A stretch of 64,000 bases of DNA. Source: Candidatus Omnitrophota bacterium (GTDB taxonomy: Bacteria; Omnitrophota; Gorgyraeia; Zapsychrales; JANLHA01). Of this stretch, positions 1 to 64,000 are shown in pieces. The translations under genes and the position numbers were made by a program. The stretch spans positions 259,277 through 323,276 of the forward strand of contig JAKLFA010000001.1 in NCBI GenBank assembly GCA_022711395.1, read 5' to 3'. The notes beneath the pieces were generated by a model that did not search any database, had not been told where the DNA came from, and worked only from the letters and a program-made list of their open reading frames with translations. Position 1 is the stretch's first letter, and every line of letters begins with the position of its first letter.

Positions 1-2
1 AG

Positions 3-956
3 TTCATTGTCGCGCATCTGCAGGGTGTTCAGATCAGTGATTCGTTGCGGGATTTTTTGATCGACTTTACAGGGAGGAGACCTCTTTATTTGAAACTTTT
101 GTGTCATGAGCTGCGCACATATTGCAGCCTTCATGGCCAAAGCGAGGTCTTTGTCCCGGTCCTGACAGAGGCGGTCAAAAGCGTTCTGTTCAACCCTTGG
201 GGAGTTTTGAGCCGCCACTTCGATCTTTTTATGGACGCATTGTGTTTTAAAGGCAATGTCCTGAACGCCCGCATCCTTCTGGTGTTGTCCAATGGAAAGC
301 AGAAATTGAAGGATATCACACATCTGATGAACGTGAAGCAGTCTTTGATCTCTCCGAGGATCAGCCGCCTTATCGAGGGGGGGCATGTGGTCAAGAATGG
401 AAAATTCTTTTACATTGATGATCGCCTGTTCCGATATTGGCTGAAATTCGTCTTTCAAAAGCGTCAGCAGGCCATCGAGTATGGTCTTGAGCGTCAGATG
501 CAGGATTTTGAAAAAGAATTCGTTGCGATCGTTGAACATTTTCAGATCACGAATCAAAAGGATGTCCAGGCGCGCATCATTGAGCTTTTTAACTGTTTTG
601 ATGATGAGGCCGTGCAGATGAACGGCCGTCGCTATAAGCTGCCTGTTTTTCAAAGGCTGTCATCCATTAAGCGGCTGGATGGGGCGGCGGACCCATTCGC
701 TTTCATTGAGGCCAGGACGTCATCCGGGAACTGGTGTGTGGTCTTGACCCGCCGCTCGGTCCAGGAGCAGGAAATAGCGAATATCGCTGCCCATTTAAAG
801 AAACGCAATCAGAAGCTTGAGCGCTGCGTTCTGATCGCCCTGGAAGACCTGGATGAGAACGTCCGTGTCCGGGCTCTTCAGGAACGCATGTGGATCTGGA
901 ACGAGAACGAATTGAACACGCTGTTGAATATTTACGATCAATCATATATTGTTTAA
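3..956 (+). CDS. AAA (archaeal-type/DUF234-like) ATPase, C-terminal part; cut by window start
   Basis: The frame is open to the left edge, so the gene begins outside the window and only its C-terminal part is seen. The segment around TGRRPLYLKLLCHEL looks like the end of a STAND/archaeal-type ATPase domain. It is followed by a winged-helix DNA-binding region (ILLVLSNGKQKLKDITHLM onward, ending in DRLFRYWLKFVF), an arrangement I know from ATPases with a DUF234-like C-terminus. The last 150 residues look like a nuclease-like or sensor domain but I cannot name it. The Walker motifs must lie upstream and are not visible. A TTG at 45 is an internal codon, not a convincing start. The stop is 10 bp before the phosphodiesterase start. 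Confidence 0.6.
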   Translation, partial: FIVAHLQGVQISDSLRDFLIDFTGRRPLYLKLLCHELRTYCSLHGQSEVFVPVLTEAVKSVLFNPWGVLSRHFDLFMDALCFKGNVLNARILLVLSNGKQKLKDITHLMNVKQSLISPRISRLIEGGHVVKNGKFFYIDDRLFRYWLKFVFQKRQQAIEYGLERQMQDFEKEFVAIVEHFQITNQKDVQARIIELFNCFDDEAVQMNGRRYKLPVFQRLSSIKRLDGAADPFAFIEARTSSGNWCVVLTRRSVQEQEIANIAAHLKKRNQKLERCVLIALEDLDENVRVRALQERMWIWNENELNTLLNIYDQSYIV

Positions 957-966
957 GGGTTTGAAC

Positions 967-1455
967 ATGAAGATCGGTGTAGTCGCGGACACGCATTCAA
1001 AAAAGCTCCCCCCGCAGTTGATCAAGGATTTCAAATCGGTGGATCTTATTATTCATGCCGGTGATATTTGTGATGAATCAGGATTAAAACAGCTCCAGAT
1101 CCTTGCCGAGGTCAAGGGTGTTTGCGGTAACATGGATGATCAGAAGCTCGGCGCGATGTTCCCGGAGCGCTGTATCCTGACATGTGAGGATTGTCGCATC
1201 GGGGTTGTGCACGGGCAGGGGCCCAAAGGGCAGGTGCTCAAGTTCGTGCAGGAAACGTTCCGGAAAGAGAAGGTCGACGTGGTAGTCTTCGGGCACACGC
1301 ACACGCCGTGTCAGGAGACGGTCGGATCGGTCCTGTATTTCAATCCGGGCAGCCCGACGGACGATATATTCGCCCCGTACCGGTCTTACGGGATCCTGGA
1401 GATCTCTGGAAAAGACGTCCGGGCAAGGATCATAAAGGTGGACCATCATGGATAA
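967..1455 (+). CDS. YfcE/MJ0936-type metallophosphoesterase
   Basis: A 162-residue calcineurin-like phosphodiesterase. Metal-binding motifs of the family appear in order: VVADTHS (D-x-H) near the N-terminus, HAGDICD (G-D), GVCGNMDD (GN-D), VHGQGPKG (H) and FGHTHTP (G-H-T-H). This short form hydrolyses phosphodiesters in vitro and its natural substrate is usually unknown. I chose ATG 967 because the protein then begins MKIGVVADTHS as in relatives; a TTG at 949 would overlap the preceding stop. The gene overlaps the next start by 8 bp (ATGGATAA), which suggests translational coupling. Confidence 0.85.
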   Translation: MKIGVVADTHSKKLPPQLIKDFKSVDLIIHAGDICDESGLKQLQILAEVKGVCGNMDDQKLGAMFPERCILTCEDCRIGVVHGQGPKGQVLKFVQETFRKEKVDVVVFGHTHTPCQETVGSVLYFNPGSPTDDIFAPYRSYGILEISGKDVRARIIKVDHHG

Positions 1456-1963
1456 ATTATGGGCTCCGTGGAGAAGCCAGTATCTGACAGCGATCACCGA
1501 CAAAAAAAGCAAGACGAAAAAGTGCCTTTTTTGCCGGATAGCGGAGGAGCAGGATGACCGCAAGAACGCCATTTTTGTTCGGCGGGAACACTGTTACGCG
1601 GTGTTGAATATTTTTCCATACAATAACGGACATTCCTTGGTGGTTCCGTATCGTCATGTTTCCGATCTTTCCCGGTTGAACGAAGAGGAAAAGTTGGAGT
1701 TTTTCGCTTTGATCGATCATGTGAAGGGTTTGATGGTCCGAGAGCTGAATCCTGATGGCTTTAACATTGGAATGAACATTGGTAAGGCGGCTGGAGCGGG
1801 CGTTCCGGACCACATTCACATGCATATTGTTCCCAGATGGCTGGGAGATGTGAATTTTATGCCCGTGATCAGTGAGACAAAAGTGATCTCACAATCTTTG
1901 AACGAGCTATATAAACGGCTATCAGCCGCTCACAAGGCTGCAGAAAATAAGAAGAAGACCTGA
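1448..1963 (+). CDS. HIT family hydrolase/transferase (Ap4A-type)
   Basis: 171 residues. The histidine triad HIHMHIVPRW (H-x-H-x-H) lies near residue 120, and the N-terminal MDKLWAPWRSQYL signature is typical of the bacterial HIT subgroup called Ap4A phosphorylase-like. CLFC near residue 24 may be a zinc-binding pair. Members act on nucleoside phosphates through a histidine-nucleotide intermediate; the true substrate here is unknown. The start overlaps the phosphoesterase stop, and the dGTPase starts 2 bp after the stop, so the three genes probably form one nucleotide-related operon. A second, shorter HIT gene is at 56479. Confidence 0.85.
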   Translation: MDKLWAPWRSQYLTAITDKKSKTKKCLFCRIAEEQDDRKNAIFVRREHCYAVLNIFPYNNGHSLVVPYRHVSDLSRLNEEEKLEFFALIDHVKGLMVRELNPDGFNIGMNIGKAAGAGVPDHIHMHIVPRWLGDVNFMPVISETKVISQSLNELYKRLSAAHKAAENKKKT

Positions 1964-1964
1964 G

Positions 1965-3131
1965 ATGCTCACCCGAGAAGATTTTGAACGTCTTGAAGAA
2001 CAGAATTTAGCGGCTTACGCCATGCGCAGCAGCCGCACGCTGGGGCGCGATCACGCGGAGGGAGCACATCCGTTTCGGACCTGCTATCAGCGCGACCGTG
2101 ACCGGATTATTCATTCGGCGGCGTTCCGGCGTTTGGAATACAAGACTCAGGTCTTTGTGATCTTTGAAGGGGATTATTACAGGACCCGCTTGACGCACAC
2201 TCTTGAAGTGGCGCAGATCGGCCGTTCGATCGGAAGGACCCTGAGGCTGAATGAGGATCTGATCGAGGCGATCGCCTTGGCACATGACTTGGGCCATCCG
2301 CCGTTCGGTCACGCTGGAGAAGAGGCGCTGGATAAGATCATGAAAGATGGAGGGGCGCTGGGGTTCAATCATAATCTGAGAAGTTTTGAGATCGTCACGC
2401 GTTTTGAAAAGCGTTATCCTGATTTTGACGGGTTGAATTTGACCCGGGAAGTGCTCATCGGGATATTAAAGCATCAGACAAATTATGACGAGGCTGGGTT
2501 TTTGGAGAAATACAGGGACGAGAGCCCGACACTTGAGGCGCAGGTGGTGGATTGCGCGGACTCTTTGGCGTATCTGAACCATGATGTGGATGATGGGCTG
2601 AAGTCAGAATGCATTTCGGTGGAAGATCTCATGGCCAGCGAACTTTGGAAAAGGGCGATCGATCATTTGGGGGACGCGGTGCAGGTCAATGACCTGGAGA
2701 TGCTGCGTTATCAGGTCGTGAAGGCCTTGATCGACATGCAGGTCCGTGACTTGATCGAGCATACCGATGCCCGGTTGCGTGAATTGGATTTTAAAAATGT
2801 CGAGCAGGTGAAAAGTTATAAGGGCGAGGTCGTCGGTTTCAGCCGGGACATGAAGGCCCTGCGGGATGAACTGCAGGATTTGTTGAACCGCAAGCTCTAT
2901 CATCATTACCGCGTTTTACGGATGACAACAAAAGCCAAGCGGGTCTTGAATGATCTTTTTCAGGTATATATCCATGAGCCGTTCCAATTGCCCCCGGAAT
3001 TGTTTCCCCGTGACCGGGAATGCGAGGATATCGAGAAATATGAGATCATTTGTAATCACATCGCGGGAATGACGGACCGCGCGGCCTTAGATGAACATAA
3101 ACGGTTTTTTAACGCGTATACAAAAGTTTAA
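1965..3131 (+). CDS. dgt: dGTP triphosphohydrolase-like HD protein
   Basis: 388 residues with the HD-domain metal site typical of the dGTPase family: H78 in TRLTHTLEVAQ, HD at 107-108 in LAHDLGHPPFGH, and a later D in VVDCADSLAYLNHDVDDG. The family removes triphosphate from dGTP or other dNTPs and controls nucleotide pools. Length matches the shorter dGTPase-like group rather than the 505-aa E. coli enzyme. The N-terminal RSSRTLGRDH and FRRLEYKTQVF segments are also characteristic. The start is 2 bp after the HIT stop. Substrate preference cannot be read from the sequence. Confidence 0.88.
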   Translation: MLTREDFERLEEQNLAAYAMRSSRTLGRDHAEGAHPFRTCYQRDRDRIIHSAAFRRLEYKTQVFVIFEGDYYRTRLTHTLEVAQIGRSIGRTLRLNEDLIEAIALAHDLGHPPFGHAGEEALDKIMKDGGALGFNHNLRSFEIVTRFEKRYPDFDGLNLTREVLIGILKHQTNYDEAGFLEKYRDESPTLEAQVVDCADSLAYLNHDVDDGLKSECISVEDLMASELWKRAIDHLGDAVQVNDLEMLRYQVVKALIDMQVRDLIEHTDARLRELDFKNVEQVKSYKGEVVGFSRDMKALRDELQDLLNRKLYHHYRVLRMTTKAKRVLNDLFQVYIHEPFQLPPELFPRDRECEDIEKYEIICNHIAGMTDRAALDEHKRFFNAYTKV

Positions 3132-3166
3132 GCCCTTTGTTCGCAAACAAGGGGAGATCAACAGGC

Positions 3167-4231
3167 ATGATCAACATCACAGCGTCTCAAAAATATCATA
3201 AAGTCCTTTCCGCCGTTCATATGGTCTATCGGCTCGTTAATTCCACGTTCAACGTCAAAGAGCTTTCGTTGCGGTTGACTAGGCTATTGTGCCAGTTCAT
3301 TAAGGCTCACTCCGCCCGTGTGTTCATCCTGGACCCTGACAAAAAGAAAGTGGTCATGGTCGCCATCTTCAACAATAAGATCAATATTTTATGGGAAAAG
3401 AAAAGTGAGATCGCGCAGATCTCTAAAAAAGAGTTGCGCGTGACCGAGGGCTACTCGATCTTTGAGCCGCGTTTGATCGGGCTGCCTCTTGTCGCGGATG
3501 ATATCGTCGGAGCTATTTTTGTCAAGCGAACGTCCTCATCTCCTGCTTTTACGGAATTTGACCAGGAGCTTTTGGCGGTCATCGGTGAGCAGGCCGTCAC
3601 GGCCTTAAGGTATTTACAGCTTTCCGGCCAGCAGCAGCAAACGATCCTCAGCAGCATCAGGTTGATCGGCACACTTCTTCAAAAACAGGGTCCGCTGGCG
3701 TTCAAGCACGCTCCGGTGTATTTCAGTATCGCCAATGCCCTGGCAGAGCAGATGCATATGAGCCAAAAAGGGATCGAGAATCTGTATTATGCCAGTGTCC
3801 TGCAAGGGGCGGGGGCTTTGGATATTCCATATGATGTTCTTTCAAAGAAAAGCCAATTGACGCCGGAAGAGTTTAAGGTCATTCGTGATATGCCCTCCAG
3901 AAGCGCTGAGTTGATCCGTCCGGTCGAGTTTTTGAAACCGGTCCTGCCGATCATTTTGTACCATCATGAAAAATATGACGGGACGGGATATCCTTCGGGC
4001 CTGAAAAAAGAACAGATCCCCTTAGGAGCCCGGATCATGGCGGTGGTGGACGCTTTTGAGGCAATGATCCAGGGCCGCCCATACCGGAAAAGATTGTCTG
4101 TCGAAGAAGCGGTAGAGGAGCTAAAACAGAACAGCGGTACCCAGTTCGATCCCAAGATCGTGGATGCTTTTTGCAGCCTTTATAAGGACCGCCGGTTTAG
4201 AAATTTTCTTTCTCAAATGCGAAAGGGTTGA
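3167..4231 (+). CDS. GAF plus degenerate HD-GYP domain protein
   Basis: 354 residues from ATG 3167, which has GGGGAG 10 bp upstream; TTG 3137 is less likely. Residues about 15-150 resemble a GAF sensor domain and 175-330 an HD-GYP domain. The second half of the HD-GYP signature is intact (YHHEKYDGTGYP near 265-276, then IPLGARIMAVVDAFEAM and RPYR). At the place where HD should occur (canonical LLHDIGK) the sequence reads LQGAGAL, and the later His of the E-x-x-x-I-x-x-H segment is missing too (IRDMPSRSAE). Active c-di-GMP phosphodiesterases need these metal ligands, so this protein is probably a catalytically dead sensor or effector. The SPOR gene follows after 7 bp. Confidence 0.82.
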   Translation: MINITASQKYHKVLSAVHMVYRLVNSTFNVKELSLRLTRLLCQFIKAHSARVFILDPDKKKVVMVAIFNNKINILWEKKSEIAQISKKELRVTEGYSIFEPRLIGLPLVADDIVGAIFVKRTSSSPAFTEFDQELLAVIGEQAVTALRYLQLSGQQQQTILSSIRLIGTLLQKQGPLAFKHAPVYFSIANALAEQMHMSQKGIENLYYASVLQGAGALDIPYDVLSKKSQLTPEEFKVIRDMPSRSAELIRPVEFLKPVLPIILYHHEKYDGTGYPSGLKKEQIPLGARIMAVVDAFEAMIQGRPYRKRLSVEEAVEELKQNSGTQFDPKIVDAFCSLYKDRRFRNFLSQMRKG

Positions 4232-4238
4232 TTGAAGA

Positions 4239-4868
4239 ATGTTCCATAAACAATCACAGTTTGAACTTTTTCCGGGGGCTCCCGGGGCGTCCCCGGAAAA
4301 GGAAAAGTCCCAATTTTCTTTCCACGCATTGGCGCTCACCTTTGAAAATATGGTGGTCGCATCGGTAGTTTTTGTGATGCTGTTGATCATCGCGTTTGCT
4401 TTTGGGGTCGAAAAAGGCAAGCAGCTGCAGATCGCCAAGGCCCAAGTTGTGGAAGTAGAAGCCCAAACAGCTGCGGTAAACTCGCAACCATTTGAAAATA
4501 AACAAATTGTAGACAGCGTGGCCCTGCCTGCTGTAGGAGGTTCTTTGGATGCTTCCCCCAAGACTGGTTTACAGGCCGTTCAAGTTCAGCCTGAAATTGT
4601 TGAAAAGGAGGCTGTTGATGAGAAAAGTGTTGACAAAACCGCTTCTTTAGACAAAATACATACTATTCAAGTTGCATCATTTAAGCAGCAAGAACGGGCG
4701 GACCGCGAAGCGGGAACGCTGAATCAGAAAAAATTTGATGCATTTGTGGTCAAGAAGGGGACACATTATATCGTCTGTGTCGGTAAATACAATGAGCGTT
4801 CCCAGGCCACCGGGATGTTAAAAAATTTGCGTAAAACGTATAAGGATTGTTTAATAAGGAGTTTGTAG
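4239..4868 (+). CDS. SPOR-domain inner membrane protein
   Basis: 209 residues: a cytoplasmic N-terminus of about 45 residues, one membrane helix (about 45-66, VVASVVFVMLLIIAFAFGVE), a Glu/Val/Ala-rich linker, and a C-terminal SPOR-like domain from about 140 (IHTIQVASFKQQERADRE to the end). SPOR domains bind denuded septal peptidoglycan, so a periplasmic cell-wall or division role is likely. The architecture is that of FtsN-like and DedD-like proteins, but nothing ties it to a particular one. AAGGAG inside its last codons serves as the ribosome site of the next gene. Confidence 0.8.
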   Translation: MFHKQSQFELFPGAPGASPEKEKSQFSFHALALTFENMVVASVVFVMLLIIAFAFGVEKGKQLQIAKAQVVEVEAQTAAVNSQPFENKQIVDSVALPAVGGSLDASPKTGLQAVQVQPEIVEKEAVDEKSVDKTASLDKIHTIQVASFKQQERADREAGTLNQKKFDAFVVKKGTHYIVCVGKYNERSQATGMLKNLRKTYKDCLIRSL

Positions 4869-4870
4869 AG

Positions 4871-5125
4871 ATGTCATTACACCCATCATTGAAAGTTGAT
4901 TCGGCCGGGGCACAGCAAAGAACGGTTCTCACACGGATCGAGCGCATCAAGGACTTGATCAAGAAAGGGGCCTGGAAAGAAGAGCAAGAAGTATTGTCTT
5001 TGCCGAAAACAAAGATCTTGAAAGTAAAAGCCAAACGTTCAAAGGCAGCAAAAGAAGAAGGCGCTGCAGCAGCGCCTGCGGCGGCTGCTCCTGCGAAGGA
5101 TGCCGCCAAGAAGCCGGCTAAATAA
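4871..5125 (+). CDS. Small basic protein of the Chlamydiae/Verrucomicrobia-type family
   Basis: 84 residues. The first 58 (MSLHPSLKVDSAGAQQ..., then RVERIK-like TRIERIKDLIKKG and LPKTKILKVKAKRSK) match what I recall of the small basic protein family seen in Chlamydiae, Verrucomicrobia and related phyla. The function is unknown; a ribosome-associated role is only a suggestion. The last 25 residues are an Ala/Pro/Lys tail (AAAAPAAAAPAKDAAKKPAK). ATG 4871 is chosen because AAGGAG (4856-4861) lies 9 bp upstream and the family begins MS-HPSLK. A TTG at 4847 would add eight non-conserved residues. Confidence 0.8.
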   Translation: MSLHPSLKVDSAGAQQRTVLTRIERIKDLIKKGAWKEEQEVLSLPKTKILKVKAKRSKAAKEEGAAAAPAAAAPAKDAAKKPAK

Positions 5126-5139
5126 CACGCTATTTAATT

Positions 5140-5979
5140 ATGAATAGACACGCTCTTATTGGTATCGTCAGTCTCATTGTTCTGGCAATTTTATCAGTAA
5201 GTGCCAACGCGCAATCTCCCGCCGAGGAAACTTTTCCATTCGTTGGCGTTGTGAATGTTAAAAACGCCAATATCCGTGCCGGCCAGGCAAAAAGTTTTGA
5301 GTCGATCGCACAGGTCAAACAAGGGGAGGAGCTTACGGTCATAAACCGCAGCTTCAGTTGGTATGAGGTCCGTCTGCCGCAGACGGTTTCCTGTTACGTC
5401 CATGCCGATTTTGTGAAATATCTTCGTGATGATATCGGGGAGATTTCAGGGAAACGTGTGAATGTCCGCGCGCAGGCCAAGACCGGTTCCGCGGTCTTGG
5501 GCCAAGTATCCGCTCCGGCAAAAGTGAAGATCCTGGGACGGGAGGCGGAGGGGTGGTATCGCATTGAGCCGGTATCAGGCGTTTCCGGATGGATCCAGGC
5601 GGATTTGGTGGATTTTCGTTCCTTGAATGTTCCTTCAGAGGCGGTCGTGGAGCTTCCCAGTCAGAATATTTATGAAAAAAAACGGCAGCAAGAGGCTGAG
5701 GCCGTCGAAAAACAGCAGGAACAACTGCAGGATTTCGAAAAGAAAAAACAAGAGGCTTTGACCGTCAAGGGAACGATCAGGGCCCTTGAGCCGGTTTTAA
5801 ATGACAATGTCCGCCATAGGCTTGATGCCGATGGAGGACAGACCTTTTACCTTCAGGGTTACCGCAGCGTGCTGGATGGATTTTTGAACCTGCGCGTTCA
5901 GATCCAGGGCATGCCCCAGTCAGAAGTCCAGGCTGATCAGCCGATTCTTTTGGTGACACAAGTCCAACTTGTATTATAA
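5140..5979 (+). CDS. Exported tandem SH3b-domain protein with coiled coil
   Basis: 279 residues with a signal peptide (MNRHALIGIVSLIVLAILSVSANA, cleavage probably after ANA). Two bacterial SH3-like domains follow: about 35-95 (VNVKNANIRAGQAKSFESIA) and about 100-165 (RVNVRAQAKTGSAVLGQV). A Gln/Glu/Lys-rich coiled coil covers about 180-210, and a small C-terminal beta-rich domain of about 65 residues completes it. SH3b domains usually bind peptidoglycan or peptides in the periplasm, in keeping with the nearby SPOR protein. No enzyme motif is visible. The specific role is unknown. Confidence 0.75.
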   Translation: MNRHALIGIVSLIVLAILSVSANAQSPAEETFPFVGVVNVKNANIRAGQAKSFESIAQVKQGEELTVINRSFSWYEVRLPQTVSCYVHADFVKYLRDDIGEISGKRVNVRAQAKTGSAVLGQVSAPAKVKILGREAEGWYRIEPVSGVSGWIQADLVDFRSLNVPSEAVVELPSQNIYEKKRQQEAEAVEKQQEQLQDFEKKKQEALTVKGTIRALEPVLNDNVRHRLDADGGQTFYLQGYRSVLDGFLNLRVQIQGMPQSEVQADQPILLVTQVQLVL

Positions 5980-6019
5980 TTGAAAACACATTCGCCGTTG
6001 TTCCTCTACAAGGATCATG

Positions 6020-6625
6020 ATGTTGGAACATATTCTTTTTTTTTCAATTGCAGTGTTGTCGATCGTTTTCCATGAGGTCGCTCATGGGCTGGTCGCTTTC
6101 TGGCTGGGGGACTCAACGGCCAAGGACGCCGGCCGTTTGACAGTAAATCCTTTGAAACATGTTGATCTCGTCGGAACGATTTTGGTCCCTCTGGCGCTTC
6201 GCCTGATGGGGATTTCCCCGCTCGGCTGGGCTAAGCCAGTGCCCGTAAATTTCCATAATCTTAGGCGGCCTAAACGCGACATGATTTTTGTGGCGGCGGC
6301 CGGTCCCGGGATCAACATCCTGCTGGCAGTTCTGTCGGCGATCATGATCAATGGACTCGTTGGCCAGCGTTTCGTTCAAGAAGCTCTTTCGTATGCCGTC
6401 GGCATCAATCTGGTCCTGGCCATCTTTAACGCGTTGCCTATTCCACCGCTGGATGGCTCGAAGATCATCATGGGAATGATGCCCAATCAGTTGGCTTATC
6501 ATTATGCAAAATGGGAACGTTTTGGTATCATTATTGTGCTGATCCTTTTGAACGTCGGTCTGTTTGAGGTGATCATTGCGATCGCCGCGGTCTTGGCGCG
6601 GTGGATGGGTATTAATCTTATTTAA
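6020..6625 (+). CDS. Site-2 protease family (M50) membrane metalloprotease
   Basis: About 201 residues, very hydrophobic, with five or six membrane segments. The zinc site HEVAH lies near residues 18-22 and the third ligand motif NALPIPPLDGSKI near 142, both typical of the short YwhC/SpoIVFB-related M50 group without PDZ or CBS domains. These proteases cut within the membrane; the substrate is unknown. ATG 6020 has AAGGA five bases upstream; ATG 6017 is equally in frame and gives MM at the start. The stop is 15 bp before aroB. Confidence 0.87.
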   Translation: MLEHILFFSIAVLSIVFHEVAHGLVAFWLGDSTAKDAGRLTVNPLKHVDLVGTILVPLALRLMGISPLGWAKPVPVNFHNLRRPKRDMIFVAAAGPGINILLAVLSAIMINGLVGQRFVQEALSYAVGINLVLAIFNALPIPPLDGSKIIMGMMPNQLAYHYAKWERFGIIIVLILLNVGLFEVIIAIAAVLARWMGINLI

Positions 6626-6640
6626 AAGAAAGGCGTGCGC

Positions 6641-7741
6641 ATGCTTCCTCTTCGCGTTGACGTCAGTCGAGAAACGATCACATATCCTATTGAGATCAAG
6701 AGCGGACATTTGAAAAACATCGGAAGCTTCCTGCAGAAGTTGAAGATCGGCACTCACGCTGTGGTCGTGACCAATCCGATCGTGCGTAAGCACCACGGCA
6801 ATACCCTTCTTTCCAGTCTTAGAGAAGCGGGTTTTGAAGTGGAGGTCTTGGAAGTGCCCAGCGGGGAGGAAAGCAAATCCGCGGTGGTCGCCTTTGAGCT
6901 GATCGCCAAGATCGCTGAGCATCATGCCGGAAAGGATGTTTTTATTGTCGCGTTTGGCGGAGGGGTTGTGGGGGACCTGGCCGGATATGTGGCCTCCGCT
7001 TATCGTCGGGGGATTCCATATATTCAGGTCCCGACCACGTTTTTGGCGCAGATCGATTCTGCCATTGGCGGCAAAGTGGCCGTTGACCTTCCTTTTGGAA
7101 AGAATCTGGTGGGGGCTTTTTATCATCCCAAGGTCGTCTACAGTGATATCACGACCTTGTTGACGCTGGACAAACGCCAGATCCGTAACGGTCTGGCGGA
7201 AGCTGTCAAATATGGTGTGATCTGTGATAAGAATGTTTTTTTCTTTATTGAGTCCAATGTTGAGGCGTTATTGGGATGCAATGAAAAAGTCCTCACGGAG
7301 ATCGTCTATCAATGCAGCCGTATCAAATCCAATATTGTCAGCCGTGATGAACGGGAGGAAAAGGGCTTAAGGGTCATCCTGAATTTTGGTCATACGGTCG
7401 GCCATGCCATTGAAGCGGCTTGTGATTATCAGGAATATCACCACGGGGAGGCGATCGCCCTGGGGATGCGGATCGTGGCGGAGATCTCTCTGCAGATGCG
7501 GCTGGCGAAAGAGGATGATGTGAACCGTCTTAATCATCTTTTAAGCCGTGTCGGTCTTCCCGAAAGGATCGAAGGTCCGAGGCTGCCGGAAATCTTAAAT
7601 CGCATGCGCCATGATAAGAAGTTCAAATCAGGCAATAACCGATTTGTGCTTATGACAGGCTTGGGAAGCGTCAAGGTGAGAGAAGGAATCGATCCTCAGA
7701 TCATTCAATCCGCCATCGAAAAATATTCTGGTAACAGCTGA
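6641..7741 (+). CDS. aroB: 3-dehydroquinate synthase
   Basis: 366 residues, full length for AroB, which converts DAHP to 3-dehydroquinate in the shikimate pathway using NAD and a divalent metal. Visible signatures are the NAD loop FGGGVVGDLAGYVASAYRRG, the PTTFLAQIDSAIGGK block, and the metal ligands in LAEAVKYG, NFGHTVGHAIEA and YHHGEAIALGM. ATG 6641 is preferred because AAGAAAGG lies 7-8 bp upstream; GTG 6635 is an alternative two codons earlier. No other shikimate gene is adjacent. Confidence 0.95.
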   Translation: MLPLRVDVSRETITYPIEIKSGHLKNIGSFLQKLKIGTHAVVVTNPIVRKHHGNTLLSSLREAGFEVEVLEVPSGEESKSAVVAFELIAKIAEHHAGKDVFIVAFGGGVVGDLAGYVASAYRRGIPYIQVPTTFLAQIDSAIGGKVAVDLPFGKNLVGAFYHPKVVYSDITTLLTLDKRQIRNGLAEAVKYGVICDKNVFFFIESNVEALLGCNEKVLTEIVYQCSRIKSNIVSRDEREEKGLRVILNFGHTVGHAIEAACDYQEYHHGEAIALGMRIVAEISLQMRLAKEDDVNRLNHLLSRVGLPERIEGPRLPEILNRMRHDKKFKSGNNRFVLMTGLGSVKVREGIDPQIIQSAIEKYSGNS

Positions 7742-7746
7742 AGTTG

Positions 7747-7772
7747 AGCCGGTCCGTCAGGAGCGGCTTTTC
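7747..7772 (+). terminator. Possible weak terminator after aroB
   Basis: AGCCG (7747-7751) and CGGCT (7764-7768) form a 5-bp stem with a 12-nt loop, followed by TTTT. It lies six bases past the aroB stop in the gap between convergent genes. The stem is short, so this is tentative. Confidence 0.3.
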
Positions 7773-7811
7773 AAAACACAAGGGACTCCCGCCCAAAAGT
7801 CCTGTTGGGAT

Positions 7812-8360
7812 CTACTTTTTGATGTAAATGATCCGTTCCATTCCGTTTTCCGAAAAAACGATCTTATCGTTGGATATCGAAACGATCTCAGCATTGAGGA
7901 CCTTGTCGCCGGCCTCATAAATATTCCCGTTGATCAGTGCCAAAGTCCGCCCGTCCAAAGAGATGGTCCCGCTGATCTGAAGATCGGAGAGTCTTGTAGG
8001 AAGAGGCTGTGATTTATCTTTGGGCATTTTTACGGGATAAGCGGAGTTCGGCTGATCAGCTTTTTTAAAAGTCGGAAAAGAGATTTTGAATTTCGGCATA
8101 TGGAAACGGTCCAGCAGTCCGTAATATTTCGCTGCAATAAAGCAGGCTGCGATAAGGACCGTCAAGAACACGAGCTGGCCCAAAATCGTTGAGATGGTCT
8201 TTTGGGTCTTTGAACTTTTCGCTTGTGGAGGTTTAAACTGCGCTGCTGTTGGAGCTGGCTTTACGGGCTGTCCGGTCACAGGATTGATCTGGGGCTTGGA
8301 AGGCTCAGGATCAGGATTATTGTTTTGGATCTTTTTTAAGGCATCATGGATCGTGCTCAT
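7812..8360 (-). CDS. GspB-like type II secretion accessory protein
   Basis: 182 residues. It starts at ATG 8360 (MSTIHDALKKI) with AGGAG upstream on the minus strand. A cytoplasmic N-terminus with a Pro/Lys-rich linker precedes one membrane helix (about 58-80, LGQLVFLTVLIAACFIAAKYY). The C-terminal 55 residues (LSDLQISGTISLDGRTLALINGNIYEAGD) look like the periplasmic domain of GspB/PulB-type proteins. These pair with GspA/ExeA ATPases to help place the secretin in the cell wall. The ExeA-like gene lies 16 bp upstream in the same orientation, which supports the call. The rest of a type II secretion or type IV pilus machine is not in this window. Confidence 0.7.
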   Translation of the reverse strand: MSTIHDALKKIQNNNPDPEPSKPQINPVTGQPVKPAPTAAQFKPPQAKSSKTQKTISTILGQLVFLTVLIAACFIAAKYYGLLDRFHMPKFKISFPTFKKADQPNSAYPVKMPKDKSQPLPTRLSDLQISGTISLDGRTLALINGNIYEAGDKVLNAEIVSISNDKIVFSENGMERIIYIKK

Positions 8361-8376
8361 CCGTAAACTCCTCAAG

Positions 8377-9195
8377 TTAAACGTTGATCGCTTCTTTGGC
8401 GCATTTGCAGACCATAGGCTGGTCAATAAGGCGGGTCTCTTGTACAAACCCGTTCAAAAGGGCCCGGTCGCATAAAATGTTGATGAGGCGCGGCGTGCCG
8501 TGTGAAAAATGAAAGATGGCGTCAACCGCTTCGTTGGAAAATTGGACTCCCGGGTGGCTGTTGGGATCTTTTCGGGCGATATGGATGCGATGGTCGATAT
8601 ACTGTTGCAGTTCCTCTTTTTTTAGAGGGAGGATGTGATAGCGCACGGAAATCCGCTGGTTCAGTTGGCGTAACGAATCGAGCCTGAGTTTGTCCAGCAG
8701 CTCCGGTTGTCCAACGAGGATGATCTGCAGAAGTTTTGTTTTTTCTGTTTCCAGGTTCGATAACAGGCGGATTTGTTCGAGCTGCCTGATCTTGAGGTTT
8801 TGGGCCTCATCAATAATAACAACGACGGTGTTCCCTTCCAGCGCCTGGTCGATCAAATATTGGTTCAAGGCTTCGATCAGCTGGAGTTTGTTGCGGAAAT
8901 TGCCCTCGATCCCTAAGTCTTTGACGATCAGTTGCAAAAGCTGGATTTCCGAAAAATAGGGGTTGAGGATCAGGGCGGATTTAATATTTTTGTCCAGACG
9001 GTTCAGAAGGGTTCGGCATAAGGTGGTTTTGCCGGTGCCGATTTCTCCGGTGATGGCCAAGATCCCTTTGCGCTGCCGGATCCCGAAGATCAGATGTGAG
9101 AACGCTTCTTCATGGTTCGCGCTTGGGAAAAAGAACTCCGGATCAGATGTGACGTTAAAAGGACTTTCTTTAAAGCCGTAGAAATCATTATACAT
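8377..9195 (-). CDS. ExeA/GspA-like AAA ATPase
   Basis: 273 residues beginning MYNDFYGFKESPFNVT, the usual N-terminus of the ExeA family. Walker A is GEIGTGKTT (about residue 50), Walker B is VVIIDEAQNL (about 127), and a sensor region HGTPRLINILCDRALL lies near the end. Unlike full-length ExeA there is no membrane helix or peptidoglycan-binding domain, so this is the ATPase module only. Such proteins energise secretin or pilus assembly with a GspB partner, here encoded 16 bp downstream. A minus-strand TATAAT ends six bases before the ATG, which may make the mRNA leaderless. ATG 9234 is an alternative start without family support. Confidence 0.85.
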   Translation of the reverse strand: MYNDFYGFKESPFNVTSDPEFFFPSANHEEAFSHLIFGIRQRKGILAITGEIGTGKTTLCRTLLNRLDKNIKSALILNPYFSEIQLLQLIVKDLGIEGNFRNKLQLIEALNQYLIDQALEGNTVVVIIDEAQNLKIRQLEQIRLLSNLETEKTKLLQIILVGQPELLDKLRLDSLRQLNQRISVRYHILPLKKEELQQYIDHRIHIARKDPNSHPGVQFSNEAVDAIFHFSHGTPRLINILCDRALLNGFVQETRLIDQPMVCKCAKEAINV

Positions 9196-9201
9196 GGTTG
9201 G

Positions 9202-9229
9202 ATTATAACATTTTGTGGCTTTTGGGCAA
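9202..9229 (-). promoter_or_regulatory. Putative sigma-70 promoter for the ExeA-like gene
   Basis: On the minus strand TTGCCC (9229-9224) and TATAAT (9207-9202) are 16 bp apart. The predicted start of transcription falls on or next to the ATG at 9195. Confidence 0.4.
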
Positions 9230-9261
9230 AGCAAAATATGGTTCTTGCGCCCAAAAAAACA

Positions 9262-9289
9262 TTGTTAAGCCATAAGAATGTGCTATAAT
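9262..9289 (+). promoter_or_regulatory. Putative sigma-70 promoter for the PilZ cluster
   Basis: TTGTTA (9262-9267), a 16-bp spacer and a perfect TATAAT (9284-9289). Transcription would start near 9296. This supports GTG 9328 (CGGAG at 9318-9322) as the translation start rather than ATG 9298. Confidence 0.5.
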
Positions 9290-9327
9290 TCACCCTAATG
9301 ATTCAAGGCGCAAACTGCGGAGTGGAC

Positions 9328-9657
9328 GTGCAGGAACAAAGACGTTATAAACGTGTTGTTTTTCGTGAACCTTATCAGTTGGCCACGCGTAAAGGGGAGT
9401 TATTAGGGGCAAGCCTAACCTTTGATCTGAGCGCTGGCGGGATTCGTTTGCGGACTGATGAATTTCTGCCGGTTGGCAGCCTGGTTTCCATCCAATTTTC
9501 CTGTTGCAATAATCAGCTTTTGACTATTCAAGGGAAGGTGGCGTGGGTTCAAAAGGTTCCTCATGCGGATTCTTATCAAGCGGGTTTGCAATTTGATGAA
9601 AATGAAGAAAATCTCTTTTTTTTATCAGAGATTCGTAAATTCGTGAAAAAAGGTTAA
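9328..9657 (+). CDS. PilZ domain protein, putative c-di-GMP receptor
   Basis: 109 residues from GTG 9328, consisting of one PilZ domain. Both c-di-GMP binding motifs are intact: RRYKR (R-x-x-x-R) at the N-terminus and DLSAGG (D-x-S-x-x-G) about 30 residues later. The remaining beta-barrel ends with YQAGLQFDENEEN. ATG 9298 would add ten residues but lies only nine bases past a TATAAT box. PilZ proteins change conformation on binding c-di-GMP and regulate motility, pili or polysaccharide; the partner here is unknown. It is divergent from the ExeA/GspB pair and upstream of a second PilZ gene. Confidence 0.85.
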   Translation: MQEQRRYKRVVFREPYQLATRKGELLGASLTFDLSAGGIRLRTDEFLPVGSLVSIQFSCCNNQLLTIQGKVAWVQKVPHADSYQAGLQFDENEENLFFLSEIRKFVKKG

Positions 9658-9690
9658 GTTTTTGTAAATTGGAAAGGAGTTTGAAGCGGT

Positions 9691-9858
9691 ATGGCGGTTC
9701 AACTAAGTGAAGAAATGAGAAAATGCGGGGCTTGCGGAAAGAACGTCAAGCGCGCAAAACGTTTTTATCGGAATGGCCGATATTATTGCAATGAGAATTG
9801 CTGGCGTAAAAAAGCAGCCGAGAAAAAAGGCGGCGATGCGGAGCAGGCGGCGTCATAA
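9691..9858 (+). CDS. Small zinc-ribbon-like protein (55 aa)
   Basis: A short reading frame of 55 codons with AAAGGAG 11 bp upstream of ATG 9691. The product has a Cys pattern CGAC (C12, C15) and CNENC (C33, C37), with a basic patch KNVKRAKRFYRNGRYY between them, which looks like a treble-clef or zinc-ribbon knuckle. The C-terminus is Lys/Ala-rich. I do not recognise a named family. Its place 33 bp after one PilZ gene and 44 bp before another suggests co-transcription. A nucleic-acid or protein-binding role is only a guess. Confidence 0.65.
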   Translation: MAVQLSEEMRKCGACGKNVKRAKRFYRNGRYYCNENCWRKKAAEKKGGDAEQAAS

Positions 9859-9902
9859 TTGCGTTAGTGAATAAACAGCGACCTTAAGAAGGCGGTGTGT
9901 TT

Positions 9903-10292
9903 ATGACTCAATCCAAGGGAAATTTTGAAGAGCGACGAAAATTTCCAAGGCTAAGCGGAAATATCCCGGTCAAGATCTGTGGGGACGAGTTTGACGCAGT
10001 CACTGAAACCCAGAACGTGAGCCGTGCGGGAGCTTTTTGCCGGGTTGAAGATTATATTGAACCGATGACGAAACTCAAGGTCCAATTGCTCTTATCTGTC
10101 CGTAAAGGCAAAAGATTGCAGACAAAGAAGGTCGCTTGCGATGGGGTCGTTGTGCGTTCCGAACCTGTCGGTAAGGACCAAAAAGGATATTATGTGGCGA
10201 TCTTTTTCAACGACATCAATGAGAAAGATGCCGACGCCATTTCGGATTTTATACAAATGGGCATGGCAAAAGATCAAAAAGAGAACGAATGA
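9903..10292 (+). CDS. Second PilZ domain protein
   Basis: 129 residues, one PilZ domain, with RRKFPR (R-x-x-x-R) near residue 11 and NVSRAG (N-x-S-x-x-G) near 40, so c-di-GMP binding looks possible. Segments VRSEPVG and GYYVAIFFNDI belong to the barrel. ATG 9903 is preceded by AAGAAGGCGG; GTG 9897 is an in-frame alternative. The gene shares an ATGA stop/start overlap with the next small membrane protein. Divergence from the first PilZ protein suggests two receptors rather than a recent duplication. Confidence 0.85.
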   Translation: MTQSKGNFEERRKFPRLSGNIPVKICGDEFDAVTETQNVSRAGAFCRVEDYIEPMTKLKVQLLLSVRKGKRLQTKKVACDGVVVRSEPVGKDQKGYYVAIFFNDINEKDADAISDFIQMGMAKDQKENE

Positions 10293-10480
10293 TCGAGGGT
10301 TTACCCATGGAAAGTGTTTTGACATTAACACCAGCTCAGCAAATATTGATCGTTGCTGTTCAGTTGTGGCTGGTTGTGTTTTTCCCTTTGCTTATTTTGC
10401 GGAAATTAAATCATATCAGCAATCTTTTGGAGATACAGGTTTATCAGGATGAGGAGGAGGAATCTTCTTCTGAGCTGTAA
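10289..10480 (+). CDS. Small single-pass membrane protein
   Basis: 63 residues: a short N-terminus, one hydrophobic helix (about 18-38, QILIVAVQLWLVVFFPLLIL), then an amphipathic segment and an acidic tail (DEEEESSSEL). The ATGA overlap with the second PilZ gene supports translation; ATG 10307 is a possible later start. The family is not recognised. Coupling to PilZ suggests, without proof, a membrane partner of the c-di-GMP receptor. Confidence 0.55.
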   Translation: MIEGLPMESVLTLTPAQQILIVAVQLWLVVFFPLLILRKLNHISNLLEIQVYQDEEEESSSEL

Positions 10481-10518
10481 ACGGCGTGTCTCCAAGCCAA
10501 TCACCTGTTGGGTTCTTC

Positions 10519-11181
10519 ATGCGACAGATTAAGGTTTTATATCAGGACGAGCATTGCGCGGTTTTTGATAAGCCATCCGGATTGATCGTTACGCCTGCCC
10601 CTCATCAGGATCAAAAGACCCTGACCGATATTGTCAACGACCAGTATGCTTCTGAAGGTTCCACGCGGCTTCATCCCTGTCATCGGCTGGACAAAGAGAC
10701 GTCGGGCGTCATCATTTATGCCTGGGGAAAACAGAACCAGCAGCGGATCATGTCGTTGTTCCATGAAGATAAGGTTTCCAAAAAATATATCGCTTTGGTC
10801 AGAGGGCGGGTCAAGGAGCGGGAAGGCACGCTGCGTTCAAAAATACAGGACACCTATCAGCGTCAGTATGCCGGCAGGAGCTCCGGAAAGATGGCGGTCA
10901 CGCGTTTTCGGGTCCTGAAATATTGCAATGGGTTCACGCTGATCGAGGCCAGGCCGCAAACCGGCCGGACCCATCAGATCCGGATCCATTTCGCCCGGAT
11001 GGGAAACCCGATCCTCGGCGAGCGGATCTACGCGTTCCGCAAAGATTTCGATGTTCGTTTTAAACGGCTGGCCCTTCACTGCTGTCAAATGTCATGGCCG
11101 GACATAAAGACTGGAAAGAACATTGTCGTGGAGGCTGAATGGCCTTCAGATATAAAAAAAATGTTGGGGCGAAAGGAGTGA
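10519..11181 (+). CDS. RluA/RluD-family pseudouridine synthase
   Basis: 220 residues. The catalytic motif HRLDKETSG (Asp is the nucleophile) lies near residue 57, with the family blocks FDKPSGLIV and PQTGRTHQIRIHF. There is no N-terminal S4 RNA-binding domain, as in the shorter RluA-like members. It converts a uridine in rRNA or tRNA to pseudouridine; the target cannot be told from sequence. ATG 10519 gives a normal N-terminus (MRQIKVLYQDEHCAVFDKP) although no strong ribosome site is visible. The lipoprotein gene starts 2 bp after the stop. Confidence 0.87.
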   Translation: MRQIKVLYQDEHCAVFDKPSGLIVTPAPHQDQKTLTDIVNDQYASEGSTRLHPCHRLDKETSGVIIYAWGKQNQQRIMSLFHEDKVSKKYIALVRGRVKEREGTLRSKIQDTYQRQYAGRSSGKMAVTRFRVLKYCNGFTLIEARPQTGRTHQIRIHFARMGNPILGERIYAFRKDFDVRFKRLALHCCQMSWPDIKTGKNIVVEAEWPSDIKKMLGRKE

Positions 11182-11183
11182 GC

Positions 11184-11630
11184 ATGCGCCGAACGATTCT
11201 TTTATCGCTGCTTTTGACGGTTTTTTGCGTAGGGTGCGCCAGCATCCAGATCCCCGGCTATTTGCAGGATAAAAAACCTTCTGTCAGGCAGTTCTATGGC
11301 GGGTTTGAACGCACGTCCCAGGCGGTGCGCCGTGCTTTAGCTGAATTAGGGTGGGAGGTCGAAGATGAGGTCTTGCCCGAAGTTTACGAAGTCTCTCCGA
11401 GGCAGGGGGTCCAACAGGAGGTCCTGATGATCTCCGTGATCCGTCAGACCTCGTTCTTTATCGGAACGCGTTATGCGCGCATGAACGTTTATATTCGTTC
11501 CAATGGAGAGGTCTCCGAAGTGGAATTGCGTTATATGAAGGTCAGCACACTGTTCTTTTCCAAAAAGCGCAGTTATGGTGATGAAAATTTTTCCAGGAGA
11601 TTTTTTGAGCTGATCGAGCGGAATTTTTGA
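11184..11630 (+). CDS. Lipoprotein of unknown function
   Basis: 148 residues with a lipoprotein signal (MRRTILLSLLLTVFCVGC), the lipidated Cys at about 18. GAAAGGAG is well placed before ATG 11184. The mature part (about 130 residues) has an alpha/beta pattern: SQAVRRALAELGWEVEDE, then alternating strands with YARMNVYIRSNGEVSEVEL. This resembles small BamC-like or DUF3568-like envelope domains, but I cannot assign a family. It is probably anchored to the periplasmic face of a membrane. Confidence 0.7.
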   Translation: MRRTILLSLLLTVFCVGCASIQIPGYLQDKKPSVRQFYGGFERTSQAVRRALAELGWEVEDEVLPEVYEVSPRQGVQQEVLMISVIRQTSFFIGTRYARMNVYIRSNGEVSEVELRYMKVSTLFFSKKRSYGDENFSRRFFELIERNF

Positions 11631-11674
11631 TGATCTGAAAATAACCGATCTTAGACAGATCGTGGATCTTGATC

Positions 11675-13666
11675 ATGGACCATTTTGAACTCGTTAGTCC
11701 GTTTCAGCCGGTTGTCGACCAATCCAGGGCCGTCGAGGAACTGGTAAAAGGGGCCAGGTCTGGAGTCCCCGCCCAGACGCTTTTGGGTGTCACGGGAAGC
11801 GGCAAGACCTTTACGTTAGCGAACCTGATCGAACAGGTCAACCGTCCGACCCTGATGATCTCCCATAATAAAACACTGGCAGCCCAGCTTTACAGCGAGT
11901 TTAAGCATTTCTTCCCGCACAATGCCGTGGAATATTTTGTTTCGTATTATGATTATTATCAGCCTGAGGCCTACATTCCTCAAACGGATATGTATATTGA
12001 AAAGGATGCTTCGATCAATGACCGCTTGGACCGTTTAAGGCTGGCGGCAACGACGTCGCTAATGTCCCGGAGGGATGTTCTGATCGTGGCCAGTGTCTCC
12101 TGTATTTATAATCTGGGATCGCCGCAGGATTATGAATCCTGCTTGGTCTTTATTGAACGTGGAAGCGCATGGGACCGGGACCGGATGATACGGGCTTTGA
12201 TCGATATTCAATATGAGCGCAATGATTATGAGTTCAGCAGGGGGAAGATCCGTGTGCGCGGAGATGTGGTGGAGATCTTTCCGTCTTACCGGCAGGACGC
12301 GTTGCGGATCGAATTTTTTGGGGATGAGATCGACGCGATCAGCCAGATCGATCCTGTTTCAGGGGATGTCATTGCGATCCTTGATAAAACGGCCGTTTAT
12401 CCGGCGAAGCATTTTATTACGACGCAGCCGCGTGTTGAACAGGCACTGATCGAGATCGAAGAAGAACTCGAGCGGCGTCTTAAAGAGCTGAATGGGCAGG
12501 GGAAGCTTTTGGAAGCGCAGCGCTTGAATTCCAGGACGCGTTTTGACATGGAGATGCTCAAGGAAATGGGGTATTGCCACGGGATTGAGAATTATTCCCG
12601 GGCCCTTTCGGGGCGTCCGCCAGGGGCGAAGCCGTTCTGCCTTCTGGATTATTTTCCGCCGGATCTTTTGGTCCTGATCGATGAATCTCATGTGACCGTT
12701 CCGCAAATCCGCGGCATGTATGAAGGGGACCGCTCCAGAAAAGAAACGCTTGTTGAACACGGGTTTCGTCTGCCGTCCTGTTTGGATAACCGCCCTCTGA
12801 AATTTCCGGAGTTCGAGGAACTGGCCAAACAGTGCGTGTTCGTTTCCGCCACGCCGGGTGACTATGAATTGAAAAGAAGCGCTCAGCATGTCGCTGAACA
12901 GATCGTCCGCCCGACGGGTATTGTGGACCCGCCCATTGAGGTGCGTCCGACCAAAGGGCAGGTGGATGACCTGATCCGCGAATGCCAACAACGCGCCGCG
13001 CGTAATGAGCGGGTGCTGGTGACCACATTGACAAAACGCATGTCGGAAGATTTGACGCAATTTTTAGAGGACAAGGGGCTGCGGGTGAAATATCTCCATT
13101 CGGATATCAAGACGATCGACCGCACGAAGATTTTGCAGGGCTTGCGGCTGAAAACATTCGATGTCCTGGTCGGGGTCAACCTTTTGCGTGAAGGGCTGGA
13201 CCTGCCGGAGGTGACGCTGGTGGCTATTTTTGATGCGGATAAGCAGGGCTTTCTTCGTTCAAAGACCTCGCTAATTCAGGTGGGAGGGAGAGCGGCCCGC
13301 AATATTCATGGAATGGTCATTATGTATGCGGATTCTTTAAGCTCTGCCATGCGCGAAGCAATTTTTGAATGTGAGCGCCGCAGGGCGATCCAGTTGGAGT
13401 TCAACAAAAAGCATGGCATCACCCCGCGGACCATTGAGAAGGCTTTTCAGCAGGGGATCGAGGAGTTGCAGGACGAGGAAGATCCGGAAGAAATATTGCG
13501 CGGCGCGGTTGAACAGGACGAAGAGGGGTATGAGTTTTCTAAATATATTTCCGAGTTGGAACGAGAGATGGAGCTGGCTGCCCGCAATCTGGATTTTGAG
13601 AGGGCGGCGGCCTTGCGCGACCGTATTAAAGAATTGAAGGGGGTTCTGGATGCAACTGGCCATTGA
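11675..13666 (+). CDS. uvrB: Excinuclease ABC subunit B
   Basis: 663 residues, full length for UvrB, the damage-verifying helicase-like subunit of nucleotide excision repair. Visible are Walker A GVTGSGKTF, the beta-hairpin region YFVSYYDYYQPEAYIP, helicase motif II region VLIDESHVT, motif VI VGGRAARN, and a C-terminal UVR domain (ARNLDFERAAALRDRIKEL) that contacts UvrC or UvrA. ATG 11675 (MDHFELVSPF) is the likely start; TTG 11669 is less so. The last 17 bases overlap coaX. Confidence 0.97.
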   Translation: MDHFELVSPFQPVVDQSRAVEELVKGARSGVPAQTLLGVTGSGKTFTLANLIEQVNRPTLMISHNKTLAAQLYSEFKHFFPHNAVEYFVSYYDYYQPEAYIPQTDMYIEKDASINDRLDRLRLAATTSLMSRRDVLIVASVSCIYNLGSPQDYESCLVFIERGSAWDRDRMIRALIDIQYERNDYEFSRGKIRVRGDVVEIFPSYRQDALRIEFFGDEIDAISQIDPVSGDVIAILDKTAVYPAKHFITTQPRVEQALIEIEEELERRLKELNGQGKLLEAQRLNSRTRFDMEMLKEMGYCHGIENYSRALSGRPPGAKPFCLLDYFPPDLLVLIDESHVTVPQIRGMYEGDRSRKETLVEHGFRLPSCLDNRPLKFPEFEELAKQCVFVSATPGDYELKRSAQHVAEQIVRPTGIVDPPIEVRPTKGQVDDLIRECQQRAARNERVLVTTLTKRMSEDLTQFLEDKGLRVKYLHSDIKTIDRTKILQGLRLKTFDVLVGVNLLREGLDLPEVTLVAIFDADKQGFLRSKTSLIQVGGRAARNIHGMVIMYADSLSSAMREAIFECERRRAIQLEFNKKHGITPRTIEKAFQQGIEELQDEEDPEEILRGAVEQDEEGYEFSKYISELEREMELAARNLDFERAAALRDRIKELKGVLDATGH

Positions 13667-14402
13667 TATCGGAAACACAACCGTTCGCTGTGCGGTGATC
13701 AGCGGTTCAAAAGTCATCCCGCTGGATGTTCTGGAGACCAAAACAAAAGAGGGGATCCTTTTCGGGAAGATAAAACGGGTCATTCATAAAACGGTCAAAG
13801 GATATTCAGTTGACGAAGCGACGGTCTGCAGCGTGGTCCCGCGCGTTCTTGCGTTGTTTAAACGGGCTGGCGCAGAGCTGCATTTTCCCGTCCGGGTGAT
13901 CGGTAAGGACGTGGCTGTTCCCATGGTCAATAAATATGCTGATCCAGCTCAGGTCGGGCAGGACCGTTTGGTCTGCGCTTATGCGGCATGGGAACTTTAC
14001 GGGGCGCCGTCCGTGGTGGTGGATTTGGGAACGGCGATCACATTTGACGTGGTTTCTTCTAAAGGAGAATATTTGGGCGGGATCATTGCTCCCGGGATCC
14101 GTCTGTCTGTTGAAACGCTTTTTAACCAGACCGCGCTTCTTCCCAAGGTCAAGGTAGCCCGGCCCAAACGTGTGATCGGTAAAAGTACGGATGAAAGTAT
14201 TTTAAGCGGCATTTTTTATGGTTACGGAGAGATGATCAACGGCCTGATAAAGCTTCTTAAAAAACAGGTTCATGCTGATCCGGTGATCGTTGTCACCGGG
14301 GGATACGCGGAGTTGATGAAGAGCTACATCCCGGAACATAAGTGTATTATTGACAAGGATTTGGTTTTTAAAGGGATCGGGTTTGCAAGTAGCAGGCGTT
14401 AG
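13650..14402 (+). CDS. coaX: Type III pantothenate kinase
   Basis: 250 residues of the ASKHA fold. The phosphate-binding loop DIGNTTVR is at residues 5-12, GQDRLVCAYAAWEL carries the family's G-x-D-R, and DLGTAITFDVV and GGIIAPG are further signatures. CoaX phosphorylates pantothenate as the first step of CoA synthesis and needs a monovalent cation. The gene overlaps uvrB by 17 bp. Together with panE (34341) and panB (41487) it indicates a pantothenate/CoA route spread over the window. Confidence 0.95.
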   Translation: MQLAIDIGNTTVRCAVISGSKVIPLDVLETKTKEGILFGKIKRVIHKTVKGYSVDEATVCSVVPRVLALFKRAGAELHFPVRVIGKDVAVPMVNKYADPAQVGQDRLVCAYAAWELYGAPSVVVDLGTAITFDVVSSKGEYLGGIIAPGIRLSVETLFNQTALLPKVKVARPKRVIGKSTDESILSGIFYGYGEMINGLIKLLKKQVHADPVIVVTGGYAELMKSYIPEHKCIIDKDLVFKGIGFASSRR

Positions 14403-14439
14403 GATCCTTCCTGAAAATGGTTTTCTAAAATTTTTCCTC

Positions 14440-14467
14440 TTGACAAAATCGGCAAAATTTGTAAAAT
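14440..14467 (+). promoter_or_regulatory. groESL promoter
   Basis: A perfect TTGACA (14440-14445), a 16-bp spacer and TAAAAT (14462-14467). The CIRCE operator begins on the last base of the -10 box, so bound repressor would block transcription initiation. Confidence 0.7.
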
Positions 14468-14493
14468 TAGCACTCTTAGAGAGCAAGTGCTAA
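14467..14493 (+). promoter_or_regulatory. CIRCE operator (HrcA site)
   Basis: TTAGCACTC, nine bases, then AAGTGCTAA. Consensus CIRCE is TTAGCACTC-N9-GAGTGCTAA, so there is one mismatch, at the first base of the right arm. Its location just after the groES promoter is the standard arrangement for HrcA repression of chaperonin genes. No hrcA gene lies in this window. Confidence 0.88.
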
Positions 14494-14546
14494 TTCAAAA
14501 TTTTCTTTTTAAAACGTTCAACATTTTCAAAACAGGAGGTAGGAAC

Positions 14547-14843
14547 GTGAACATTAAACCACTAGCAGACAGAGTGATCGTAAGGCCGTTGGAGGCAGAG
14601 GAAGTGACCAAGGGCGGAATCGTTCTGCCGGATACGGCCAAAGAGAAGCCGCAGGAAGGACAAGTCGTCGCGGTTGGTGAGGGCCGCCGTTTGGAAAATG
14701 GAACAATTCAGCCGTTAACACTGAAAGTTGGAGATCATGTGCTTTATGGGAAATACAGCGGCACGGAGATTTCGACGAAGGACGGAGAAGAAGTTTTGAT
14801 CATGAAAGAGGATGATGTTTTGGCGATCATTAAAACCAAATAA
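14547..14843 (+). CDS. groES: Co-chaperonin GroES
   Basis: 98 residues from a GTG start at 14547 with AGGAGGT at 14534-14540, ideal spacing; the frame continues upstream to 14487 but that part lies over the operator region and is not conserved. The product begins [18 protein letters not shown] and contains the mobile loop [16 protein letters not shown] and the [12 protein letters not shown] segment typical of GroES. It caps GroEL in ATP-driven folding. It is co-transcribed with groEL 41 bp downstream and controlled by CIRCE. Confidence 0.95.
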
Positions 14844-14863
14844 GTATTCATGTGAGAACATGA

Positions 14864-16522
<1,659 letters not shown>

Positions 16523-16553
16523 TTTGTTCAGAAAAAGGTGGTTTGGTTTGATC

Positions 16554-16600
16554 AAACAGGCGGCAGAACATTTTGTTCTGCCGCCTGTTTATTTTATTTG
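16554..16600 (+). terminator. Strong terminator after groEL
   Basis: A perfect 17-bp inverted repeat: AAACAGGCGGCAGAACA (16554-16570) and TGTTCTGCCGCCTGTTT (16574-16590) around a TTT loop, followed by ATTTTATTT. It separates groESL from the guaB3 promoter. Confidence 0.88.
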
Positions 16601-16626
16601 ACTTTTCTATATAAATTATATATATT
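16598..16626 (+). promoter_or_regulatory. Putative guaB3 promoter with AT-rich leader
   Basis: TTGACT (16598-16603), a 17-bp spacer and TATATT (16621-16626). The leader to ATG 16739 is about 105 nt and almost pure A/T up to AGGAGGAG. No protein-coding potential is seen in it. Confidence 0.55.
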
Positions 16627-16738
16627 AAATCTTTATATATTGCTATTTTTTGGTAAAAAATTAAAAAATTTGCAAAAAATTTATATTTTTTGGATAAATT
16701 TTTTGATTTTAAAAGGGTTTATAACAGGAGGAGTGTAG

Positions 16739-17899
16739 ATGGCAGAATGGATCGGAATTGACCGCCGGGCACGCCGTTGCTATGGATTTGATGAAGTGGC
16801 GCTTGTTCCGGGTATGCAGACCGTAAATCCCAATGAAGTCCAGATATCCTGGGAATTTGCGGGGATAAAGTTGAACATTCCGATCGTGGCAGCTTCAATG
16901 GATGGAGTTGTCGATGTGAATTTTGCCATTGCGATGGGGAAATTGGGCGGGATCGCAGTCTTAAATCTCGATGGTGTTCAGACCCGCTATGATGACCCCA
17001 GTGAAGTCCTGAATGAGATCGCCGAATCTTCTCCTGAAAAAGCCACCGAATTACTTCAAAAATTATATCAGTTGCCTGTCAAAGAATCGCTTGTGTCCAA
17101 GCGGATTGAGCAGATCACAAAAGCCGGAGTTCCGGCTGTGGTCGGCTGTGTTCCGCAGACCGCAGAGCGTTTTGGAGCCTTGGCCCAGGAGGCCGGGGCG
17201 TCGTGTATTTTTGTCCAGTCGCAGGTCTCGTCCGCTAAACATATCTCGACCGAATATAAAGTTTGTGATTATGGCGAATTATGCCGTTCTTTGAAGATCC
17301 CGGTCGCTATTGGCAATGTTGTCACTTATAAAATGACCATGGAACTCATGGAACTGGGAGCCAGCGCGGTCTTGATCGGGGTTGGGCCCGGAGCTGCTTG
17401 CACGACCCGCGGGGTGTTGGGCATTGGAGTGCCGCAGATCACTTCCACCGTGGACGCCGCTGCCGCACGCGATCATTTTTACAAAAAGACAGGAAAATAT
17501 GTTCCGATCATCACCGATGGCGGGATGCGCATCGGAGGCGAGATCTGCAAAGCGTTCGCCGCCGGCGCTGATGTCTGCATGGTCGGTTCTGCGTTTGCCA
17601 GGGCTGAAGAGGCCCCAGGCCGCGGGTATCACTGGGGCATGGCCATGCCTCATTCTCATTTGCCTCGCGGAACGAGGATCTGGGTCGGAACCACAGGGAC
17701 TCTGGAGCAGATCCTATTAGGTCCGGCCAGGGTAGATGACGGTTCACAAAATTTGGTTGGTGCGTTAAAAGCATCAATGGGCGCCTTAGGGGCTCAAACG
17801 ATAAAGGAGATGCATGACGTGGAAATCATTATTGCCCCTTCGATTCAAACAGAAGGAAAGGCGTTCCAGGTCGGGCAGCGTGTTGGGATGGGGAAATAG
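16739..17899 (+). CDS. guaB3: GuaB3-type IMP dehydrogenase-related protein
   Basis: 386 residues of the IMPDH/GMP reductase barrel. Phosphate and substrate motifs are present, and the catalytic Cys (C221) lies in [17 protein letters not shown]. The CBS pair of standard GuaB is absent: the segment between barrel strands (about 85-120) is too short to hold it. The whole resembles the GuaB3 group known from actinobacteria and cyanobacteria, which works as IMP dehydrogenase in some species. An excellent ribosome site (AGGAGGAG) precedes the ATG. Its position 50 bp before guaA supports a role in making XMP for GMP synthesis. Confidence 0.85.
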
Positions 17900-17949
17900 G
17901 CGTTGTATCGGGTCAATCTCGTAGGGTAATTAAAAAACAGGTGGGTATC

Positions 17950-19647
17950 ATGCCAAAACTCAAGAACACCGCTAAAAAAGCCACGGTTAAGAAAACAACC
18001 AAAAAGACTGCATCTGTAAAACACAGTAAACTTAAAAAAGGCGAAGCCAAGGCGATCAAGATCCCTCGTGGGCGTTCAAAATTGTCGATCCGTGTTTCCA
18101 AACAGAGGTATAAAGATGTGATCCTTATTTTGGATTTCGGTTCGCAATACACTCAGCTTATCGCGCGTCGCATCCGTGAGAGCAAGGTGTTTTGCAAGAT
18201 CGTCCCGTTCAATATCTCAGCGGAAGATATCTGCAAGGAAAACCCGAAAGGTTTGATCCTTTCAGGAGGGCCTTTAAGCGTTTATGATGAAGGGGCGCCG
18301 CTTCCTAAGGCGGAAATTTTCGAGATGGGTATTCCGGTTTTAGGGATCTGCTATGGTTTGCAGGCCATCGTGCACCTTTTCGGAGGAAAGATCCAGCGCA
18401 GCAAAGAACGGGAATTCGGCCGTTCCGAACTTTTTGTTGACCGCAACCGCGATCTGTTCTTAAACTTGCCGGCGAACATTACCTGTTGGATGAGCCATTC
18501 GGACATGACGACACAGCTCCCGAAGGGTTACAATGTGCTGGCGCATACGCTGAATGCCCCGGTCGCGGCGATCGGGCATCCGCGCAAGAAGATCTTTGGA
18601 GTCCAGTTTCATCCGGAAGTCGTTCATACCCAGCACGGGGTGGACATCCTCAATAATTTCGTTTTTCAGATCTGCAATTGTTTCCCTCGATGGACCATGG
18701 ACCGTTTCATCAATAGTTCGATCAAACAGATCAAGGAGCGGGTCGGTAACAAAAAGGTCGTTCTGGGTTTGAGCGGCGGAGTGGATTCGTCGGTCGCGGC
18801 GGTCTTGATCCAGAAAGCGATCGGCCGTAAGCTGCATTGTATCTTTGTCGACAACGGGCTGTTGCGAAACAATGAAGCGGCCAATGTTGAGAAGATGTTC
18901 AAAGGCGCCTTTAAAATGAATTTGACGGTCGTTGACGCCAGCAAGAGATTTTTAAAGCGGCTGTCGAATGTAGTTGATCCGGAAGAAAAACGCAAGATCA
19001 TCGGCGATGAATTTGTTAAGGTTTTTCAGGAAGCCGCTCAGAAACTGAAGAATGTTGATTTTCTGGCGCAGGGGACATTATACCCGGATGTGATCGAGTC
19101 GATCTCTCCTTTGGGCGGCCCGTCAGCTACGATCAAGAGCCATCACAATGTCGGTGGATTGCCGAAGAACATGAAGCTCGAGTTGCTTGAGCCTTTGCGG
19201 GAGTTGTTCAAGGATGAGGTGCGCAAGATCGGAAAGCACTTGGGTCTTCCGGATAGCGTTCTGCAGCGTCAGCCGTTTCCCGGCCCAGGCCTGGCGGTGC
19301 GTATCCTGGGTGACGTGACCGAGGAACGCCTGGAGATCCTGCGGCAGGCGGATGAGCGCGTGCTGGAAGAGATCAAAAAGGCCGGCCTTTATGAACAGGT
19401 CTGGCAGTCGTTCGCAGTCCTTTTGCCGGTCAAGACCGTCGGGGTCATGGGTGATCAACGGACCTATGAAAACGTGATCGCAATTCGCTGCGTCACAAGC
19501 CAGGATGGGATGACCGCTGATTGGGTCGAGCTGCCTTACCCGCTCTTGGGGAAAATGGCTAACCGCATTATTAATGAGGTCAGCGGTGTTAATCGTGTGG
19601 TCTATGATATCAGCTCCAAGCCGCCCTCAACGATCGAGTGGGAATAA
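17950..19647 (+). CDS. guaA: GMP synthase (glutamine-hydrolysing) with Lys-rich N-terminal extension
   Basis: 565 residues. The glutaminase half starts near residue 57 ([18 protein letters not shown]), with the nucleophile region LGICYGLQ and catalytic His in VQFHPEV. The synthetase half has the PP-loop [13 protein letters not shown], and the C-terminal dimerisation domain ends in KPPSTIEWE. It amidates XMP to GMP. The first ~50 residues are an unusual Lys/Thr/Ala-rich stretch ([15 protein letters not shown] onward) not found in ordinary GuaA. ATG 17950 or GTG 17941 both include it; a later start near the core lacks a clear ribosome site. The extension resembles the PpdK tail and the 54981 protein. 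Confidence 0.95.
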
Positions 19648-19732
19648 ATAAATTTTTGTGGACAGTGAGGAAGAATGGTCTGAATGATCAAAAAGACTTT
19701 TCTTTTTCACGGTCCACGTTGTACCCTTCATT

Positions 19733-22700
19733 ATGAGAAATCAATTCGTCCACCTTCATGTTCACACGGAATACAGCCTTTTAGACGGCGCCTGCCGTAT
19801 CAAGGACCTTGCGCAAAAAGCGGTTGATATGCAAATGCCGGCCGTTGCGATGACCGACCACGGCAACATGTTCGGAGCGGTCGAATTTTACCAGACCGTT
19901 TCGAAGTTCGGCATCAAGCCGATCATCGGCATTGAGACCTATGTTGCAAAGACCAGCCGGATGGAAAAAGGGGGGAAGCCTGGTGGGAATGGCCATCTGG
20001 TGCTGTTATGCAAGGATTATGAAGGGTATAAGAACCTTGTCCAGCTTTCCTCAGCAGGGTATCTCGAAGGATTTTATTACAAGCCGCGCATTGATAAAGA
20101 ACTTCTTGCCAGTCATTCCAAGGGATTGATCGCCACGTCCGCGTGCTTAAAAGGAGAGGTTGCTTATCAGCTATCCTGCGGCAATTATGAGCAGGCCTTG
20201 AAAGAGGCGGACGACCTATCCCAGATCCTGGGTAAAGGGAATTTTTATCTTGAGCTTATGGATCACGGGATCGCCGAGCAAAAAGCGGTAAATGAGGGGC
20301 TGGTCCGTATTTCCGAAGACTTAAGGATCCCTGTCGTGGCGAGTAATGACGTGCATTACGTTGAACAGTCGCAGTGGAGGGCGCATGACGCATTGCTTTG
20401 TATTCAAACCCAGGCGTTCTTGAGCGATCAGAACCGTATGCGCATGGCGACAGATCAGTTTTATTTCAAATCGTTTCAGGAAATGGAGCAGGTCTTTTCC
20501 TGGATCCCGCAGGCGTTGTCCAACACGATCGAGATCGCCCAGCAATGCAACCTCAAATTTGATTTTGACACATATCACTTGCCGCGTTTTGACCCTCCGA
20601 GAGGAAAGACACAGGAAGAGCATCTCTGGGAATTATGTCTGGATGGTCTACGGGCCCGTTATGGCGCTTCCGTGCCGCCAGAGGTCGTGAACCGCCTTGA
20701 GTATGAATTTGAGGGGATCAAACAAATGGGTTTTGTCGCCTATTTTTTGATCGTCTGGGATTTTGTTCATTACGCCAAAGGTCATGGGATCCCGGTAGGG
20801 CCCGGGCGCGGTTCAGCGGCAGGAAGTATTGTTTCGTATCTATTGGGGATCACGGACCTTGATCCGTTGCGCTACGGTTTGCTCTTTGAGCGATTTTTGA
20901 ACCCCAATCGCGCCGGGATGCCGGATATTGATATTGATTTCTGTTTCGACAGGAGACCTGAGGTCATTGAATACGTGACTCAAAAATACGGGGAAAAGAA
21001 CGTCGCCCAGATCATCACATTCGGAAAAATGAAGGCGCGCGCGGCAGTGCGTGACGTTGGGCGTGTTATGGGGGTCTCTTATGATGATGTTGACCGCATT
21101 GCCAAGACCATTCCGCCGGATTTGGGAATGACCATTGAAAAGGCGTTGGATGTGGAACCGGAGCTTGTCAAATTATGCCAACAGGATAAGACGGCGAAAG
21201 ACATCATTGATATGGCGCAGATCCTGGAGGGTTTGAACCGTCACGCTTCGATCCATGCCGCCGGGGTCGTGATCTCTGACAAGCCTCTGACCGAGTATGT
21301 GCCGCTTTATAAGACATCCGACGGGCAGATCACCACGGGTTATACCATGGACGGGATCGCGCAGATGGGGCTTTTGAAGATGGATTTTTTGGGTTTAAGG
21401 ACCTTAACGGTCATTTCCAAGGCCGTCGATCTTGTGAAGAAGACCCGTGGCATCAGTATTGATATTGAAAAGATCTCTCTGGAGGACCCTAAGACGTTCC
21501 AGTTGTTCTGTGAGGCGCACACGGCCGGAATTTTTCAGCTGGAAAGTTCCGGAATGCGGGACCTTCTGCGCAAGAGCCACCCCTCACGATTTGAAGACTT
21601 GATCTCGATCCTGGCGCTTTATCGTCCAGGCCCGATGGGAAGCGGTATGCTGGATGATTATATCAAACGCAAGCGCGGAGAGGCGATCGTTGAATACCTT
21701 CATCCTAAATTGGAAACGATCCTGAAAGAGACCTTCGGCATGATCGTTTATCAGGAACAGGTCATGCAGACGGCCAGCATCTTGGCGGGATTTACCATGG
21801 CGCAGGCCGATAATCTCAGGCGGGCCATGAGCAAAAAGAAGGTCGAGGTTATGCTCAAGATGAGGGAGGATTTCGTGGCTGGCTGCAAGGAGCACAGTCA
21901 GATCGAGGAAGGGGAAGCCAACCGTCTTTTTGATTTGATCGATTATTTCTCAGGATATGGTTTTAACAAAAGCCATTCGGCAGCTTACGCTCTTGTCTCT
22001 TATCAGACAGCGTATATGAAAGCGAATTATCCGGTCGAATTCATGTGCGCCCTTTTAACCTGCGAACGGGACAACACAGAGAAGGTCGTTGAGTATGTCA
22101 AAGAGTGCGAACATATGGGCATTGCTGTTTTGCCCCCCAACATCAATGAAAGCCTTCTGGAGTTCAGCGTTGCTGACAATAAGCGTTTACGGTTCGGGCT
22201 TTTGGCGGTGAAAAATATCGGGACCTTGGCAGTCGAATCCATCGTCGCTCAACGCCAGGAAAGCGGGCTTTTTCAGTCTATCTTCGATCTGTGCGAGCGG
22301 GTCGATTTGCGGTTGGTCAACCGTAAGGTCTTGGAAAGTTTGGTCAAGTGCGGGGCTCTGGACTGTTTTAGTGTCAAGCGCTCGCAGTTAATGGCCGTTT
22401 GCGATAACGCCCTGGACCGGGGCGGGAACCGCCAAAAAGAACGCGCTTCTGGCCAGCTCTCTTTGTTTGATATGGGGGTTCAGGAAAACGGATTTAAGGA
22501 TGATGTTGGTGCTCTGCCGGATCTTCCGGACTGGCCGCCGAACCAGAAGCTGGCCTATGAAAAGGAGGTCCTGGGTTTTTATATTTCAGGGCATCCTCTG
22601 GAGCAGTATAAGTTCGAGATCAAAAAATTCGCCAACTGTTCCACCCAAAGCTTGGTAAGACTCGGTGACGGAACGGTCGCCAAAATGATCGCGATCATCA

Positions 22701-23170
22701 TGGGTATTAAGCTGACGGCGACCCGCAAGACCGGTGAGCGAATGGCGATCCTAACGGTCGAAGATATGTATGGGCAGACAGAAGCGGTCGTGTTTCCTTC
22801 TGTCTATCAAAAGGTTTCTGAAAAGATCCAGGCTGGTCAGGTCGTTATTGTGATGGGAAAAGTGGCCTTGCGGGAAGGGACAGCGAACATCCTCTGCGAT
22901 GATATCCGGCCGATATCCGAGATCTATGACACGATCAAGGCCGTTCGGGTCAATCTGATCGGAATGGACCAGGATGCATTGGCGCGTTTTAAAAAGAAAC
23001 TGCTCCATTTTCCCGGGGAAGTTCCGGTCTATTTGCAGCTCGACACACAAAAATATAAAAGCGTCCAGATCCTGGTCGGCAAGGACCTTTATGTGCATCC
23101 CAGTGAAATGCTCTTGAATGACATTAAAGAAATGGTCGGCGAGGACAATTTTGCTTTGACGGTTTCTTAA
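19733..23170 (+). CDS. dnaE: DNA polymerase III alpha subunit
   Basis: 1145 residues, the standard DnaE form. The N-terminal PHP domain begins FVHLHVHTEYSLLDGAC and includes MTDHGNMFG. The polymerase active-site motif PDIDIDFCFDRR is near residue 400, and FGMIVYQEQVMQ and GYGFNKSHSAAYA are further family blocks. The helix-hairpin-helix region is followed by an OB domain (about 975-1060). No proofreading exonuclease domain is fused. It is the replicative polymerase. No ribosome site is obvious before ATG 19733, but MRNQFVHLHVHTEYS is a normal N-terminus. Confidence 0.97.
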   Translation: MRNQFVHLHVHTEYSLLDGACRIKDLAQKAVDMQMPAVAMTDHGNMFGAVEFYQTVSKFGIKPIIGIETYVAKTSRMEKGGKPGGNGHLVLLCKDYEGYKNLVQLSSAGYLEGFYYKPRIDKELLASHSKGLIATSACLKGEVAYQLSCGNYEQALKEADDLSQILGKGNFYLELMDHGIAEQKAVNEGLVRISEDLRIPVVASNDVHYVEQSQWRAHDALLCIQTQAFLSDQNRMRMATDQFYFKSFQEMEQVFSWIPQALSNTIEIAQQCNLKFDFDTYHLPRFDPPRGKTQEEHLWELCLDGLRARYGASVPPEVVNRLEYEFEGIKQMGFVAYFLIVWDFVHYAKGHGIPVGPGRGSAAGSIVSYLLGITDLDPLRYGLLFERFLNPNRAGMPDIDIDFCFDRRPEVIEYVTQKYGEKNVAQIITFGKMKARAAVRDVGRVMGVSYDDVDRIAKTIPPDLGMTIEKALDVEPELVKLCQQDKTAKDIIDMAQILEGLNRHASIHAAGVVISDKPLTEYVPLYKTSDGQITTGYTMDGIAQMGLLKMDFLGLRTLTVISKAVDLVKKTRGISIDIEKISLEDPKTFQLFCEAHTAGIFQLESSGMRDLLRKSHPSRFEDLISILALYRPGPMGSGMLDDYIKRKRGEAIVEYLHPKLETILKETFGMIVYQEQVMQTASILAGFTMAQADNLRRAMSKKKVEVMLKMREDFVAGCKEHSQIEEGEANRLFDLIDYFSGYGFNKSHSAAYALVSYQTAYMKANYPVEFMCALLTCERDNTEKVVEYVKECEHMGIAVLPPNINESLLEFSVADNKRLRFGLLAVKNIGTLAVESIVAQRQESGLFQSIFDLCERVDLRLVNRKVLESLVKCGALDCFSVKRSQLMAVCDNALDRGGNRQKERASGQLSLFDMGVQENGFKDDVGALPDLPDWPPNQKLAYEKEVLGFYISGHPLEQYKFEIKKFANCSTQSLVRLGDGTVAKMIAIIMGIKLTATRKTGERMAILTVEDMYGQTEAVVFPSVYQKVSEKIQAGQVVIVMGKVALREGTANILCDDIRPISEIYDTIKAVRVNLIGMDQDALARFKKKLLHFPGEVPVYLQLDTQKYKSVQILVGKDLYVHPSEMLLNDIKEMVGEDNFALTVS

Positions 23171-23209
23171 TAACGTGAAAGCTGCTCTAAAAAGGAGTTG
23201 ATTTTATAA

Positions 23210-23238
23210 TTGAGCCACAACAGACTGTTTTATAGAAT
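23210..23238 (+). promoter_or_regulatory. Putative promoter of the prohibitin-like gene
   Basis: TTGAGC (23210-23215), a 17-bp spacer and TAGAAT (23233-23238), 28 bp before ATG 23266, with AAGGAGG between. Confidence 0.5.
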
Positions 23239-23265
23239 TTGAGCAATGAAAAAAAGGAGGCTGTT

Positions 23266-24150
23266 ATGCATGGTAATTTTATTTTTGGGATCATTGCCCT
23301 GGTTTTGGGGATCGGTTTAGTGGCGACACGGATGCAGCACAAGGATTATGACAAGAGCACCAACGTTATTGGCACTGTTTTTATTGTGGCCGCGGCCTTT
23401 TTGATCATTTTCAGCTTTATCCGTATCGTGCCGGCTGGTACCGTGGGGATCGTGGATCTTTTTGGTAAAGTTTCAGAAACCGAGCGTAAACCGGGCCTGA
23501 ACCTGGTGAACCCGTTCGCCAAGCTGGTCATTTTTAACACAAAGACCGAAGAGGTCAAAGAAGTCATGGTCGTTCCGTCTAAGGAAGGTTTGACCATTAA
23601 GCTGGATGTTTCGCTCCTTTATCGAGTTGAGGCGGATCAGGCTGCGGATATTTATAAGACAGTGGGGGAGCATTATCGCAATATTGTTCTGCTTCCTCAA
23701 TTTCGCTCTGTAAGCCGGGGAGTAACGGTCAACTATGAGGCCAAAGCCCTTTATACATCCGGCCGGGATGAAATGGCTTCACGGATCTTTCAGGATTTGA
23801 AAGGACTTTTGGAGGCCCGCGGTATAGTTTTGGAGAATGTTTTACTGCGCGAGATCCAGCTTCCGCCAACGGTCGCTCATGCTATTGAAATGAAATTGAA
23901 AGCAGAGCAGGAGGCTGAACAAATGAAGTTCGTTCTGGAAAAAGAACGCAAAGAGGCAGAGCGTCGAGTGATAGAAGCGGAAGGGATCGCTAAGGCTCAA
24001 GAGATCATCAATAAGACTTTGACTCAGGCCTATTTACAGCATGAAGCTATTCAGGCTCAGATGATAATGGCCACAAATCCGAATCACACGACGGTTTATA
24101 TTCCGTCAGGGGATAATGGTATCCCGCTGGTCCGGGTGATGGAGCCTTAA
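23266..24150 (+). CDS. Prohibitin/SPFH (band 7) family membrane protein
   Basis: 294 residues. Two N-terminal hydrophobic helices (FIFGIIALVLGIGLVATRM, then IGTVFIVAAAFLIIFSFI) precede an SPFH domain (about 65-240), including GTVGIVDLFGKV and the helix VAHAIEMKLKAEQEAEQMKF. The C-terminal coiled coil is Glu/Lys/Ala-rich. Bacterial prohibitin relatives form large membrane rings that organise proteases or lipids; no partner is evident here. ATG 23266 is set by AAGGAGG; a TTG 27 bp upstream is unlikely. Confidence 0.87.
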   Translation: MHGNFIFGIIALVLGIGLVATRMQHKDYDKSTNVIGTVFIVAAAFLIIFSFIRIVPAGTVGIVDLFGKVSETERKPGLNLVNPFAKLVIFNTKTEEVKEVMVVPSKEGLTIKLDVSLLYRVEADQAADIYKTVGEHYRNIVLLPQFRSVSRGVTVNYEAKALYTSGRDEMASRIFQDLKGLLEARGIVLENVLLREIQLPPTVAHAIEMKLKAEQEAEQMKFVLEKERKEAERRVIEAEGIAKAQEIINKTLTQAYLQHEAIQAQMIMATNPNHTTVYIPSGDNGIPLVRVMEP

Positions 24151-24151
24151 T

Positions 24152-24176
24152 AGTAGAATAACTATAAGTAGAATAA
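24152..24176. repeat. Short direct repeat AGTAGAATAA x2
   Basis: Identical 10-mers at 24152-24161 and 24167-24176, just after the prohibitin stop and 60 bp before the HU promoter. They might be a protein-binding site or chance in an A/T-rich gap. Confidence 0.3.
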
Positions 24177-24239
24177 AGAATAGACGTTTATTTAGAAAAA
24201 AATCTCGAAATTTGCGAGAAAAGCTCTTTTAAAAAATGC

Positions 24240-24268
24240 TTGACACCGTAAACCCTTGTTGATACGAT
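24240..24268 (+). promoter_or_regulatory. HU gene promoter
   Basis: Perfect TTGACA (24240-24245), a 17-bp spacer and TACGAT (24263-24268), 26 bp before ATG 24295. Confidence 0.62.
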
Positions 24269-24294
24269 ATTTACGACAAGGGGAGGTGAATCTC

Positions 24295-24567
24295 ATGACC
24301 AAGAAAGACATTGTGCTTAAAATTACGGATTCAACCGGAATTAAGCAAGTGGATGTCAAGACCATTGTCCAAGCCACTTTTGACGTGATCGTTGAGAGTT
24401 TAGTCCGCAGTGAAAAAGTGGAATTGCGCAATTTTGGCGTTTTTAAGATCAAAGAACGTAAAGCGCGATTTGGACGCAATCCTCGAACTGGTGACAGCGT
24501 TCCTGTCCCGCCGCGTAAAGTGGTAGTGTTCAAGCCCGGTCTTGAAATGAAACAGAAAATAAAATAA
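24295..24567 (+). CDS. HU/IHF-family DNA-binding protein
   Basis: 90 residues, one HU/IHF domain. MTKKDIVLKITDSTG is the usual start, FGVFKIKERKARFGRNPRTG is the DNA-embracing arm including the conserved RNP, and VVVFKPGLEMKQKI is the C-terminal signature. It bends and compacts DNA as a dimer. GGGAGGTGA precedes ATG 24295; the upstream ATG 24256 lies on the promoter region. HU and IHF cannot be told apart reliably. It is a single-gene unit with its own promoter and terminator. Confidence 0.93.
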   Translation: MTKKDIVLKITDSTGIKQVDVKTIVQATFDVIVESLVRSEKVELRNFGVFKIKERKARFGRNPRTGDSVPVPPRKVVVFKPGLEMKQKIK

Positions 24568-24611
24568 CCATAACGTCTTGCTTGTAATGAGGTTAAGGAT
24601 TTTATGGTTAT
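24564..24611 (+). repeat. Perfect 10-bp inverted repeat at the HU stop
   Basis: ATAACCATAA (24564-24573), covering the HU stop codon, and TTATGGTTAT (24602-24611) could pair with a 28-nt loop. It precedes the G/C-rich terminator hairpin and might shield the mRNA 3' end. Confidence 0.35.
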
Positions 24612-24627
24612 GGTCTATAGAGTCTAG

Positions 24628-24660
24628 AAGGCGGAGGACGCAAACCCTCCGCCTTTCAGA
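24628..24660 (+). terminator. Terminator after the HU gene
   Basis: AAGGCGGAGG (24628-24637) and CCTCCGCCTT (24646-24655), a perfect 10-bp stem with an 8-nt loop. Only a short T run follows. Confidence 0.6.
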
Positions 24661-24674
24661 TTAAAAGAGGGGAT

Positions 24675-25985
24675 ATGGATCAATTTATTTCTTTGCCGCG
24701 AGGAACGGCTGATATTTTGCCTGAAGAAGCGTTGCTTTGGCAGGCCATGGAGTCTCAAGCGCGCACAGTGTTTGGAGTTTATGGATATCAGGAAATCCGT
24801 ACGCCGTTTTTTGAAGAGACGGATCTTTTTGCCCGCTCAGTTGGGCAGACTTCTGATATTGTCCAGAAACAGATGCTGAATCTTGCCGCGCAAACTGAGG
24901 CGCAAGAGAACGATAAAAGCACATCATTGTCTTTGCGCCCGGAAGGGACCGCTTCCATTGTCCGCAGCTATATTCAAAACCGTTTAGATAAGAAAGAAAA
25001 ACTCTCGAAACTTTTTTATATTGGGCCGATGTTCCGTGGGGAACGGCCACAAAAGGGGCGGTTGCGCCAGTTTCATCAGATCGGGGTGGAGGCGATCGGT
25101 CCTGATTCTGCTTCGCCGTTCTTGGATGCTGAGGTCATTGCGCTCGGAACGAATCTTTTAAAGCAATTGGGGCTGAATGACTTTGTGTTGCGAATAAACA
25201 CATTAGGAACGTTAGAGGATAAAGGTGCCTTCTCGGGTATTTTAAAAGACAGCTTGCAGGATAAGATACGAAATTTATGTCCGGATTGCCAAAACCGTTA
25301 TGATCGCAATGTGCTTCGGGTCCTTGATTGTAAGAATAAAGAGTGTCGATCGGTCGTTGAAGGGTTAAATTTTTGGCGGAATTGCGAATATTTATCGCCA
25401 AAAAGTAAAGAATATTTTGAAGCCGTTAAAAAAGCCCTGGACGCCCTGGAAATTACCTATGTTGAAGACCCCAAGCTTGTCCGCGGGTTGGATTATTACA
25501 CACATACGGTTTTTGAGTTTTCTTGTCAGCGTTTAGGCAGTCAGGACGCGGTCGGGGCCGGAGGCCGGTATAATAATCTGGTGGAACAATTGGGTGGACC
25601 GGTCGCGGATGCTGTGGGGTTTGCGTTGGGAATGGAACGGATCCTTTTGGCCACGGCCAAAGAAGGCGCTGAACTTCAGGCTGGCCTGGATGCTTTTGTT
25701 GTCTGTTTGCAGGAAGAAGGACTTTTAAAAGTATTTAAGCTTTTACAGGATCTGCGGGCGAGGGGAGTTTCAGCGGACATGAACCTTCGTCCAGGATCTA
25801 TGAAAAGCCAGATGCGCCAGGCGGATAAGGCCAAGGCCCGTTTCGTTCTGATCCTGGGAGAGGAAGAACTGAAAGCCGGCGAGGTCACCCTTAAGGATAT
25901 GAAACAGGGAGTTCAGGAAAAATTCCGGCTTGGAGCGTTTGAAGAAATTGTTTCTAAAATTCGAAGCAATAAATCAGAAAATTAA
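24675..25985 (+). CDS. hisS: Histidyl-tRNA synthetase
   Basis: 436 residues, class II synthetase. N-terminal PRGTADILPEE, motif 2 MFRGERPQKGRLRQFHQIG, the histidine-specific LVRGLDYYTHTVFEF and motif 3 ALGMERILLA are all present. The C-terminal anticodon-binding domain starts near 335. It charges tRNA-His. AAAGAGGGG precedes the ATG. aspS follows after 46 bp, a pairing common in bacteria. Confidence 0.97.
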   Translation: MDQFISLPRGTADILPEEALLWQAMESQARTVFGVYGYQEIRTPFFEETDLFARSVGQTSDIVQKQMLNLAAQTEAQENDKSTSLSLRPEGTASIVRSYIQNRLDKKEKLSKLFYIGPMFRGERPQKGRLRQFHQIGVEAIGPDSASPFLDAEVIALGTNLLKQLGLNDFVLRINTLGTLEDKGAFSGILKDSLQDKIRNLCPDCQNRYDRNVLRVLDCKNKECRSVVEGLNFWRNCEYLSPKSKEYFEAVKKALDALEITYVEDPKLVRGLDYYTHTVFEFSCQRLGSQDAVGAGGRYNNLVEQLGGPVADAVGFALGMERILLATAKEGAELQAGLDAFVVCLQEEGLLKVFKLLQDLRARGVSADMNLRPGSMKSQMRQADKAKARFVLILGEEELKAGEVTLKDMKQGVQEKFRLGAFEEIVSKIRSNKSEN

Positions 25986-26031
25986 CTTATAATATTGGGC
26001 CTCGATCAATATTTTGAGAGAAGGAGTTAGG

Positions 26032-27441
26032 ATGTTAAGAACGCATACATGCGGAGAATTGCGCAAGAGCCATGAAAAACAAGTCGTGACCCTGTGTGGA
26101 TGGGTCCACCGCCGCCGCGATCATGGGAAGCTGATCTTTATTGACGTGCGGGACCGTTATGGGGTCACGCAGGTCGTGTTCGTTCCGTCGGTTTCTAAAG
26201 AGGCGCATGATGTGGCTCAGACATTGGGGCCGGAATATGTTATTCAGGTCACAGGCGAGGTTGTGGGACGTTCCGCCAAGAACGTGAACACGGAGATACC
26301 CACCGGGGAGATCGAGCTTTGCGCCAGCGCCCTTACGGTTTTAAATACGTCCAAGGTCCCGGTCTTTGAAATAGACAGCGAGACTGAGGTCGGAGAAGAG
26401 TTGCGTTTGGCCCATCGTTATCTTGACCTGAGGCGTGAAAAGGTCTCCAGTGCTTTGAAATTCCGTCACAAGATGTGCGCCAGCATACACCGTTTTTTGG
26501 ATGAGGAAGGATTCTTGAATATTGAAACGCCGGTCTTGACCAAGTCAACGCCCGAAGGGGCGCGCGATTTTCTGGTTCCCTGCCGTTTAAATCCCGGAAC
26601 GTTCTTCGCCCTGCCGCAATCGCCACAGCTGTTTAAGCAGATGCTGATGGTCTCCGGCATGGATAAATATTATCAGATCGTTAAGTGCTTCCGTGATGAG
26701 GACCTGCGCGCCGACCGCCAGCCGGAATTCACCCAGCTTGATATGGAAATGTCTTTTGTTGAAGAAGAGGACATTTTCGCTTTGACAGAGAGGTTGTTTA
26801 AAGCGGTTTTGAAGGAGGTCAAGGGGATCGATTTAAAGACGCCTTTTCCCCGGATGACGCATGCGGAGGCAATGCAACGTTATAAAAGCGACAAACCGGA
26901 CGTTCGAAAGGACAAAACAGATAAAAGTGAATTTGCGTTTCTTTGGGTTGTGGATTTTCCATTATTCAAATATAATGAGGAAGACAAACGTTGGGAAAGC
27001 GAGCATCATCCGTTCACCTCTTTTAATAAAGATGACATGGATGCTTTTGAGAAAGGCGATTTTGGCAAGGTTCGGTCCCGCTCGTATGATCTGGTCTTGA
27101 ATGGGAATGAGATCGGGAGCGGATCGATCCGTATTCATGACCGGCATATTCAGAAGAAAATTTTTGATATTATCGGGCTTGATCCGCAAGAGGCGGAAAA
27201 ACGGTTTGGATTTTTGTTAAGGGCTTTTGAATACGGAGCCCCGCCGCACGCCGGTGTGGCGTATGGAATTGACCGTATGACAGCGATCTTGACGGGCCTT
27301 GATTCGATCCGGGACACGATCGCGTTTCCCAAGACACAGAAGGGCAGCTGCCTTATGACGGATGCTCCGTCGTTGGTTGATGAGGCCCAATTAATGGAAT
27401 TAGGAATTATGGCGCTGAACAAAGGAGATTCTGATGCCTAA
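26032..27441 (+). CDS. aspS: Aspartyl-tRNA synthetase lacking the GAD insertion domain
   Basis: 469 residues, about 120 shorter than usual bacterial AspRS. The N-terminal OB anticodon domain (MLRTHTCGELRKSHEKQVV), motif 2 region CFRDEDLRADRQPEFTQLD and motif 3 region GVAYGIDRMTAIL are of the bacterial type. In typical bacterial enzymes a GAD domain sits between SDKPD and FLWVVDFP; here these blocks are about 13 residues apart (about 288-303), joined by VRKDKTDKSEFA. Catalytic motifs look intact, so it should work. Whether it is discriminating (tRNA-Asp only) or charges tRNA-Asn too cannot be decided. ATG 26032 follows AGAAGGAG; the TTG at 26014 precedes that ribosome site. Confidence 0.93.
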   Translation: MLRTHTCGELRKSHEKQVVTLCGWVHRRRDHGKLIFIDVRDRYGVTQVVFVPSVSKEAHDVAQTLGPEYVIQVTGEVVGRSAKNVNTEIPTGEIELCASALTVLNTSKVPVFEIDSETEVGEELRLAHRYLDLRREKVSSALKFRHKMCASIHRFLDEEGFLNIETPVLTKSTPEGARDFLVPCRLNPGTFFALPQSPQLFKQMLMVSGMDKYYQIVKCFRDEDLRADRQPEFTQLDMEMSFVEEEDIFALTERLFKAVLKEVKGIDLKTPFPRMTHAEAMQRYKSDKPDVRKDKTDKSEFAFLWVVDFPLFKYNEEDKRWESEHHPFTSFNKDDMDAFEKGDFGKVRSRSYDLVLNGNEIGSGSIRIHDRHIQKKIFDIIGLDPQEAEKRFGFLLRAFEYGAPPHAGVAYGIDRMTAILTGLDSIRDTIAFPKTQKGSCLMTDAPSLVDEAQLMELGIMALNKGDSDA

Positions 27442-28039
27442 AGCGATTTTTCGAACATTGATGTTGGGCCTTACGGCCGTCCTGGTGGTTGGATGCTCTT
27501 CGACCAAAAAGAATGTTGAACCCGCAGCGCAAGGCGATGCGACCAAGCAGGGGATCACGGTGCGCGGTTATACGGAAGACCGGCCCAGGGTCGATCAGGA
27601 CATGGTCGGCAATTTTGGTTATATTGTCGGTCAGGGGGAACCGGAGGATCGCAGCGACCTGAAAAAGACGAAACGGATCTATGTTTTGGAAGTAACGAAA
27701 GAGGTCACAGAACCTGTTGAAGTCGCTGAGTATCAGATGAAACCGGTCCCGGATGTGGCGCCTTCGAGCCTTCCGGAACAAGAACGGCCATCGGAACCGG
27801 CATGGAGACAGCCGGTCCAACTGCCTGTGATCGAAAGCTCCCGCCCCGCGGCCGTCAGCGCAGGTGAGCCTCGTTTTGAGGAGTACGTTGTTCAGGAGGG
27901 AGACACGCTCCAGAAGATCTCGAAAAAATATTATGATTCATTTGCCAAATGGACGCGGATCTATGATGCGAACAAGGATGTCATGAAGGACCCCAACCGT
28001 ATCAGGGCCGGCATGAAATTACAGATCCCGCTTGAATAA
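27434..28039 (+). CDS. LysM-domain lipoprotein
   Basis: 201 residues. Lipoprotein signal MPKAIFRTLMLGLTAVLVVGC with lipidated Cys at 21, a disordered Pro/Glu-rich middle, and a C-terminal LysM domain (about 150-201, EYVVQEGDTLQKISKKYY to IRAGMKLQIPL). LysM binds peptidoglycan, so this lipoprotein probably links a membrane to the cell wall. AAAGGAG lies inside the end of aspS, and the two genes overlap by 8 bp. No enzymatic domain is present. Confidence 0.85.
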   Translation: MPKAIFRTLMLGLTAVLVVGCSSTKKNVEPAAQGDATKQGITVRGYTEDRPRVDQDMVGNFGYIVGQGEPEDRSDLKKTKRIYVLEVTKEVTEPVEVAEYQMKPVPDVAPSSLPEQERPSEPAWRQPVQLPVIESSRPAAVSAGEPRFEEYVVQEGDTLQKISKKYYDSFAKWTRIYDANKDVMKDPNRIRAGMKLQIPLE

Positions 28040-28056
28040 AATTCTTATCAACAGGC

Positions 28057-28104
28057 AACGGCTAGGATAAATGACGTGAAGGAAACATTATTATTCTAGC
28101 CGTT
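28057..28104 (+). promoter_or_regulatory. Stable hairpin between the LysM gene and phoH
   Basis: AACGGCTAGGATAA (28057-28070) pairs with TTATTCTAGCCGTT (28091-28104), 14 bp including one G-U, with a 20-nt loop. No T run follows, so it may be an attenuator or mRNA-stability element rather than a plain terminator. It ends 18 bp before the phoH ATG. Confidence 0.4.
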
Positions 28105-28122
28105 CACTATTCGTGAGGGCTG

Positions 28123-29073
28123 ATGGAAAAGATCATTTTTCTCAATAGTTTGCAGGACGAACAGGTCCTGTTCGGGCGTTATGATCAGAATCTGAAATTG
28201 ATCGAAGCCGAGATGGGGGTCAAGCTCATACGGACTGAATCAGGTCTGAAGGTGATCGGTGAGGATGGCCCGGTAGAGAAGGTCGGCGAAATGATGGAGT
28301 ATCTGTTGAGCATCGTTGCCGACGGCAGAGATATCAAGAAGCGGGATGTGATCTATGCGATTCAGCTGATTCGGTCGGATGCGGAGATTGATTTCAAGCG
28401 TTTGGCCAAGAAGCGCATTCAGCTTCCTATCCGCGGCGGCGTCATTACCCCCAAGACTAAGGGTCAGATCGAATATGTCGAGGCGATCCGTCAGTATGAT
28501 ATTGTCTTCGGGATCGGCCCGGCCGGGACCGGAAAGACCTATTTAGCGATCGCTATGGCGGTGAATGCTTTGAAGAAGGGGATTGTCCGGCGTATTATTC
28601 TGACTCGTCCTGCGATTGAAGCCGGCGAGAATCTGGGGTTCTTGCCCGGCGATATGGTCGAAAAGGTCACGCCGTACTTGCGCCCGATGTATGACGCGCT
28701 TTATGAAATGATCGATCCTGAAAAAGTCGAGCAATATACGGAGCAGGGTATTATCGAGATCGCTCCGCTTGCCTTTATGCGCGGTCGGACGCTTAATGAA
28801 GCGTTTATTATTCTTGATGAAGCGCAAAATTCAACTGCCTATCAGATGAAGATGTTCTTGACCAGACTGGGGTTCGATTCGAAAGCGGTTATTACCGGTG
28901 ATCCGACGCAAAGCGATCTGCCCAAGGGAGCTGCTAATGGATTGGCTGAGGCGGAACGTGTCTTAAGGCCGATCGAAGACATTAAATTCATCACCTTGAC
29001 GGGTGATGACGTTGTGCGGCATGAATTGGTCCAAAAGATCATTGAAGCTTATGAGAGGGCCGACAAGGCATGA
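28123..29073 (+). CDS. PhoH-like ATPase (PhoL type)
   Basis: 316 residues. Walker A GPAGTGKTYLA near 132, Walker B FIILDEAQNST near 228, and the family blocks RPAIEAGENLGFLPGD and GDPTQSDLP are clear. The N-terminal 100 residues form the KH-like region of the PhoL/YbeZ group. Function is thought to lie in RNA metabolism, often with the adjacent YbeY endonuclease. Here the order is phoH, 7TM-HD, ybeY, recO, a conserved bacterial set. It overlaps the next gene by 4 bp (ATGA). Confidence 0.93.
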   Translation: MEKIIFLNSLQDEQVLFGRYDQNLKLIEAEMGVKLIRTESGLKVIGEDGPVEKVGEMMEYLLSIVADGRDIKKRDVIYAIQLIRSDAEIDFKRLAKKRIQLPIRGGVITPKTKGQIEYVEAIRQYDIVFGIGPAGTGKTYLAIAMAVNALKKGIVRRIILTRPAIEAGENLGFLPGDMVEKVTPYLRPMYDALYEMIDPEKVEQYTEQGIIEIAPLAFMRGRTLNEAFIILDEAQNSTAYQMKMFLTRLGFDSKAVITGDPTQSDLPKGAANGLAEAERVLRPIEDIKFITLTGDDVVRHELVQKIIEAYERADKA

Positions 29074-30473
29074 GGACGATGGTGGGGAACATGTTGAAAG
29101 GACAGGTTTCGTTCAAGGATTCGCTGATTGCTTTGGCGGTGATCATGGCCTTGTCTTTGTTCTGTTTTTCCATCGGGCTGACGTTCGCGGTTCCGTTCTT
29201 GCTGCTGATCTTGAGCTTCCATGTCTTTTCAGTCCGTCGGGGAAATTCGCGCCGGTTCTTGCATTCGGGCCTGTTATTGGCGATCCTTGTCTCCATGGCA
29301 TATTGGCTGGCCGTTTATCATAAGGTTTCTCCATATTTCATGCCGGTGCCGATGATCACGATGCTGACGATGCTTTTGTTCAATGACCTTCATTTGGTGT
29401 TCATAATGGCGTTCATTTCTAGCATCTTATCGGTGCTGATCGTTGGCGGTGATCTGAACATGATGCTCGTTTTTTTTATGGGAAGCATGATGGCCGCTTA
29501 CAGTGTGAAAGACGCCCGCGGACGCAGCACGATGCTCAATGCGGGGCTTTTCGTGGCCTTGACGGAGATCGTGGCCATTATTCTTTTGAAATCCCAGTGG
29601 ATCGAGGTTTTATCGCGGCCGTTTTTGGAGGGATATATTTACCCATTGGCGGCGAGCGGGTTCCTTTCCGCGCTTTTGACGATCGCGACATTGAAGATCT
29701 TTGAATCCTTGTTCGGCGTCTTGACGAATTTCAGCTTATTGGAACTTTCGGATTTCAACCAGCCGTTGTTGAAGCGCATGATCGTTGAAGCACCGGGCAC
29801 ATATCATCACAGCCTGGTGGTCAGCAATCTTTCGGAGGCGGCGGCGGACACGATCGGCGCTAACGCGCTTTTGACGAGAGTGGGGGCATATTATCATGAT
29901 ATTGGGAAACTGGAGAAAGCGGAATATTTCACTGAGAACCAGATGATCGGATGGAACAAACACGATCTTTTGGAGCCCTCGGTCAGCCGTTTGGTCATTG
30001 TCAATCACGTCAAACAGGGTCTGGAGATCGCTAAGAAATACAAACTCAACCCGATCATTGCTGATTTTATTCCGCAGCATCATGGCACCAGCCTGACCCA
30101 TTATTTCTATCAGAAGGCCCTCGAGGAGGCTGAAGACCCTTCAAAAGTGAAGCAGGAGGACTTCCGTTATCCGGGGCCCAAACCGCAGGTCCGGGAGACC
30201 GCGATCGTGATGCTCGCTGATTCTGTCGAGGCGGCCACCCGCTCGCTGGATGACCCAAATCCTCAGAAGATCGAGGAACTGGTTCATAAGATCATCAACA
30301 ATAAATTCATAGACGGCCAATTAGATGAGTGCAATTTGACCCTGAAGGAGATCGATAAGATCGCCAGCACGTTCACCAGGGTCTTGAGCGCCATGTATCA
30401 TTCCCGGGTCAAGTATCCTGAACGCAACGGACAATCCGGCAACAGTTTGAAATCTGAACATGATCAAGAGTAG
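29070..30473 (+). CDS. 7TM-HD membrane phosphohydrolase (PgpH/YqfF-like, short form)
   Basis: 467 residues. The first 220 are seven or so membrane helices, and the cytoplasmic half is an HD domain: TYHHSLVVSNLSEAAA with the first His, YYHDIGKLEKAEYF with the HD pair, then NHVKQGLEIAKKY and IPQHHGT. PgpH/YqfF proteins degrade c-di-AMP. They normally carry a large extracytoplasmic 7TMR-HDED domain at the N-terminus, which is missing here, making the protein about 250 residues shorter. The start shares ATGA with phoH, and the end overlaps ybeY by 14 bp. c-di-AMP activity is likely by context but unproven. Confidence 0.88.
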   Translation: MRTMVGNMLKGQVSFKDSLIALAVIMALSLFCFSIGLTFAVPFLLLILSFHVFSVRRGNSRRFLHSGLLLAILVSMAYWLAVYHKVSPYFMPVPMITMLTMLLFNDLHLVFIMAFISSILSVLIVGGDLNMMLVFFMGSMMAAYSVKDARGRSTMLNAGLFVALTEIVAIILLKSQWIEVLSRPFLEGYIYPLAASGFLSALLTIATLKIFESLFGVLTNFSLLELSDFNQPLLKRMIVEAPGTYHHSLVVSNLSEAAADTIGANALLTRVGAYYHDIGKLEKAEYFTENQMIGWNKHDLLEPSVSRLVIVNHVKQGLEIAKKYKLNPIIADFIPQHHGTSLTHYFYQKALEEAEDPSKVKQEDFRYPGPKPQVRETAIVMLADSVEAATRSLDDPNPQKIEELVHKIINNKFIDGQLDECNLTLKEIDKIASTFTRVLSAMYHSRVKYPERNGQSGNSLKSEHDQE

Positions 30474-30942
30474 CTGCACCGCCTTCCTTATCGAGATCGA
30501 AAATATCCAGAAAGCCATTGCCATTGACATCGACGAGATCCGCGGGTTTATCCTGCAGACGCTCCGTATCTTGGGTGTCCCATCGGCGGACCTTTCGATC
30601 GTCATTGTCACAGACCGCAAGATCCATTATTTGAACAAACGCTATCTTGCCCATGATTATCCAACGGATGTGATAACGTTTGACCTACAGGAGGAGGGCC
30701 GTTCCACCAGGGGCGGGGTTGAGTCTTTGGATGGGGAGATCATTGTTTCAGCGACGACCGCTTTAAGGATGGCGAAAGATTTTGGTGTCGCTCCCCGGAC
30801 GGAACTGGTGCTTTATGTGGTCCACGGGATCCTGCATTTGTCCGGTTTTGATGACCGGATCCCGGCCGCACGCAGGCAGATGCGTAAAAAAGAGTCCGAG
30901 ATCATGGGCCAATTAGGCCTGAGGATAAGCAGCCGAACGTAA
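30460..30942 (+). CDS. ybeY: YbeY endoribonuclease-like, third zinc ligand changed to Asp
   Basis: 160 residues. The fold and signature TDRKIHYLNKRYLAHDYPTDVITF are typical of YbeY, the metal-dependent factor for rRNA 3'-end processing. The usual zinc motif is H-G-x-L-H-L-x-G-x-D-H; here it is HGILHLSGFDD, with H122 and H126 kept and D132 in place of the third His. Asp can bind zinc, so activity may remain. The gene overlaps the 7TM-HD gene by 14 bp, and recO starts 15 bp downstream. Confidence 0.88.
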   Translation: MIKSSCTAFLIEIENIQKAIAIDIDEIRGFILQTLRILGVPSADLSIVIVTDRKIHYLNKRYLAHDYPTDVITFDLQEEGRSTRGGVESLDGEIIVSATTALRMAKDFGVAPRTELVLYVVHGILHLSGFDDRIPAARRQMRKKESEIMGQLGLRISSRT

Positions 30943-30957
30943 AAAGGTGTTTTCAAT

Positions 30958-31689
30958 ATGGCCATTATCCAGACGGAAGCGATCGTTCTAAAAACATTTG
31001 ATTTCCGTGAAACGAGCAAGATCGCCAACTTCTTTTCCTTGGAAGAGGGGAAGGTCTCCGGCGTGCTCAAGGGGATCCGCAAGGACCCGAGAAAGTTCGG
31101 TTCAAGCTTAGAACCGTTCTCGGTCAACCACATCGTTTACTACCGTTACAGCAATTCCGATCTGCATTTGATCAGCCAGTGCGATATGCGCAGTTTTTTT
31201 CTTCCGATCCGGCAAGACCTAAAGCGGGCCCTGGCCGCTCATTATATGGCGGAGTTGATCAACCGCATGATGCCGTCGGAAATGAAAAATCAGAAGATCT
31301 ATCATTTGATGATTGAATTTTTGAGCACTCTTGAAGTGACAGATGATATCGACCGGTTGATCCGTTTATTCCAGATCAAGGCCCTGCTTTTTTCCGGGTT
31401 CAGGCCGCATCTGGACGCCTGCGTCAGCTGCAAAAAAAAGGTTGCCGGAAAGGCGCGTTTTTCAATGAAAGAGGGGGGGCTGGTCTGTCCACACTGTAAA
31501 GTTCATGACCAGACGCATCCCATATCGCCGGGGACGGTCGCGACGATCCTTCATGCTGAACAGGCTCCATGGAATGATGCCCAGCGCCTGCAGCTGACGA
31601 AAACCGTGCGGGATGAGCTGAAATATATCCTGAACAATTTTCTGGTCTTTCATTTGGGTAAAAAGATACGCTCGGAACGATATGTCTGA
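30958..31689 (+). CDS. recO: DNA repair protein RecO
   Basis: 243 residues. The N-terminal OB fold (IIQTEAIVLKTFDFRETSKI, GKVSGVLKGIRKDPRKFG) is followed by a helical domain with a zinc finger: CVSC near 155 and CPHC near 177. RecO loads RecA with RecR and anneals strands. Its place after ybeY follows the common phoH-ybeY-recO order. It converges with the helicase gene 21 bp away. Confidence 0.9.
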   Translation: MAIIQTEAIVLKTFDFRETSKIANFFSLEEGKVSGVLKGIRKDPRKFGSSLEPFSVNHIVYYRYSNSDLHLISQCDMRSFFLPIRQDLKRALAAHYMAELINRMMPSEMKNQKIYHLMIEFLSTLEVTDDIDRLIRLFQIKALLFSGFRPHLDACVSCKKKVAGKARFSMKEGGLVCPHCKVHDQTHPISPGTVATILHAEQAPWNDAQRLQLTKTVRDELKYILNNFLVFHLGKKIRSERYV

Positions 31690-31710
31690 TGATCATCGCG
31701 CTTTTGCGGC

Positions 31711-33945
31711 TTAATCATCGCTTGCTTCTTGGTGTGTTTTCCACCTCTCGCTGAAATTTTTTACTGCTTCCAAGTCCACGACTGGTGATCGGAGCTGGTC
31801 CAGAACATTTTTGGCAATGGATTTGCCGAAACCGGGAAGCTCGGCGATCTCATCAATGGAAATATTTTTAAGGTCGGAAGGTGAGCTGAATCCCCGTTCG
31901 CAGAGGATTCTTGCGCGGACCCGTCCGATATTCTTGAGGCGGGTCAGAGGGATCAACTCTTCCCGGATGCCGTAGGCCACGCGCGTTTGCAGGTCCGCCA
32001 AAGGACGGGTAAGGTTTTTCCATCCGAAAAGATCGGCAAAAACGATCGCGGCGTGCAGAAGCCAGCGGGAGGCATCGGTCACCCGGTAAATATCGCCGGG
32101 GCCGACATTCAGCCGGTCGCAGATCGTTTCTTCCCGCTGCTCCTCGATCCATTCTGTAAGGACCATGACGGTCTTCATGATGGATAAGAACAAAAAATAA
32201 TCACTTAAAGCCGGCCACTGGTCGGTTTCAAGAAAGAATTGCCGTTCGTGTTTTGCCATGAAGGGGTCGATTTCCTCAGCCGTGCTCGCGTTACAGCTTA
32301 ACAGGACGCTGTCCGGGCAGCATTGGATAAGCTGAAGGACCCCGATGGGAGGGATGGATTTTTTTTGTGAGATGACCTGAAGCCCGTCACGGAGCACCAG
32401 CGCGGACATCGGGTCGATATAAAGCTGGCTGCACTTTTGTCCAAAGAGGGTGGCATGATAGCGCAGGTTCGAGCGTTCGATAAGGTCATTTTTTTCAAGA
32501 AACTCAAAGACGCGGCTGATCAGCTCCAGAAGGTTCGTGTTTTGGTTTTGGAATGCGAAAAAGGACCCGTTCAAGAATTCGATCGCGGATTGAATATCAT
32601 GGACCAGTCCCGTGGCCACGGCTGCCAAAAGATGGATCCTGAGCGATGAATCTGTTCCCAGTTTGGATTGGACCGGTTCAGGATCAGCCTCGATGTAGCG
32701 TTCAAAGAGTTCCCGTTCTTTTGATCTTGATTTTGCCATGATCACGGCTTCTCCGTGCGTGTCGTATTGTGGGCGTCCCGCCCGCCCGGCGCATTGCTTA
32801 TATTCGGACGCGGGGATGTAGGAGGATCCCAGGCCGCTTTCGAAACGTTTGATGTCCCGCATGATCACCCTGCGGGCAGGAAGATTGACCCCGGCGGCCA
32901 GTGTGGGGGTTGAACAAATGACCTTGATCAGGTTGTTTTTGAATTGGTCTTCAATAAGCTTGCGCTGTTCGGGTTTTAGACCGGCATGATGGAAGGCCAC
33001 CCCGTGAGTGATGACATCGCCTAATGCGCGGCAGATCTTTGTGGCGCTCGCAGAAGATCCGACCGCGGCTTTGGCTATGTCTTGAAGGGCCTGTCTTTCA
33101 TCGGGCGTCAAGGCCTTGGCCACGTCTTTGGCCAGTTTGCGTGCCGATGCCTGCGTCGATCGCCGGGAGTTCACGAAAACAAGGGTTTGTCCTTTTCCCC
33201 GGAGGTTGTCCATGACCAGGTCATTGAGCTCTTCCGAACAGTGTTCCGTGATCACACGGGTGCCATGGTCTTTGAATTTCAATTTCTCGTCGTAATACAC
33301 GCCTTCTTTCAAAGGAATGGGCCGCCAGGAGCTTTCGACCAGATCGGCCCGAAGCCATGAGGCCATCTGGGAGGCGTTCTGAACGGTCGCGCTTAAAGCC
33401 AGGACCTGCGCTTTGGGGCTCATCATCCGCAAGCGCGTGATGAGGATTTCTAGCGTTGGGCCGCGGCTCGCGTCATTGAGGAAATGGATCTCATCAAAAA
33501 CAATGACTTTTAAGGACGCGGGAGACCAGCGTGTTTGCGTGCGCATGACAGCGTCGATCTTTTCCGCGGTGGCGATCAATATATCATAGCGGTTAAGCGG
33601 CAATTTGCTTGCGCCCTCATCCCCGGTAAGAAGCCCGACCTGAAGCCCCAGCGGGGAGTAGCGTTTTTTGAAGTCGTGAAATTTTTCTGAAGCCAGGGCC
33701 TTGAGCGGAGCAATATAAAGGGATTTTCCTTTTTCCTGAAAAAAGGATTGCAACATGCAGAGTTCAGCGACAAAAGTTTTTCCTGCCGCTGTTGGCACGG
33801 CCATTAAAAGGTTTTTTCCTTCCAAGGCGCCGTGTTTGATTGCCTGAGCCTGGGGAGGGAAGAGCTCGTGAATGCCGCCTGAAGTGCAGACCGCCTGAAA
33901 ATCTATATGAAAAGGATATTTAAGAAAGAGGTCTTTTAACAGCAT
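31711..33945 (-). CDS. Ski2/Hel308-like DEAD/DEAH helicase
   Basis: 744 residues. Helicase motifs in order: FPPQAQAI (Q-like), AVPTAAGKTF (I), APLKALASEK (Ia), VFDEIHFLND (II, DEIH), LALSATVQN (III), VFVNSRRSTQ (IV), STPTLAAGVNLPARR (V), QCAGRAGRPQYDTHG (VI). A winged-helix and ratchet-like region follows, and the C-terminus has helix-hairpin-helix motifs (RIGRVRARILCERG-like, then LPGFGKSIAKNVL). This matches Hel308/Ski2-type DNA helicases, best known in archaea; bacterial members exist. It probably acts in fork repair or RNA processing. It is preceded on the same strand by a ferredoxin gene and a terminator. Confidence 0.85.
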   Translation of the reverse strand: MLLKDLFLKYPFHIDFQAVCTSGGIHELFPPQAQAIKHGALEGKNLLMAVPTAAGKTFVAELCMLQSFFQEKGKSLYIAPLKALASEKFHDFKKRYSPLGLQVGLLTGDEGASKLPLNRYDILIATAEKIDAVMRTQTRWSPASLKVIVFDEIHFLNDASRGPTLEILITRLRMMSPKAQVLALSATVQNASQMASWLRADLVESSWRPIPLKEGVYYDEKLKFKDHGTRVITEHCSEELNDLVMDNLRGKGQTLVFVNSRRSTQASARKLAKDVAKALTPDERQALQDIAKAAVGSSASATKICRALGDVITHGVAFHHAGLKPEQRKLIEDQFKNNLIKVICSTPTLAAGVNLPARRVIMRDIKRFESGLGSSYIPASEYKQCAGRAGRPQYDTHGEAVIMAKSRSKERELFERYIEADPEPVQSKLGTDSSLRIHLLAAVATGLVHDIQSAIEFLNGSFFAFQNQNTNLLELISRVFEFLEKNDLIERSNLRYHATLFGQKCSQLYIDPMSALVLRDGLQVISQKKSIPPIGVLQLIQCCPDSVLLSCNASTAEEIDPFMAKHERQFFLETDQWPALSDYFLFLSIMKTVMVLTEWIEEQREETICDRLNVGPGDIYRVTDASRWLLHAAIVFADLFGWKNLTRPLADLQTRVAYGIREELIPLTRLKNIGRVRARILCERGFSSPSDLKNISIDEIAELPGFGKSIAKNVLDQLRSPVVDLEAVKNFSERWKTHQEASDD

Positions 33946-33961
33946 GGGCAGAATTATAACA

Positions 33962-34000
33962 CAAAAACCCCAGCGCGCTTGTTTTTAGCGCACTGGGGTT
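33962..34000 (-). terminator. Terminator of the ferredoxin gene
   Basis: Read on the minus strand, AACCCCAGTGCGCT (34000-33987) pairs with AGCGCGCTGGGGTT (33979-33966), one wobble, and is followed by a T run (TTTTTGT). It lies between the ferredoxin and helicase genes. Confidence 0.78.
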
Positions 34001-34016
34001 TAGAGAAAGGGCGTTG

Positions 34017-34187
34017 TTATCCTTCAACGATCGCTTCGGAAGGACAAACCGGAACGCAGGCGCCGCAATCAATGCAGACATCCGGATTGATCTTGTAGAT
34101 GGGATCGCCTTCGCTGATCGCCTCAACCGGGCATTCCGGAAGACATGTCCCGCATGCGGTACATTTATCTGTGATTTTGTGTGGCAT
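34017..34187 (-). CDS. 2[4Fe-4S] ferredoxin
   Basis: 56 residues with two cluster motifs, CTACGTCLPEC-P and CIDCGACVPVC-P, each C-x-x-C-x-x-C-x-x-x-C-P as in clostridial-type ferredoxins. It is a low-potential electron carrier for anaerobic enzymes, perhaps a partner of the Nfn-like pair at 39272-41485. AAGGAG lies 8 bp before ATG 34187; an upstream ATG at 34253 adds 22 unconserved residues. It has its own terminator. Confidence 0.93.
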   Translation of the reverse strand: MPHKITDKCTACGTCLPECPVEAISEGDPIYKINPDVCIDCGACVPVCPSEAIVEG

Positions 34188-34225
34188 GAACCAACTCCTT
34201 TTAAATGTTGATGGAAATCTTTTTA

Positions 34226-34253
34226 AAGATAACATAACTTCTCTGAAAATCAA
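34226..34253 (-). promoter_or_regulatory. Putative ferredoxin promoter
   Basis: Minus strand TTGATT (34253-34248), a 16-bp spacer and TATCTT (34231-34226). Divergent from the panE promoter. Confidence 0.35.
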
Positions 34254-34279
34254 TACTTTTCTAAAAATGGCTTCGTAAC

Positions 34280-34308
34280 TTGACCGGGATAGGACCCGCC
34301 TTTATAAT
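34280..34308 (+). promoter_or_regulatory. panE promoter
   Basis: TTGACC (34280-34285), a 17-bp spacer and perfect TATAAT (34303-34308), 32 bp before ATG 34341. Probably drives panE, dtd and tatD, which are tightly linked. Confidence 0.72.
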
Positions 34309-34340
34309 CTTTACATATATACTTTATAAGGGGGAAAATT

Positions 34341-35285
34341 ATGCGCATTGTCGTTGTCGGTCCGGGAGCTTTGGGATGTTTTTTGGCTGGAAAGTTATCG
34401 AACCGGACCGAAGTCTGGCTTTTGGATCATGACCCGCTAAGGGCGGTGCGGATCGTGGAACAGGGAGGTATCCATTGCGAGGAACAGGATGGCCGCTGGA
34501 AAGCCAAGATCCCGGTCACTGCGCGGGCTGAGGATATCGGGATCGCTGATGCCGTGGTCATTTGCACTAAGGCCTATCACACCCGCGAGGCGCTTTTGCA
34601 GGCCCAACCAGCTATTGGTAAGCACACGCTTGTTTTAAGCCTTCAAAATGGAATGGGGAACTCAGAATTCATCCTGGATATGGTTGGAGCGGAACGGACA
34701 GCTTTGGGTGTCACCCATCACGGGGTCATCAAGACCGCGGAAGGCCGCATTCAGCATGCTGGAGAGGGAATGACATGTATTGGATCGTTGACAGGAAAGG
34801 CCAGCCCTCAATTAAAGACCCTTAAAAAGATCTTTTCATCAGCCGGGATCAAGACCACGATTTCTGAAAATATTTTGGGTATATTGTGGTCCAAGCTGGT
34901 TATCAACGTCGGTATTAATGCGCTTACGGCGCTCACGCATTTGAAGAATGGACAGCTTCTGGACTTCGAGGGGACACAGGAAGTCATGGCCATGGCGCTG
35001 CAGGAGGCGGTATGTGTTGCCAAGCGCAAAAAGATCAAACTGCCGGAAAAGGATTATTTAAAAGCGGTGCAGAAAGTCTGCCGGCAAACGGATATCAATG
35101 TTTCGTCCATGCTTCAGGATATTTTAGCCGGCCGCCGCACTGAGATCGATCACATCAATGGGGTGATCGTTGAGGAGGGCATCAAATGCCGGGTCGCGAC
35201 ACCGGCCAACACGGTTCTTTACAGTTTGGTGAAGACCTGGGAACAGAGCGCCGGACAAAGGGTTGTCCGTCAGGAGGCAAGATGA
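34341..35285 (+). CDS. panE: 2-dehydropantoate 2-reductase (ketopantoate reductase)
   Basis: 314 residues. N-terminal Rossmann loop [15 protein letters not shown] binds NADPH. CTKAYHT (with catalytic Lys), LSLQNGMGN and [17 protein letters not shown] are the ApbA/PanE signatures. It reduces ketopantoate to pantoate for pantothenate synthesis, complementing panB at 41487. AGGGGGA precedes the ATG, and its own promoter is visible. It shares ATGA with dtd. Confidence 0.92.
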
Positions 35286-35728
35286 AAGCCGTGGTGCAGC
35301 GCGTATCAGAGGCGTCCGTTGATGTTGCCGGCAGAAGGATTTCCCATATTCAAGGCGGGGCGCTGGTCTTTTTGGGTGTTTCAAAATCAGACGGCCGCGA
35401 GGATGCAGAATATTTGGCCAGGAAAGTTTCCCAGTTGAGGATGTTTTCGGATTCCCAGGGGAAGATGAATCTCTCCGCGAATGAAGTGAAGGCCGCATTT
35501 TTGGTGGTATCACAATTTACGCTTTACGGCAATTGCCTGAAAGGGCGGAGGCCGTCGTTCGATGAAGCGGCAGATCCTCTAAAAGGGAAAGAGCTTTATG
35601 AGCTTTTTGTCGATCTTTTGCGCAAAGAGAATTTTCATGTTCAAACCGGAGAGTTCGGCGCGATGATGGATGTCGCTCTTGTCAACGACGGCCCGGTGAC
35701 GTTCATTTTGGAAAGCGGCCAATCATGA
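35282..35728 (+). CDS. dtd: D-aminoacyl-tRNA deacylase
   Basis: 148 residues, normal Dtd length. [13 protein letters not shown] is the usual start, SQFTLYGN the active-site motif, and [11 protein letters not shown] carries the Gly-cisPro motif that excludes L-amino acids. It frees D-amino acids from tRNA as proofreading. ATG 35282 overlaps the panE stop; an earlier in-frame start at 35186 lies inside panE and is unlikely. The tatD gene starts 4 bp before its stop. Confidence 0.95.
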
Positions 35729-36504
35729 CACATTTGGTGGATACGCATGCGCATTTGGATTCGGTCCAGGATATCGAGGGGGCTTTGCAACGAGCGTCTG
35801 AGGCGGGAGTGATTGGAATTCTGGCCGTGGGGGAAGACCAGGATTCGAACCGGAAAAATCTCAGCCTTCAGCGGCCGGGATCCGGACCTGAGATCCGTGT
35901 CGGACTGGGGATCCATCCGGGCCGCATCGTGACCGAGCGATTGGACGAAGAGTTCGCCTTTATTGCGCAGTATATTTCAAAGGCTTCAGCGGTGGGGGAA
36001 ATCGGTCTGGATTTCTGGTATAAATGGGTGCGCAAGGACGATCAAAAAAAGGAAGAGCAGCGGAGCGTTTATCGCAGGCTTTTGGCGCTGGCGATCGATC
36101 ATGGACTTCCCGCGGTCATCCACACCCGTGGAGCGTGGCGGGAAGCGTTTGAGATCGCCAAAGAAATGAAGGTCGCGCGGGCAGTATTCCATTGGTATTC
36201 AGGCCCGCTGGATGTCTTGGAAGACATTCTTAAAGAAGGATATTTTATTTCGGCTTCACCGAGCGTTGCTTACAGCCCGGAATCACGGCAGTCCTTGGTC
36301 GCCGCTCCGGTTGAGCAAACCCTGATCGAGACCGATTCGCCGGTTTATTATAAACAGTGCGAGGGCGGATTTCAGGCGGAGCCGAAAGATGTGTTTCGCA
36401 CATTAAAATATTATGCTACATTAAAGCAACGCGGAGAAGATGATCTGGCCCGGATCCTGAATGGCAACGCCATCAGGCTGTTCGGTTTCAGTGATGCGGG
36501 TTAG
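35725..36504 (+). CDS. TatD-family metal-dependent hydrolase
   Basis: 259 residues. Metal ligands: DTHAHLD near residue 6, GEIGLDFW (Glu), VIHTRGAW (His), FHWYSG (His) and IETDSPVYY (Asp). TatD proteins are 3'-5' exonucleases or deoxyribonucleases. It is on the short side but complete. ATGA overlap with dtd supports co-translation. Substrate specificity is not evident; related archaeal-type members often show this short form. Confidence 0.87.
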
Positions 36505-36520
36505 AAAGGAAAGGATTGGT

Positions 36521-38863
36521 ATGAAAAAAGTCATTCTTGCTGTTCTCATTGTTTGTTTTCTGGTTGTTGCGGGATTTTTTGTTTACCAGGAATTTTTTGC
36601 GCAAAAGGAGTTAACACCGGAAGATCTGGTTCCCTTTGGCGCGTTGGCGTATAGCCATGTCTATGATGTGGAAGCGCGTTGGGCGGCCTTTGAGAAAAGC
36701 AAACTCATTCAGGAGATCTCTCAAATTTCGCTCAATGAATTTTTGGATAAAATGGGGGCCCAGTCGCATGAGAAGATGACCGTCAATATGGTCTTGGAGC
36801 AGCTCAAATCACCGGCAAACCGTCAGCTTGTCAATCAGTTTTTGGGGCAGGAAGTGGCGGTCGCGATTTATCCGACTGAGAAAAAGGAGTTCGGCCCTGA
36901 AATGTGGATGGATGCGGCTACCAATATCATGATCGTGACGCGTTTAAAACCTGAAGTCCGGTTCGTTGAATTGATCACCCCGGTCTTTTCCAAGTTTAAT
37001 CAGGAGATTTCTGAGAGCGAAACGCCGTATAAAAAATACACGATCCATCTTTTGAGCGTCTTTGGTGATCAGGTGACCATCGGGTATGTGCGTTTTGGTG
37101 ATTTGCTTGTCGTCGGGTTGGGGGACCGTGCTGCGCGCCGGGCGATCGATGTGGTCAGTGGTGACCTTCAGTCCTTGGCAAAAGACCCGCAGTTCAGCCA
37201 GTCCATTCCTGCGGAAACGGGCCGGGGGGATGTGACGTTCTTCAACTATGCGACCTTCGCCCAGAAGATGAAAGAATATATCTTGAGCGCTGCCATGAAG
37301 GACGGAAGCAACTGGACCGCCCAGGTACAGGTTGAGATCGAGGAGAATTTTAAGCAGATGAATGGTTTTAAGACCATGGTCTCCGTGATGCAATATGGAG
37401 AGGTGAATGAACTGAGTTCAGTGGTTCATTTTGAGCCGGAGAACATGCATCCGGATGTTCTGCCGTTCTATCAGGTCCGCCCGCAAGAAAACACGTCTTT
37501 GGATTTTATTCCGGCGGATGTTGTGTATTATCAGTGGCAGGGAGGGATCGATTTCAAGCAGTATTGGATCCAGGCCAAAAAGCAGATGCAGATGATCGCT
37601 GAACGCTCCGGGCAGGCGCCGGGGGCGGGCCCGGACCAGTTCGTCCAGGCCATGGAAACCCAGGCGGGCATGAGCATTGAAAAAGGGATCCTGCCGCTGT
37701 TCGGGGATGAGATGGGAGGGTTCTTGCTTGATATTGGATCGATGGGACCGTTCCCATTGCCTAAACTGGCTGTTTTTCTTGAAGTGACCAATGAAGCCAA
37801 GATCACGGAGTTGTTGAATAAGATGCTGGATACCCTTACTTTTATTCGGATCGAAAGTGAAGAATATCAAGGGGTGTATTTGAGATATGCCAGTATCCCT
37901 ATGGCGGAAGGGATCAGCCCTTCCTGTGGCGTGTTCAATAAATTTCTGGTCTGCACCACAAATCGGGAACTTTTTAAATCCATGGTCGATATCAGTAAAA
38001 ATATCGGAGATAAAAGCATATCCCTTAAAGGGAACCGCCTGTTCAACAATCCGCAATACCGACTGACGCGCCCGAGCAATGGAGTGTTCTTTGTGAATGT
38101 TCCGAACTTAATGGACAAGCTGTCGGTCTTGGTCGATGTTTTTGAGCAGTGGATGGCGATGCAAGAGGCGCAGCAAAAAGCATTGCGAAGCGGCACGGAG
38201 AAGCGTTTGGAGGACATCAATTCAAAGCTTGCGCAAAGCAGAGATGTCTTCAGTGCCTTGGAACAGGAACTCGTCGGGCTGCAGGAACAGAAAACAGCGA
38301 CACCGGCCGTTGACACATCCCGTCTGGAGAGCGTTGCTCAGGAATTGGATCGGCAGCAGAAGATCCGGGAGAATTTCCAAAACCGTTTGGAAGAACTGCA
38401 GAAAGAAGAAGAGGAGCTTCTGGCGGTCCAGGCTGTGGAAGGACAGAAGCTGAGCACTGCCGGTCAACTGAGATTGAAAGAAGTCCAGACAGATATCGCT
38501 TCACAGAAAGAGCGCATCTCCGGTTTGGAGGGCAAACTGACGGAACTAACGCGGCAGCATCAGGAGTTGATGGCAGCCGCCAATTCTTCCGATGGAGTGC
38601 AGAAGCTCATCAGCGATAAGGAAACGAAGCTTGCTCAGGTCCGTGAAGAGATCAAAGATGATGAAGAGATCCGTGAAGAGATCAAGGTCCTGTTAGAGGG
38701 ATATAATAACCGGGATAGTGTTTCGGAAGAGGAACGGATGTATTTGGTCAAGAGCTTCCTCAAGCCTTTGCTGTCGGCGTTTAAAAATATCCATTGGATC
38801 GCGGGGCGGATGGAAATCCATGAGAGGACGATACGATCGGATATGATGTTCAAATATGAATGA
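36521..38863 (+). CDS. Large membrane-anchored protein with C-terminal coiled coil, unknown function
   Basis: 780 residues. The N-terminal helix (VILAVLIVCFLVVAGFFVYQ) serves as uncleaved anchor or signal. About 500 residues follow with two related-looking halves (VNQFLGQEVAVAIYP; ILPLFGDEMGGFLLD), a pattern I associate with DUF3352-like proteins, though I am not certain. Residues about 550-730 are a long Glu/Gln/Lys coiled coil. The C-terminus returns to globular sequence. AAAGGAAAGGA precedes ATG 36521; an earlier ATG 36461 lies within tatD. It is probably periplasmic. The gene overlaps the next by 8 bp. Confidence 0.65.
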   Translation: MKKVILAVLIVCFLVVAGFFVYQEFFAQKELTPEDLVPFGALAYSHVYDVEARWAAFEKSKLIQEISQISLNEFLDKMGAQSHEKMTVNMVLEQLKSPANRQLVNQFLGQEVAVAIYPTEKKEFGPEMWMDAATNIMIVTRLKPEVRFVELITPVFSKFNQEISESETPYKKYTIHLLSVFGDQVTIGYVRFGDLLVVGLGDRAARRAIDVVSGDLQSLAKDPQFSQSIPAETGRGDVTFFNYATFAQKMKEYILSAAMKDGSNWTAQVQVEIEENFKQMNGFKTMVSVMQYGEVNELSSVVHFEPENMHPDVLPFYQVRPQENTSLDFIPADVVYYQWQGGIDFKQYWIQAKKQMQMIAERSGQAPGAGPDQFVQAMETQAGMSIEKGILPLFGDEMGGFLLDIGSMGPFPLPKLAVFLEVTNEAKITELLNKMLDTLTFIRIESEEYQGVYLRYASIPMAEGISPSCGVFNKFLVCTTNRELFKSMVDISKNIGDKSISLKGNRLFNNPQYRLTRPSNGVFFVNVPNLMDKLSVLVDVFEQWMAMQEAQQKALRSGTEKRLEDINSKLAQSRDVFSALEQELVGLQEQKTATPAVDTSRLESVAQELDRQQKIRENFQNRLEELQKEEEELLAVQAVEGQKLSTAGQLRLKEVQTDIASQKERISGLEGKLTELTRQHQELMAAANSSDGVQKLISDKETKLAQVREEIKDDEEIREEIKVLLEGYNNRDSVSEEERMYLVKSFLKPLLSAFKNIHWIAGRMEIHERTIRSDMMFKYE

Positions 38864-39218
38864 TCATGAAGGCTTTCAATTGCCCGAGGAGCTGTCCTTT
38901 TCATATGGCTATGGTCAATATGAACAAGGAACTGTTTCTATCCGAGGGATGATCGTCCTGGGCCAGCATAAATTGTTTTTGAAGGGCGAGGCCGGAGAAG
39001 TCCCGCAGACGTATATTCCGCTGGAAAGGATCTACAAGATAAGGCGGCTCTGGCCGCAAGGCCTTGAGATCCATGTGAGGCCTTCGCAGATGACGGAATA
39101 TGCCGCCAGGATCAGGGTTGAGAGGCCATTGGAAAAAGACCTTTTAAAGGACCTTGCGCGGCGGAGGAATTTAAAGCGCCGATTTTTGAGGGCGGAATGG
39201 TTTGATCCTAATTTTTGA
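38856..39218 (+). CDS. Uncharacterised PH-like or beta-rich protein
   Basis: 120 residues, no signal or membrane helix. The pattern is mainly beta strands (SFSYGYGQYEQGTVSIRGMIVLG, KLFLKGEAGE, LERIYKIRRLWPQGLEIHV) and a basic C-terminal helix (KDLLKDLARRRNLKRRFL), reminiscent of small PH-like domains. I do not recognise it. It overlaps the large coiled-coil gene by 8 bp, so it is probably a cytoplasmic partner made with it. Confidence 0.6.
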   Translation: MNDHEGFQLPEELSFSYGYGQYEQGTVSIRGMIVLGQHKLFLKGEAGEVPQTYIPLERIYKIRRLWPQGLEIHVRPSQMTEYAARIRVERPLEKDLLKDLARRRNLKRRFLRAEWFDPNF

Positions 39219-39271
39219 GAGTGTGAAAGCGGATTTTGTGCTGGTCAATATCTTGCTAGAATAAAGGTATT

Positions 39272-40123
39272 ATGGAATTCCAAATCATTAACAAACAGAT
39301 CATCGGAAGGGATATCAAGCGCTTGGACGTCCGTGCGGAGGCGATCGCGCATAAGGTGTTGCCGGGCCAATTCGTCATGGTCGCGCCGGAGGAGAACAGC
39401 AAATGGATTCCCCTCTCCGTTGCTGAGACAGATCTGCGCAGGGGTTTGATCAGCCTGATCTTTCAGGAGAAGGGGCATACGACCCAGGTGCTGGGAAAAC
39501 TGGGCATCCATGAAAAGCTGTTCTCGGTGACCGGGCCTTTTGGAAAGGCTCCTGAGATCCGTCAGCTTGGGGTTGTGGTATGTTTGGCCACGGGTGTGGG
39601 CGCGGCGCAGATCTTGCCGATGGCAAAAGCCTATAAGAAGGCAGGGAACAAGGTGATCGGAATTTTGTCAGCACCCACCAAGAAAGAGATCATTTTGGAG
39701 CCTCAAATGCGGATCGCCTGTCACCGTATCTTTATTGCCACCGATGATGGAAGCTATCAGCGCAAAGGCGCTGCCATTGAAACATTGAGGGAGGCCCTTG
39801 ATCAGGAAGATGTTCATTTGGTCTATGATGTGGGGCCTGTTGACGTCATGCGTGAGATAGCCCATTTTACAAAGGAACGGCGGATCCCGAATCTGATCCA
39901 GGTGCAGACGCTGATGTCTTGCGGACGGGGGATCTGCGGTTCGTGCCGGGTAAAGGCCAAGCACTCCATCCAGTTGTCTTGTGAGGAAGGGCCTGAGTTT
40001 GATGGACACACAATCGATTTTGATTATTTGAAGCAGCGAATGGGGCACAGGCATGAAGAGAGGCCTCTGGAGCAGGCTGACGAGGGGATCCGCGGTTTTT
40101 GGAAACAGATGATGAAAGAGTAA
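39272..40123 (+). CDS. NfnA/SudB-like FAD-NAD binding [2Fe-2S] subunit
   Basis: 283 residues of the ferredoxin-NADP reductase/PyrK superfamily. An FAD-binding barrel (about 1-95) precedes a nucleotide domain with LATGVGAAQILPMAKAY. A C-terminal [2Fe-2S] motif SCGRGICGSCRV plus a later Cys (LSCEEGP) completes it. In NfnA this subunit takes electrons from NADH and works with NfnB to bifurcate between ferredoxin and NADPH. The related GltD-like gene follows 6 bp later, which supports the assignment. Homology to PyrK and sulfide dehydrogenase beta leaves the exact role open. Confidence 0.82.
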   Translation: MEFQIINKQIIGRDIKRLDVRAEAIAHKVLPGQFVMVAPEENSKWIPLSVAETDLRRGLISLIFQEKGHTTQVLGKLGIHEKLFSVTGPFGKAPEIRQLGVVVCLATGVGAAQILPMAKAYKKAGNKVIGILSAPTKKEIILEPQMRIACHRIFIATDDGSYQRKGAAIETLREALDQEDVHLVYDVGPVDVMREIAHFTKERRIPNLIQVQTLMSCGRGICGSCRVKAKHSIQLSCEEGPEFDGHTIDFDYLKQRMGHRHEERPLEQADEGIRGFWKQMMKE

Positions 40124-40129
40124 GAGACC

Positions 40130-41485
40130 ATGAAAACAACGCCAATCCCTGTCCAGAATTGTGAAAAACGCCTTAAGAATTTTAGCGAGGTCGAGCTGGG
40201 GTTTTCAAAAAAGATCGCAGTCGATGAGGCGCGTCTTTTTCCGCAGAGCAGTTCGCCGGGGCGCCAGCCAAGGTGCCCGCTGGGGATCGATATTTTAGGG
40301 TTTGTGCGTTGTCTGAGGGAGGGCGAAATATCGGCTGCGTATGATAAGATCCGTGAAAAAAATGAGCTTCCCGGTGTCTGTGGGCGTGTTTGTTCGGCGC
40401 CTTGCGAGGAGGATTTTATCATTGGCGGAAAACAGATGGAAGTGGATGTGCGGGCCTTGGAACGTTTTGCCGCTGACCATGGCCGTCCCCGCCTGTTCAG
40501 GCGAAAACAATATGAACAACAGGGCGCGATGGTTGCTGTCGTAGGCTCGGGTCCGGCGGGGCTTTCAGCCGCGGCATGTCTGGCTCGCTCAGGGTTCCGG
40601 GTCACGGTCTTTGAGTCGTTGCCTCAGCTTGGAGGGATGCTGCGTTACGGGGTGGCTGGTTTTCGTCTTTCGAAAGACATTCTAAATGCCGAGATCGAAA
40701 TGATACGGGACCTCGGCGTTCAGTTCCAAGCCAATTGTTGCATAGGGAGAACGGTCACATTGGAGGAGCTTTATCAACAGGGTTTTGCCGCTGTCCTTCT
40801 GGCGGTCGGCCGTCAGTATCCCGCCCCGTTAAAAGACCAGGGGACAGACGCTCACCACGTGATCTGCGCTTCGGAGGTCCTGTTGAAGCTGGGCGCTTCG
40901 GAGGAGAATTTTATCAGGGAGTTCCAGCACCGTTTGGGCCATACGATCGTTGTGATCGGAGATCATGAATTGGCCTTGGATTGCGCACGAGCCTGTCGCC
41001 GGCTGAAGGACAAAAAGGTCAAACTTGTTTTCGCACGGACGGAAGAAGACCTGCTTTGCCACCGCAATGAGATCGAACAGGCCAAAGCTGAAGGGGTCGA
41101 ATTTGAAGCGATGATGCATTTTCAAAAAGTATGTTTGAGCGATGATGGCGATGTTTGCGGGATCCAATGCGGGCGCATGGACTACGCTGACCAGGACGGC
41201 CAGTGGAGATTGATGCCAGTCCCTGATTCGCAGGTTGTAGTGGAGGCGGACACGGTCATTATGACCCGTGGGCAGACCGTCAATCAGGATATTTTTAAGA
41301 TTTCCTCTTTTGCGAAACTGACGCGGGAAGGATTCTTGGCTGTTGATCCGGAGACATCCCGGGTCCATGACAATATTTTTGCCGCAGGCCACGCGGTTAT
41401 GGCTCAGGATGGTATTGTTTACGCGATGCGTTCCGGTGTTCATGCCGCCGAGAAGATCATTGAATTTTTAAGCGGGGGATCGTGA
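40130..41485 (+). CDS. NfnB/GltD-like FAD oxidoreductase with degenerate motifs
   Basis: 451 residues. The FAD loop VVGSGPAGLSAAACL near 137 and the final GD-like box FAAGHAVMAQDGIVYAM are typical, though the usual GD is AGH. The N-terminal Fe-S region is reduced: the first four-Cys motif of GltD/NfnB is gone except C49 (RCPLGIDI), and the second has C84, C88 and C92 (VCGRVCSAPCEE). At most one cluster seems possible. The second Rossmann loop reads VVIGDHELALDCA where relatives have V-I-G-G-G-N-x-A-M-D. It may be a divergent Nfn subunit with altered cofactor use. It pairs with the subunit upstream. Confidence 0.8.
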   Translation: MKTTPIPVQNCEKRLKNFSEVELGFSKKIAVDEARLFPQSSSPGRQPRCPLGIDILGFVRCLREGEISAAYDKIREKNELPGVCGRVCSAPCEEDFIIGGKQMEVDVRALERFAADHGRPRLFRRKQYEQQGAMVAVVGSGPAGLSAAACLARSGFRVTVFESLPQLGGMLRYGVAGFRLSKDILNAEIEMIRDLGVQFQANCCIGRTVTLEELYQQGFAAVLLAVGRQYPAPLKDQGTDAHHVICASEVLLKLGASEENFIREFQHRLGHTIVVIGDHELALDCARACRRLKDKKVKLVFARTEEDLLCHRNEIEQAKAEGVEFEAMMHFQKVCLSDDGDVCGIQCGRMDYADQDGQWRLMPVPDSQVVVEADTVIMTRGQTVNQDIFKISSFAKLTREGFLAVDPETSRVHDNIFAAGHAVMAQDGIVYAMRSGVHAAEKIIEFLSGGS

Positions 41486-41486
41486 A

Positions 41487-42335
41487 ATGCCAGGTCGAGT
41501 ATCTGTTTCAGACCTTCAAAAGAAAAAGGAACAGGGGCGGAAGATCACGATGGTCACGTCCTACGGCTATTCGTTCGCGAAGCTGGTTGACGCTTGCGGC
41601 ATGGATGTTATTTTAATCGGTGATTCGGTGGCGAATGTTGTTATGGGCTTAAAGACGACTAGGACGGTCACGGTCGACGAGATGGTCCATCATGCCGCGG
41701 CCGTTAATCGTGGGGTCGCTCGTAGCTTGGTGGCCGCGGATTTGCCATTTTCCGCGGTGCAGGGCGGACCCGAAATGGTTCTTGAGGCGGCCCGTCGGCT
41801 TTTGAATACCGGCTGCGACGCGGTTAAGATCGAGTGGTGTGATGGTTGCCTTGAAATGATCGATCGGCTGCGCCGAGAGGATATTGCAGTGATGGGACAT
41901 GTGGGATTGACCCCGCAGACCGCCGAGGAGACCGGAGGATTTAAAGTCCGAGGAAAGACCGCGGAAGCGGCGCATGAAATTTATCAAAGGGCCTTGGAAC
42001 AGCAAACGCACGGCTGTTTCGCTGTTGTTCTGGAATGCATCCCGGACCGTGTCGCCTCTGTTATCACAAAAAAACTGCGGGTTCCCACGATCGGGATCGG
42101 GGCCGGCAAGGAGTGTGACGGTCAGGTCCTGGTGCTGGATGATCTTTTGGGCTTGTTTGAGGATTACCATCCGAAGTTTGCTAAGCGTTATGCCCAGCTC
42201 GCCTTGGAAACAAAGCGTGCGGTGACGGCCTATATTCATGATGTAAGTTCTGCGTCTTTTCCCGCAAAAGAGCATAGTTTTTCTATAGGGGATGAAGATT
42301 TTGAAGGATTCTTGGGCCGAATAACGTCCGCGTGA
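41487..42335 (+). CDS. panB: 3-methyl-2-oxobutanoate hydroxymethyltransferase
   Basis: 282 residues, full length. Motifs: MVTSYGYSFAKLVDACGMD, LIGDSVANVVMG, MGHVGLTPQ and TIGIGAGKECDGQVLVLDD. PanB adds a hydroxymethyl group from methylene-THF to 2-oxoisovalerate, the first pantothenate step, upstream of PanE. ATG 41487 lies just after the oxidoreductase stop (TGA at 41483-41485). The gene follows the Nfn-like pair, so the three may be one transcript. Confidence 0.95.
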   Translation: MPGRVSVSDLQKKKEQGRKITMVTSYGYSFAKLVDACGMDVILIGDSVANVVMGLKTTRTVTVDEMVHHAAAVNRGVARSLVAADLPFSAVQGGPEMVLEAARRLLNTGCDAVKIEWCDGCLEMIDRLRREDIAVMGHVGLTPQTAEETGGFKVRGKTAEAAHEIYQRALEQQTHGCFAVVLECIPDRVASVITKKLRVPTIGIGAGKECDGQVLVLDDLLGLFEDYHPKFAKRYAQLALETKRAVTAYIHDVSSASFPAKEHSFSIGDEDFEGFLGRITSA

Positions 42336-42364
42336 CCGCTCTTCCGCCGCTCGAACAAAAAACC

Positions 42365-42393
42365 TTGCCTTTTGATTTAAATTTGGTTAAAAT
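42365..42393 (+). promoter_or_regulatory. Putative glyS promoter
   Basis: TTGCCT (42365-42370), a 17-bp spacer and TAAAAT (42388-42393), leaving a leader of about 60 nt before ATG 42459. No T-box or other riboswitch is evident in it. Confidence 0.45.
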
Positions 42394-42458
42394 ATGCGAC
42401 CGTTGTTGATGGACGGCTTAATCTTATACGTTCTAAACTTTTATTACACGCACAACTT

Positions 42459-43766
42459 ATGAAAAATTCAGTATCCATGGATACCATTGTCTCGCTCTGC
42501 AAACGGAGGGGTTTTATTTTTCAATCCTCCGAGATTTATGGCGGGCTTTCTGGAGCGTGGGATTATGGCCCCTTGGGCGCGGAATTAAAACGGAATATCA
42601 AGGACGCCTGGTGGAAGGCCAACGTCCATGACCGGGAAGATATGGTCGGCCTGGATGCCAGCATTCTGATGCATCCTGAAACATGGAACGCCTCAGGGCA
42701 TACACAGAATTTTACGGATCAGCTTGTGGATTGCAAGGCGTGCAAACGCCGTTTTCGCGCTGACCATGTCGGGGATTCTTGCCCGGCTTGCGGGGCCAAG
42801 GATTTTACCGAGGCCAGGGCATTTAACCTGATGCTCAAGACGCATCTGGGCGCTATGGAAGATTCCAGCAGTGTCGTGTATTTGCGTCCCGAGACCGCGC
42901 AGGGGATCTTTGTGAATTTCATGAATGTCCGGGATACTTCGCGTAAGCGGCTTCCATTCGGGATCGCCCAGATCGGCAAATCGTTCCGCAACGAGATCAC
43001 GCCGGGGAACTTTACGTTCCGGACCCGTGAATTCGAGCAGATGGAAATAGAATTTTTCACGCATCCCGGTGAGGCGCAGGAGTGGCACAAACGTTGGATC
43101 GAGGACCGGTTTCAGTGGTACGTAAACCTCGGCATGACCCCGGATCGCCTGCGATTACGCAAGCACGGCGAAGATGAGTTGGCGCATTATTCCGTCGGGT
43201 GCACGGACATCGAATACGAGTTTCCGTTCGGCTGGTCAGAACTTGAGGGGATCGCGAATCGGACGGATTTTGACCTCAAGCAGCACGCGCAGTTTTCCGG
43301 GAAGGACCTTAAATACAAGGATTCAGTGACGCAGGAAGAAGTGATCCCGTTCGTGATCGAGCCTTCGGGCGGGGTCGACCGGGCGACATTGGCATTTTTG
43401 GTCGACGCGTATCATGAAGAACAGGTCAATGACAGCCCGCGGGTCGTCTTGCGTTTTCATAAGAAACTGGCGCCGATTAAAGTGGCGGTCCTGCCGTTGT
43501 TGAAAAAGAGCTCTGAGATCGTTTCAAAGGCCAAGGCCATCAAGGCGGACCTGCAAAAGAACGTCACCTGTGTCTATGACGACACAGCCTCGATCGGGAA
43601 GCTTTACCGCCGTCAGGATGAGGTGGGGACGGTGCTGTGCGTGACCGTTGATCCGGAGTCGTTGGAAGACCAGCAAGTTACAGTCAGAGAGCGGGACAGT
43701 ATGCAGCAGGTGCGCATCCCCATGGACCGCTTAAAATCATATGTGTGTGAACATTTTGGCAATTAA
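42459..43766 (+). CDS. glyS: Glycyl-tRNA synthetase, alpha2 (eukaryote/archaea-like) type
   Basis: 435 residues, the homodimeric type rather than the alpha2-beta2 type. FIFQSSEIYGGLSGAWDYGP is the characteristic N-terminal motif, CKACKRRF and CPACGAKDF form a small zinc-ribbon-like insertion, FRNEITPGNFTFRTREFEQ is motif 2, and EPSGGVDRATLAFLVDAY is motif 3. The anticodon-binding domain starts near 335. It charges tRNA-Gly. ppdK starts 30 bp after the stop. Confidence 0.96.
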   Translation: MKNSVSMDTIVSLCKRRGFIFQSSEIYGGLSGAWDYGPLGAELKRNIKDAWWKANVHDREDMVGLDASILMHPETWNASGHTQNFTDQLVDCKACKRRFRADHVGDSCPACGAKDFTEARAFNLMLKTHLGAMEDSSSVVYLRPETAQGIFVNFMNVRDTSRKRLPFGIAQIGKSFRNEITPGNFTFRTREFEQMEIEFFTHPGEAQEWHKRWIEDRFQWYVNLGMTPDRLRLRKHGEDELAHYSVGCTDIEYEFPFGWSELEGIANRTDFDLKQHAQFSGKDLKYKDSVTQEEVIPFVIEPSGGVDRATLAFLVDAYHEEQVNDSPRVVLRFHKKLAPIKVAVLPLLKKSSEIVSKAKAIKADLQKNVTCVYDDTASIGKLYRRQDEVGTVLCVTVDPESLEDQQVTVRERDSMQQVRIPMDRLKSYVCEHFGN

Positions 43767-43796
43767 ACCAAAAGTGTAAAGAAAGGGAAGGAAAAC

Positions 43797-46595
43797 ATGG
43801 CTACAAAGTATGTGTACGCATTCGGTGGCGGAAAAGCCGAAGGCCGGGCCCAGATGAAGGAATTGCTCGGCGGGAAGGGCGCGAACCTGGCAGAGATGAC
43901 CAATATCGGCATCCCTGTTCCGGCGGGGTTTACGATCAGCACGGATGTCTGTGCTTATTATTATGAGCACGGCAAGAAGAAGCCGGCGACTCTTGATAAG
44001 GAGATCGATCAACACATCAAGGTCCTCGAGAAAAAAATGGGGGCAAAGTTCGGTGATAAAGAAAATCCCCTGTTGGTCTCTGTCCGTTCAGGCGCCGCTG
44101 TTTCGATGCCCGGCATGATGAACACGATCCTCAACCTTGGGATCAATGACGATGCCGTTGAAGGCCTTGCCAAAAAGACCAAAAATCCGCGCATGGCGTG
44201 GGATTCTTACCGACGTTTTATCAACATGTTCGGTGATGTGGTCATGGGCGTTGACCATGAGCATTTTGAAGCGGAACTTTCCCGCATCAAGCAGAAGTAT
44301 GGCCGTAAACTGGATACAGATTTGACGACCGAAGAATTGAAGGAAGTCGTTGCCGCTTATAAGGAAGTTTACAAGAAAGGCGTTGGAAAGGGCTTTCCGA
44401 CCAATGCGCGCGAACAGTTGAATTACGCGATCGACGCTGTCATCGGTTCATGGATGATCAACCGGGCGATCCGTTACCGTGCGATCAACAAACTCCATGG
44501 TTTAAAAGGAACGGCGGTCAACGTTCAAGCCATGGTTTTCGGCAACATGGGCGACACCTCGGGGACCGGCGTGGCCTTTACACGCAACCCGGCTAACGGT
44601 GATGATCATTTTTACGGCGAGTATCTGATCAATGCCCAGGGTGAGGACGTTGTGGCCGGTATTCGCACCCCGGACCCTATTGATACGCTCAAGAAAGCTA
44701 TGCCGAAAGTCTACGATGAGCTCAACACCATCCGTTTAAAGCTTGAGAGACATTACCGTGAAATGCAGGATGTGGAGTTTACTATTCAGGAAGGCACGCT
44801 TTATATGCTGCAGACCCGTACCGGAAAGCGGACTGGTTTGGCTGCTATCAAGATCGCGGTTGATATGGTTAAAGAGAAATTGATCACCACCGAAGAGGCT
44901 TTAATGCGTATTCAGGGTGATCATTTGAACCAGCTGCTGTTCCCGATCTTTGACCTGAAAGACAAGGGCGAAGCAGTCGCGAACAAGCGTGTTTTGACCA
45001 AAGGTCTTCCGGCTGGTCCGGGTGCGGCCAACGGTTTGGTTGTCTTTACGGCCGACGAAGCGGAGAAGTGGGCCAAGGAAGGCAAGAAGGTCATCCTTGC
45101 TCGTAAAGAAACATCGCCCGAAGACGTTGCGGGGATGTGGGCTGCTCAGGCGATCTTGACCTCCACAGGCGGTATGACATCGCATGCGGCGGTTGTGGCA
45201 CGCGGCTGGGGCAAGTGCTGCGTGGTCGGTTGCGGCGAGTTGGATATTGATTATAAAGCTAAAGAGATCCGGGTTAAGGGCAAGGTCATCAAAGAAGGTG
45301 ACGCGATCTCGATCGATGGGTCCACCGGTGAAGTGATCCTCGGAAGCCTGAAGACTTCATCGTCTCCGGTCATCAGCGGTGTTGTTGACAAAAATGAGGA
45401 AGCGAAGAAGCATCCGATCTACAAGATGTTCGTGGAAATTATGAAATGGGCCGATGCGGCGCGTCAGATCAAGGTCCGCACCAACGCGGATTCTCCTCAG
45501 GATTCCAATAATGCCCGCGCTCTTGGGGCAGAAGGGATCGGGTTGTGCCGGACTGAGCATATGTTCTTTGAGGGCGAGCGTATCTGGGCGATCCGTGAGA
45601 TGATCCTGGCCAGTGATGTGGAAGGACGTGAGAAAGCTCTTGCGAAGTTATTGCCGTATCAGCGTGATGACTTCGAAGGGATCTTCAAGGCCATGGAAGG
45701 GCTTCCTGTCACGATCCGTTTGCTGGATCCGCCATTGCATGAGTTCTTACCTCATGATGATGCCGGTCAGGCTGAAATGGCCAGACGTCTGGGAACGACC
45801 CCTGAAAAGGTCAAAGCCAAAGTCGGTCAGCTGCATGAGATGAACCCGATGTTGGGTCATCGCGGTTGCCGCTTGTCCATTACCTATCCTGAGATCTGCA
45901 AAATGCAGGTGACCGCGATCATTGAGGCGGCCTGTAATGTGGCAAAAGGCAATGTGAAAGTTCTGCCTGAGATCATGATCCCGCTTATCGGAACCAAACA
46001 GGAATACGATATCCTTGAGGTCCTGGTTCGTGAAACAGCGGATGCGATCATCAAGGCCAAGGGTGCCAAGGTCAAATACATGGTCGGAACCATGATGGAA
46101 ATTCCGCGCGCAACATTGGTGGCTGATAAAGTCGCTGAGAAAGCGGAATTCTTTTCATTCGGAACCAATGACCTCACGCAGATGACCTTGGGTTACAGCC
46201 GTGACGACGTGGGATCGTTCTTGCCGGATTATATCGACAAGAAGATCTTCCGTGAAGACCCGTTCGCATCGATCGACCAGGAAGGCGTTGGTCAGTTGGT
46301 CAAGATGGGTGTGGAACGCGGCCGTTCAACACGTCCGGAACTTAAGTGCGGCGTGTGCGGTGAGCATGGTGGAGACCCGGCTTCGGTGAAGTTCTTTGCT
46401 AACGTCGGTCTGAACTATGTCAGCTGCTCGCCTTACCGTGTCCCGGTGGCCCGTTTAGCGGCAGCCCAGGCGGCCATTGAGGCCAAGAAATCGGCTTCCA
46501 ATGCCAAAGGCGCAAAAAAGGCTACGAAGTCAGCCAAGCCTAAGGCAAAAGCCGTTAAAGCAAAGTCAGCGAAACCAAAGGCGAAGAAGAAGTAA
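43797..46595 (+). CDS. ppdK: Pyruvate, phosphate dikinase with Lys/Ala-rich tail
   Basis: 932 residues. An N-terminal ATP-grasp domain (GGKGANLAEMTNIGIPVPAG) is followed by the phospho-His domain with LTSTGGMTSHAAVVARGWG, and the C-terminal PEP/pyruvate barrel with KCGVCGEHGGDPAS carrying the catalytic Cys. It interconverts pyruvate and PEP using ATP, phosphate, AMP and pyrophosphate, common in anaerobes. The normal enzyme ends near residue 896; the last 36 residues (KSASNAKGAKKATKSAK onward) are a Lys/Ala/Pro tail. Expression could be high: the codons look regular and a good ribosome site is present. Confidence 0.96.
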   Translation: MATKYVYAFGGGKAEGRAQMKELLGGKGANLAEMTNIGIPVPAGFTISTDVCAYYYEHGKKKPATLDKEIDQHIKVLEKKMGAKFGDKENPLLVSVRSGAAVSMPGMMNTILNLGINDDAVEGLAKKTKNPRMAWDSYRRFINMFGDVVMGVDHEHFEAELSRIKQKYGRKLDTDLTTEELKEVVAAYKEVYKKGVGKGFPTNAREQLNYAIDAVIGSWMINRAIRYRAINKLHGLKGTAVNVQAMVFGNMGDTSGTGVAFTRNPANGDDHFYGEYLINAQGEDVVAGIRTPDPIDTLKKAMPKVYDELNTIRLKLERHYREMQDVEFTIQEGTLYMLQTRTGKRTGLAAIKIAVDMVKEKLITTEEALMRIQGDHLNQLLFPIFDLKDKGEAVANKRVLTKGLPAGPGAANGLVVFTADEAEKWAKEGKKVILARKETSPEDVAGMWAAQAILTSTGGMTSHAAVVARGWGKCCVVGCGELDIDYKAKEIRVKGKVIKEGDAISIDGSTGEVILGSLKTSSSPVISGVVDKNEEAKKHPIYKMFVEIMKWADAARQIKVRTNADSPQDSNNARALGAEGIGLCRTEHMFFEGERIWAIREMILASDVEGREKALAKLLPYQRDDFEGIFKAMEGLPVTIRLLDPPLHEFLPHDDAGQAEMARRLGTTPEKVKAKVGQLHEMNPMLGHRGCRLSITYPEICKMQVTAIIEAACNVAKGNVKVLPEIMIPLIGTKQEYDILEVLVRETADAIIKAKGAKVKYMVGTMMEIPRATLVADKVAEKAEFFSFGTNDLTQMTLGYSRDDVGSFLPDYIDKKIFREDPFASIDQEGVGQLVKMGVERGRSTRPELKCGVCGEHGGDPASVKFFANVGLNYVSCSPYRVPVARLAAAQAAIEAKKSASNAKGAKKATKSAKPKAKAVKAKSAKPKAKKK

Positions 46596-46605
46596 CCTTT
46601 GCGTA

Positions 46606-46634
46606 TTGACATAATGGTGGTGGACGGTTAATAT
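46606..46634 (+). promoter_or_regulatory. Putative promoter of the sigma factor gene, overlapping a hairpin
   Basis: Perfect TTGACA (46606-46611), a 17-bp spacer and TAATAT (46629-46634). The -10 box sits in the loop of the inverted repeat 46617-46652. Confidence 0.5.
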
Positions 46635-46652
46635 GAAATAACCGTCCACCAC
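46617..46652 (+). terminator. Hairpin after ppdK, likely terminator
   Basis: Perfect 14-bp stem: GTGGTGGACGGTTA (46617-46630) and TAACCGTCCACCAC (46639-46652), loop ATATGAAA, followed by GTATTTTG. It may stop ppdK transcription or bind a regulator, since the sigma gene promoter overlaps it. Confidence 0.6.
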
Positions 46653-46696
46653 GTATTTTGATCTCAACAAAGGATTGGTTGGACGAACCCGAATTT

Positions 46697-47518
46697 ATGG
46701 ATCCAATTAAATCATACTTTAAAGATGTTCGTGATATTCCCCTTTTAACCGCTGAGCAGGAAGTTGAGCTTGCTGAGCGCGTCCAGAAAGGAGATGAAGA
46801 GGCCCGTGATACGATGATCCGGTCTAATCTTCGTCTCGTCATCAGTATTGCCAAGCGCTACATTAATCTCGGTGTGCCTTTAAGCGACCTGATCGAAGAA
46901 GGAAACATCGGCCTTATGCGCAGCGTCGAGAAGTTCGATCCTTCTAAAGGGTTTCGATTCTCAACCTACGCGGCCTGGTGGATCAAGCAGGCGATCTCCC
47001 GGGCGATCATCGATCAGGGCAAGATGATCCGTGTTCCCGTCTATATGAACGAAGAGATCATGAAGTATAAAAAGGCCGTTGAGAGCCTCACGCATAAATT
47101 AAAGCGTAAGCCCCGTGTTTCTGAGATCGCAAAAAAAATGCAGACGACCGTGGATAAGGTCCGAGAATATGAACGGTCGATCGCCAAGATGTCCAGTCTG
47201 GACGCCCCGATTGGTGAAGAAGGGGATGGCCAGGTCAAGGACATGATCGCTGATGAACGTTTAGCCAGCCCTGATCAGCAGCTCGAGCATTTTTTGAACA
47301 AAGAACGCGCGCAGGACCTTTTGGACATGTTGTCTGAGCGTGAGCGAAAGATCCTTGTTTTACGTTACGGTCTGGAAGACGGAAAGACCCACACCTTGGC
47401 TGAGATCGCCAAACAGATCTGCGTTTCGCGTGAGCGGGTTCGTCAGCTCGAAAATCAGGCTATCAAAAAGATCAAAAAAATGATCAAGGACGGGGCGACG
47501 CTCGAAGAAGTTTCTTAA
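46697..47518 (+). CDS. RNA polymerase sigma factor, sigma-70 group (RpoD/SigA-like)
   Basis: 273 residues from ATG 46697. Region 1.2 (MDPIKSYFKDVRDIPLLTAEQE), region 2 with NLRLVISIAKRY, the core-binding DLIEEGNIGLMRSVEKFD and the -10 element helix FSTYAAWWIKQAISRAI, region 3, and region 4 helix-turn-helix (TLAEIAKQICVSRERVRQLE) are present. Region 1.1 is missing, so it could be a small primary sigma or an RpoS-like group 2 factor. TTG 46658 would add 13 residues; neither start has a strong ribosome site. It directs RNA polymerase to promoters like those marked here. apt is 27 bp downstream. Confidence 0.93.
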   Translation: MDPIKSYFKDVRDIPLLTAEQEVELAERVQKGDEEARDTMIRSNLRLVISIAKRYINLGVPLSDLIEEGNIGLMRSVEKFDPSKGFRFSTYAAWWIKQAISRAIIDQGKMIRVPVYMNEEIMKYKKAVESLTHKLKRKPRVSEIAKKMQTTVDKVREYERSIAKMSSLDAPIGEEGDGQVKDMIADERLASPDQQLEHFLNKERAQDLLDMLSERERKILVLRYGLEDGKTHTLAEIAKQICVSRERVRQLENQAIKKIKKMIKDGATLEEVS

Positions 47519-47545
47519 AGGTCGTTTCAATTCAAAGGGGGATCC

Positions 47546-48067
47546 ATGCAGGCTTCTGATCTGGCAAAGTTCATCCGTGACGTTCCTGATTTTCCCAAGA
47601 AGGGGATCATATTTAAGGACATTACCCCTCTGCTGCAGAATGCCCCGGCGCTTCGAAAGACCTTGAGCATCCTTGCCGGGCAGTATAAAGGGAAAAAGAT
47701 CGATTATGTGGTAGCCATGGAATCGCGAGGTTTTATTTTTGGGGCGGCCCTTGCCGCCAAGCTCGGGGCCGGTTTTGTTCCGGTCCGAAAACCGGGCAAG
47801 CTTCCCTATAAAATAAAACGTGCCACGTATCAGCTCGAATATGGAACGGACACTTTGGAGATCCATCAAGATGCGTTGCCGAAAAACAGCCGTGTTTTGA
47901 TCGTGGATGATCTTTTGGCGACCGGAGGGACGGCGCAAGCCGTTTTGAAACTGGTCCGGACTTTTCAGGCGGATGTTGTAGGGATCGCTTTTGTCATTGA
48001 ATTGGTCTTTTTGAACGGCCGTAAAAAATTGAAGAACGCCCCCATTTTTTCGATTCTCAAATACTGA
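47546..48067 (+). CDS. apt: Adenine phosphoribosyltransferase
   Basis: 173 residues, typical size. IRDVPDFPKKGIIFKDITPL is the Apt N-terminal signature, and VLIVDDLLATGGTAQAV is the PRPP-binding motif. It salvages adenine to AMP with PRPP. GGGGGATCC precedes ATG 47546. The next gene begins 2 bp after the stop. Confidence 0.95.
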   Translation: MQASDLAKFIRDVPDFPKKGIIFKDITPLLQNAPALRKTLSILAGQYKGKKIDYVVAMESRGFIFGAALAAKLGAGFVPVRKPGKLPYKIKRATYQLEYGTDTLEIHQDALPKNSRVLIVDDLLATGGTAQAVLKLVRTFQADVVGIAFVIELVFLNGRKKLKNAPIFSILKY

Positions 48068-48069
48068 TA

Positions 48070-49818
48070 ATGAACTTTATTTTTGATAACCAAGATAAAA
48101 AAGGTCTGTATCTGGTCCTTTTGATCTTGGTTGTTTTTTTTGCGTTTATTCCGTCGCTGACAAATGATTATGTCAATTGGGATGACGGGCCGCATTTTCT
48201 TGAGAACGCGTGTGTTCAGCAGCCGCTGGGGGCCAAGGCGATCGCCTGCGCGTTCCAGCAATTTGTCAATGACAGCTATATTCCTCTTACTACGCTCTCC
48301 TTTCAGGTCGAACGCCATTTCTGGGGAATGAATCCCGCGGTGTCTCACGCGATCAATCTGGCCCTTCACGTGGGTGTTACGGTCCTGGTCTTTTTTATTA
48401 TTTTAAAGCTGGGATGTTCCGCTCTTGTAAGCTTTATAACGGCGCTGTTGTTCGGTATTCATCCGATGCGGGTCGAATCGGTCGCATGGGTGACAGAACG
48501 CAAAGATGTCCTGTATGCGGTTTTTTATTTATGGGCCGTGTTTGCTTATATGCAGTTCATTCGTATGCGGGAGCATTCAGCGGGAAGGGGAAGCGGCTTG
48601 AAAAGGATGCTTTCTTTTGCGCTGGTCCTGGGGTTTTCGGGGCTGGCGGTCTTGGCCAAGCCGATGGCCTTAACGCTGCCGTTTGCGCTTATTTTGATCG
48701 ACTGGTTCTTGAAACGGAAATGGACTTTGCCCCTTGTGCTGGAAAAGTGTCTGGTGGGGGCGATGGTCTGGCCGCTCACCTGGCTGACGTATCAGACGCA
48801 TTTGGGAAAGGCGATGGAGGTTTCGCTTGGGCAAAAATTCCTTATTGTAATCTGGAGCGCGACATTTTATGTGCGGAAAATGGTGTTTCCGGGCTTGCAA
48901 GTGGCAGTTTATGATTTTCCTCTGCCGGTCAGCATAACGGTTTTTGAATATCAGTTGGCGGTCTTTGTTTTCGCGTTCTTGTTGGCAGGCGCTTATTTTT
49001 TGCGTAAAGACAGGCTTGCCGTTTTTGGGATCGGGTTCTATGTTTGCATGAGTTTTTATTTGTGGGGGATCGGGACCACCATCGGAAAAACGCACATTGT
49101 GGCAGATCGTTTTACCTATCTTTCTTCCGTCGGGCTGTCACTGGTCGCTGCTGTGGTTTGGGCCCGTTTTTGGGCCAGGATTAAAAACAAAAGGTTGGAA
49201 AGGATCCTTTATCTTGGGATTTCGTTGGCGGTTATTTCTATTTTTATTCTGAAAACTTCAACTCAAATTTTTGTCTGGAAAAACGGCATGACTCTTTGGT
49301 CACACCAGTATGAGCATCAGCCGCATCGCGAGCGAGAAAAGGTCCTGGCGGGTCTTATGGACGCTGTTGTTGACCAAATGGAAAGCCGGAATGAGGGCGG
49401 GGATGGATTGAGGAAGGATCGTTGTATCGAAGACGCCCTGCGGCAGATCTATCCATTAGGGGAAGGAATGGATGATGTTTCCAAGGTCAAGGTTTTGAAT
49501 GCCACAGCCAGATATTACTATTATCAAGGGAAAAAGGAGCTGGCTTTGCGGTATTGGAAAGAGGCTTTAGCGCTGGATCCGGATTATTACTGGGCGCTTT
49601 ACCGCGTCGCGTTTGTTGCAATGGAGGAGGGCCGGCAGGAAGAGGCCTTGCGTTTGCTTGAAGCAGCGGCTCAGCGCGCTCCGGCAGAAGACCGCCTTTT
49701 TCAGGAGAAAGTTCTTGCTGCGGTGACGGAGATAGCATCTCATCCTGACGCTCACGAATACGCTCAGGATGTTTTTAAGCATATGAAATTAAACCATTTG
49801 CATTGGTATGGGCCATAA
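48070..49818 (+). CDS. GT-C-type membrane glycosyltransferase-like protein with TPR tail
   Basis: 582 residues with about ten membrane helices. The first lumenal-type loop begins NDYVNWDD, with WDD in the place of the catalytic acidic residue of GT-C enzymes, and GIHPMRVESVAWVTERKDVL is a hallmark of TMTC-like O-mannosyltransferase relatives. At the C-terminus (about 470-560) are two TPR-like repeats (ATARYYYYQGKKELALRYW; WALYRVAFVAMEEGRQEEAL). Such proteins probably glycosylate exported proteins with polyprenyl-linked sugars; this is by family analogy. No clear ribosome site, so translation may be coupled to apt. Confidence 0.78.
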   Translation: MNFIFDNQDKKGLYLVLLILVVFFAFIPSLTNDYVNWDDGPHFLENACVQQPLGAKAIACAFQQFVNDSYIPLTTLSFQVERHFWGMNPAVSHAINLALHVGVTVLVFFIILKLGCSALVSFITALLFGIHPMRVESVAWVTERKDVLYAVFYLWAVFAYMQFIRMREHSAGRGSGLKRMLSFALVLGFSGLAVLAKPMALTLPFALILIDWFLKRKWTLPLVLEKCLVGAMVWPLTWLTYQTHLGKAMEVSLGQKFLIVIWSATFYVRKMVFPGLQVAVYDFPLPVSITVFEYQLAVFVFAFLLAGAYFLRKDRLAVFGIGFYVCMSFYLWGIGTTIGKTHIVADRFTYLSSVGLSLVAAVVWARFWARIKNKRLERILYLGISLAVISIFILKTSTQIFVWKNGMTLWSHQYEHQPHREREKVLAGLMDAVVDQMESRNEGGDGLRKDRCIEDALRQIYPLGEGMDDVSKVKVLNATARYYYYQGKKELALRYWKEALALDPDYYWALYRVAFVAMEEGRQEEALRLLEAAAQRAPAEDRLFQEKVLAAVTEIASHPDAHEYAQDVFKHMKLNHLHWYGP

Positions 49819-49910
49819 TAATTTTGGTGGTTGACTTTCTAAAAACAGAATGGTTTAATAATACACATCTTTATAATTGTTTTAAATGATTTTTGAAAAA
49901 GATAATGTTT

Positions 49911-49984
49911 GCGCCTGTAGCTCAGATGGATAGAGCGCGGCTCTCCTAAGGCCGGCGTCGGAGGTTCGACTCCCCCCAGGCGCA
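49911..49984 (+). tRNA. tRNA-Arg (anticodon CCT)
   Basis: A 74-nt cloverleaf: 7-bp acceptor GCGCCTG/CAGGCGC, D arm GCTC/GAGC, anticodon stem CGGCT/GGCCG with loop CTCCTAA (anticodon CCT, reads AGG), and T loop TTCGACT. The T stem GGAGG/CCCCC has one A-C mismatch in its middle. The CCA end is not encoded. The tRNA decodes a rare Arg codon. Confidence 0.93.
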
Positions 49985-50130
49985 TTGATTTTAAAACGGA
50001 TCGCTTGACCTGTTTTTCATTGTGCTGCTCAAGCCAAAGCCGTTGTGGTTGAAACATAAGTGAATGATGGGATTGATGTTCTGTTTGAAAGTATTTTGTA
50101 AATCGTATGTGAAAAAAAATAAAAATTTTT

Positions 50131-50159
50131 TTGACAGTTCTTTTTAAGTGTGTGACAAT
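50131..50159 (+). promoter_or_regulatory. Putative porin promoter
   Basis: TTGACA (50131-50136), a 17-bp spacer and GACAAT (50154-50159). Predicted leader to ATG 50347 is about 180 nt. The rest of the gap from the tRNA to here (49985-50130) shows nothing convincing. Confidence 0.45.
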
Positions 50160-50189
50160 AATACGGTTTTGTAAAAAACCAACTTTACC

Positions 50190-50269
50190 CCAGTGATGAT
50201 CTTAATCTGACAAGAGGGGAGGTGATGGAAAAAATCGCGTCCGGGGTCATCGAGCAACTGGTCTTGTGA
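50190..50269 (+). promoter_or_regulatory. Structured porin leader with an internal Shine-Dalgarno-like site and mini-ORF
   Basis: CCAGT plus GATGATC (50190-50201) can pair with GGTCATC (50245-50251) and ACTGG (50257-50261), leaving a GAGCA bulge. The loop holds GGGGAGGTGATGG, a near-perfect complement of the 16S 3' end, next to ATG 50225. From there a 14-codon frame runs to TGA 50269 (MEKIASGVIEQLVL). The site is only two bases from that ATG, so real translation is doubtful. It might be an attenuator or leader peptide. Confidence 0.4.
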
Positions 50270-50346
50270 GTAATTCCCTAGGCCTATATACTAGTCATAA
50301 TAGATAAAACATCAGAGTATCGATTTCAATCTTTGGAGGAGAAAAA

Positions 50347-51642
50347 ATGAGAAAAGTCTTATTAGCGTTAGCAATTGTCGCTTTGATCGCTATGCCGGCT
50401 ATGGCAAGCGTTCAGAACGTCAAGGTTAGCGGTGATATCGATGCCACGTATGTCATACGTGACAATTTCGATTTTGCCGGAAACAGCCAAAGCGTTGCCA
50501 TCTCGCAAACACGTTTGCGCGTTGATTCCGATTTGACGGACAAAGTCGCCGCCACGATCGGGTTGATCAATGAAAGAGCATGGGGCGCAAATACGGTTTC
50601 AAGTTCAGACATTGACCTCAACCTCGCCTATGTCACGATGAAAGAAATGCTTTATTCACCGTTGACCGTGACCGTTGGTCGTCAGAACTTTGCTTTTGGT
50701 AACTCGTTGGTCATTGATTCTGCTGGGACAAACAACTCTGCTCCGGCTGATTCAGGGCTTAAGGGCATTGCAGAGGATTTGACCAAGCAGACAGCTCAAG
50801 ATGCTGTTCGTTTGACATTCGACTACAATCCGTTAACAATCGATGTGTTGTATTCCAAGATCGATCAGGGATCTGTTGATCTTGAAAAGTTCTCTGACAA
50901 CACGGATCTTTATGGTATGAATGCAACTTATCAGTTCAATGATGAGAAATCATCACTTGTGGAAGGGTATTTTTGGGTTAAGAATGCTAAAGATAAGATC
51001 TATGTTCCCGGCGTCCGTGGAAGCATGAATGTGCTGGATGGCTGGAACCTGCAGGCAGAAGTTGCCGCCCAGTTAGGCGAGATCACCTTGGCACAGGGAA
51101 AAACTGACCGTGAGGCCTATGTGGCACAGGTTCTTTCAAACTATTCGTTACCGTTTGAAAAAACCAAAAAATACGAGCCGGTTTTTGGATTAGCTTATAC
51201 GATGTATTCAGGAGATAAAAATCCGGCTGGTTCAGGATCGGGTGATGACAAATACAATGCTTGGGATCCGATGTATGAAAACCAGGCTGGTGGCAAGATC
51301 TACAATTCATTATTCAATGCTACCAACTGCCAGATCTTAGGCGCAACCTTGTCATTGGTTCCGATGGAAGACGTGAAGGCGCAATTGTATTATGATAATC
51401 TTTCGTTGATGAAAGAGGTCGCTGCTTTCGCTCTTGTTCAGCCGGATGGAAGAAGCGCTACTCCAGCCCAGGATATGGAAAGAGATCTTGGGGATGAAGT
51501 TGGTTTAGTTCTGACCTATGATTACACGGAAGATGTTCAGTTCGGCGCACGCGCTGGCGTGTTCTTCCCTGGAAGTAATTACAGCGATGGCGCTGATGAG
51601 AATGCTACACAGTTGATCGTTAACACAAAAGTTGCCTTCTAA
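50347..51642 (+). CDS. Outer-membrane porin-like beta-barrel protein
   Basis: 431 residues with a signal peptide (MRKVLLALAIVALIAMPAMA, cleavage near 20). The mature protein is a run of amphipathic strands, such as VKVSGDIDATYVIRDNF, TRLRVDSDLTDKVAATIGL and LTVTVGRQNFAFGN, and ends in a strand with terminal Phe (LIVNTKVAF), the usual outer-membrane assembly signal. It resembles general porins or alginate-export-like barrels; the solute is unknown. It has a perfect ribosome site (TTGGAGGAG), a long leader and a strong terminator, so it is probably abundant. Confidence 0.82.
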   Translation: MRKVLLALAIVALIAMPAMASVQNVKVSGDIDATYVIRDNFDFAGNSQSVAISQTRLRVDSDLTDKVAATIGLINERAWGANTVSSSDIDLNLAYVTMKEMLYSPLTVTVGRQNFAFGNSLVIDSAGTNNSAPADSGLKGIAEDLTKQTAQDAVRLTFDYNPLTIDVLYSKIDQGSVDLEKFSDNTDLYGMNATYQFNDEKSSLVEGYFWVKNAKDKIYVPGVRGSMNVLDGWNLQAEVAAQLGEITLAQGKTDREAYVAQVLSNYSLPFEKTKKYEPVFGLAYTMYSGDKNPAGSGSGDDKYNAWDPMYENQAGGKIYNSLFNATNCQILGATLSLVPMEDVKAQLYYDNLSLMKEVAAFALVQPDGRSATPAQDMERDLGDEVGLVLTYDYTEDVQFGARAGVFFPGSNYSDGADENATQLIVNTKVAF

Positions 51643-51672
51643 TTGCTGAGCAATTAAAAGGATGCAGTTTTA

Positions 51673-51704
51673 AAAAGCCCCGCTTAACAGCGGGGCTTTT
51701 TTAT
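51673..51704 (+). terminator. Strong terminator after the porin gene
   Basis: AAAAGCCCCGC (51673-51683) and GCGGGGCTTTT (51690-51700) with TTAACA loop, then TTTA. A classical intrinsic terminator. Confidence 0.9.
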
Positions 51705-51706
51705 TG

Positions 51707-51839
51707 TCATGCAAAAACCACGGCCATGAGGCTGTGAATGAAGCGTTTCCGAAAGCGAGCATTACAGTGGGCTTGAGGACAGGCGAACGCAAATACAAAA
51801 TTTAAAAGAAGCCACGTCCGTGAGGACGTGGAGCTTCAC
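51707..51839 (+). mobile_element. Possible IS200/IS605-family right-end remnant (tnpB tail plus hairpins)
   Basis: A hairpin CCACGTCC-GTGA-GGACGTGG (51812-51831), flanked by GAAG (51808-51811) and CTTC (51834-51837) and ended by TTCAC, resembles IS200/IS605 right ends. A second hairpin CACGGCC-ATGA-GGCTGTG lies at 51719-51736. Between them one frame reads ...GHEAVNEAFPKASITVGL and ends at TAA (51801-51803), reminiscent of a TnpB C-terminus. No transposase body or left end is present, so if real this is a remnant, perhaps an orphan omega-RNA-like structure. The remaining stretch to 51939 shows nothing further. Confidence 0.42.
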
Positions 51840-51939
51840 TGTTCCCGGGAAAAATATAAAGGTGGCAGATGTAAAAATGGCGGACGCATTTTAAAACCAT
51901 GAAAAGGCCCTTTATTTTTTGTCCTATTTAATTCCCGGA

Positions 51940-52635
51940 TCAGGTCGTGATAGAAACATTGACTGCAGATGTTCCGTGCGTGAGATGGGACATGGCGCCA
52001 TCAATAAACAGGATCAGCCCCGCGAACTCCAGGATCTCTTCCACGCTTGCCAGAGTAATGGCCAGCCGCTCCATTTGAAAATAATAATCATTTGAAATGA
52101 CCCATCCTTGGATGGGCTCAAACCCAATGGCGCCGGTCACAAAGACAGCGCCGGCTGCAAGGATCTTGAAGCGGACGGAAGAGGGAAGTTTGAGGACAAG
52201 CGGCGCGTAGGCTGCCGTTAGAACCATGACGAGAACAGCGGCGGGGATGATCCAACTGTAATAGAGCGCGCCTTGAAAGCCCAGGGACTTTTGCAGATAA
52301 AAGGATATGCGCTCGTGAAAACAGGCCGTTTCGTCAATGCCGCAAACGATGAAAAGACCGCAGAGAAAAGACCAGTGGTTTTTGTGCGCAGCATCAGCGC
52401 TTTGGGCTATCAGGGCCGTCGAAGCGGCCGCTAGCAAGAACAGTATCGTTGAGAAAAGTGTGGGGAGATTGTTCTCTTCGAGGATATTCAAGGTTTGCGT
52501 CAACTGCTCCCCCAGCGGCAATTGAATTTGAAAGACCGACGGCAGATAGAACGCGAGCATGTAAAAAAGAAGAAGAACGCCCAAGATGGCCCACAGGGTC
52601 CGAATAAAGATTTTTGAATGGAACGCTATGATCAT
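51940..52635 (-). CDS. Polytopic membrane protein of unknown function
   Basis: 231 residues with about seven membrane helices. Polar motifs stand out: GIDETACFHERISFY (D-E-x(4)-H-E) after helix 3, FEPIQGW near the fifth loop, and ASVEEILEFAGLILF (E-E-x-x-E) in the last helix. Conserved acidic and His residues inside membrane segments hint at a metal site, as in membrane hydrolases, but I cannot name a family. It is transcribed against the porin and cluster genes, with no partner on its strand. Confidence 0.65.
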   Translation of the reverse strand: MIIAFHSKIFIRTLWAILGVLLLFYMLAFYLPSVFQIQLPLGEQLTQTLNILEENNLPTLFSTILFLLAAASTALIAQSADAAHKNHWSFLCGLFIVCGIDETACFHERISFYLQKSLGFQGALYYSWIIPAAVLVMVLTAAYAPLVLKLPSSVRFKILAAGAVFVTGAIGFEPIQGWVISNDYYFQMERLAITLASVEEILEFAGLILFIDGAMSHLTHGTSAVNVSITT

Positions 52636-52898
52636 GTTGTTTGATTTTAAAAAGAGGCGGTGGGTTTGTCAATTGATTTATCGGGGGGGCGGATGTTATT
52701 TGATCGGGGGCGAGCGGTTCGGCAAGAACGTGAAGGATTTCAACGATTTATCCTTTAAAGGGGCGGGATATCATCGATGACCTTTAAGATCGGATATTCT
52801 CGTCGAGTAAAAACAAAAAATTGTTTTAAAAAATATTAAAAATAGTTGTTCATTAAAAATAATCTTTGTTATTATAAAAATACCTTTAGAGCGTTTCT

Positions 52899-52925
52899 AA
52901 GGTTAAATCGTTTGATTTCAACCTT
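52899..52925 (+). promoter_or_regulatory. Hairpin before the 52946 gene
   Basis: AAGGTTAAATC (52899-52909) pairs with GATTTCAACCTT (52914-52925), 11 bp with one bulged C and a GTTT loop, followed by TTAAAT. It could be a leader structure or attenuator. The rest of the 310-bp gap (52636-52945) is A/T-rich with a TATAAA at 52873 but no convincing -35 box. Confidence 0.35.
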
Positions 52926-52945
52926 TTAAATATTGGATGTGCGTT

Positions 52946-53536
52946 ATGACCAGGGACGAAATTTACGATCACCTGGCGCAGGTTTACCTTGGCAAGAAGA
53001 AGCAGCAGCAAAAAACAAGGAATTCAAAAGAAGTCAGCGCCTGGTTGTTTCTGAACATCATTATTACAGTTGTGATCTTTGCGACATCGTTTTACGGATT
53101 GACAGCTTTTTTGGCAAAGAAGGGCGACTTATTCCAGAAGCGTATTATCTATGCCTTAAATAAAGGGCCGATACGAATTCCGTACAGTCTGGAGCACCCT
53201 TACCCTCAGGTCAAAACGTTTTCGCTTTCTGTTTCCGATGTCGATGCCGCCCAATACGGGTACCTTGCGTTTTCCGTTCGGGGGGCAGAAGAGGGAACGC
53301 CGGGAACCATCCGGGTCGAGGTCCGCAATCAGCGCAATGAAATTTCTTCGGTATTTGTCGACGATATCGGACTGCGCTGGAAAAGCGTTCACATTCCGCT
53401 AAAAGAGTTTGAAGGGATTTCAGATTGGTCAAGCGTTTCAGAGGTTCAGTTCGTTCTTGAATCTTGGAACGCTCTTAAAACTAAAGGGATTTTACTTATA
53501 GAGGATGTGTGCTTTTCTAGTTCAACGAAAGGCTAA
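52946..53536 (+). CDS. Single-pass membrane protein with likely beta-sandwich ectodomain
   Basis: 196 residues. The cytoplasmic start MTRDEIYDHLAQVYLGKKKQ is Lys/Gln-rich, then one helix (about 32-55, AWLFLNIIITVVIFATSFYG), and an outer domain of about 130 residues. That domain has the strand pattern of galactose-binding-like or CIA30/CBM11-like sandwiches (YGYLAFSVRGAEEG, TIRVEVRNQRNE, WKSVHIPLKEFE, VSEVQFVLESW, GILLIEDVCF). It starts a cluster with ParA-CBM48 7 bp downstream. ATG 52946 or GTG 52937 may start it. Carbohydrate binding is inferred from fold only. Confidence 0.6.
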   Translation: MTRDEIYDHLAQVYLGKKKQQQKTRNSKEVSAWLFLNIIITVVIFATSFYGLTAFLAKKGDLFQKRIIYALNKGPIRIPYSLEHPYPQVKTFSLSVSDVDAAQYGYLAFSVRGAEEGTPGTIRVEVRNQRNEISSVFVDDIGLRWKSVHIPLKEFEGISDWSSVSEVQFVLESWNALKTKGILLIEDVCFSSSTKG

Positions 53537-53542
53537 AGAGCG

Positions 53543-54643
53543 ATGAAAATCATTTCGATCGGGAACCAAAAAGGCGGATGTGGAAAAACAACAACGGCGA
53601 TCAATCTTGCGGCGTCTTTTAGCCGTAACGGCAAAAAAACTTTGCTGATCGATCTGGACCCGCAGGCGCATGCTTCGCTGGGCTTGAATTTTGAAAGCCA
53701 GGACAGCATGTATAATGTTATTTCCCGTCTGGCCCCGCGCAAGCTGGGGATCACCCAGATCATTAAGCGCGTGGAAAAGAATTTTGACATTGTGCCGTCC
53801 AATCTGTTGGTCGGAACTCTTGAGCAGGAATTGGCTGATGAGATTGGGCGTGAGACGAAGCTCGTGGAGGTCTTAGAGCCGTTGGCAGATCAGTATGATT
53901 ATATTTTGATCGATTGCCCGCCGAGCTTAGGGTTCTTGACGATCAACGCGATCCGGGCCAGCCAGGAGATCTATATTCCGGTCGAAACCAGCCGTTTTTC
54001 CTTGCAGGGAGTTGAACATATTCTCGACATTGTGCGCTTGATCCGGGACAGGCTCAACCATCCGGTTCAATATAAGATCCTGGTCACAATGTTCGATTCT
54101 CGTCTGCGCCATTCCTTTTCCATGCTTTCCAAGATGAGGGAGATGTTCGCGGGGGCATTGTTCGATACGATCGTCCATGTGAATGTCAAACTTAAGGAGT
54201 CCGCTGTTATGGGGAAAACGGTTGCCGCTTATGACAAATACTGCCGCGGTTCTAAGGATTATTTCTCTCTGGCTAAAGAGGTCATCATGCTTCATGACGG
54301 AGTCGCGGCCCCGGCGGACGCGGAGCTTTCTGAGCGCATGAGAGCGGTCATCCGGGAAGAAGCCCGCCAGATGCAGCGGACCATGCGTTTTACCCTGGAT
54401 GCGCCGGAAGCCCGTTCGGTCTATGTCACGGGAAGCTTCAATGACTGGTCTTTGGATGAGAAATACCGCATGAATCTGCAGGATGGGGTCTGGTCAGTGG
54501 AAGTTCCGTTGAAGCCGGGAAGCTATCGATATCAATTCATTGTCGACGGGCGCTGGCGGGAAGATCCGGCGAATCCGGAGCAGGAGCGGAACTCTTTCGG
54601 CGATATTAACTCTTTGATCGAGGTGGGAGCGGGCGATGCATAA
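53543..54643 (+). CDS. ParA-family ATPase fused to a C-terminal CBM48-like (AMPK beta) domain
   Basis: 366 residues. Residues 1-255 are a ParA/Soj ATPase: deviant Walker A KGGCGKTTT (10-18), DLDPQAHASLGL, and DCPPSLGFLTINAI. After a short helix (about 258-278) comes a beta-sandwich (about 281-362) matching CBM48/AMPK1: VYVTGSFNDW, DGVWSVEVPLKPGSYRYQF, VDGRWREDPANP and NSFGDINSLI. The Trp and Asn of the glycogen-binding site are present; the Lys seen in AMPK beta is Gln here. ParA normally positions DNA or machines on the nucleoid or membrane. There is no parB next to it. The fusion suggests positioning of a polysaccharide or a glycan-related complex, but this is inference. Confidence 0.9.
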   Translation: MKIISIGNQKGGCGKTTTAINLAASFSRNGKKTLLIDLDPQAHASLGLNFESQDSMYNVISRLAPRKLGITQIIKRVEKNFDIVPSNLLVGTLEQELADEIGRETKLVEVLEPLADQYDYILIDCPPSLGFLTINAIRASQEIYIPVETSRFSLQGVEHILDIVRLIRDRLNHPVQYKILVTMFDSRLRHSFSMLSKMREMFAGALFDTIVHVNVKLKESAVMGKTVAAYDKYCRGSKDYFSLAKEVIMLHDGVAAPADAELSERMRAVIREEARQMQRTMRFTLDAPEARSVYVTGSFNDWSLDEKYRMNLQDGVWSVEVPLKPGSYRYQFIVDGRWREDPANPEQERNSFGDINSLIEVGAGDA

Positions 54644-54950
54644 TCCATCTATTGAGCAGGACACGGATGAAAAGATTTTCGGCATGCTGTCCTATCTTTC
54701 GATCCTGTGCATCTTTCCGTTATTGTTCAAGCGCGACAGCGAGTTCGTCCTTTTTCATGGGAAACAGGGCCTGGTCTTGTTTATCGGTGAAGTCGCTGTT
54801 TTCATTTTGAGCATCGTATTCCCCTGGCTGCTGAAATTAGGGCTTTTTGTCCTTTTGGGAATGTCATTTTTCGGGATCATTGATGTTTTACGAGGACGAA
54901 AAACGCCCCTGCCGGTGGTATCAGACATTGTCGGTAGAATTTCCATTTAA
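54636..54950 (+). CDS. DUF4870-like small membrane protein
   Basis: 104 residues with three likely helices. EKIFGMLSYLSILCIFPLLF, SEFVLFHGKQGLVLFIGEV and a terminal segment GRKTPLPVVSDIVGRI match the pattern of the DUF4870/Tic20-like family (F-x-x-H-x-x-Q-G motif). Function is unknown. It overlaps the ParA-CBM48 gene by 8 bp, so the two are almost surely co-translated and may work together at the membrane. Confidence 0.78.
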   Translation: MHNPSIEQDTDEKIFGMLSYLSILCIFPLLFKRDSEFVLFHGKQGLVLFIGEVAVFILSIVFPWLLKLGLFVLLGMSFFGIIDVLRGRKTPLPVVSDIVGRISI

Positions 54951-54980
54951 CACTCCTTAAAGATTCACATTGGTCCGCTT

Positions 54981-55646
54981 ATGGCTTTAGTGGAGCATCT
55001 TTTAAAAACTCTCAAAAAGATCTTTGTCCCATCCCCGCCTTTGAGCCGGCGTAAACGTTCGGCGCATCGGAAGCACAAAACATCAAGGTCCTCGGGCAGC
55101 CGTTCTTCAAAACAGGGAAAATCTCGGCCTCCGAAAAAGGCCGTAACGAGAAAGACCGCTAAAAAGGCGGTCCGTTCAACAGCATCGGGCCAACGGAAAA
55201 CCGTTGTGGCCGGCGCTAAAAAGACCGTGGTAAAAGACCGTGGAAAAAGGGCCTCATCTGGATCAAAAAAAACAGGGAGCGAACCTCAAAAAGCTAAAAA
55301 GAGTTCTCGACCGGCGAAGGCGGCCGTGAAGAGCGCCGCACGGGTGAAGGCAACAGGTCAAAAAAAGCCTTTGAAAAAAGGATCGGAGCCTGAAGCCGCT
55401 GGGGTCCTGGTGGGTGATGTGACGCATTATTTCGGAAAGATCGGAGTATGCGTCCTAAGCGTGACGGGAAAGGGCCTTGTCATCAATGACAGGATCCATA
55501 TCCGGGGGGTATCGACAGATCTCAAGCAAACGGTCCGCTCCATGCAGGTCGAGAGTTTGGATGTTAAGGTCGCGCGGAAAGGGCAGTTGGTAGGCTTGAA
55601 GGTTGACAAAATCGTGAAAGTAGGGGATAAAGTATATAAAATCTGA
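54981..55646 (+). CDS. Lys-rich protein with C-terminal EF-Tu-domain-II-like barrel
   Basis: 221 residues. Residues about 20-135 are a disordered Lys/Ser/Ala/Arg-rich region (RRKRSAHRKHKTSRSSG, then AKKAVRS repeats). The C-terminal 85 residues form a likely beta-barrel: GVLVGDVTHYFGKIGVCVL, GKGLVINDRIHIRG, QVESLDVKVARKGQLVGLK and KVGDKVYKI. This resembles domain II of translation factors and the barrel at the end of U32 peptidases, seen also in this window at 63.7 kb. The basic part may bind RNA, DNA or the ribosome. The family is not recognised further. Confidence 0.7.
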   Translation: MALVEHLLKTLKKIFVPSPPLSRRKRSAHRKHKTSRSSGSRSSKQGKSRPPKKAVTRKTAKKAVRSTASGQRKTVVAGAKKTVVKDRGKRASSGSKKTGSEPQKAKKSSRPAKAAVKSAARVKATGQKKPLKKGSEPEAAGVLVGDVTHYFGKIGVCVLSVTGKGLVINDRIHIRGVSTDLKQTVRSMQVESLDVKVARKGQLVGLKVDKIVKVGDKVYKI

Positions 55647-55670
55647 AGATCGCAATATAAGGAGTTGTGA

Positions 55671-56450
55671 ATGAATACGGTCGATTACGTTGTCATGGCG
55701 ATCCTGCTGATTGCCATGGGGCTGGGGTGGCATCGGGGGTTCTTGAAAACGGTCTTGAGGCCCATTTGCTGGGTCTTGTGCATTTATTTGGGTTATGCCT
55801 ATTATTTAAGGACCAAGAGCCTCGCGGTGTCTTTGGTGATCAGCCTTATCGGACCGTTGGTCGTGCAGTTTATTTTGACTGCCTTTGTTGAGATCATTCA
55901 AAAAGCGGGCAAGAAAGATGGTAAGAAGAACGCCATTTCCATTTTTGACCGCGGTTTGGGGATGTGTGTAAGCGGTCTATGGATGACTTTTTTGATCAGC
56001 GCCGCGTTTTTCATGGTAGGGATGGTGCCCTTTAAGATACCGGGATTTGAACCGTTTCGCCGGAGTATCGTCGATTCCAAAAGTTATGGAGCGTTCAACC
56101 GGGTGGCATCGAAACAGTTTCCCCGTTTGGCAAAGACCAATGAGCCTGCGGCGATCGATTTTACCGATCCTGAAGCCGTGGAAAAATTTGACATTGAACA
56201 GATCCAGAATTCAAAAGAATTCAAGGACCTGATGAGCCATCCCCAGGTTGAGGCGCTGTTTCAGGACACCGCGTTTCAGGACAGAGTCCGCAGTGGGCAG
56301 GTCTTTGGCATCATGGAAGACGCCAGGGTCAAAGAGATCCTGCAGGACCCGCAAGTGATGAAGGATTTTTTTGCGTTTTATAACAGATTGATCCAAATGG
56401 CCCCCGCCGCAGGGACGGGGTCGGTGGACTCCATGTTGATGGGCCAGTGA
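55671..56450 (+). CDS. CvpA-family membrane protein with extended C-terminus
   Basis: 259 residues. The first ~130 have four membrane helices in the CvpA arrangement (VDYVVMAILLIAMGLGWHRGFLK, then FDRGLGMCVSGLWMTF). The cytoplasmic C-terminus (about 165-250) has imperfect repeats: NSKEFKDLMSHPQVEALFQD, FQDRVRSGQVFGIMED and VKEILQDPQVMKDFF, similar to repeats of STI1-like segments. CvpA proteins are linked to colicin V production and membrane stress; the exact role is unsettled. It follows the barrel protein by 24 bp, with AAGGAG before ATG 55671. Confidence 0.8.
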   Translation: MNTVDYVVMAILLIAMGLGWHRGFLKTVLRPICWVLCIYLGYAYYLRTKSLAVSLVISLIGPLVVQFILTAFVEIIQKAGKKDGKKNAISIFDRGLGMCVSGLWMTFLISAAFFMVGMVPFKIPGFEPFRRSIVDSKSYGAFNRVASKQFPRLAKTNEPAAIDFTDPEAVEKFDIEQIQNSKEFKDLMSHPQVEALFQDTAFQDRVRSGQVFGIMEDARVKEILQDPQVMKDFFAFYNRLIQMAPAAGTGSVDSMLMGQ

Positions 56451-56478
56451 TCGAATCATCAGGAAAGGAAGGTTGAAT

Positions 56479-56868
56479 ATGCCGACAATTTTCACAAAGA
56501 TCATAAGCGGAGAGATCCCCTGCCATAAGATCGCGGAGGATCAAAAGCACTTGGCGTTTTTGGATATCCGTCCGATCCACGACGGGCATACGCTTGTCAT
56601 TCCCAAAAAAGAGATCAGCTATATTTTTTCCATGGAAGATCAGGAGCTTGCCGATCTGATGGTGTTCGCCAAGAAGGTTGCCCAAAAGATTCAGGCAAAG
56701 GTGCCCTGCAAACGGATCGGGGTCATGGTCTGCGGATTGGAGGTCCCGCACACGCATATTCATTTGGTTCCTTTTGAAGCCGTAAGGGACTTGAACTTTG
56801 CCAACGCCAAAGAGGCCTCTCAGGAGAGCCTGGCTGCCGTCGCTGCCAAGATCAGGGGGGATGTTTGA
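56479..56868 (+). CDS. HIT family protein (HinT/Hit-like)
   Basis: 129 residues, the short HIT form. FTKIISGEIPCHKIAEDQ is the classic start, and HTHIHLVPF is the histidine triad near residue 95. It hydrolyses purine nucleoside phosphoramidates or similar. AGGAAGG precedes ATG 56479; TTG 56473 is an alternative. It is distinct from the longer HIT protein at 1448. Confidence 0.92.
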   Translation: MPTIFTKIISGEIPCHKIAEDQKHLAFLDIRPIHDGHTLVIPKKEISYIFSMEDQELADLMVFAKKVAQKIQAKVPCKRIGVMVCGLEVPHTHIHLVPFEAVRDLNFANAKEASQESLAAVAAKIRGDV

Positions 56869-56898
56869 GTTTTGTTAAGGTCCGTTGCGCTTTTTCGC

Positions 56899-56927
56899 TT
56901 GCGTTGTTGGAGCTTTGGGATTAGAAT
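56899..56927 (+). promoter_or_regulatory. Putative promoter of the acyl-CoA synthetase gene
   Basis: TTGCGT (56899-56904), a 17-bp spacer and TAGAAT (56922-56927), about 80 bp before ATG 57006. The -35 box is weak. Confidence 0.35.
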
Positions 56928-57005
56928 ACCTGCCAAAACCCACACTTGCCTTATTTATTTCAATATAAATTTTACACATGTCTTTCTTAGAAAGGGGATA
57001 TCGGT

Positions 57006-59075
57006 ATGTCTGAAGTTCTACCCATCAAGAATCTAGAGGGGCTTTTCTGCCCGAGAACGCTGGCCGTGATCGGGGCTTCATCCAATCCGGACAAGATCGG
57101 TTATCAGATTTTTTATAATCTGATCGAGGGCGGGTTTGAAGGAAAGCTTTTCCCGATCAATCCAAAGGCCGACGAGATCCTGGGGAAAAAGGCATACCCT
57201 TCCGTCCTGGATGTCCCCGGCGATATCGATCTTGCCGTTGTTGCGATCCCGTTCGGGATGGTCAAGCCAACATTGGAAGAATGCGTGAAGAAGGGCATCA
57301 AGAATGTCGCGATCATCACATCCGGTTTTGCTGAAGTGGGCAAGAAGAAGGAAGAACAGGAGCTGAAAGACCTGGCTGATGCCAACGGGATATCGTTGGT
57401 AGGGCCCAACACGCTGGGAGTTGTTTATACTCCAGCCAAGATGAACGCGAGTTTCGGCCCGAAGGATGTTCTAAAGGGGAATATCGCCTTTATTTCTCAA
57501 AGCGGGGCCCTGGCGATCTCTTTGATGGGATGGACGATGATGGAACGGATCGGGTTGGCCTCTCTGGTCAGCCTGGGCAACAAATGCGACGTGGATGAGA
57601 AGGACCTGATTGAATATTTCAACGAAGACAAGAACGTTCAGGTCATTGTGATTTACATGGAAGGGATCAAGGACGGGTTGCGTTTTATGAAAACAAAGAT
57701 CAAGAAACCGGTCGTGGTTCTAAAGGTCGGGCGGTCCGCCCGCGGGGCCAAAGCCGCCGCTTCTCACACGGGCTCCCTGTCAGGGTCCGATAAGATCTAT
57801 GACGCGGTCTTTAAACAGCTAGGGATCATGAGGGCGGATTCTTTCAGCGAAGCGTTTGCCTGGTCCCGCGCGCTATCTTTGCCGGAACCGAAGGGGGACG
57901 ATGTTTTGATCATCACTAACGGCGGGGGGATCGGTGTCGCGGCAACGGATGAGTGCGAACGTTTTGGCATACCTTTGTTGGATGATCCGCAGTGGCTGGA
58001 GGAGCGTTTTCGAAAGACCATGCCGGATTTCGGAAGCACCAAAAACCCTGTGGACATCACGGGGCAGGCTCATGGCAATAAATACCGTGAAGCCGCGGCA
58101 GTGGCTTTAAATGAGGACCGGATCAAATCCGTGGTCATTCTTTATTGTGAAACGGCCGTGACCGATCCTATGGAAATTGCTCAGGCGATCGAGGCGGAGT
58201 ATAGTCAATCCGGCCGTAAAAAGCCTTTGGTCGTGTCGATGGTCGGCGGGGAACGCTCGCGTTCAGCGCTGCATTTTCTGGATGAAAAAGGCGTCCCGTC
58301 TTTTTCTTCAGTCAATGAGGCGATCTCCGCCCTTCACAGTGTGTATGCCTGGCGGTCGATCCGCCAGGTTCCCAGGAACCAGGTCGAACAGCCGCAGGCC
58401 CCGGATGATGTGGTCCAGTTCATTCAGAAATTGAAGGCCGAAGGGCGTGACGCGTTATTGGAGCATGAGGCCCGTCAGGTCATGGAGCGCTGCGGGGTCC
58501 CCACGCCTAAATGGGGCTTTGCCCAGAATCTGGAAGAGGCGTTAAAGAAGGCCGAAGGCCTGTATCCGCTGGCCATGAAGATCACCTCTCCCGATATCCT
58601 GCATAAGACGGATGTGGGCGGTGTTGTCGTCAATATCCGCGATGCTCAGGAGTTGAAGATGAAATATGAGGCCATGATGAGAACGGTCGCCGAGAAAAAG
58701 CCGAACGCGAAAGTCCTGGGTGTCAATTTGATCCAGATGGTCAAAGGGATCGAATGCATCATCGGCATGAGCAGGGACCCTCAGTTCGGTCCGGTCGTGA
58801 TGTTCGGGCTGGGAGGCGTTTTTGTCGAGGCACTTAAAGATGTCACGTTCCGCGTCGTTCCATTCTCCAAGGGCGAGGCTGAGCGGATGCTCGGAGAGAT
58901 CCGGGCCAAAAAGATCCTGCAGGGATTTCGCGGGATGCAGGCCCATAAGGAATCGATCATTCAGACCCTGATGGCCATTCAAAAATTGGCCCCATACGTC
59001 AAAGAGATCGATGTCAATCCGCTGTTAACATGCGACGAGGGCAGTTTCGCGGTTGACGCCAGGATCCTGATCTAA
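57006..59075 (+). CDS. ADP-forming acyl-CoA synthetase (acetate-CoA ligase, fused alpha-beta)
   Basis: 689 residues. Order: CoA-binding domain (LAVIGASSNPDKIGYQIF, about 16-140), succinyl-CoA-ligase-like domains with ISQSGALAISLMGW and SHTGSLSGSDKIYDAVF, then an ATP-grasp domain (about 475-689) with MKITSPDILHKTDVGGVVV and FGLGGVFVEAL. Such enzymes turn acetyl-CoA, ADP and phosphate into acetate, CoA and ATP, a major ATP source in fermenting archaea and some bacteria. GAAAGGGG precedes ATG 57006. Substrate range (acetyl, aryl) cannot be read. Confidence 0.92.
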   Translation: MSEVLPIKNLEGLFCPRTLAVIGASSNPDKIGYQIFYNLIEGGFEGKLFPINPKADEILGKKAYPSVLDVPGDIDLAVVAIPFGMVKPTLEECVKKGIKNVAIITSGFAEVGKKKEEQELKDLADANGISLVGPNTLGVVYTPAKMNASFGPKDVLKGNIAFISQSGALAISLMGWTMMERIGLASLVSLGNKCDVDEKDLIEYFNEDKNVQVIVIYMEGIKDGLRFMKTKIKKPVVVLKVGRSARGAKAAASHTGSLSGSDKIYDAVFKQLGIMRADSFSEAFAWSRALSLPEPKGDDVLIITNGGGIGVAATDECERFGIPLLDDPQWLEERFRKTMPDFGSTKNPVDITGQAHGNKYREAAAVALNEDRIKSVVILYCETAVTDPMEIAQAIEAEYSQSGRKKPLVVSMVGGERSRSALHFLDEKGVPSFSSVNEAISALHSVYAWRSIRQVPRNQVEQPQAPDDVVQFIQKLKAEGRDALLEHEARQVMERCGVPTPKWGFAQNLEEALKKAEGLYPLAMKITSPDILHKTDVGGVVVNIRDAQELKMKYEAMMRTVAEKKPNAKVLGVNLIQMVKGIECIIGMSRDPQFGPVVMFGLGGVFVEALKDVTFRVVPFSKGEAERMLGEIRAKKILQGFRGMQAHKESIIQTLMAIQKLAPYVKEIDVNPLLTCDEGSFAVDARILI

Positions 59076-59079
59076 ACGG

Positions 59080-59571
59080 TTACATCGTTGATGGAAAGAG
59101 GTTGTAACAGTTCGCAGGTGAAGAGCATGTCGCCGTCGGCTGTATGGCGTTAAGATAATCGAGGCAGCTGGGATTTTCCAGGGTTATGTCAGTCCCGGAG
59201 TAGCTGACTGCGATATGGATACAGGAGTCGCCCAATGCTGCGTTGGTAAAGTCAAAGAGGGTGTAGCTTGTATTGCTGTCCGACAGGTTCAAGGGAAGGC
59301 CATATCCGGCGAAAAAGGTTTTAATGCTTCCCAATCCGATCCTGGAGCTGGGCAGAAGTTCATAAATGGTCTTTCCGGTCTTGAGTTCCAAAATTTTAGC
59401 CAGGTGGTAGATGGTCATCAGGTTTTGAGTGGAACGTTTCATTTCCTGGACCTTGACGAATTTTGTATATTTGCTGTAGGAAAAGGAAGCGATCACCGAA
59501 AGGATCGCTATGACAACAATGATCTCAATGAGGGAAAAGGCGTTCGATCGCTTTAGAATAAGAGGGCTCAT
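59080..59571 (-). CDS. Type IV prepilin-like protein (pseudopilin)
   Basis: 163 residues. The N-terminal leader and helix KRSNAFSLIEIIVVIAILSV match the prepilin N-methylation motif; the residue before Phe is Ala rather than Gly, a less common but accepted variant. Glu+5 is present. A single hydrophobic helix leads into a globular domain with several Cys near the C-terminus (SCIHIAVSY, SCLDYLNA, CSSPANCYNLF). It is probably a pilin or pseudopilin cleaved by a prepilin peptidase. It stands alone on the minus strand. Confidence 0.83.
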   Translation of the reverse strand: MSPLILKRSNAFSLIEIIVVIAILSVIASFSYSKYTKFVKVQEMKRSTQNLMTIYHLAKILELKTGKTIYELLPSSRIGLGSIKTFFAGYGLPLNLSDSNTSYTLFDFTNAALGDSCIHIAVSYSGTDITLENPSCLDYLNAIQPTATCSSPANCYNLFPSTM

Positions 59572-59743
59572 GCGGTTGTCCTTCTTGGGATTTTAGGCGT
59601 TTTTGAAAGTTTTATCCTATTATAATTAAGAAAAAGCGCTTCACCAAATGAAGTTTTTTCTTTATAATGGATTATCATTGTGACAAAGGAACCTGGCTGG
59701 CCCAGGTTTTTTTGATTTCAAGCGGGAAAAATGAGAGGGGATC

Positions 59744-61129
59744 ATGAAAATCAAAATGGCGGTTCTGCTTGCGATCTCGCTTTTATCCGGCCTTGCCGGG
59801 AAGTGGATCGGTTTTTCGAATGAACAGATGGTCGTGATGTCGATCTTTGTTATGTCGGTCCTGGGCACGCTTTTTTTCTGGGATTTCAAATTGAGTTTTG
59901 TGTTCATCGGGACCGGGGTCCTGCTGTGCGTGGGGGCGGTCACTATGGAAAAATTCATACAATATGCGTCATTGGATGTCATCCTGTTCTTGATCGCCAT
60001 GATGATCATCGTTGGGATGATGAAAGACGCCGGATTTTTTGAATGGCTGATCACGATCGTTCTGCGGGTCAAGAACCTGACGGGAAAAAAGATGTTCGCG
60101 ATCCTGATGGTGGCATCGGCCATTTTTTCAGCCTTGATGGGGGAGGTCACCTCGATCATCGTGATGACCATGGTGATCCTTAATATCTGCGACTTTCTGG
60201 AGGTCGATCCGTTGCCGTTGATCTTATCCGCTGTCCTGGCCACTAACATCGGGTCCGCTTCAACGGTCCTGGGCAACCCGGTCGGGGTCTTGATCGCGGC
60301 CCGCGGGAAACTGTCTTTTGAGGATTTTCTGGCCCACGCGCTTCCGCTTTCAGCGCTTGTTTTGACAGGCACGATCTGGTTCTTATTGATATGGTACCGT
60401 AAGTATATCCAGGTCCTGAATGACCGCATCCAGCCCTATGGGGAAGACAAGGGATTTCTGTACCTGATCTCTATTCCTCCGGACATCCGGACGAAGATCA
60501 GTATCAGGATATTTTTTGTGACGATCATTCTGATCTCTCTTCACAAGCGGCTGGAAATGTTCCTGAACCTTGAACATAACACATTGTTGATCATGATTCC
60601 GGTGGTCGCCGCTGGCATCGTCATGCTTTATCGGCATGACCGCGCGCGGCATTATATTGAGCGGGAGGTGGAATGGCCATCACTGCTGTTCTTCATGTTC
60701 CTGTTCGCGCAGGCGGGGGTCATTCAGTCATCCGGGATCGCCGACCTCCTGGCTTCAAAGATCTTCGGATCGATCGGCAACAATCCCAGGGCCCTTTCCG
60801 GGGTGGTCCTTTTTTCGAGCGGATTTTTGTCATCCTGCCTTGATAACGTCGTGACGGTCGCCTCTTATGTTCCGATCGTGAAAAGCCTGGAGGTTTTTCA
60901 CTTCAATTTGAAGCCCTTATGGTGGGCGCTGCTGTTCGGGGCGTGTTACGGCGGGAACATCACCATGGTCGGTTCGACAGCCAACATTGTGGCTTTAGGA
61001 TTGCTTGAAAAAGAGCGCAATATCAAGGTGACCTTCGGGATGTGGCTGAAAGTCGGACTTACGGTCGGGATCATGAGCATGATAATCGTGTATATCTTCT
61101 TTTTGTTCGTGCCGCAGTTCTTTAATTGA
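59744..61129 (+). CDS. ArsB/NhaD-type ion transporter
   Basis: 461 residues, about eleven membrane helices, of the ion-transporter superfamily. The paired pore-like motifs typical of the fold occur near residues 165-185 (LATNIGSASTVLGNPVGVL) and 405-420 (CYGGNITMVGSTANIVALG). Length and motifs fit the ArsB/NhaD/P-protein branch, exchanging arsenite or Na+ for H+; which one is unclear, and no ars genes are near. GAGAGGGGATC precedes ATG 59744. The next gene begins immediately. Confidence 0.82.
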   Translation: MKIKMAVLLAISLLSGLAGKWIGFSNEQMVVMSIFVMSVLGTLFFWDFKLSFVFIGTGVLLCVGAVTMEKFIQYASLDVILFLIAMMIIVGMMKDAGFFEWLITIVLRVKNLTGKKMFAILMVASAIFSALMGEVTSIIVMTMVILNICDFLEVDPLPLILSAVLATNIGSASTVLGNPVGVLIAARGKLSFEDFLAHALPLSALVLTGTIWFLLIWYRKYIQVLNDRIQPYGEDKGFLYLISIPPDIRTKISIRIFFVTIILISLHKRLEMFLNLEHNTLLIMIPVVAAGIVMLYRHDRARHYIEREVEWPSLLFFMFLFAQAGVIQSSGIADLLASKIFGSIGNNPRALSGVVLFSSGFLSSCLDNVVTVASYVPIVKSLEVFHFNLKPLWWALLFGACYGGNITMVGSTANIVALGLLEKERNIKVTFGMWLKVGLTVGIMSMIIVYIFFLFVPQFFN

Positions 61130-61152
61130 TCGTTCCACAAGAGGCGGGCAGT

Positions 61153-61866
61153 TTGGGAAATCCAAAGAAAAAGGACAAACAGCGGAAAATACAGGATCCG
61201 AACGGTTTTCTGGCCCAGTCCACGGCCGCGTTCCTTCTTATCGCGCTTAACTCGATGGCCTATTGGTTCACGCATTTCACGGAACAGGGAGAGGCTCTCC
61301 TTTCAGATCTGATCCTTTATCCTGGCAACCTCATCCAGGGAAAATTCTGGTGCCTGATCACATCAGGGTTTATCCATTCTGACGGCAGGCATTTGCTGCT
61401 CAATATGTTCGGCCTGTTCGTCTTCGGTTATATCGTGCAGAAAAAAATGGGGTTTTCAAAAGCGGTGTTCATCTATTTTGGCTCCCTGATGCTCTCAATG
61501 CTTTCGGCAACGGTCGTTTACGCGGCGGTTCTGCACAAAAATGTCGCGATCATCGGCGCCTCAGGCGCCGTGATGGGTCTGATGGGGGTGTCGGTCTTGA
61601 TGGCGCCGTTCTCGATCACCTATGAGATGCTGTTTCCCATCCCGACGATGTTCAAGGGGTGGTTGTTTTTGTGGGCGGACCTGAAAGGTTTCCTGGGCGG
61701 AGAGGATGATGGTGTTTCCCATCTGACCCATCTTTTTGGATTTGCATCGATTATCATTTTGGTGTATTTTCTTTCTGATGAAGATAAGAGGAAATTCACG
61801 GCCGGTTTGCTTATTAATATCGTGTCGTTGGCAGCGGCCGTCTGGTTGAAGGCGAGATATTTTTGA
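61153..61866 (+). CDS. Rhomboid-family intramembrane serine protease
   Basis: About 237 residues from a TTG start at 61153, which has GAGGCGGG 4-5 bp upstream; TTG 61126, overlapping the transporter stop, is the alternative. A basic N-terminus (NPKKKDKQRKIQ) precedes six membrane helices. FIHSDGRHLLLNMFGLFVFG gives the family's H-x-x-x-N, IIGASGAVMGL the catalytic Ser, and GVSHLTHLFGF the catalytic His. It cuts membrane proteins; substrates are unknown. Confidence 0.88.
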   Translation: MGNPKKKDKQRKIQDPNGFLAQSTAAFLLIALNSMAYWFTHFTEQGEALLSDLILYPGNLIQGKFWCLITSGFIHSDGRHLLLNMFGLFVFGYIVQKKMGFSKAVFIYFGSLMLSMLSATVVYAAVLHKNVAIIGASGAVMGLMGVSVLMAPFSITYEMLFPIPTMFKGWLFLWADLKGFLGGEDDGVSHLTHLFGFASIIILVYFLSDEDKRKFTAGLLINIVSLAAAVWLKARYF

Positions 61867-61891
61867 TAGACGGAAAAAGCGGAGGTGGTAT

Positions 61892-62743
61892 ATGGCACAC
61901 GCGATTCTTTTGATCTCTTGCCCGGACAGGCGCGGGATCACAGCGGCGGTCACGCATTTCGTATTCACCCATAACGGAAACATCGTCCATGCCGATCAGC
62001 ATATCGATGATCAGCGCAACACGTTCTTCATGAGGATCGAATGGGACCTGGAGGGCTTTGCCCTGAGCCGGCAGGAGATCTTCGCGGAGTTTTCCGGTAT
62101 TGCCGGAACGTTCGAAATGGACTGGAGGCTGTTTTTTGATGATGAGGTCCCGAATGTGGCGATCTTCGTCTCCCGTCATGTGCATTGCCTGCAGGACCTT
62201 TTGCTGCGCCAGCAGGCCGGCCATTTGCGCTGCCGTATCCCGCTCATCGTAAGCAATCACCAGGACCTGCGGGAAATCGTTGAAAATCACGGGATCGAAT
62301 TCGCCTATTTTCCCATAACGCCTGAGACCAAATTAAAACAAGAACAGCAGGAGATCGCTCTTTTGCGCAAGCATGATATCGGTTTGATCGTTCTGGCAAG
62401 ATACCATCAGATCTTATCCCCGGGATTTGTCCAGCAGTTCAATGAACGCATTATTAATATCCATCATTCTTTTCTGCCGGCGTTCCCGGGAAAGCAGCCG
62501 TATGCCCGGGCTTATGAAAAAGGGGTCAAGATCATCGGAGCCACCAGCCATTATGTGACCGCGGAACTGGACGAGGGACCGATCATTGAGCAGGACACGG
62601 TCCGGGTCAGCCACCGGGACACGGTGGATGATTTCATGCGCCAGGGGGAGGACCTGGAAAAAGTCGTCTTGAGCCGCGCGGTCCGGCTTGCCCTGGAGCA
62701 TAAGATCCTCTGCTATCAAAACAAAACAGTGGTCTTTGATTGA
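61892..62743 (+). CDS. purU: Formyltetrahydrofolate deformylase
   Basis: 283 residues. An N-terminal ACT domain (AILLISCPDRRGITAAVTHF) is joined to a formyltransferase-like domain with NIHHSFLPAFPGKQPYARAY, ATSHYVTAELDEGPIIEQD and the catalytic Asn, His and Asp of the family. PurU hydrolyses 10-formyl-THF to formate and THF, balancing one-carbon pools and supplying formate for purines. GCGGAGGTGG precedes the ATG. The U32 gene starts 4 bp after the stop. Confidence 0.95.
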   Translation: MAHAILLISCPDRRGITAAVTHFVFTHNGNIVHADQHIDDQRNTFFMRIEWDLEGFALSRQEIFAEFSGIAGTFEMDWRLFFDDEVPNVAIFVSRHVHCLQDLLLRQQAGHLRCRIPLIVSNHQDLREIVENHGIEFAYFPITPETKLKQEQQEIALLRKHDIGLIVLARYHQILSPGFVQQFNERIINIHHSFLPAFPGKQPYARAYEKGVKIIGATSHYVTAELDEGPIIEQDTVRVSHRDTVDDFMRQGEDLEKVVLSRAVRLALEHKILCYQNKTVVFD

Positions 62744-62747
62744 ACAT

Positions 62748-63980
62748 ATGGATGATGCGTTTAAAAAACCGGAATTGTTAGCGCCGGCGGGAGATTGGCC
62801 GGCGCTTTTTGCTGCTGTCGAGAGCGGCGCGGATGCCGTGTATTTCGGGGTCCGTGGGCTTAATATGCGCCATTTGGCGGCCAATTTCGAGCTCAATGAG
62901 ATCTCCAAGGTCATGGACGTCCTTCACCGGCAGGAGCGCAAAGGATATCTGACGTTAAATACCGTGATGCTCCAGCAGGATCTTGCGGCAGCTCAGAAGA
63001 TCCTAAAGGCGTCGCACAAGGCGGGAGTGGATGCCGTGATCGCCTGGGACATGGCGGTTGTTGCGATGGCGCGTCAGATGGGGATGCCTGTCCATATTTC
63101 AACACAGGCCAGCGCGGCCAATATCGAGGCGGTGCGTTTTTTTGCCGGCCTGGGGGCTGAACGTGTGGTGCTTGCCCGGGAATGCACCCTTAAGGATATC
63201 CGTGAGATCATTTTTCAGATCAGGGCGGAGGGGATCCCTTGCGGGATCGAAACATTTGTTCACGGGGCGATGTGCGTGTCGGTCTCAGGCAGGTGTTTTC
63301 TGTCCCAGCAGGTGTTTGGAAAATCAGCCAACCGCGGGCAGTGCCTTCAGCCGTGCCGCCGGGAATTTCAGATCAAAGACAAGGATGAAGAGGCTGAATT
63401 CATCCTCGGGGAGGATTACGTGCTTAGTCCGAAGGACCTTTGCACGATCGAATTTCTGGAAGAGTTGATCGAAGCGGGGATCACGGCCTTCAAGATCGAA
63501 GGACGCATGAGGGCGGCGGAATATGTCAACGTCGCGGTGAGCTGTTATCGAAAGGCGATCGACGCTTATTTTGAAGGCCGCTTGGATGAGGCGTTAAAGC
63601 AGGAGCTGAAATCGCAATTAGCGTCTGTTTATAACCGGGGATTTTCCAGCGGATTCTTTTTCGGGCAGCCGGAACTGGACTCCTGGAGCAAAAAACTTGA
63701 ACACTCTCATGAGAAGGTCTTTGTCGGACAGGTCACCAGGTTCTTCAATCAGATCCAGGTCGCTGAAGTGCGCTTGAGTTCCGGGCGGATCGAAAAGGGG
63801 CAGGAGCTTCTTTTCAGCGGGAAGACCACGCCGGCCCGGATCTGCCGGCTGGAAGAGATGCAAAAAGGGGATGAGTTCATTGACTGCGCGCAGAAAGGCG
63901 ATATCGTCGGGATCAAAACCCCTTTCCGCGTTCGGCCGAAGGATAAGGTTTTTCTTTGGAACGAAAAAAAAGGCGTTTAA
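62748..63980 (+). CDS. U32 family peptidase with C-terminal barrel
   Basis: 410 residues. KPELLAPAGDWPALFAAVES is the N-terminal U32 signature, and ERVVLARECTLKDI, FVHGAMCVSVSGRC and RGQCLQPCRREF are the conserved core with the Cys cluster thought to hold an iron-sulfur centre. The C-terminal ~85 residues (FVGQVTRFFNQIQVAEVRL to RVRPKDKVFLW) form an EF-Tu-like barrel. U32 members include collagenase-like peptidases and RNA hydroxylases of the RlhA/TrhP type, so the activity is open. The ATG at 62748 gives the family's usual beginning; no ribosome site is clear. Confidence 0.9.
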   Translation: MDDAFKKPELLAPAGDWPALFAAVESGADAVYFGVRGLNMRHLAANFELNEISKVMDVLHRQERKGYLTLNTVMLQQDLAAAQKILKASHKAGVDAVIAWDMAVVAMARQMGMPVHISTQASAANIEAVRFFAGLGAERVVLARECTLKDIREIIFQIRAEGIPCGIETFVHGAMCVSVSGRCFLSQQVFGKSANRGQCLQPCRREFQIKDKDEEAEFILGEDYVLSPKDLCTIEFLEELIEAGITAFKIEGRMRAAEYVNVAVSCYRKAIDAYFEGRLDEALKQELKSQLASVYNRGFSSGFFFGQPELDSWSKKLEHSHEKVFVGQVTRFFNQIQVAEVRLSSGRIEKGQELLFSGKTTPARICRLEEMQKGDEFIDCAQKGDIVGIKTPFRVRPKDKVFLWNEKKGV

Positions 63981-64000
63981 GGGCGCTTTTGATAAAGGGA

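Follow-up and report, generated by a model that had tools for sequence, protein, structure and literature searches.

A divergent NfnAB-like gene pair of Omnitrophota that has lost its distal iron-sulfur ligands and probably no longer bifurcates electrons

The window, a stretch of 64,000 nucleotides from the draft genome (9 contigs) of a Candidatus Omnitrophota bacterium, carries an nfnB/gltD-like gene (40130..41485; 451 aa) whose protein has lost all four ligands of the distal [4Fe-4S] cluster and has kept all four of the proximal one. Together with its nfnA-like partner (39272..40123; 283 aa), it is read here, with modest preference, as an order-specific and vertically inherited Nfn descendant that resides at a polX-nfnA-nfnB-panB locus and has turned non-bifurcating. 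The fold and the gene pairing are those of Nfn. No description of the Omnitrophota clade to which the pair belongs was found in the portions available of the open-licence literature on Nfn variants and on Omnitrophota.

Both genes of the pair, the sites mapped within them, and the next gene downstream lie on the plus strand. The first-pass annotation had described the nfnB-like gene as intact and coupled to an NfnA-like partner, and this was borne out: the frame is open, and the stop of the partner precedes its ATG by six bases. One base past the nfnB-like stop begins the next gene (41487..42335), which we take from its motifs to be a panB homologue and use as context only. In NCBIfam searches, the partner scored above the cut-off of the model for a sulfide/dihydroorotate dehydrogenase-like FAD/NAD-binding protein (PRK06222) and fell well short of the cut-offs of the dihydroorotate dehydrogenase models. 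The NfnB-like protein matched NADPH-dependent glutamate synthase models and was over the cut-off for none among the matches listed. Its best solved relatives were 4ylf_B from T. maritima, labeled dihydropyrimidine dehydrogenase subunit A in the alignment record and NfnB in the entry title, and 5jca_L, NfnI of P. furiosus. The AlphaFold model, built on a 38-row alignment, had a mean pLDDT of 87.2 and matched 5jca_L best, with a TM of 0.89.

Cluster ligands were mapped by aligning the window protein to 4ylf_B and applying the T. maritima ligand list given in PMC7596348 (distal, C39, C42, C47, and C100; proximal, C51, C90, C96, and E117). The distal positions are occupied by F37, S40, and R45 (residues 37-45; 40238..40264) and by F96 (40415..40417), such that 0/4 ligands are kept. 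The proximal positions are occupied by C49 (40274..40276), C88 and C92 (40391..40405), and E111 (40460..40462), the last equivalent to T. maritima E117, such that 4/4 are kept. If four of the eight ligand positions were lost randomly, the chance of exactly this set would be 1 in 70. Ferredoxin is predicted to dock near the distal cluster (PMC6405883, PMC5861303), and the iron-sulfur site lost is, as read from the alignment, exactly that which passes electrons to ferredoxin. The earlier statement that Fe-S ligands had been lost thus holds for the distal cluster and is too broad for the protein, in which one of two clusters is lost and the proximal one keeps its ligands. The four cysteines named there, C49, C84, C88, and C92, are all present, and C84, the first Cys of CGRVC, is no cluster ligand and is T in one Nfn with standard motifs (G001can). 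The only spare N-terminal cysteines, C11 and C61, are too few and lie at no ligand position, and we therefore rejected the idea that shifted cysteines restore the distal ligands.

The flavin site of the NfnB-like protein is preserved. The FAD loop GSGPAG (residues 139-144; 40544..40561) is kept, as is R179 (40664..40666), which by counting in the 4ylf_B alignment corresponds to T. maritima R187 and which we presume to be the arginine at FAD N5. The second Rossmann loop reads VVIGDHELALD in the translation, exactly as first noted, and contains a degraded NADP loop (GDHELALD, residues 277-284; 40958..40981) in which GxG has become GDH with the second glycine gone. The 2'-phosphate motif, Y310-R311-R312 in T. 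maritima (PMC7596348), is replaced in the 4ylf_B alignment by FAR (residues 301-303; 41030..41038), with one of the two arginines gone and R303 kept. Position 311 of the window protein is H and is R in all 29 standard-motif Nfn of our comparison set, which comprises 23 from the class, 1 from the phylum, and 5 second copies.

Alignment of NfnA sequences placed the [2Fe-2S] ligands of the partner at C217, C222, C225, and C237 (39920..39982), the first of which is Asp in standard Nfn. Asp occupies this position in 24/24 standard-motif partners and 39/55 members from the order, and Cys in 7/7 members of the window's family (f1). The Asp ligand has been linked to a potential of +80 mV for this cluster (PMC6405883). 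The nucleotide loop of the partner (residues 106-108; 39587..39595) reads ATG in place of GGG; ATG is found in 39/55 order members, and GGG in 18/24 standard partners. The Asp ligand is Asn in 8/11 NfnA-like genes of family f7 (e.g. L063, L064, L074), and the f6 partners (L047, L051, and L054, from G011, G016, and G020) have lost the [2Fe-2S] cysteines, FAD motif, and nucleotide loop. None of the eight cluster ligands is missing from the f6 NfnB, so that the loss is opposite to that of the window pair. In G001 (L037, 4065-6269), a single fused frame of 735 codons encodes both the NfnA-like and the NfnB-like part.

The window pair resembles NfnAB/NfnI (T. maritima 4ylf, P. furiosus 5jca) in its two adjacent genes, folds (TM 0.89-0.90), FAD motif, proximal ligands, and [2Fe-2S] partner, but differs in the absent distal ligands, degraded NADP(H) site, Cys for Asp at the [2Fe-2S] site, and altered nucleotide loop of the partner. 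Six Nfn features were tested in sequence. The pair has the NfnA-type neighbor, the NfnB fold with its FAD site, and the proximal three Cys and Glu; it lacks the four distal Cys, the GxG and YRR motifs, and the Asp(Cys)3 [2Fe-2S] site in NfnA, and with these three missing we do not class it among the bifurcating Nfn. GltD has the same domain order and the same C-x3-C-x3-C spacing in its second cysteine motif, which also holds, as far as the first Cys, for the gltD frame of this genome. However, gltB is absent near the window pair, whose neighbors are NfnA-like and PanB-like, and the genome's own gltD lies elsewhere beside a gltB-like frame, both being named from family features. The [2Fe-2S] site of PyrK has a four-cysteine pattern, to which the partner is alike, but the partner is set apart by the NCBIfam scores above and by adjoining an NfnB-like gene. 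NfnII/Xfn (P. furiosus, 5vj7) is another variant of Nfn in which a single port is altered, and the available text of PMC6405883 describes it as keeping ferredoxin:NADP+ activity and lacking NAD+ activity, whereas the window pair appears damaged on both the ferredoxin and NADP sides. DsrL, a GltD-like protein with some distal ligands replaced (PMC7596348), provides a precedent for partial substitution. DsrL keeps C47 and C100 and carries at its C-terminus a ferredoxin domain that binds two further [4Fe-4S] clusters, whereas the window protein keeps no distal ligand and, by Pfam, has no ferredoxin domain after the N-terminal one in its 451 residues.

Searches at the family, order, and phylum levels produced 56 divergent-type members from the order, or 55 without G063, whose N-terminus is missing at a contig edge; 6/85 NfnB rows were without an NfnA frame. 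The 55 order members formed one group with support of 100/100 in a tree of 64 rows, from which NfnB residues 30-116, G063, and all but four class and phylum rows were left out. Within this clade, the FAD motif is kept in 55/55, R179 in 54/55, and the proximal ligands in 54/55, the exception being G006, the sister of the window member, which has lost one. Distal ligands are kept in 48/55 and the [2Fe-2S] core cysteines in 50/55, each with two separate losses. GxG persists in 41/55 and RR in 19/55, all 19 in family f4, and the NADP arginines have been lost in 36/55 members of the clade versus 0/29 standard-motif Nfn. In the standard set, the distal ligands, proximal ligands, GxG, RR, R311, R179, and D421 are each present in 29/29, and the FAD motif in 28/29. 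The single departure is the standard NfnB of the window genome (L002), in which the FAD loop is GSGPAS rather than GSGPAG. An NfnA-like alignment scan of named records was also carried out, and its best 80 Nfn loci contained 77 NfnB-like frames, one of them too short. The distal CCCC was kept in 76/76 of the other frames, or 77/77 rows counting the standard copy from the window's own genome. A scan of the collection with P0001 turned up no relatives.

One of the distal losses unites the window member with G006 (support 98/80), and the other unites G027 with the members of genus g15, G014, G042, G078, and G079 (support 100/100). In the latter clade, the distal positions read ACEG, ACEG, CSHG, CRSS, and CGCG, and the proximal positions stay CCCE, as would be expected if constraint ended at one cluster site only. 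Across the seven members of the order that have lost distal ligands, 22/28 distal positions are changed and 1/28 proximal. The [2Fe-2S] losses, in f6 (G011, G016, and G020) and genus g43 (G066 and G067), are separate from the distal-loss clades. No member (0/55) is without both sites, a pattern of four events that is too few for a statistical test.

The clade locus is conserved in the order polX-nfnA-nfnB-panB-glyS-ppdK. A PanB-like gene adjoins the divergent pair in 35/41 loci from the order; one of the other six is the standard copy of G016, and others end at a contig edge. Among the best class matches, a PanB-like gene lies alongside standard-motif Nfn in 16/23 loci. GlyS-like genes are frequently present there as well, and PolX- or PPDK-like ones at some of these loci. 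This setting, shared with standard-motif Nfn of other orders in the class, points to the divergent pair as the gene resident at this locus. Also within the locus, window positions 36461-38863 encode a long, fast-evolving protein of 800 aa to which we assign no function; it is present in 28/41 loci, and the window copy has a median identity of 0.24. Among 35 PanB-like proteins from the order, that of the window genome diverges most, with a median identity of 0.47 (next, 0.54), in contrast to the GlyS, PPDK, and TatD of the same genome, whose divergence is ordinary.

The window genome also encodes another nfnAB pair, one whose motifs are standard (G000:C3:231704-234032), with a glutamate dehydrogenase-like frame downstream of it. 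No polX-, panB-, glyS-, or ppdK-type neighbors were found beside it in the short stretch fetched, and it looks like a second copy. The first-pass annotation would have been refuted by another canonical nfnB in the genome together with pseudogene status of the window gene; the former is the case, but the window gene does not look like a pseudogene. Redundancy was rejected as the cause of NADP-site loss, as RR is intact in 6/14 genomes with a second Nfn-like match and 7/26 without, a hand tally of 40 draft genomes that carry the divergent gene and in which absences are soft. A third NfnA/PyrK-like stretch of this genome (L007, G000:C3:77932-78669) is reported to contain an in-frame TAG.

The above considerations suggest that the window enzyme has probably given up electron splitting for a simpler reaction. 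Loss of the distal cluster would leave no wire to ferredoxin, and with the broken NADP site the NfnB FAD would exchange little or no hydride with NADP(H); lacking both, the enzyme would not bifurcate. NAD(H) would instead feed electrons to the NfnA FAD, from where they would run through the all-Cys [2Fe-2S] cluster to the NfnB FAD and on to a further acceptor, which may occupy the vacated nicotinamide pocket. The proximal cluster could act as a one-electron store or as a structural part. As R303 is kept and the partner's own NAD loop has changed to ATG, the use of NAD(H) is itself something that we infer. Of the two functions proposed at the outset, a non-bifurcating reductase is the best inference from the loss of the distal cluster and the greater part of the NADP(H) site, combined with retention of the FAD, proximal cluster, and NfnA partner; for a new electron donor, the evidence points to no particular one.

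The main rival, which we consider unlikely but less so than any other, is that the pair is a relic, decaying or kept for structure only. Nfn function would have been abandoned in much of the order, with ports eroding singly and the proteins persisting in a residual or non-redox role until they are lost. The parts lost do differ by lineage (NADP site, distal cluster, or [2Fe-2S] cluster), some f7 genomes are without a clear member, and six columns conserved in 53 other clade members have changed in the window protein (R36L, C37F, P56L, P176A, P181S, and G243H). Nonetheless, 52/58 such columns are kept, the clade-wide proximal ligands and FAD motif persist, and the locus order is maintained. The median identity of the window protein to the clade is the sixth lowest of 56. 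We estimated dN/dS for ten pairs, all from lineages other than the window's, whose family is represented by 7 genomes in 7 genera. Two pairs had saturated NfnB dS, and the remaining eight NfnB pairs span 0.06-0.22, which also argues against a relic. Values for G014-G042, both with distal loss, were 0.19 for NfnB and 0.15 for NfnA, as compared to NfnB values of 0.06-0.10 in three distal-intact f4 pairs and 0.17-0.22 in two f7 pairs. The G014-G042 ratio, about twice that of the f4 pairs, and the six column changes in the window protein both fit relaxed constraint; selection on the Nfn pair continues after distal loss, perhaps more weakly. With an open frame, most conserved columns kept, and dN/dS well below 1 in the other distal-loss lineage, a pseudogene was not our first choice.

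A more tentative proposal is that a new substrate replaced NADP(H) at the core formed by the NfnB FAD and proximal cluster, and that one electron port was then kept per lineage. This port would be NAD(H)/[2Fe-2S] in the window lineage and g15/G027, and ferredoxin/distal in f6 and g43.

It is improbable that the pair is still a bifurcating Nfn, in which the distal cluster relies on different ligands or is bypassed, with NAD(H) or weakly bound NADP(H) serving the NfnB FAD. Retention of R303, R179, and the FAD site would allow this, and distal ligands of DsrL are in part Ser, Thr, or Arg (PMC7596348). Against it, none of the distal ligands is left, two having become Phe with only C11 and C61 to spare, the GDH loop is without its second glycine, and the partner has no Asp ligand of the kind tied to the +80 mV potential (PMC6405883). 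A role in pantoate synthesis, in which the pair would reduce ketopantoate, the product of the adjacent panB, is very doubtful and was set aside. The panB homologue is directly 3' in most loci, but a panE-like gene lies a few genes upstream of it at 34341-35285 (TIGR00745, 269.8 bits, over cut-off), a second is on the same contig, and 59/81 genomes of the order have one over cut-off; moreover, this adjacency does not track the change, as standard-motif Nfn of other orders also adjoins a PanB-like gene. A frameshift or assembly error in the N-terminal region of this draft genome, compared here without one from the same genus, is the least credible explanation and was rejected, as the separate genome G006 shows this loss too, with F likewise at position 37, and the flanking residues are in frame.

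In the text available to us, PMC6085437 regards every Nfn homologue identified as bifurcating, and a genome study of Omnitrophota (PMC8542988) includes "Sud" (sulfide dehydrogenase/ferredoxin:NADP oxidoreductase) among the bioenergetic enzymes. In the order studied here, Nfn relatives are carried in which the NADP(H) site is mostly gone and the ferredoxin-side cluster has been lost twice, and redox reconstructions would then be misled by the gene names. With its naturally occurring variants that have each lost one port, the clade offers a way to test what bifurcation requires.
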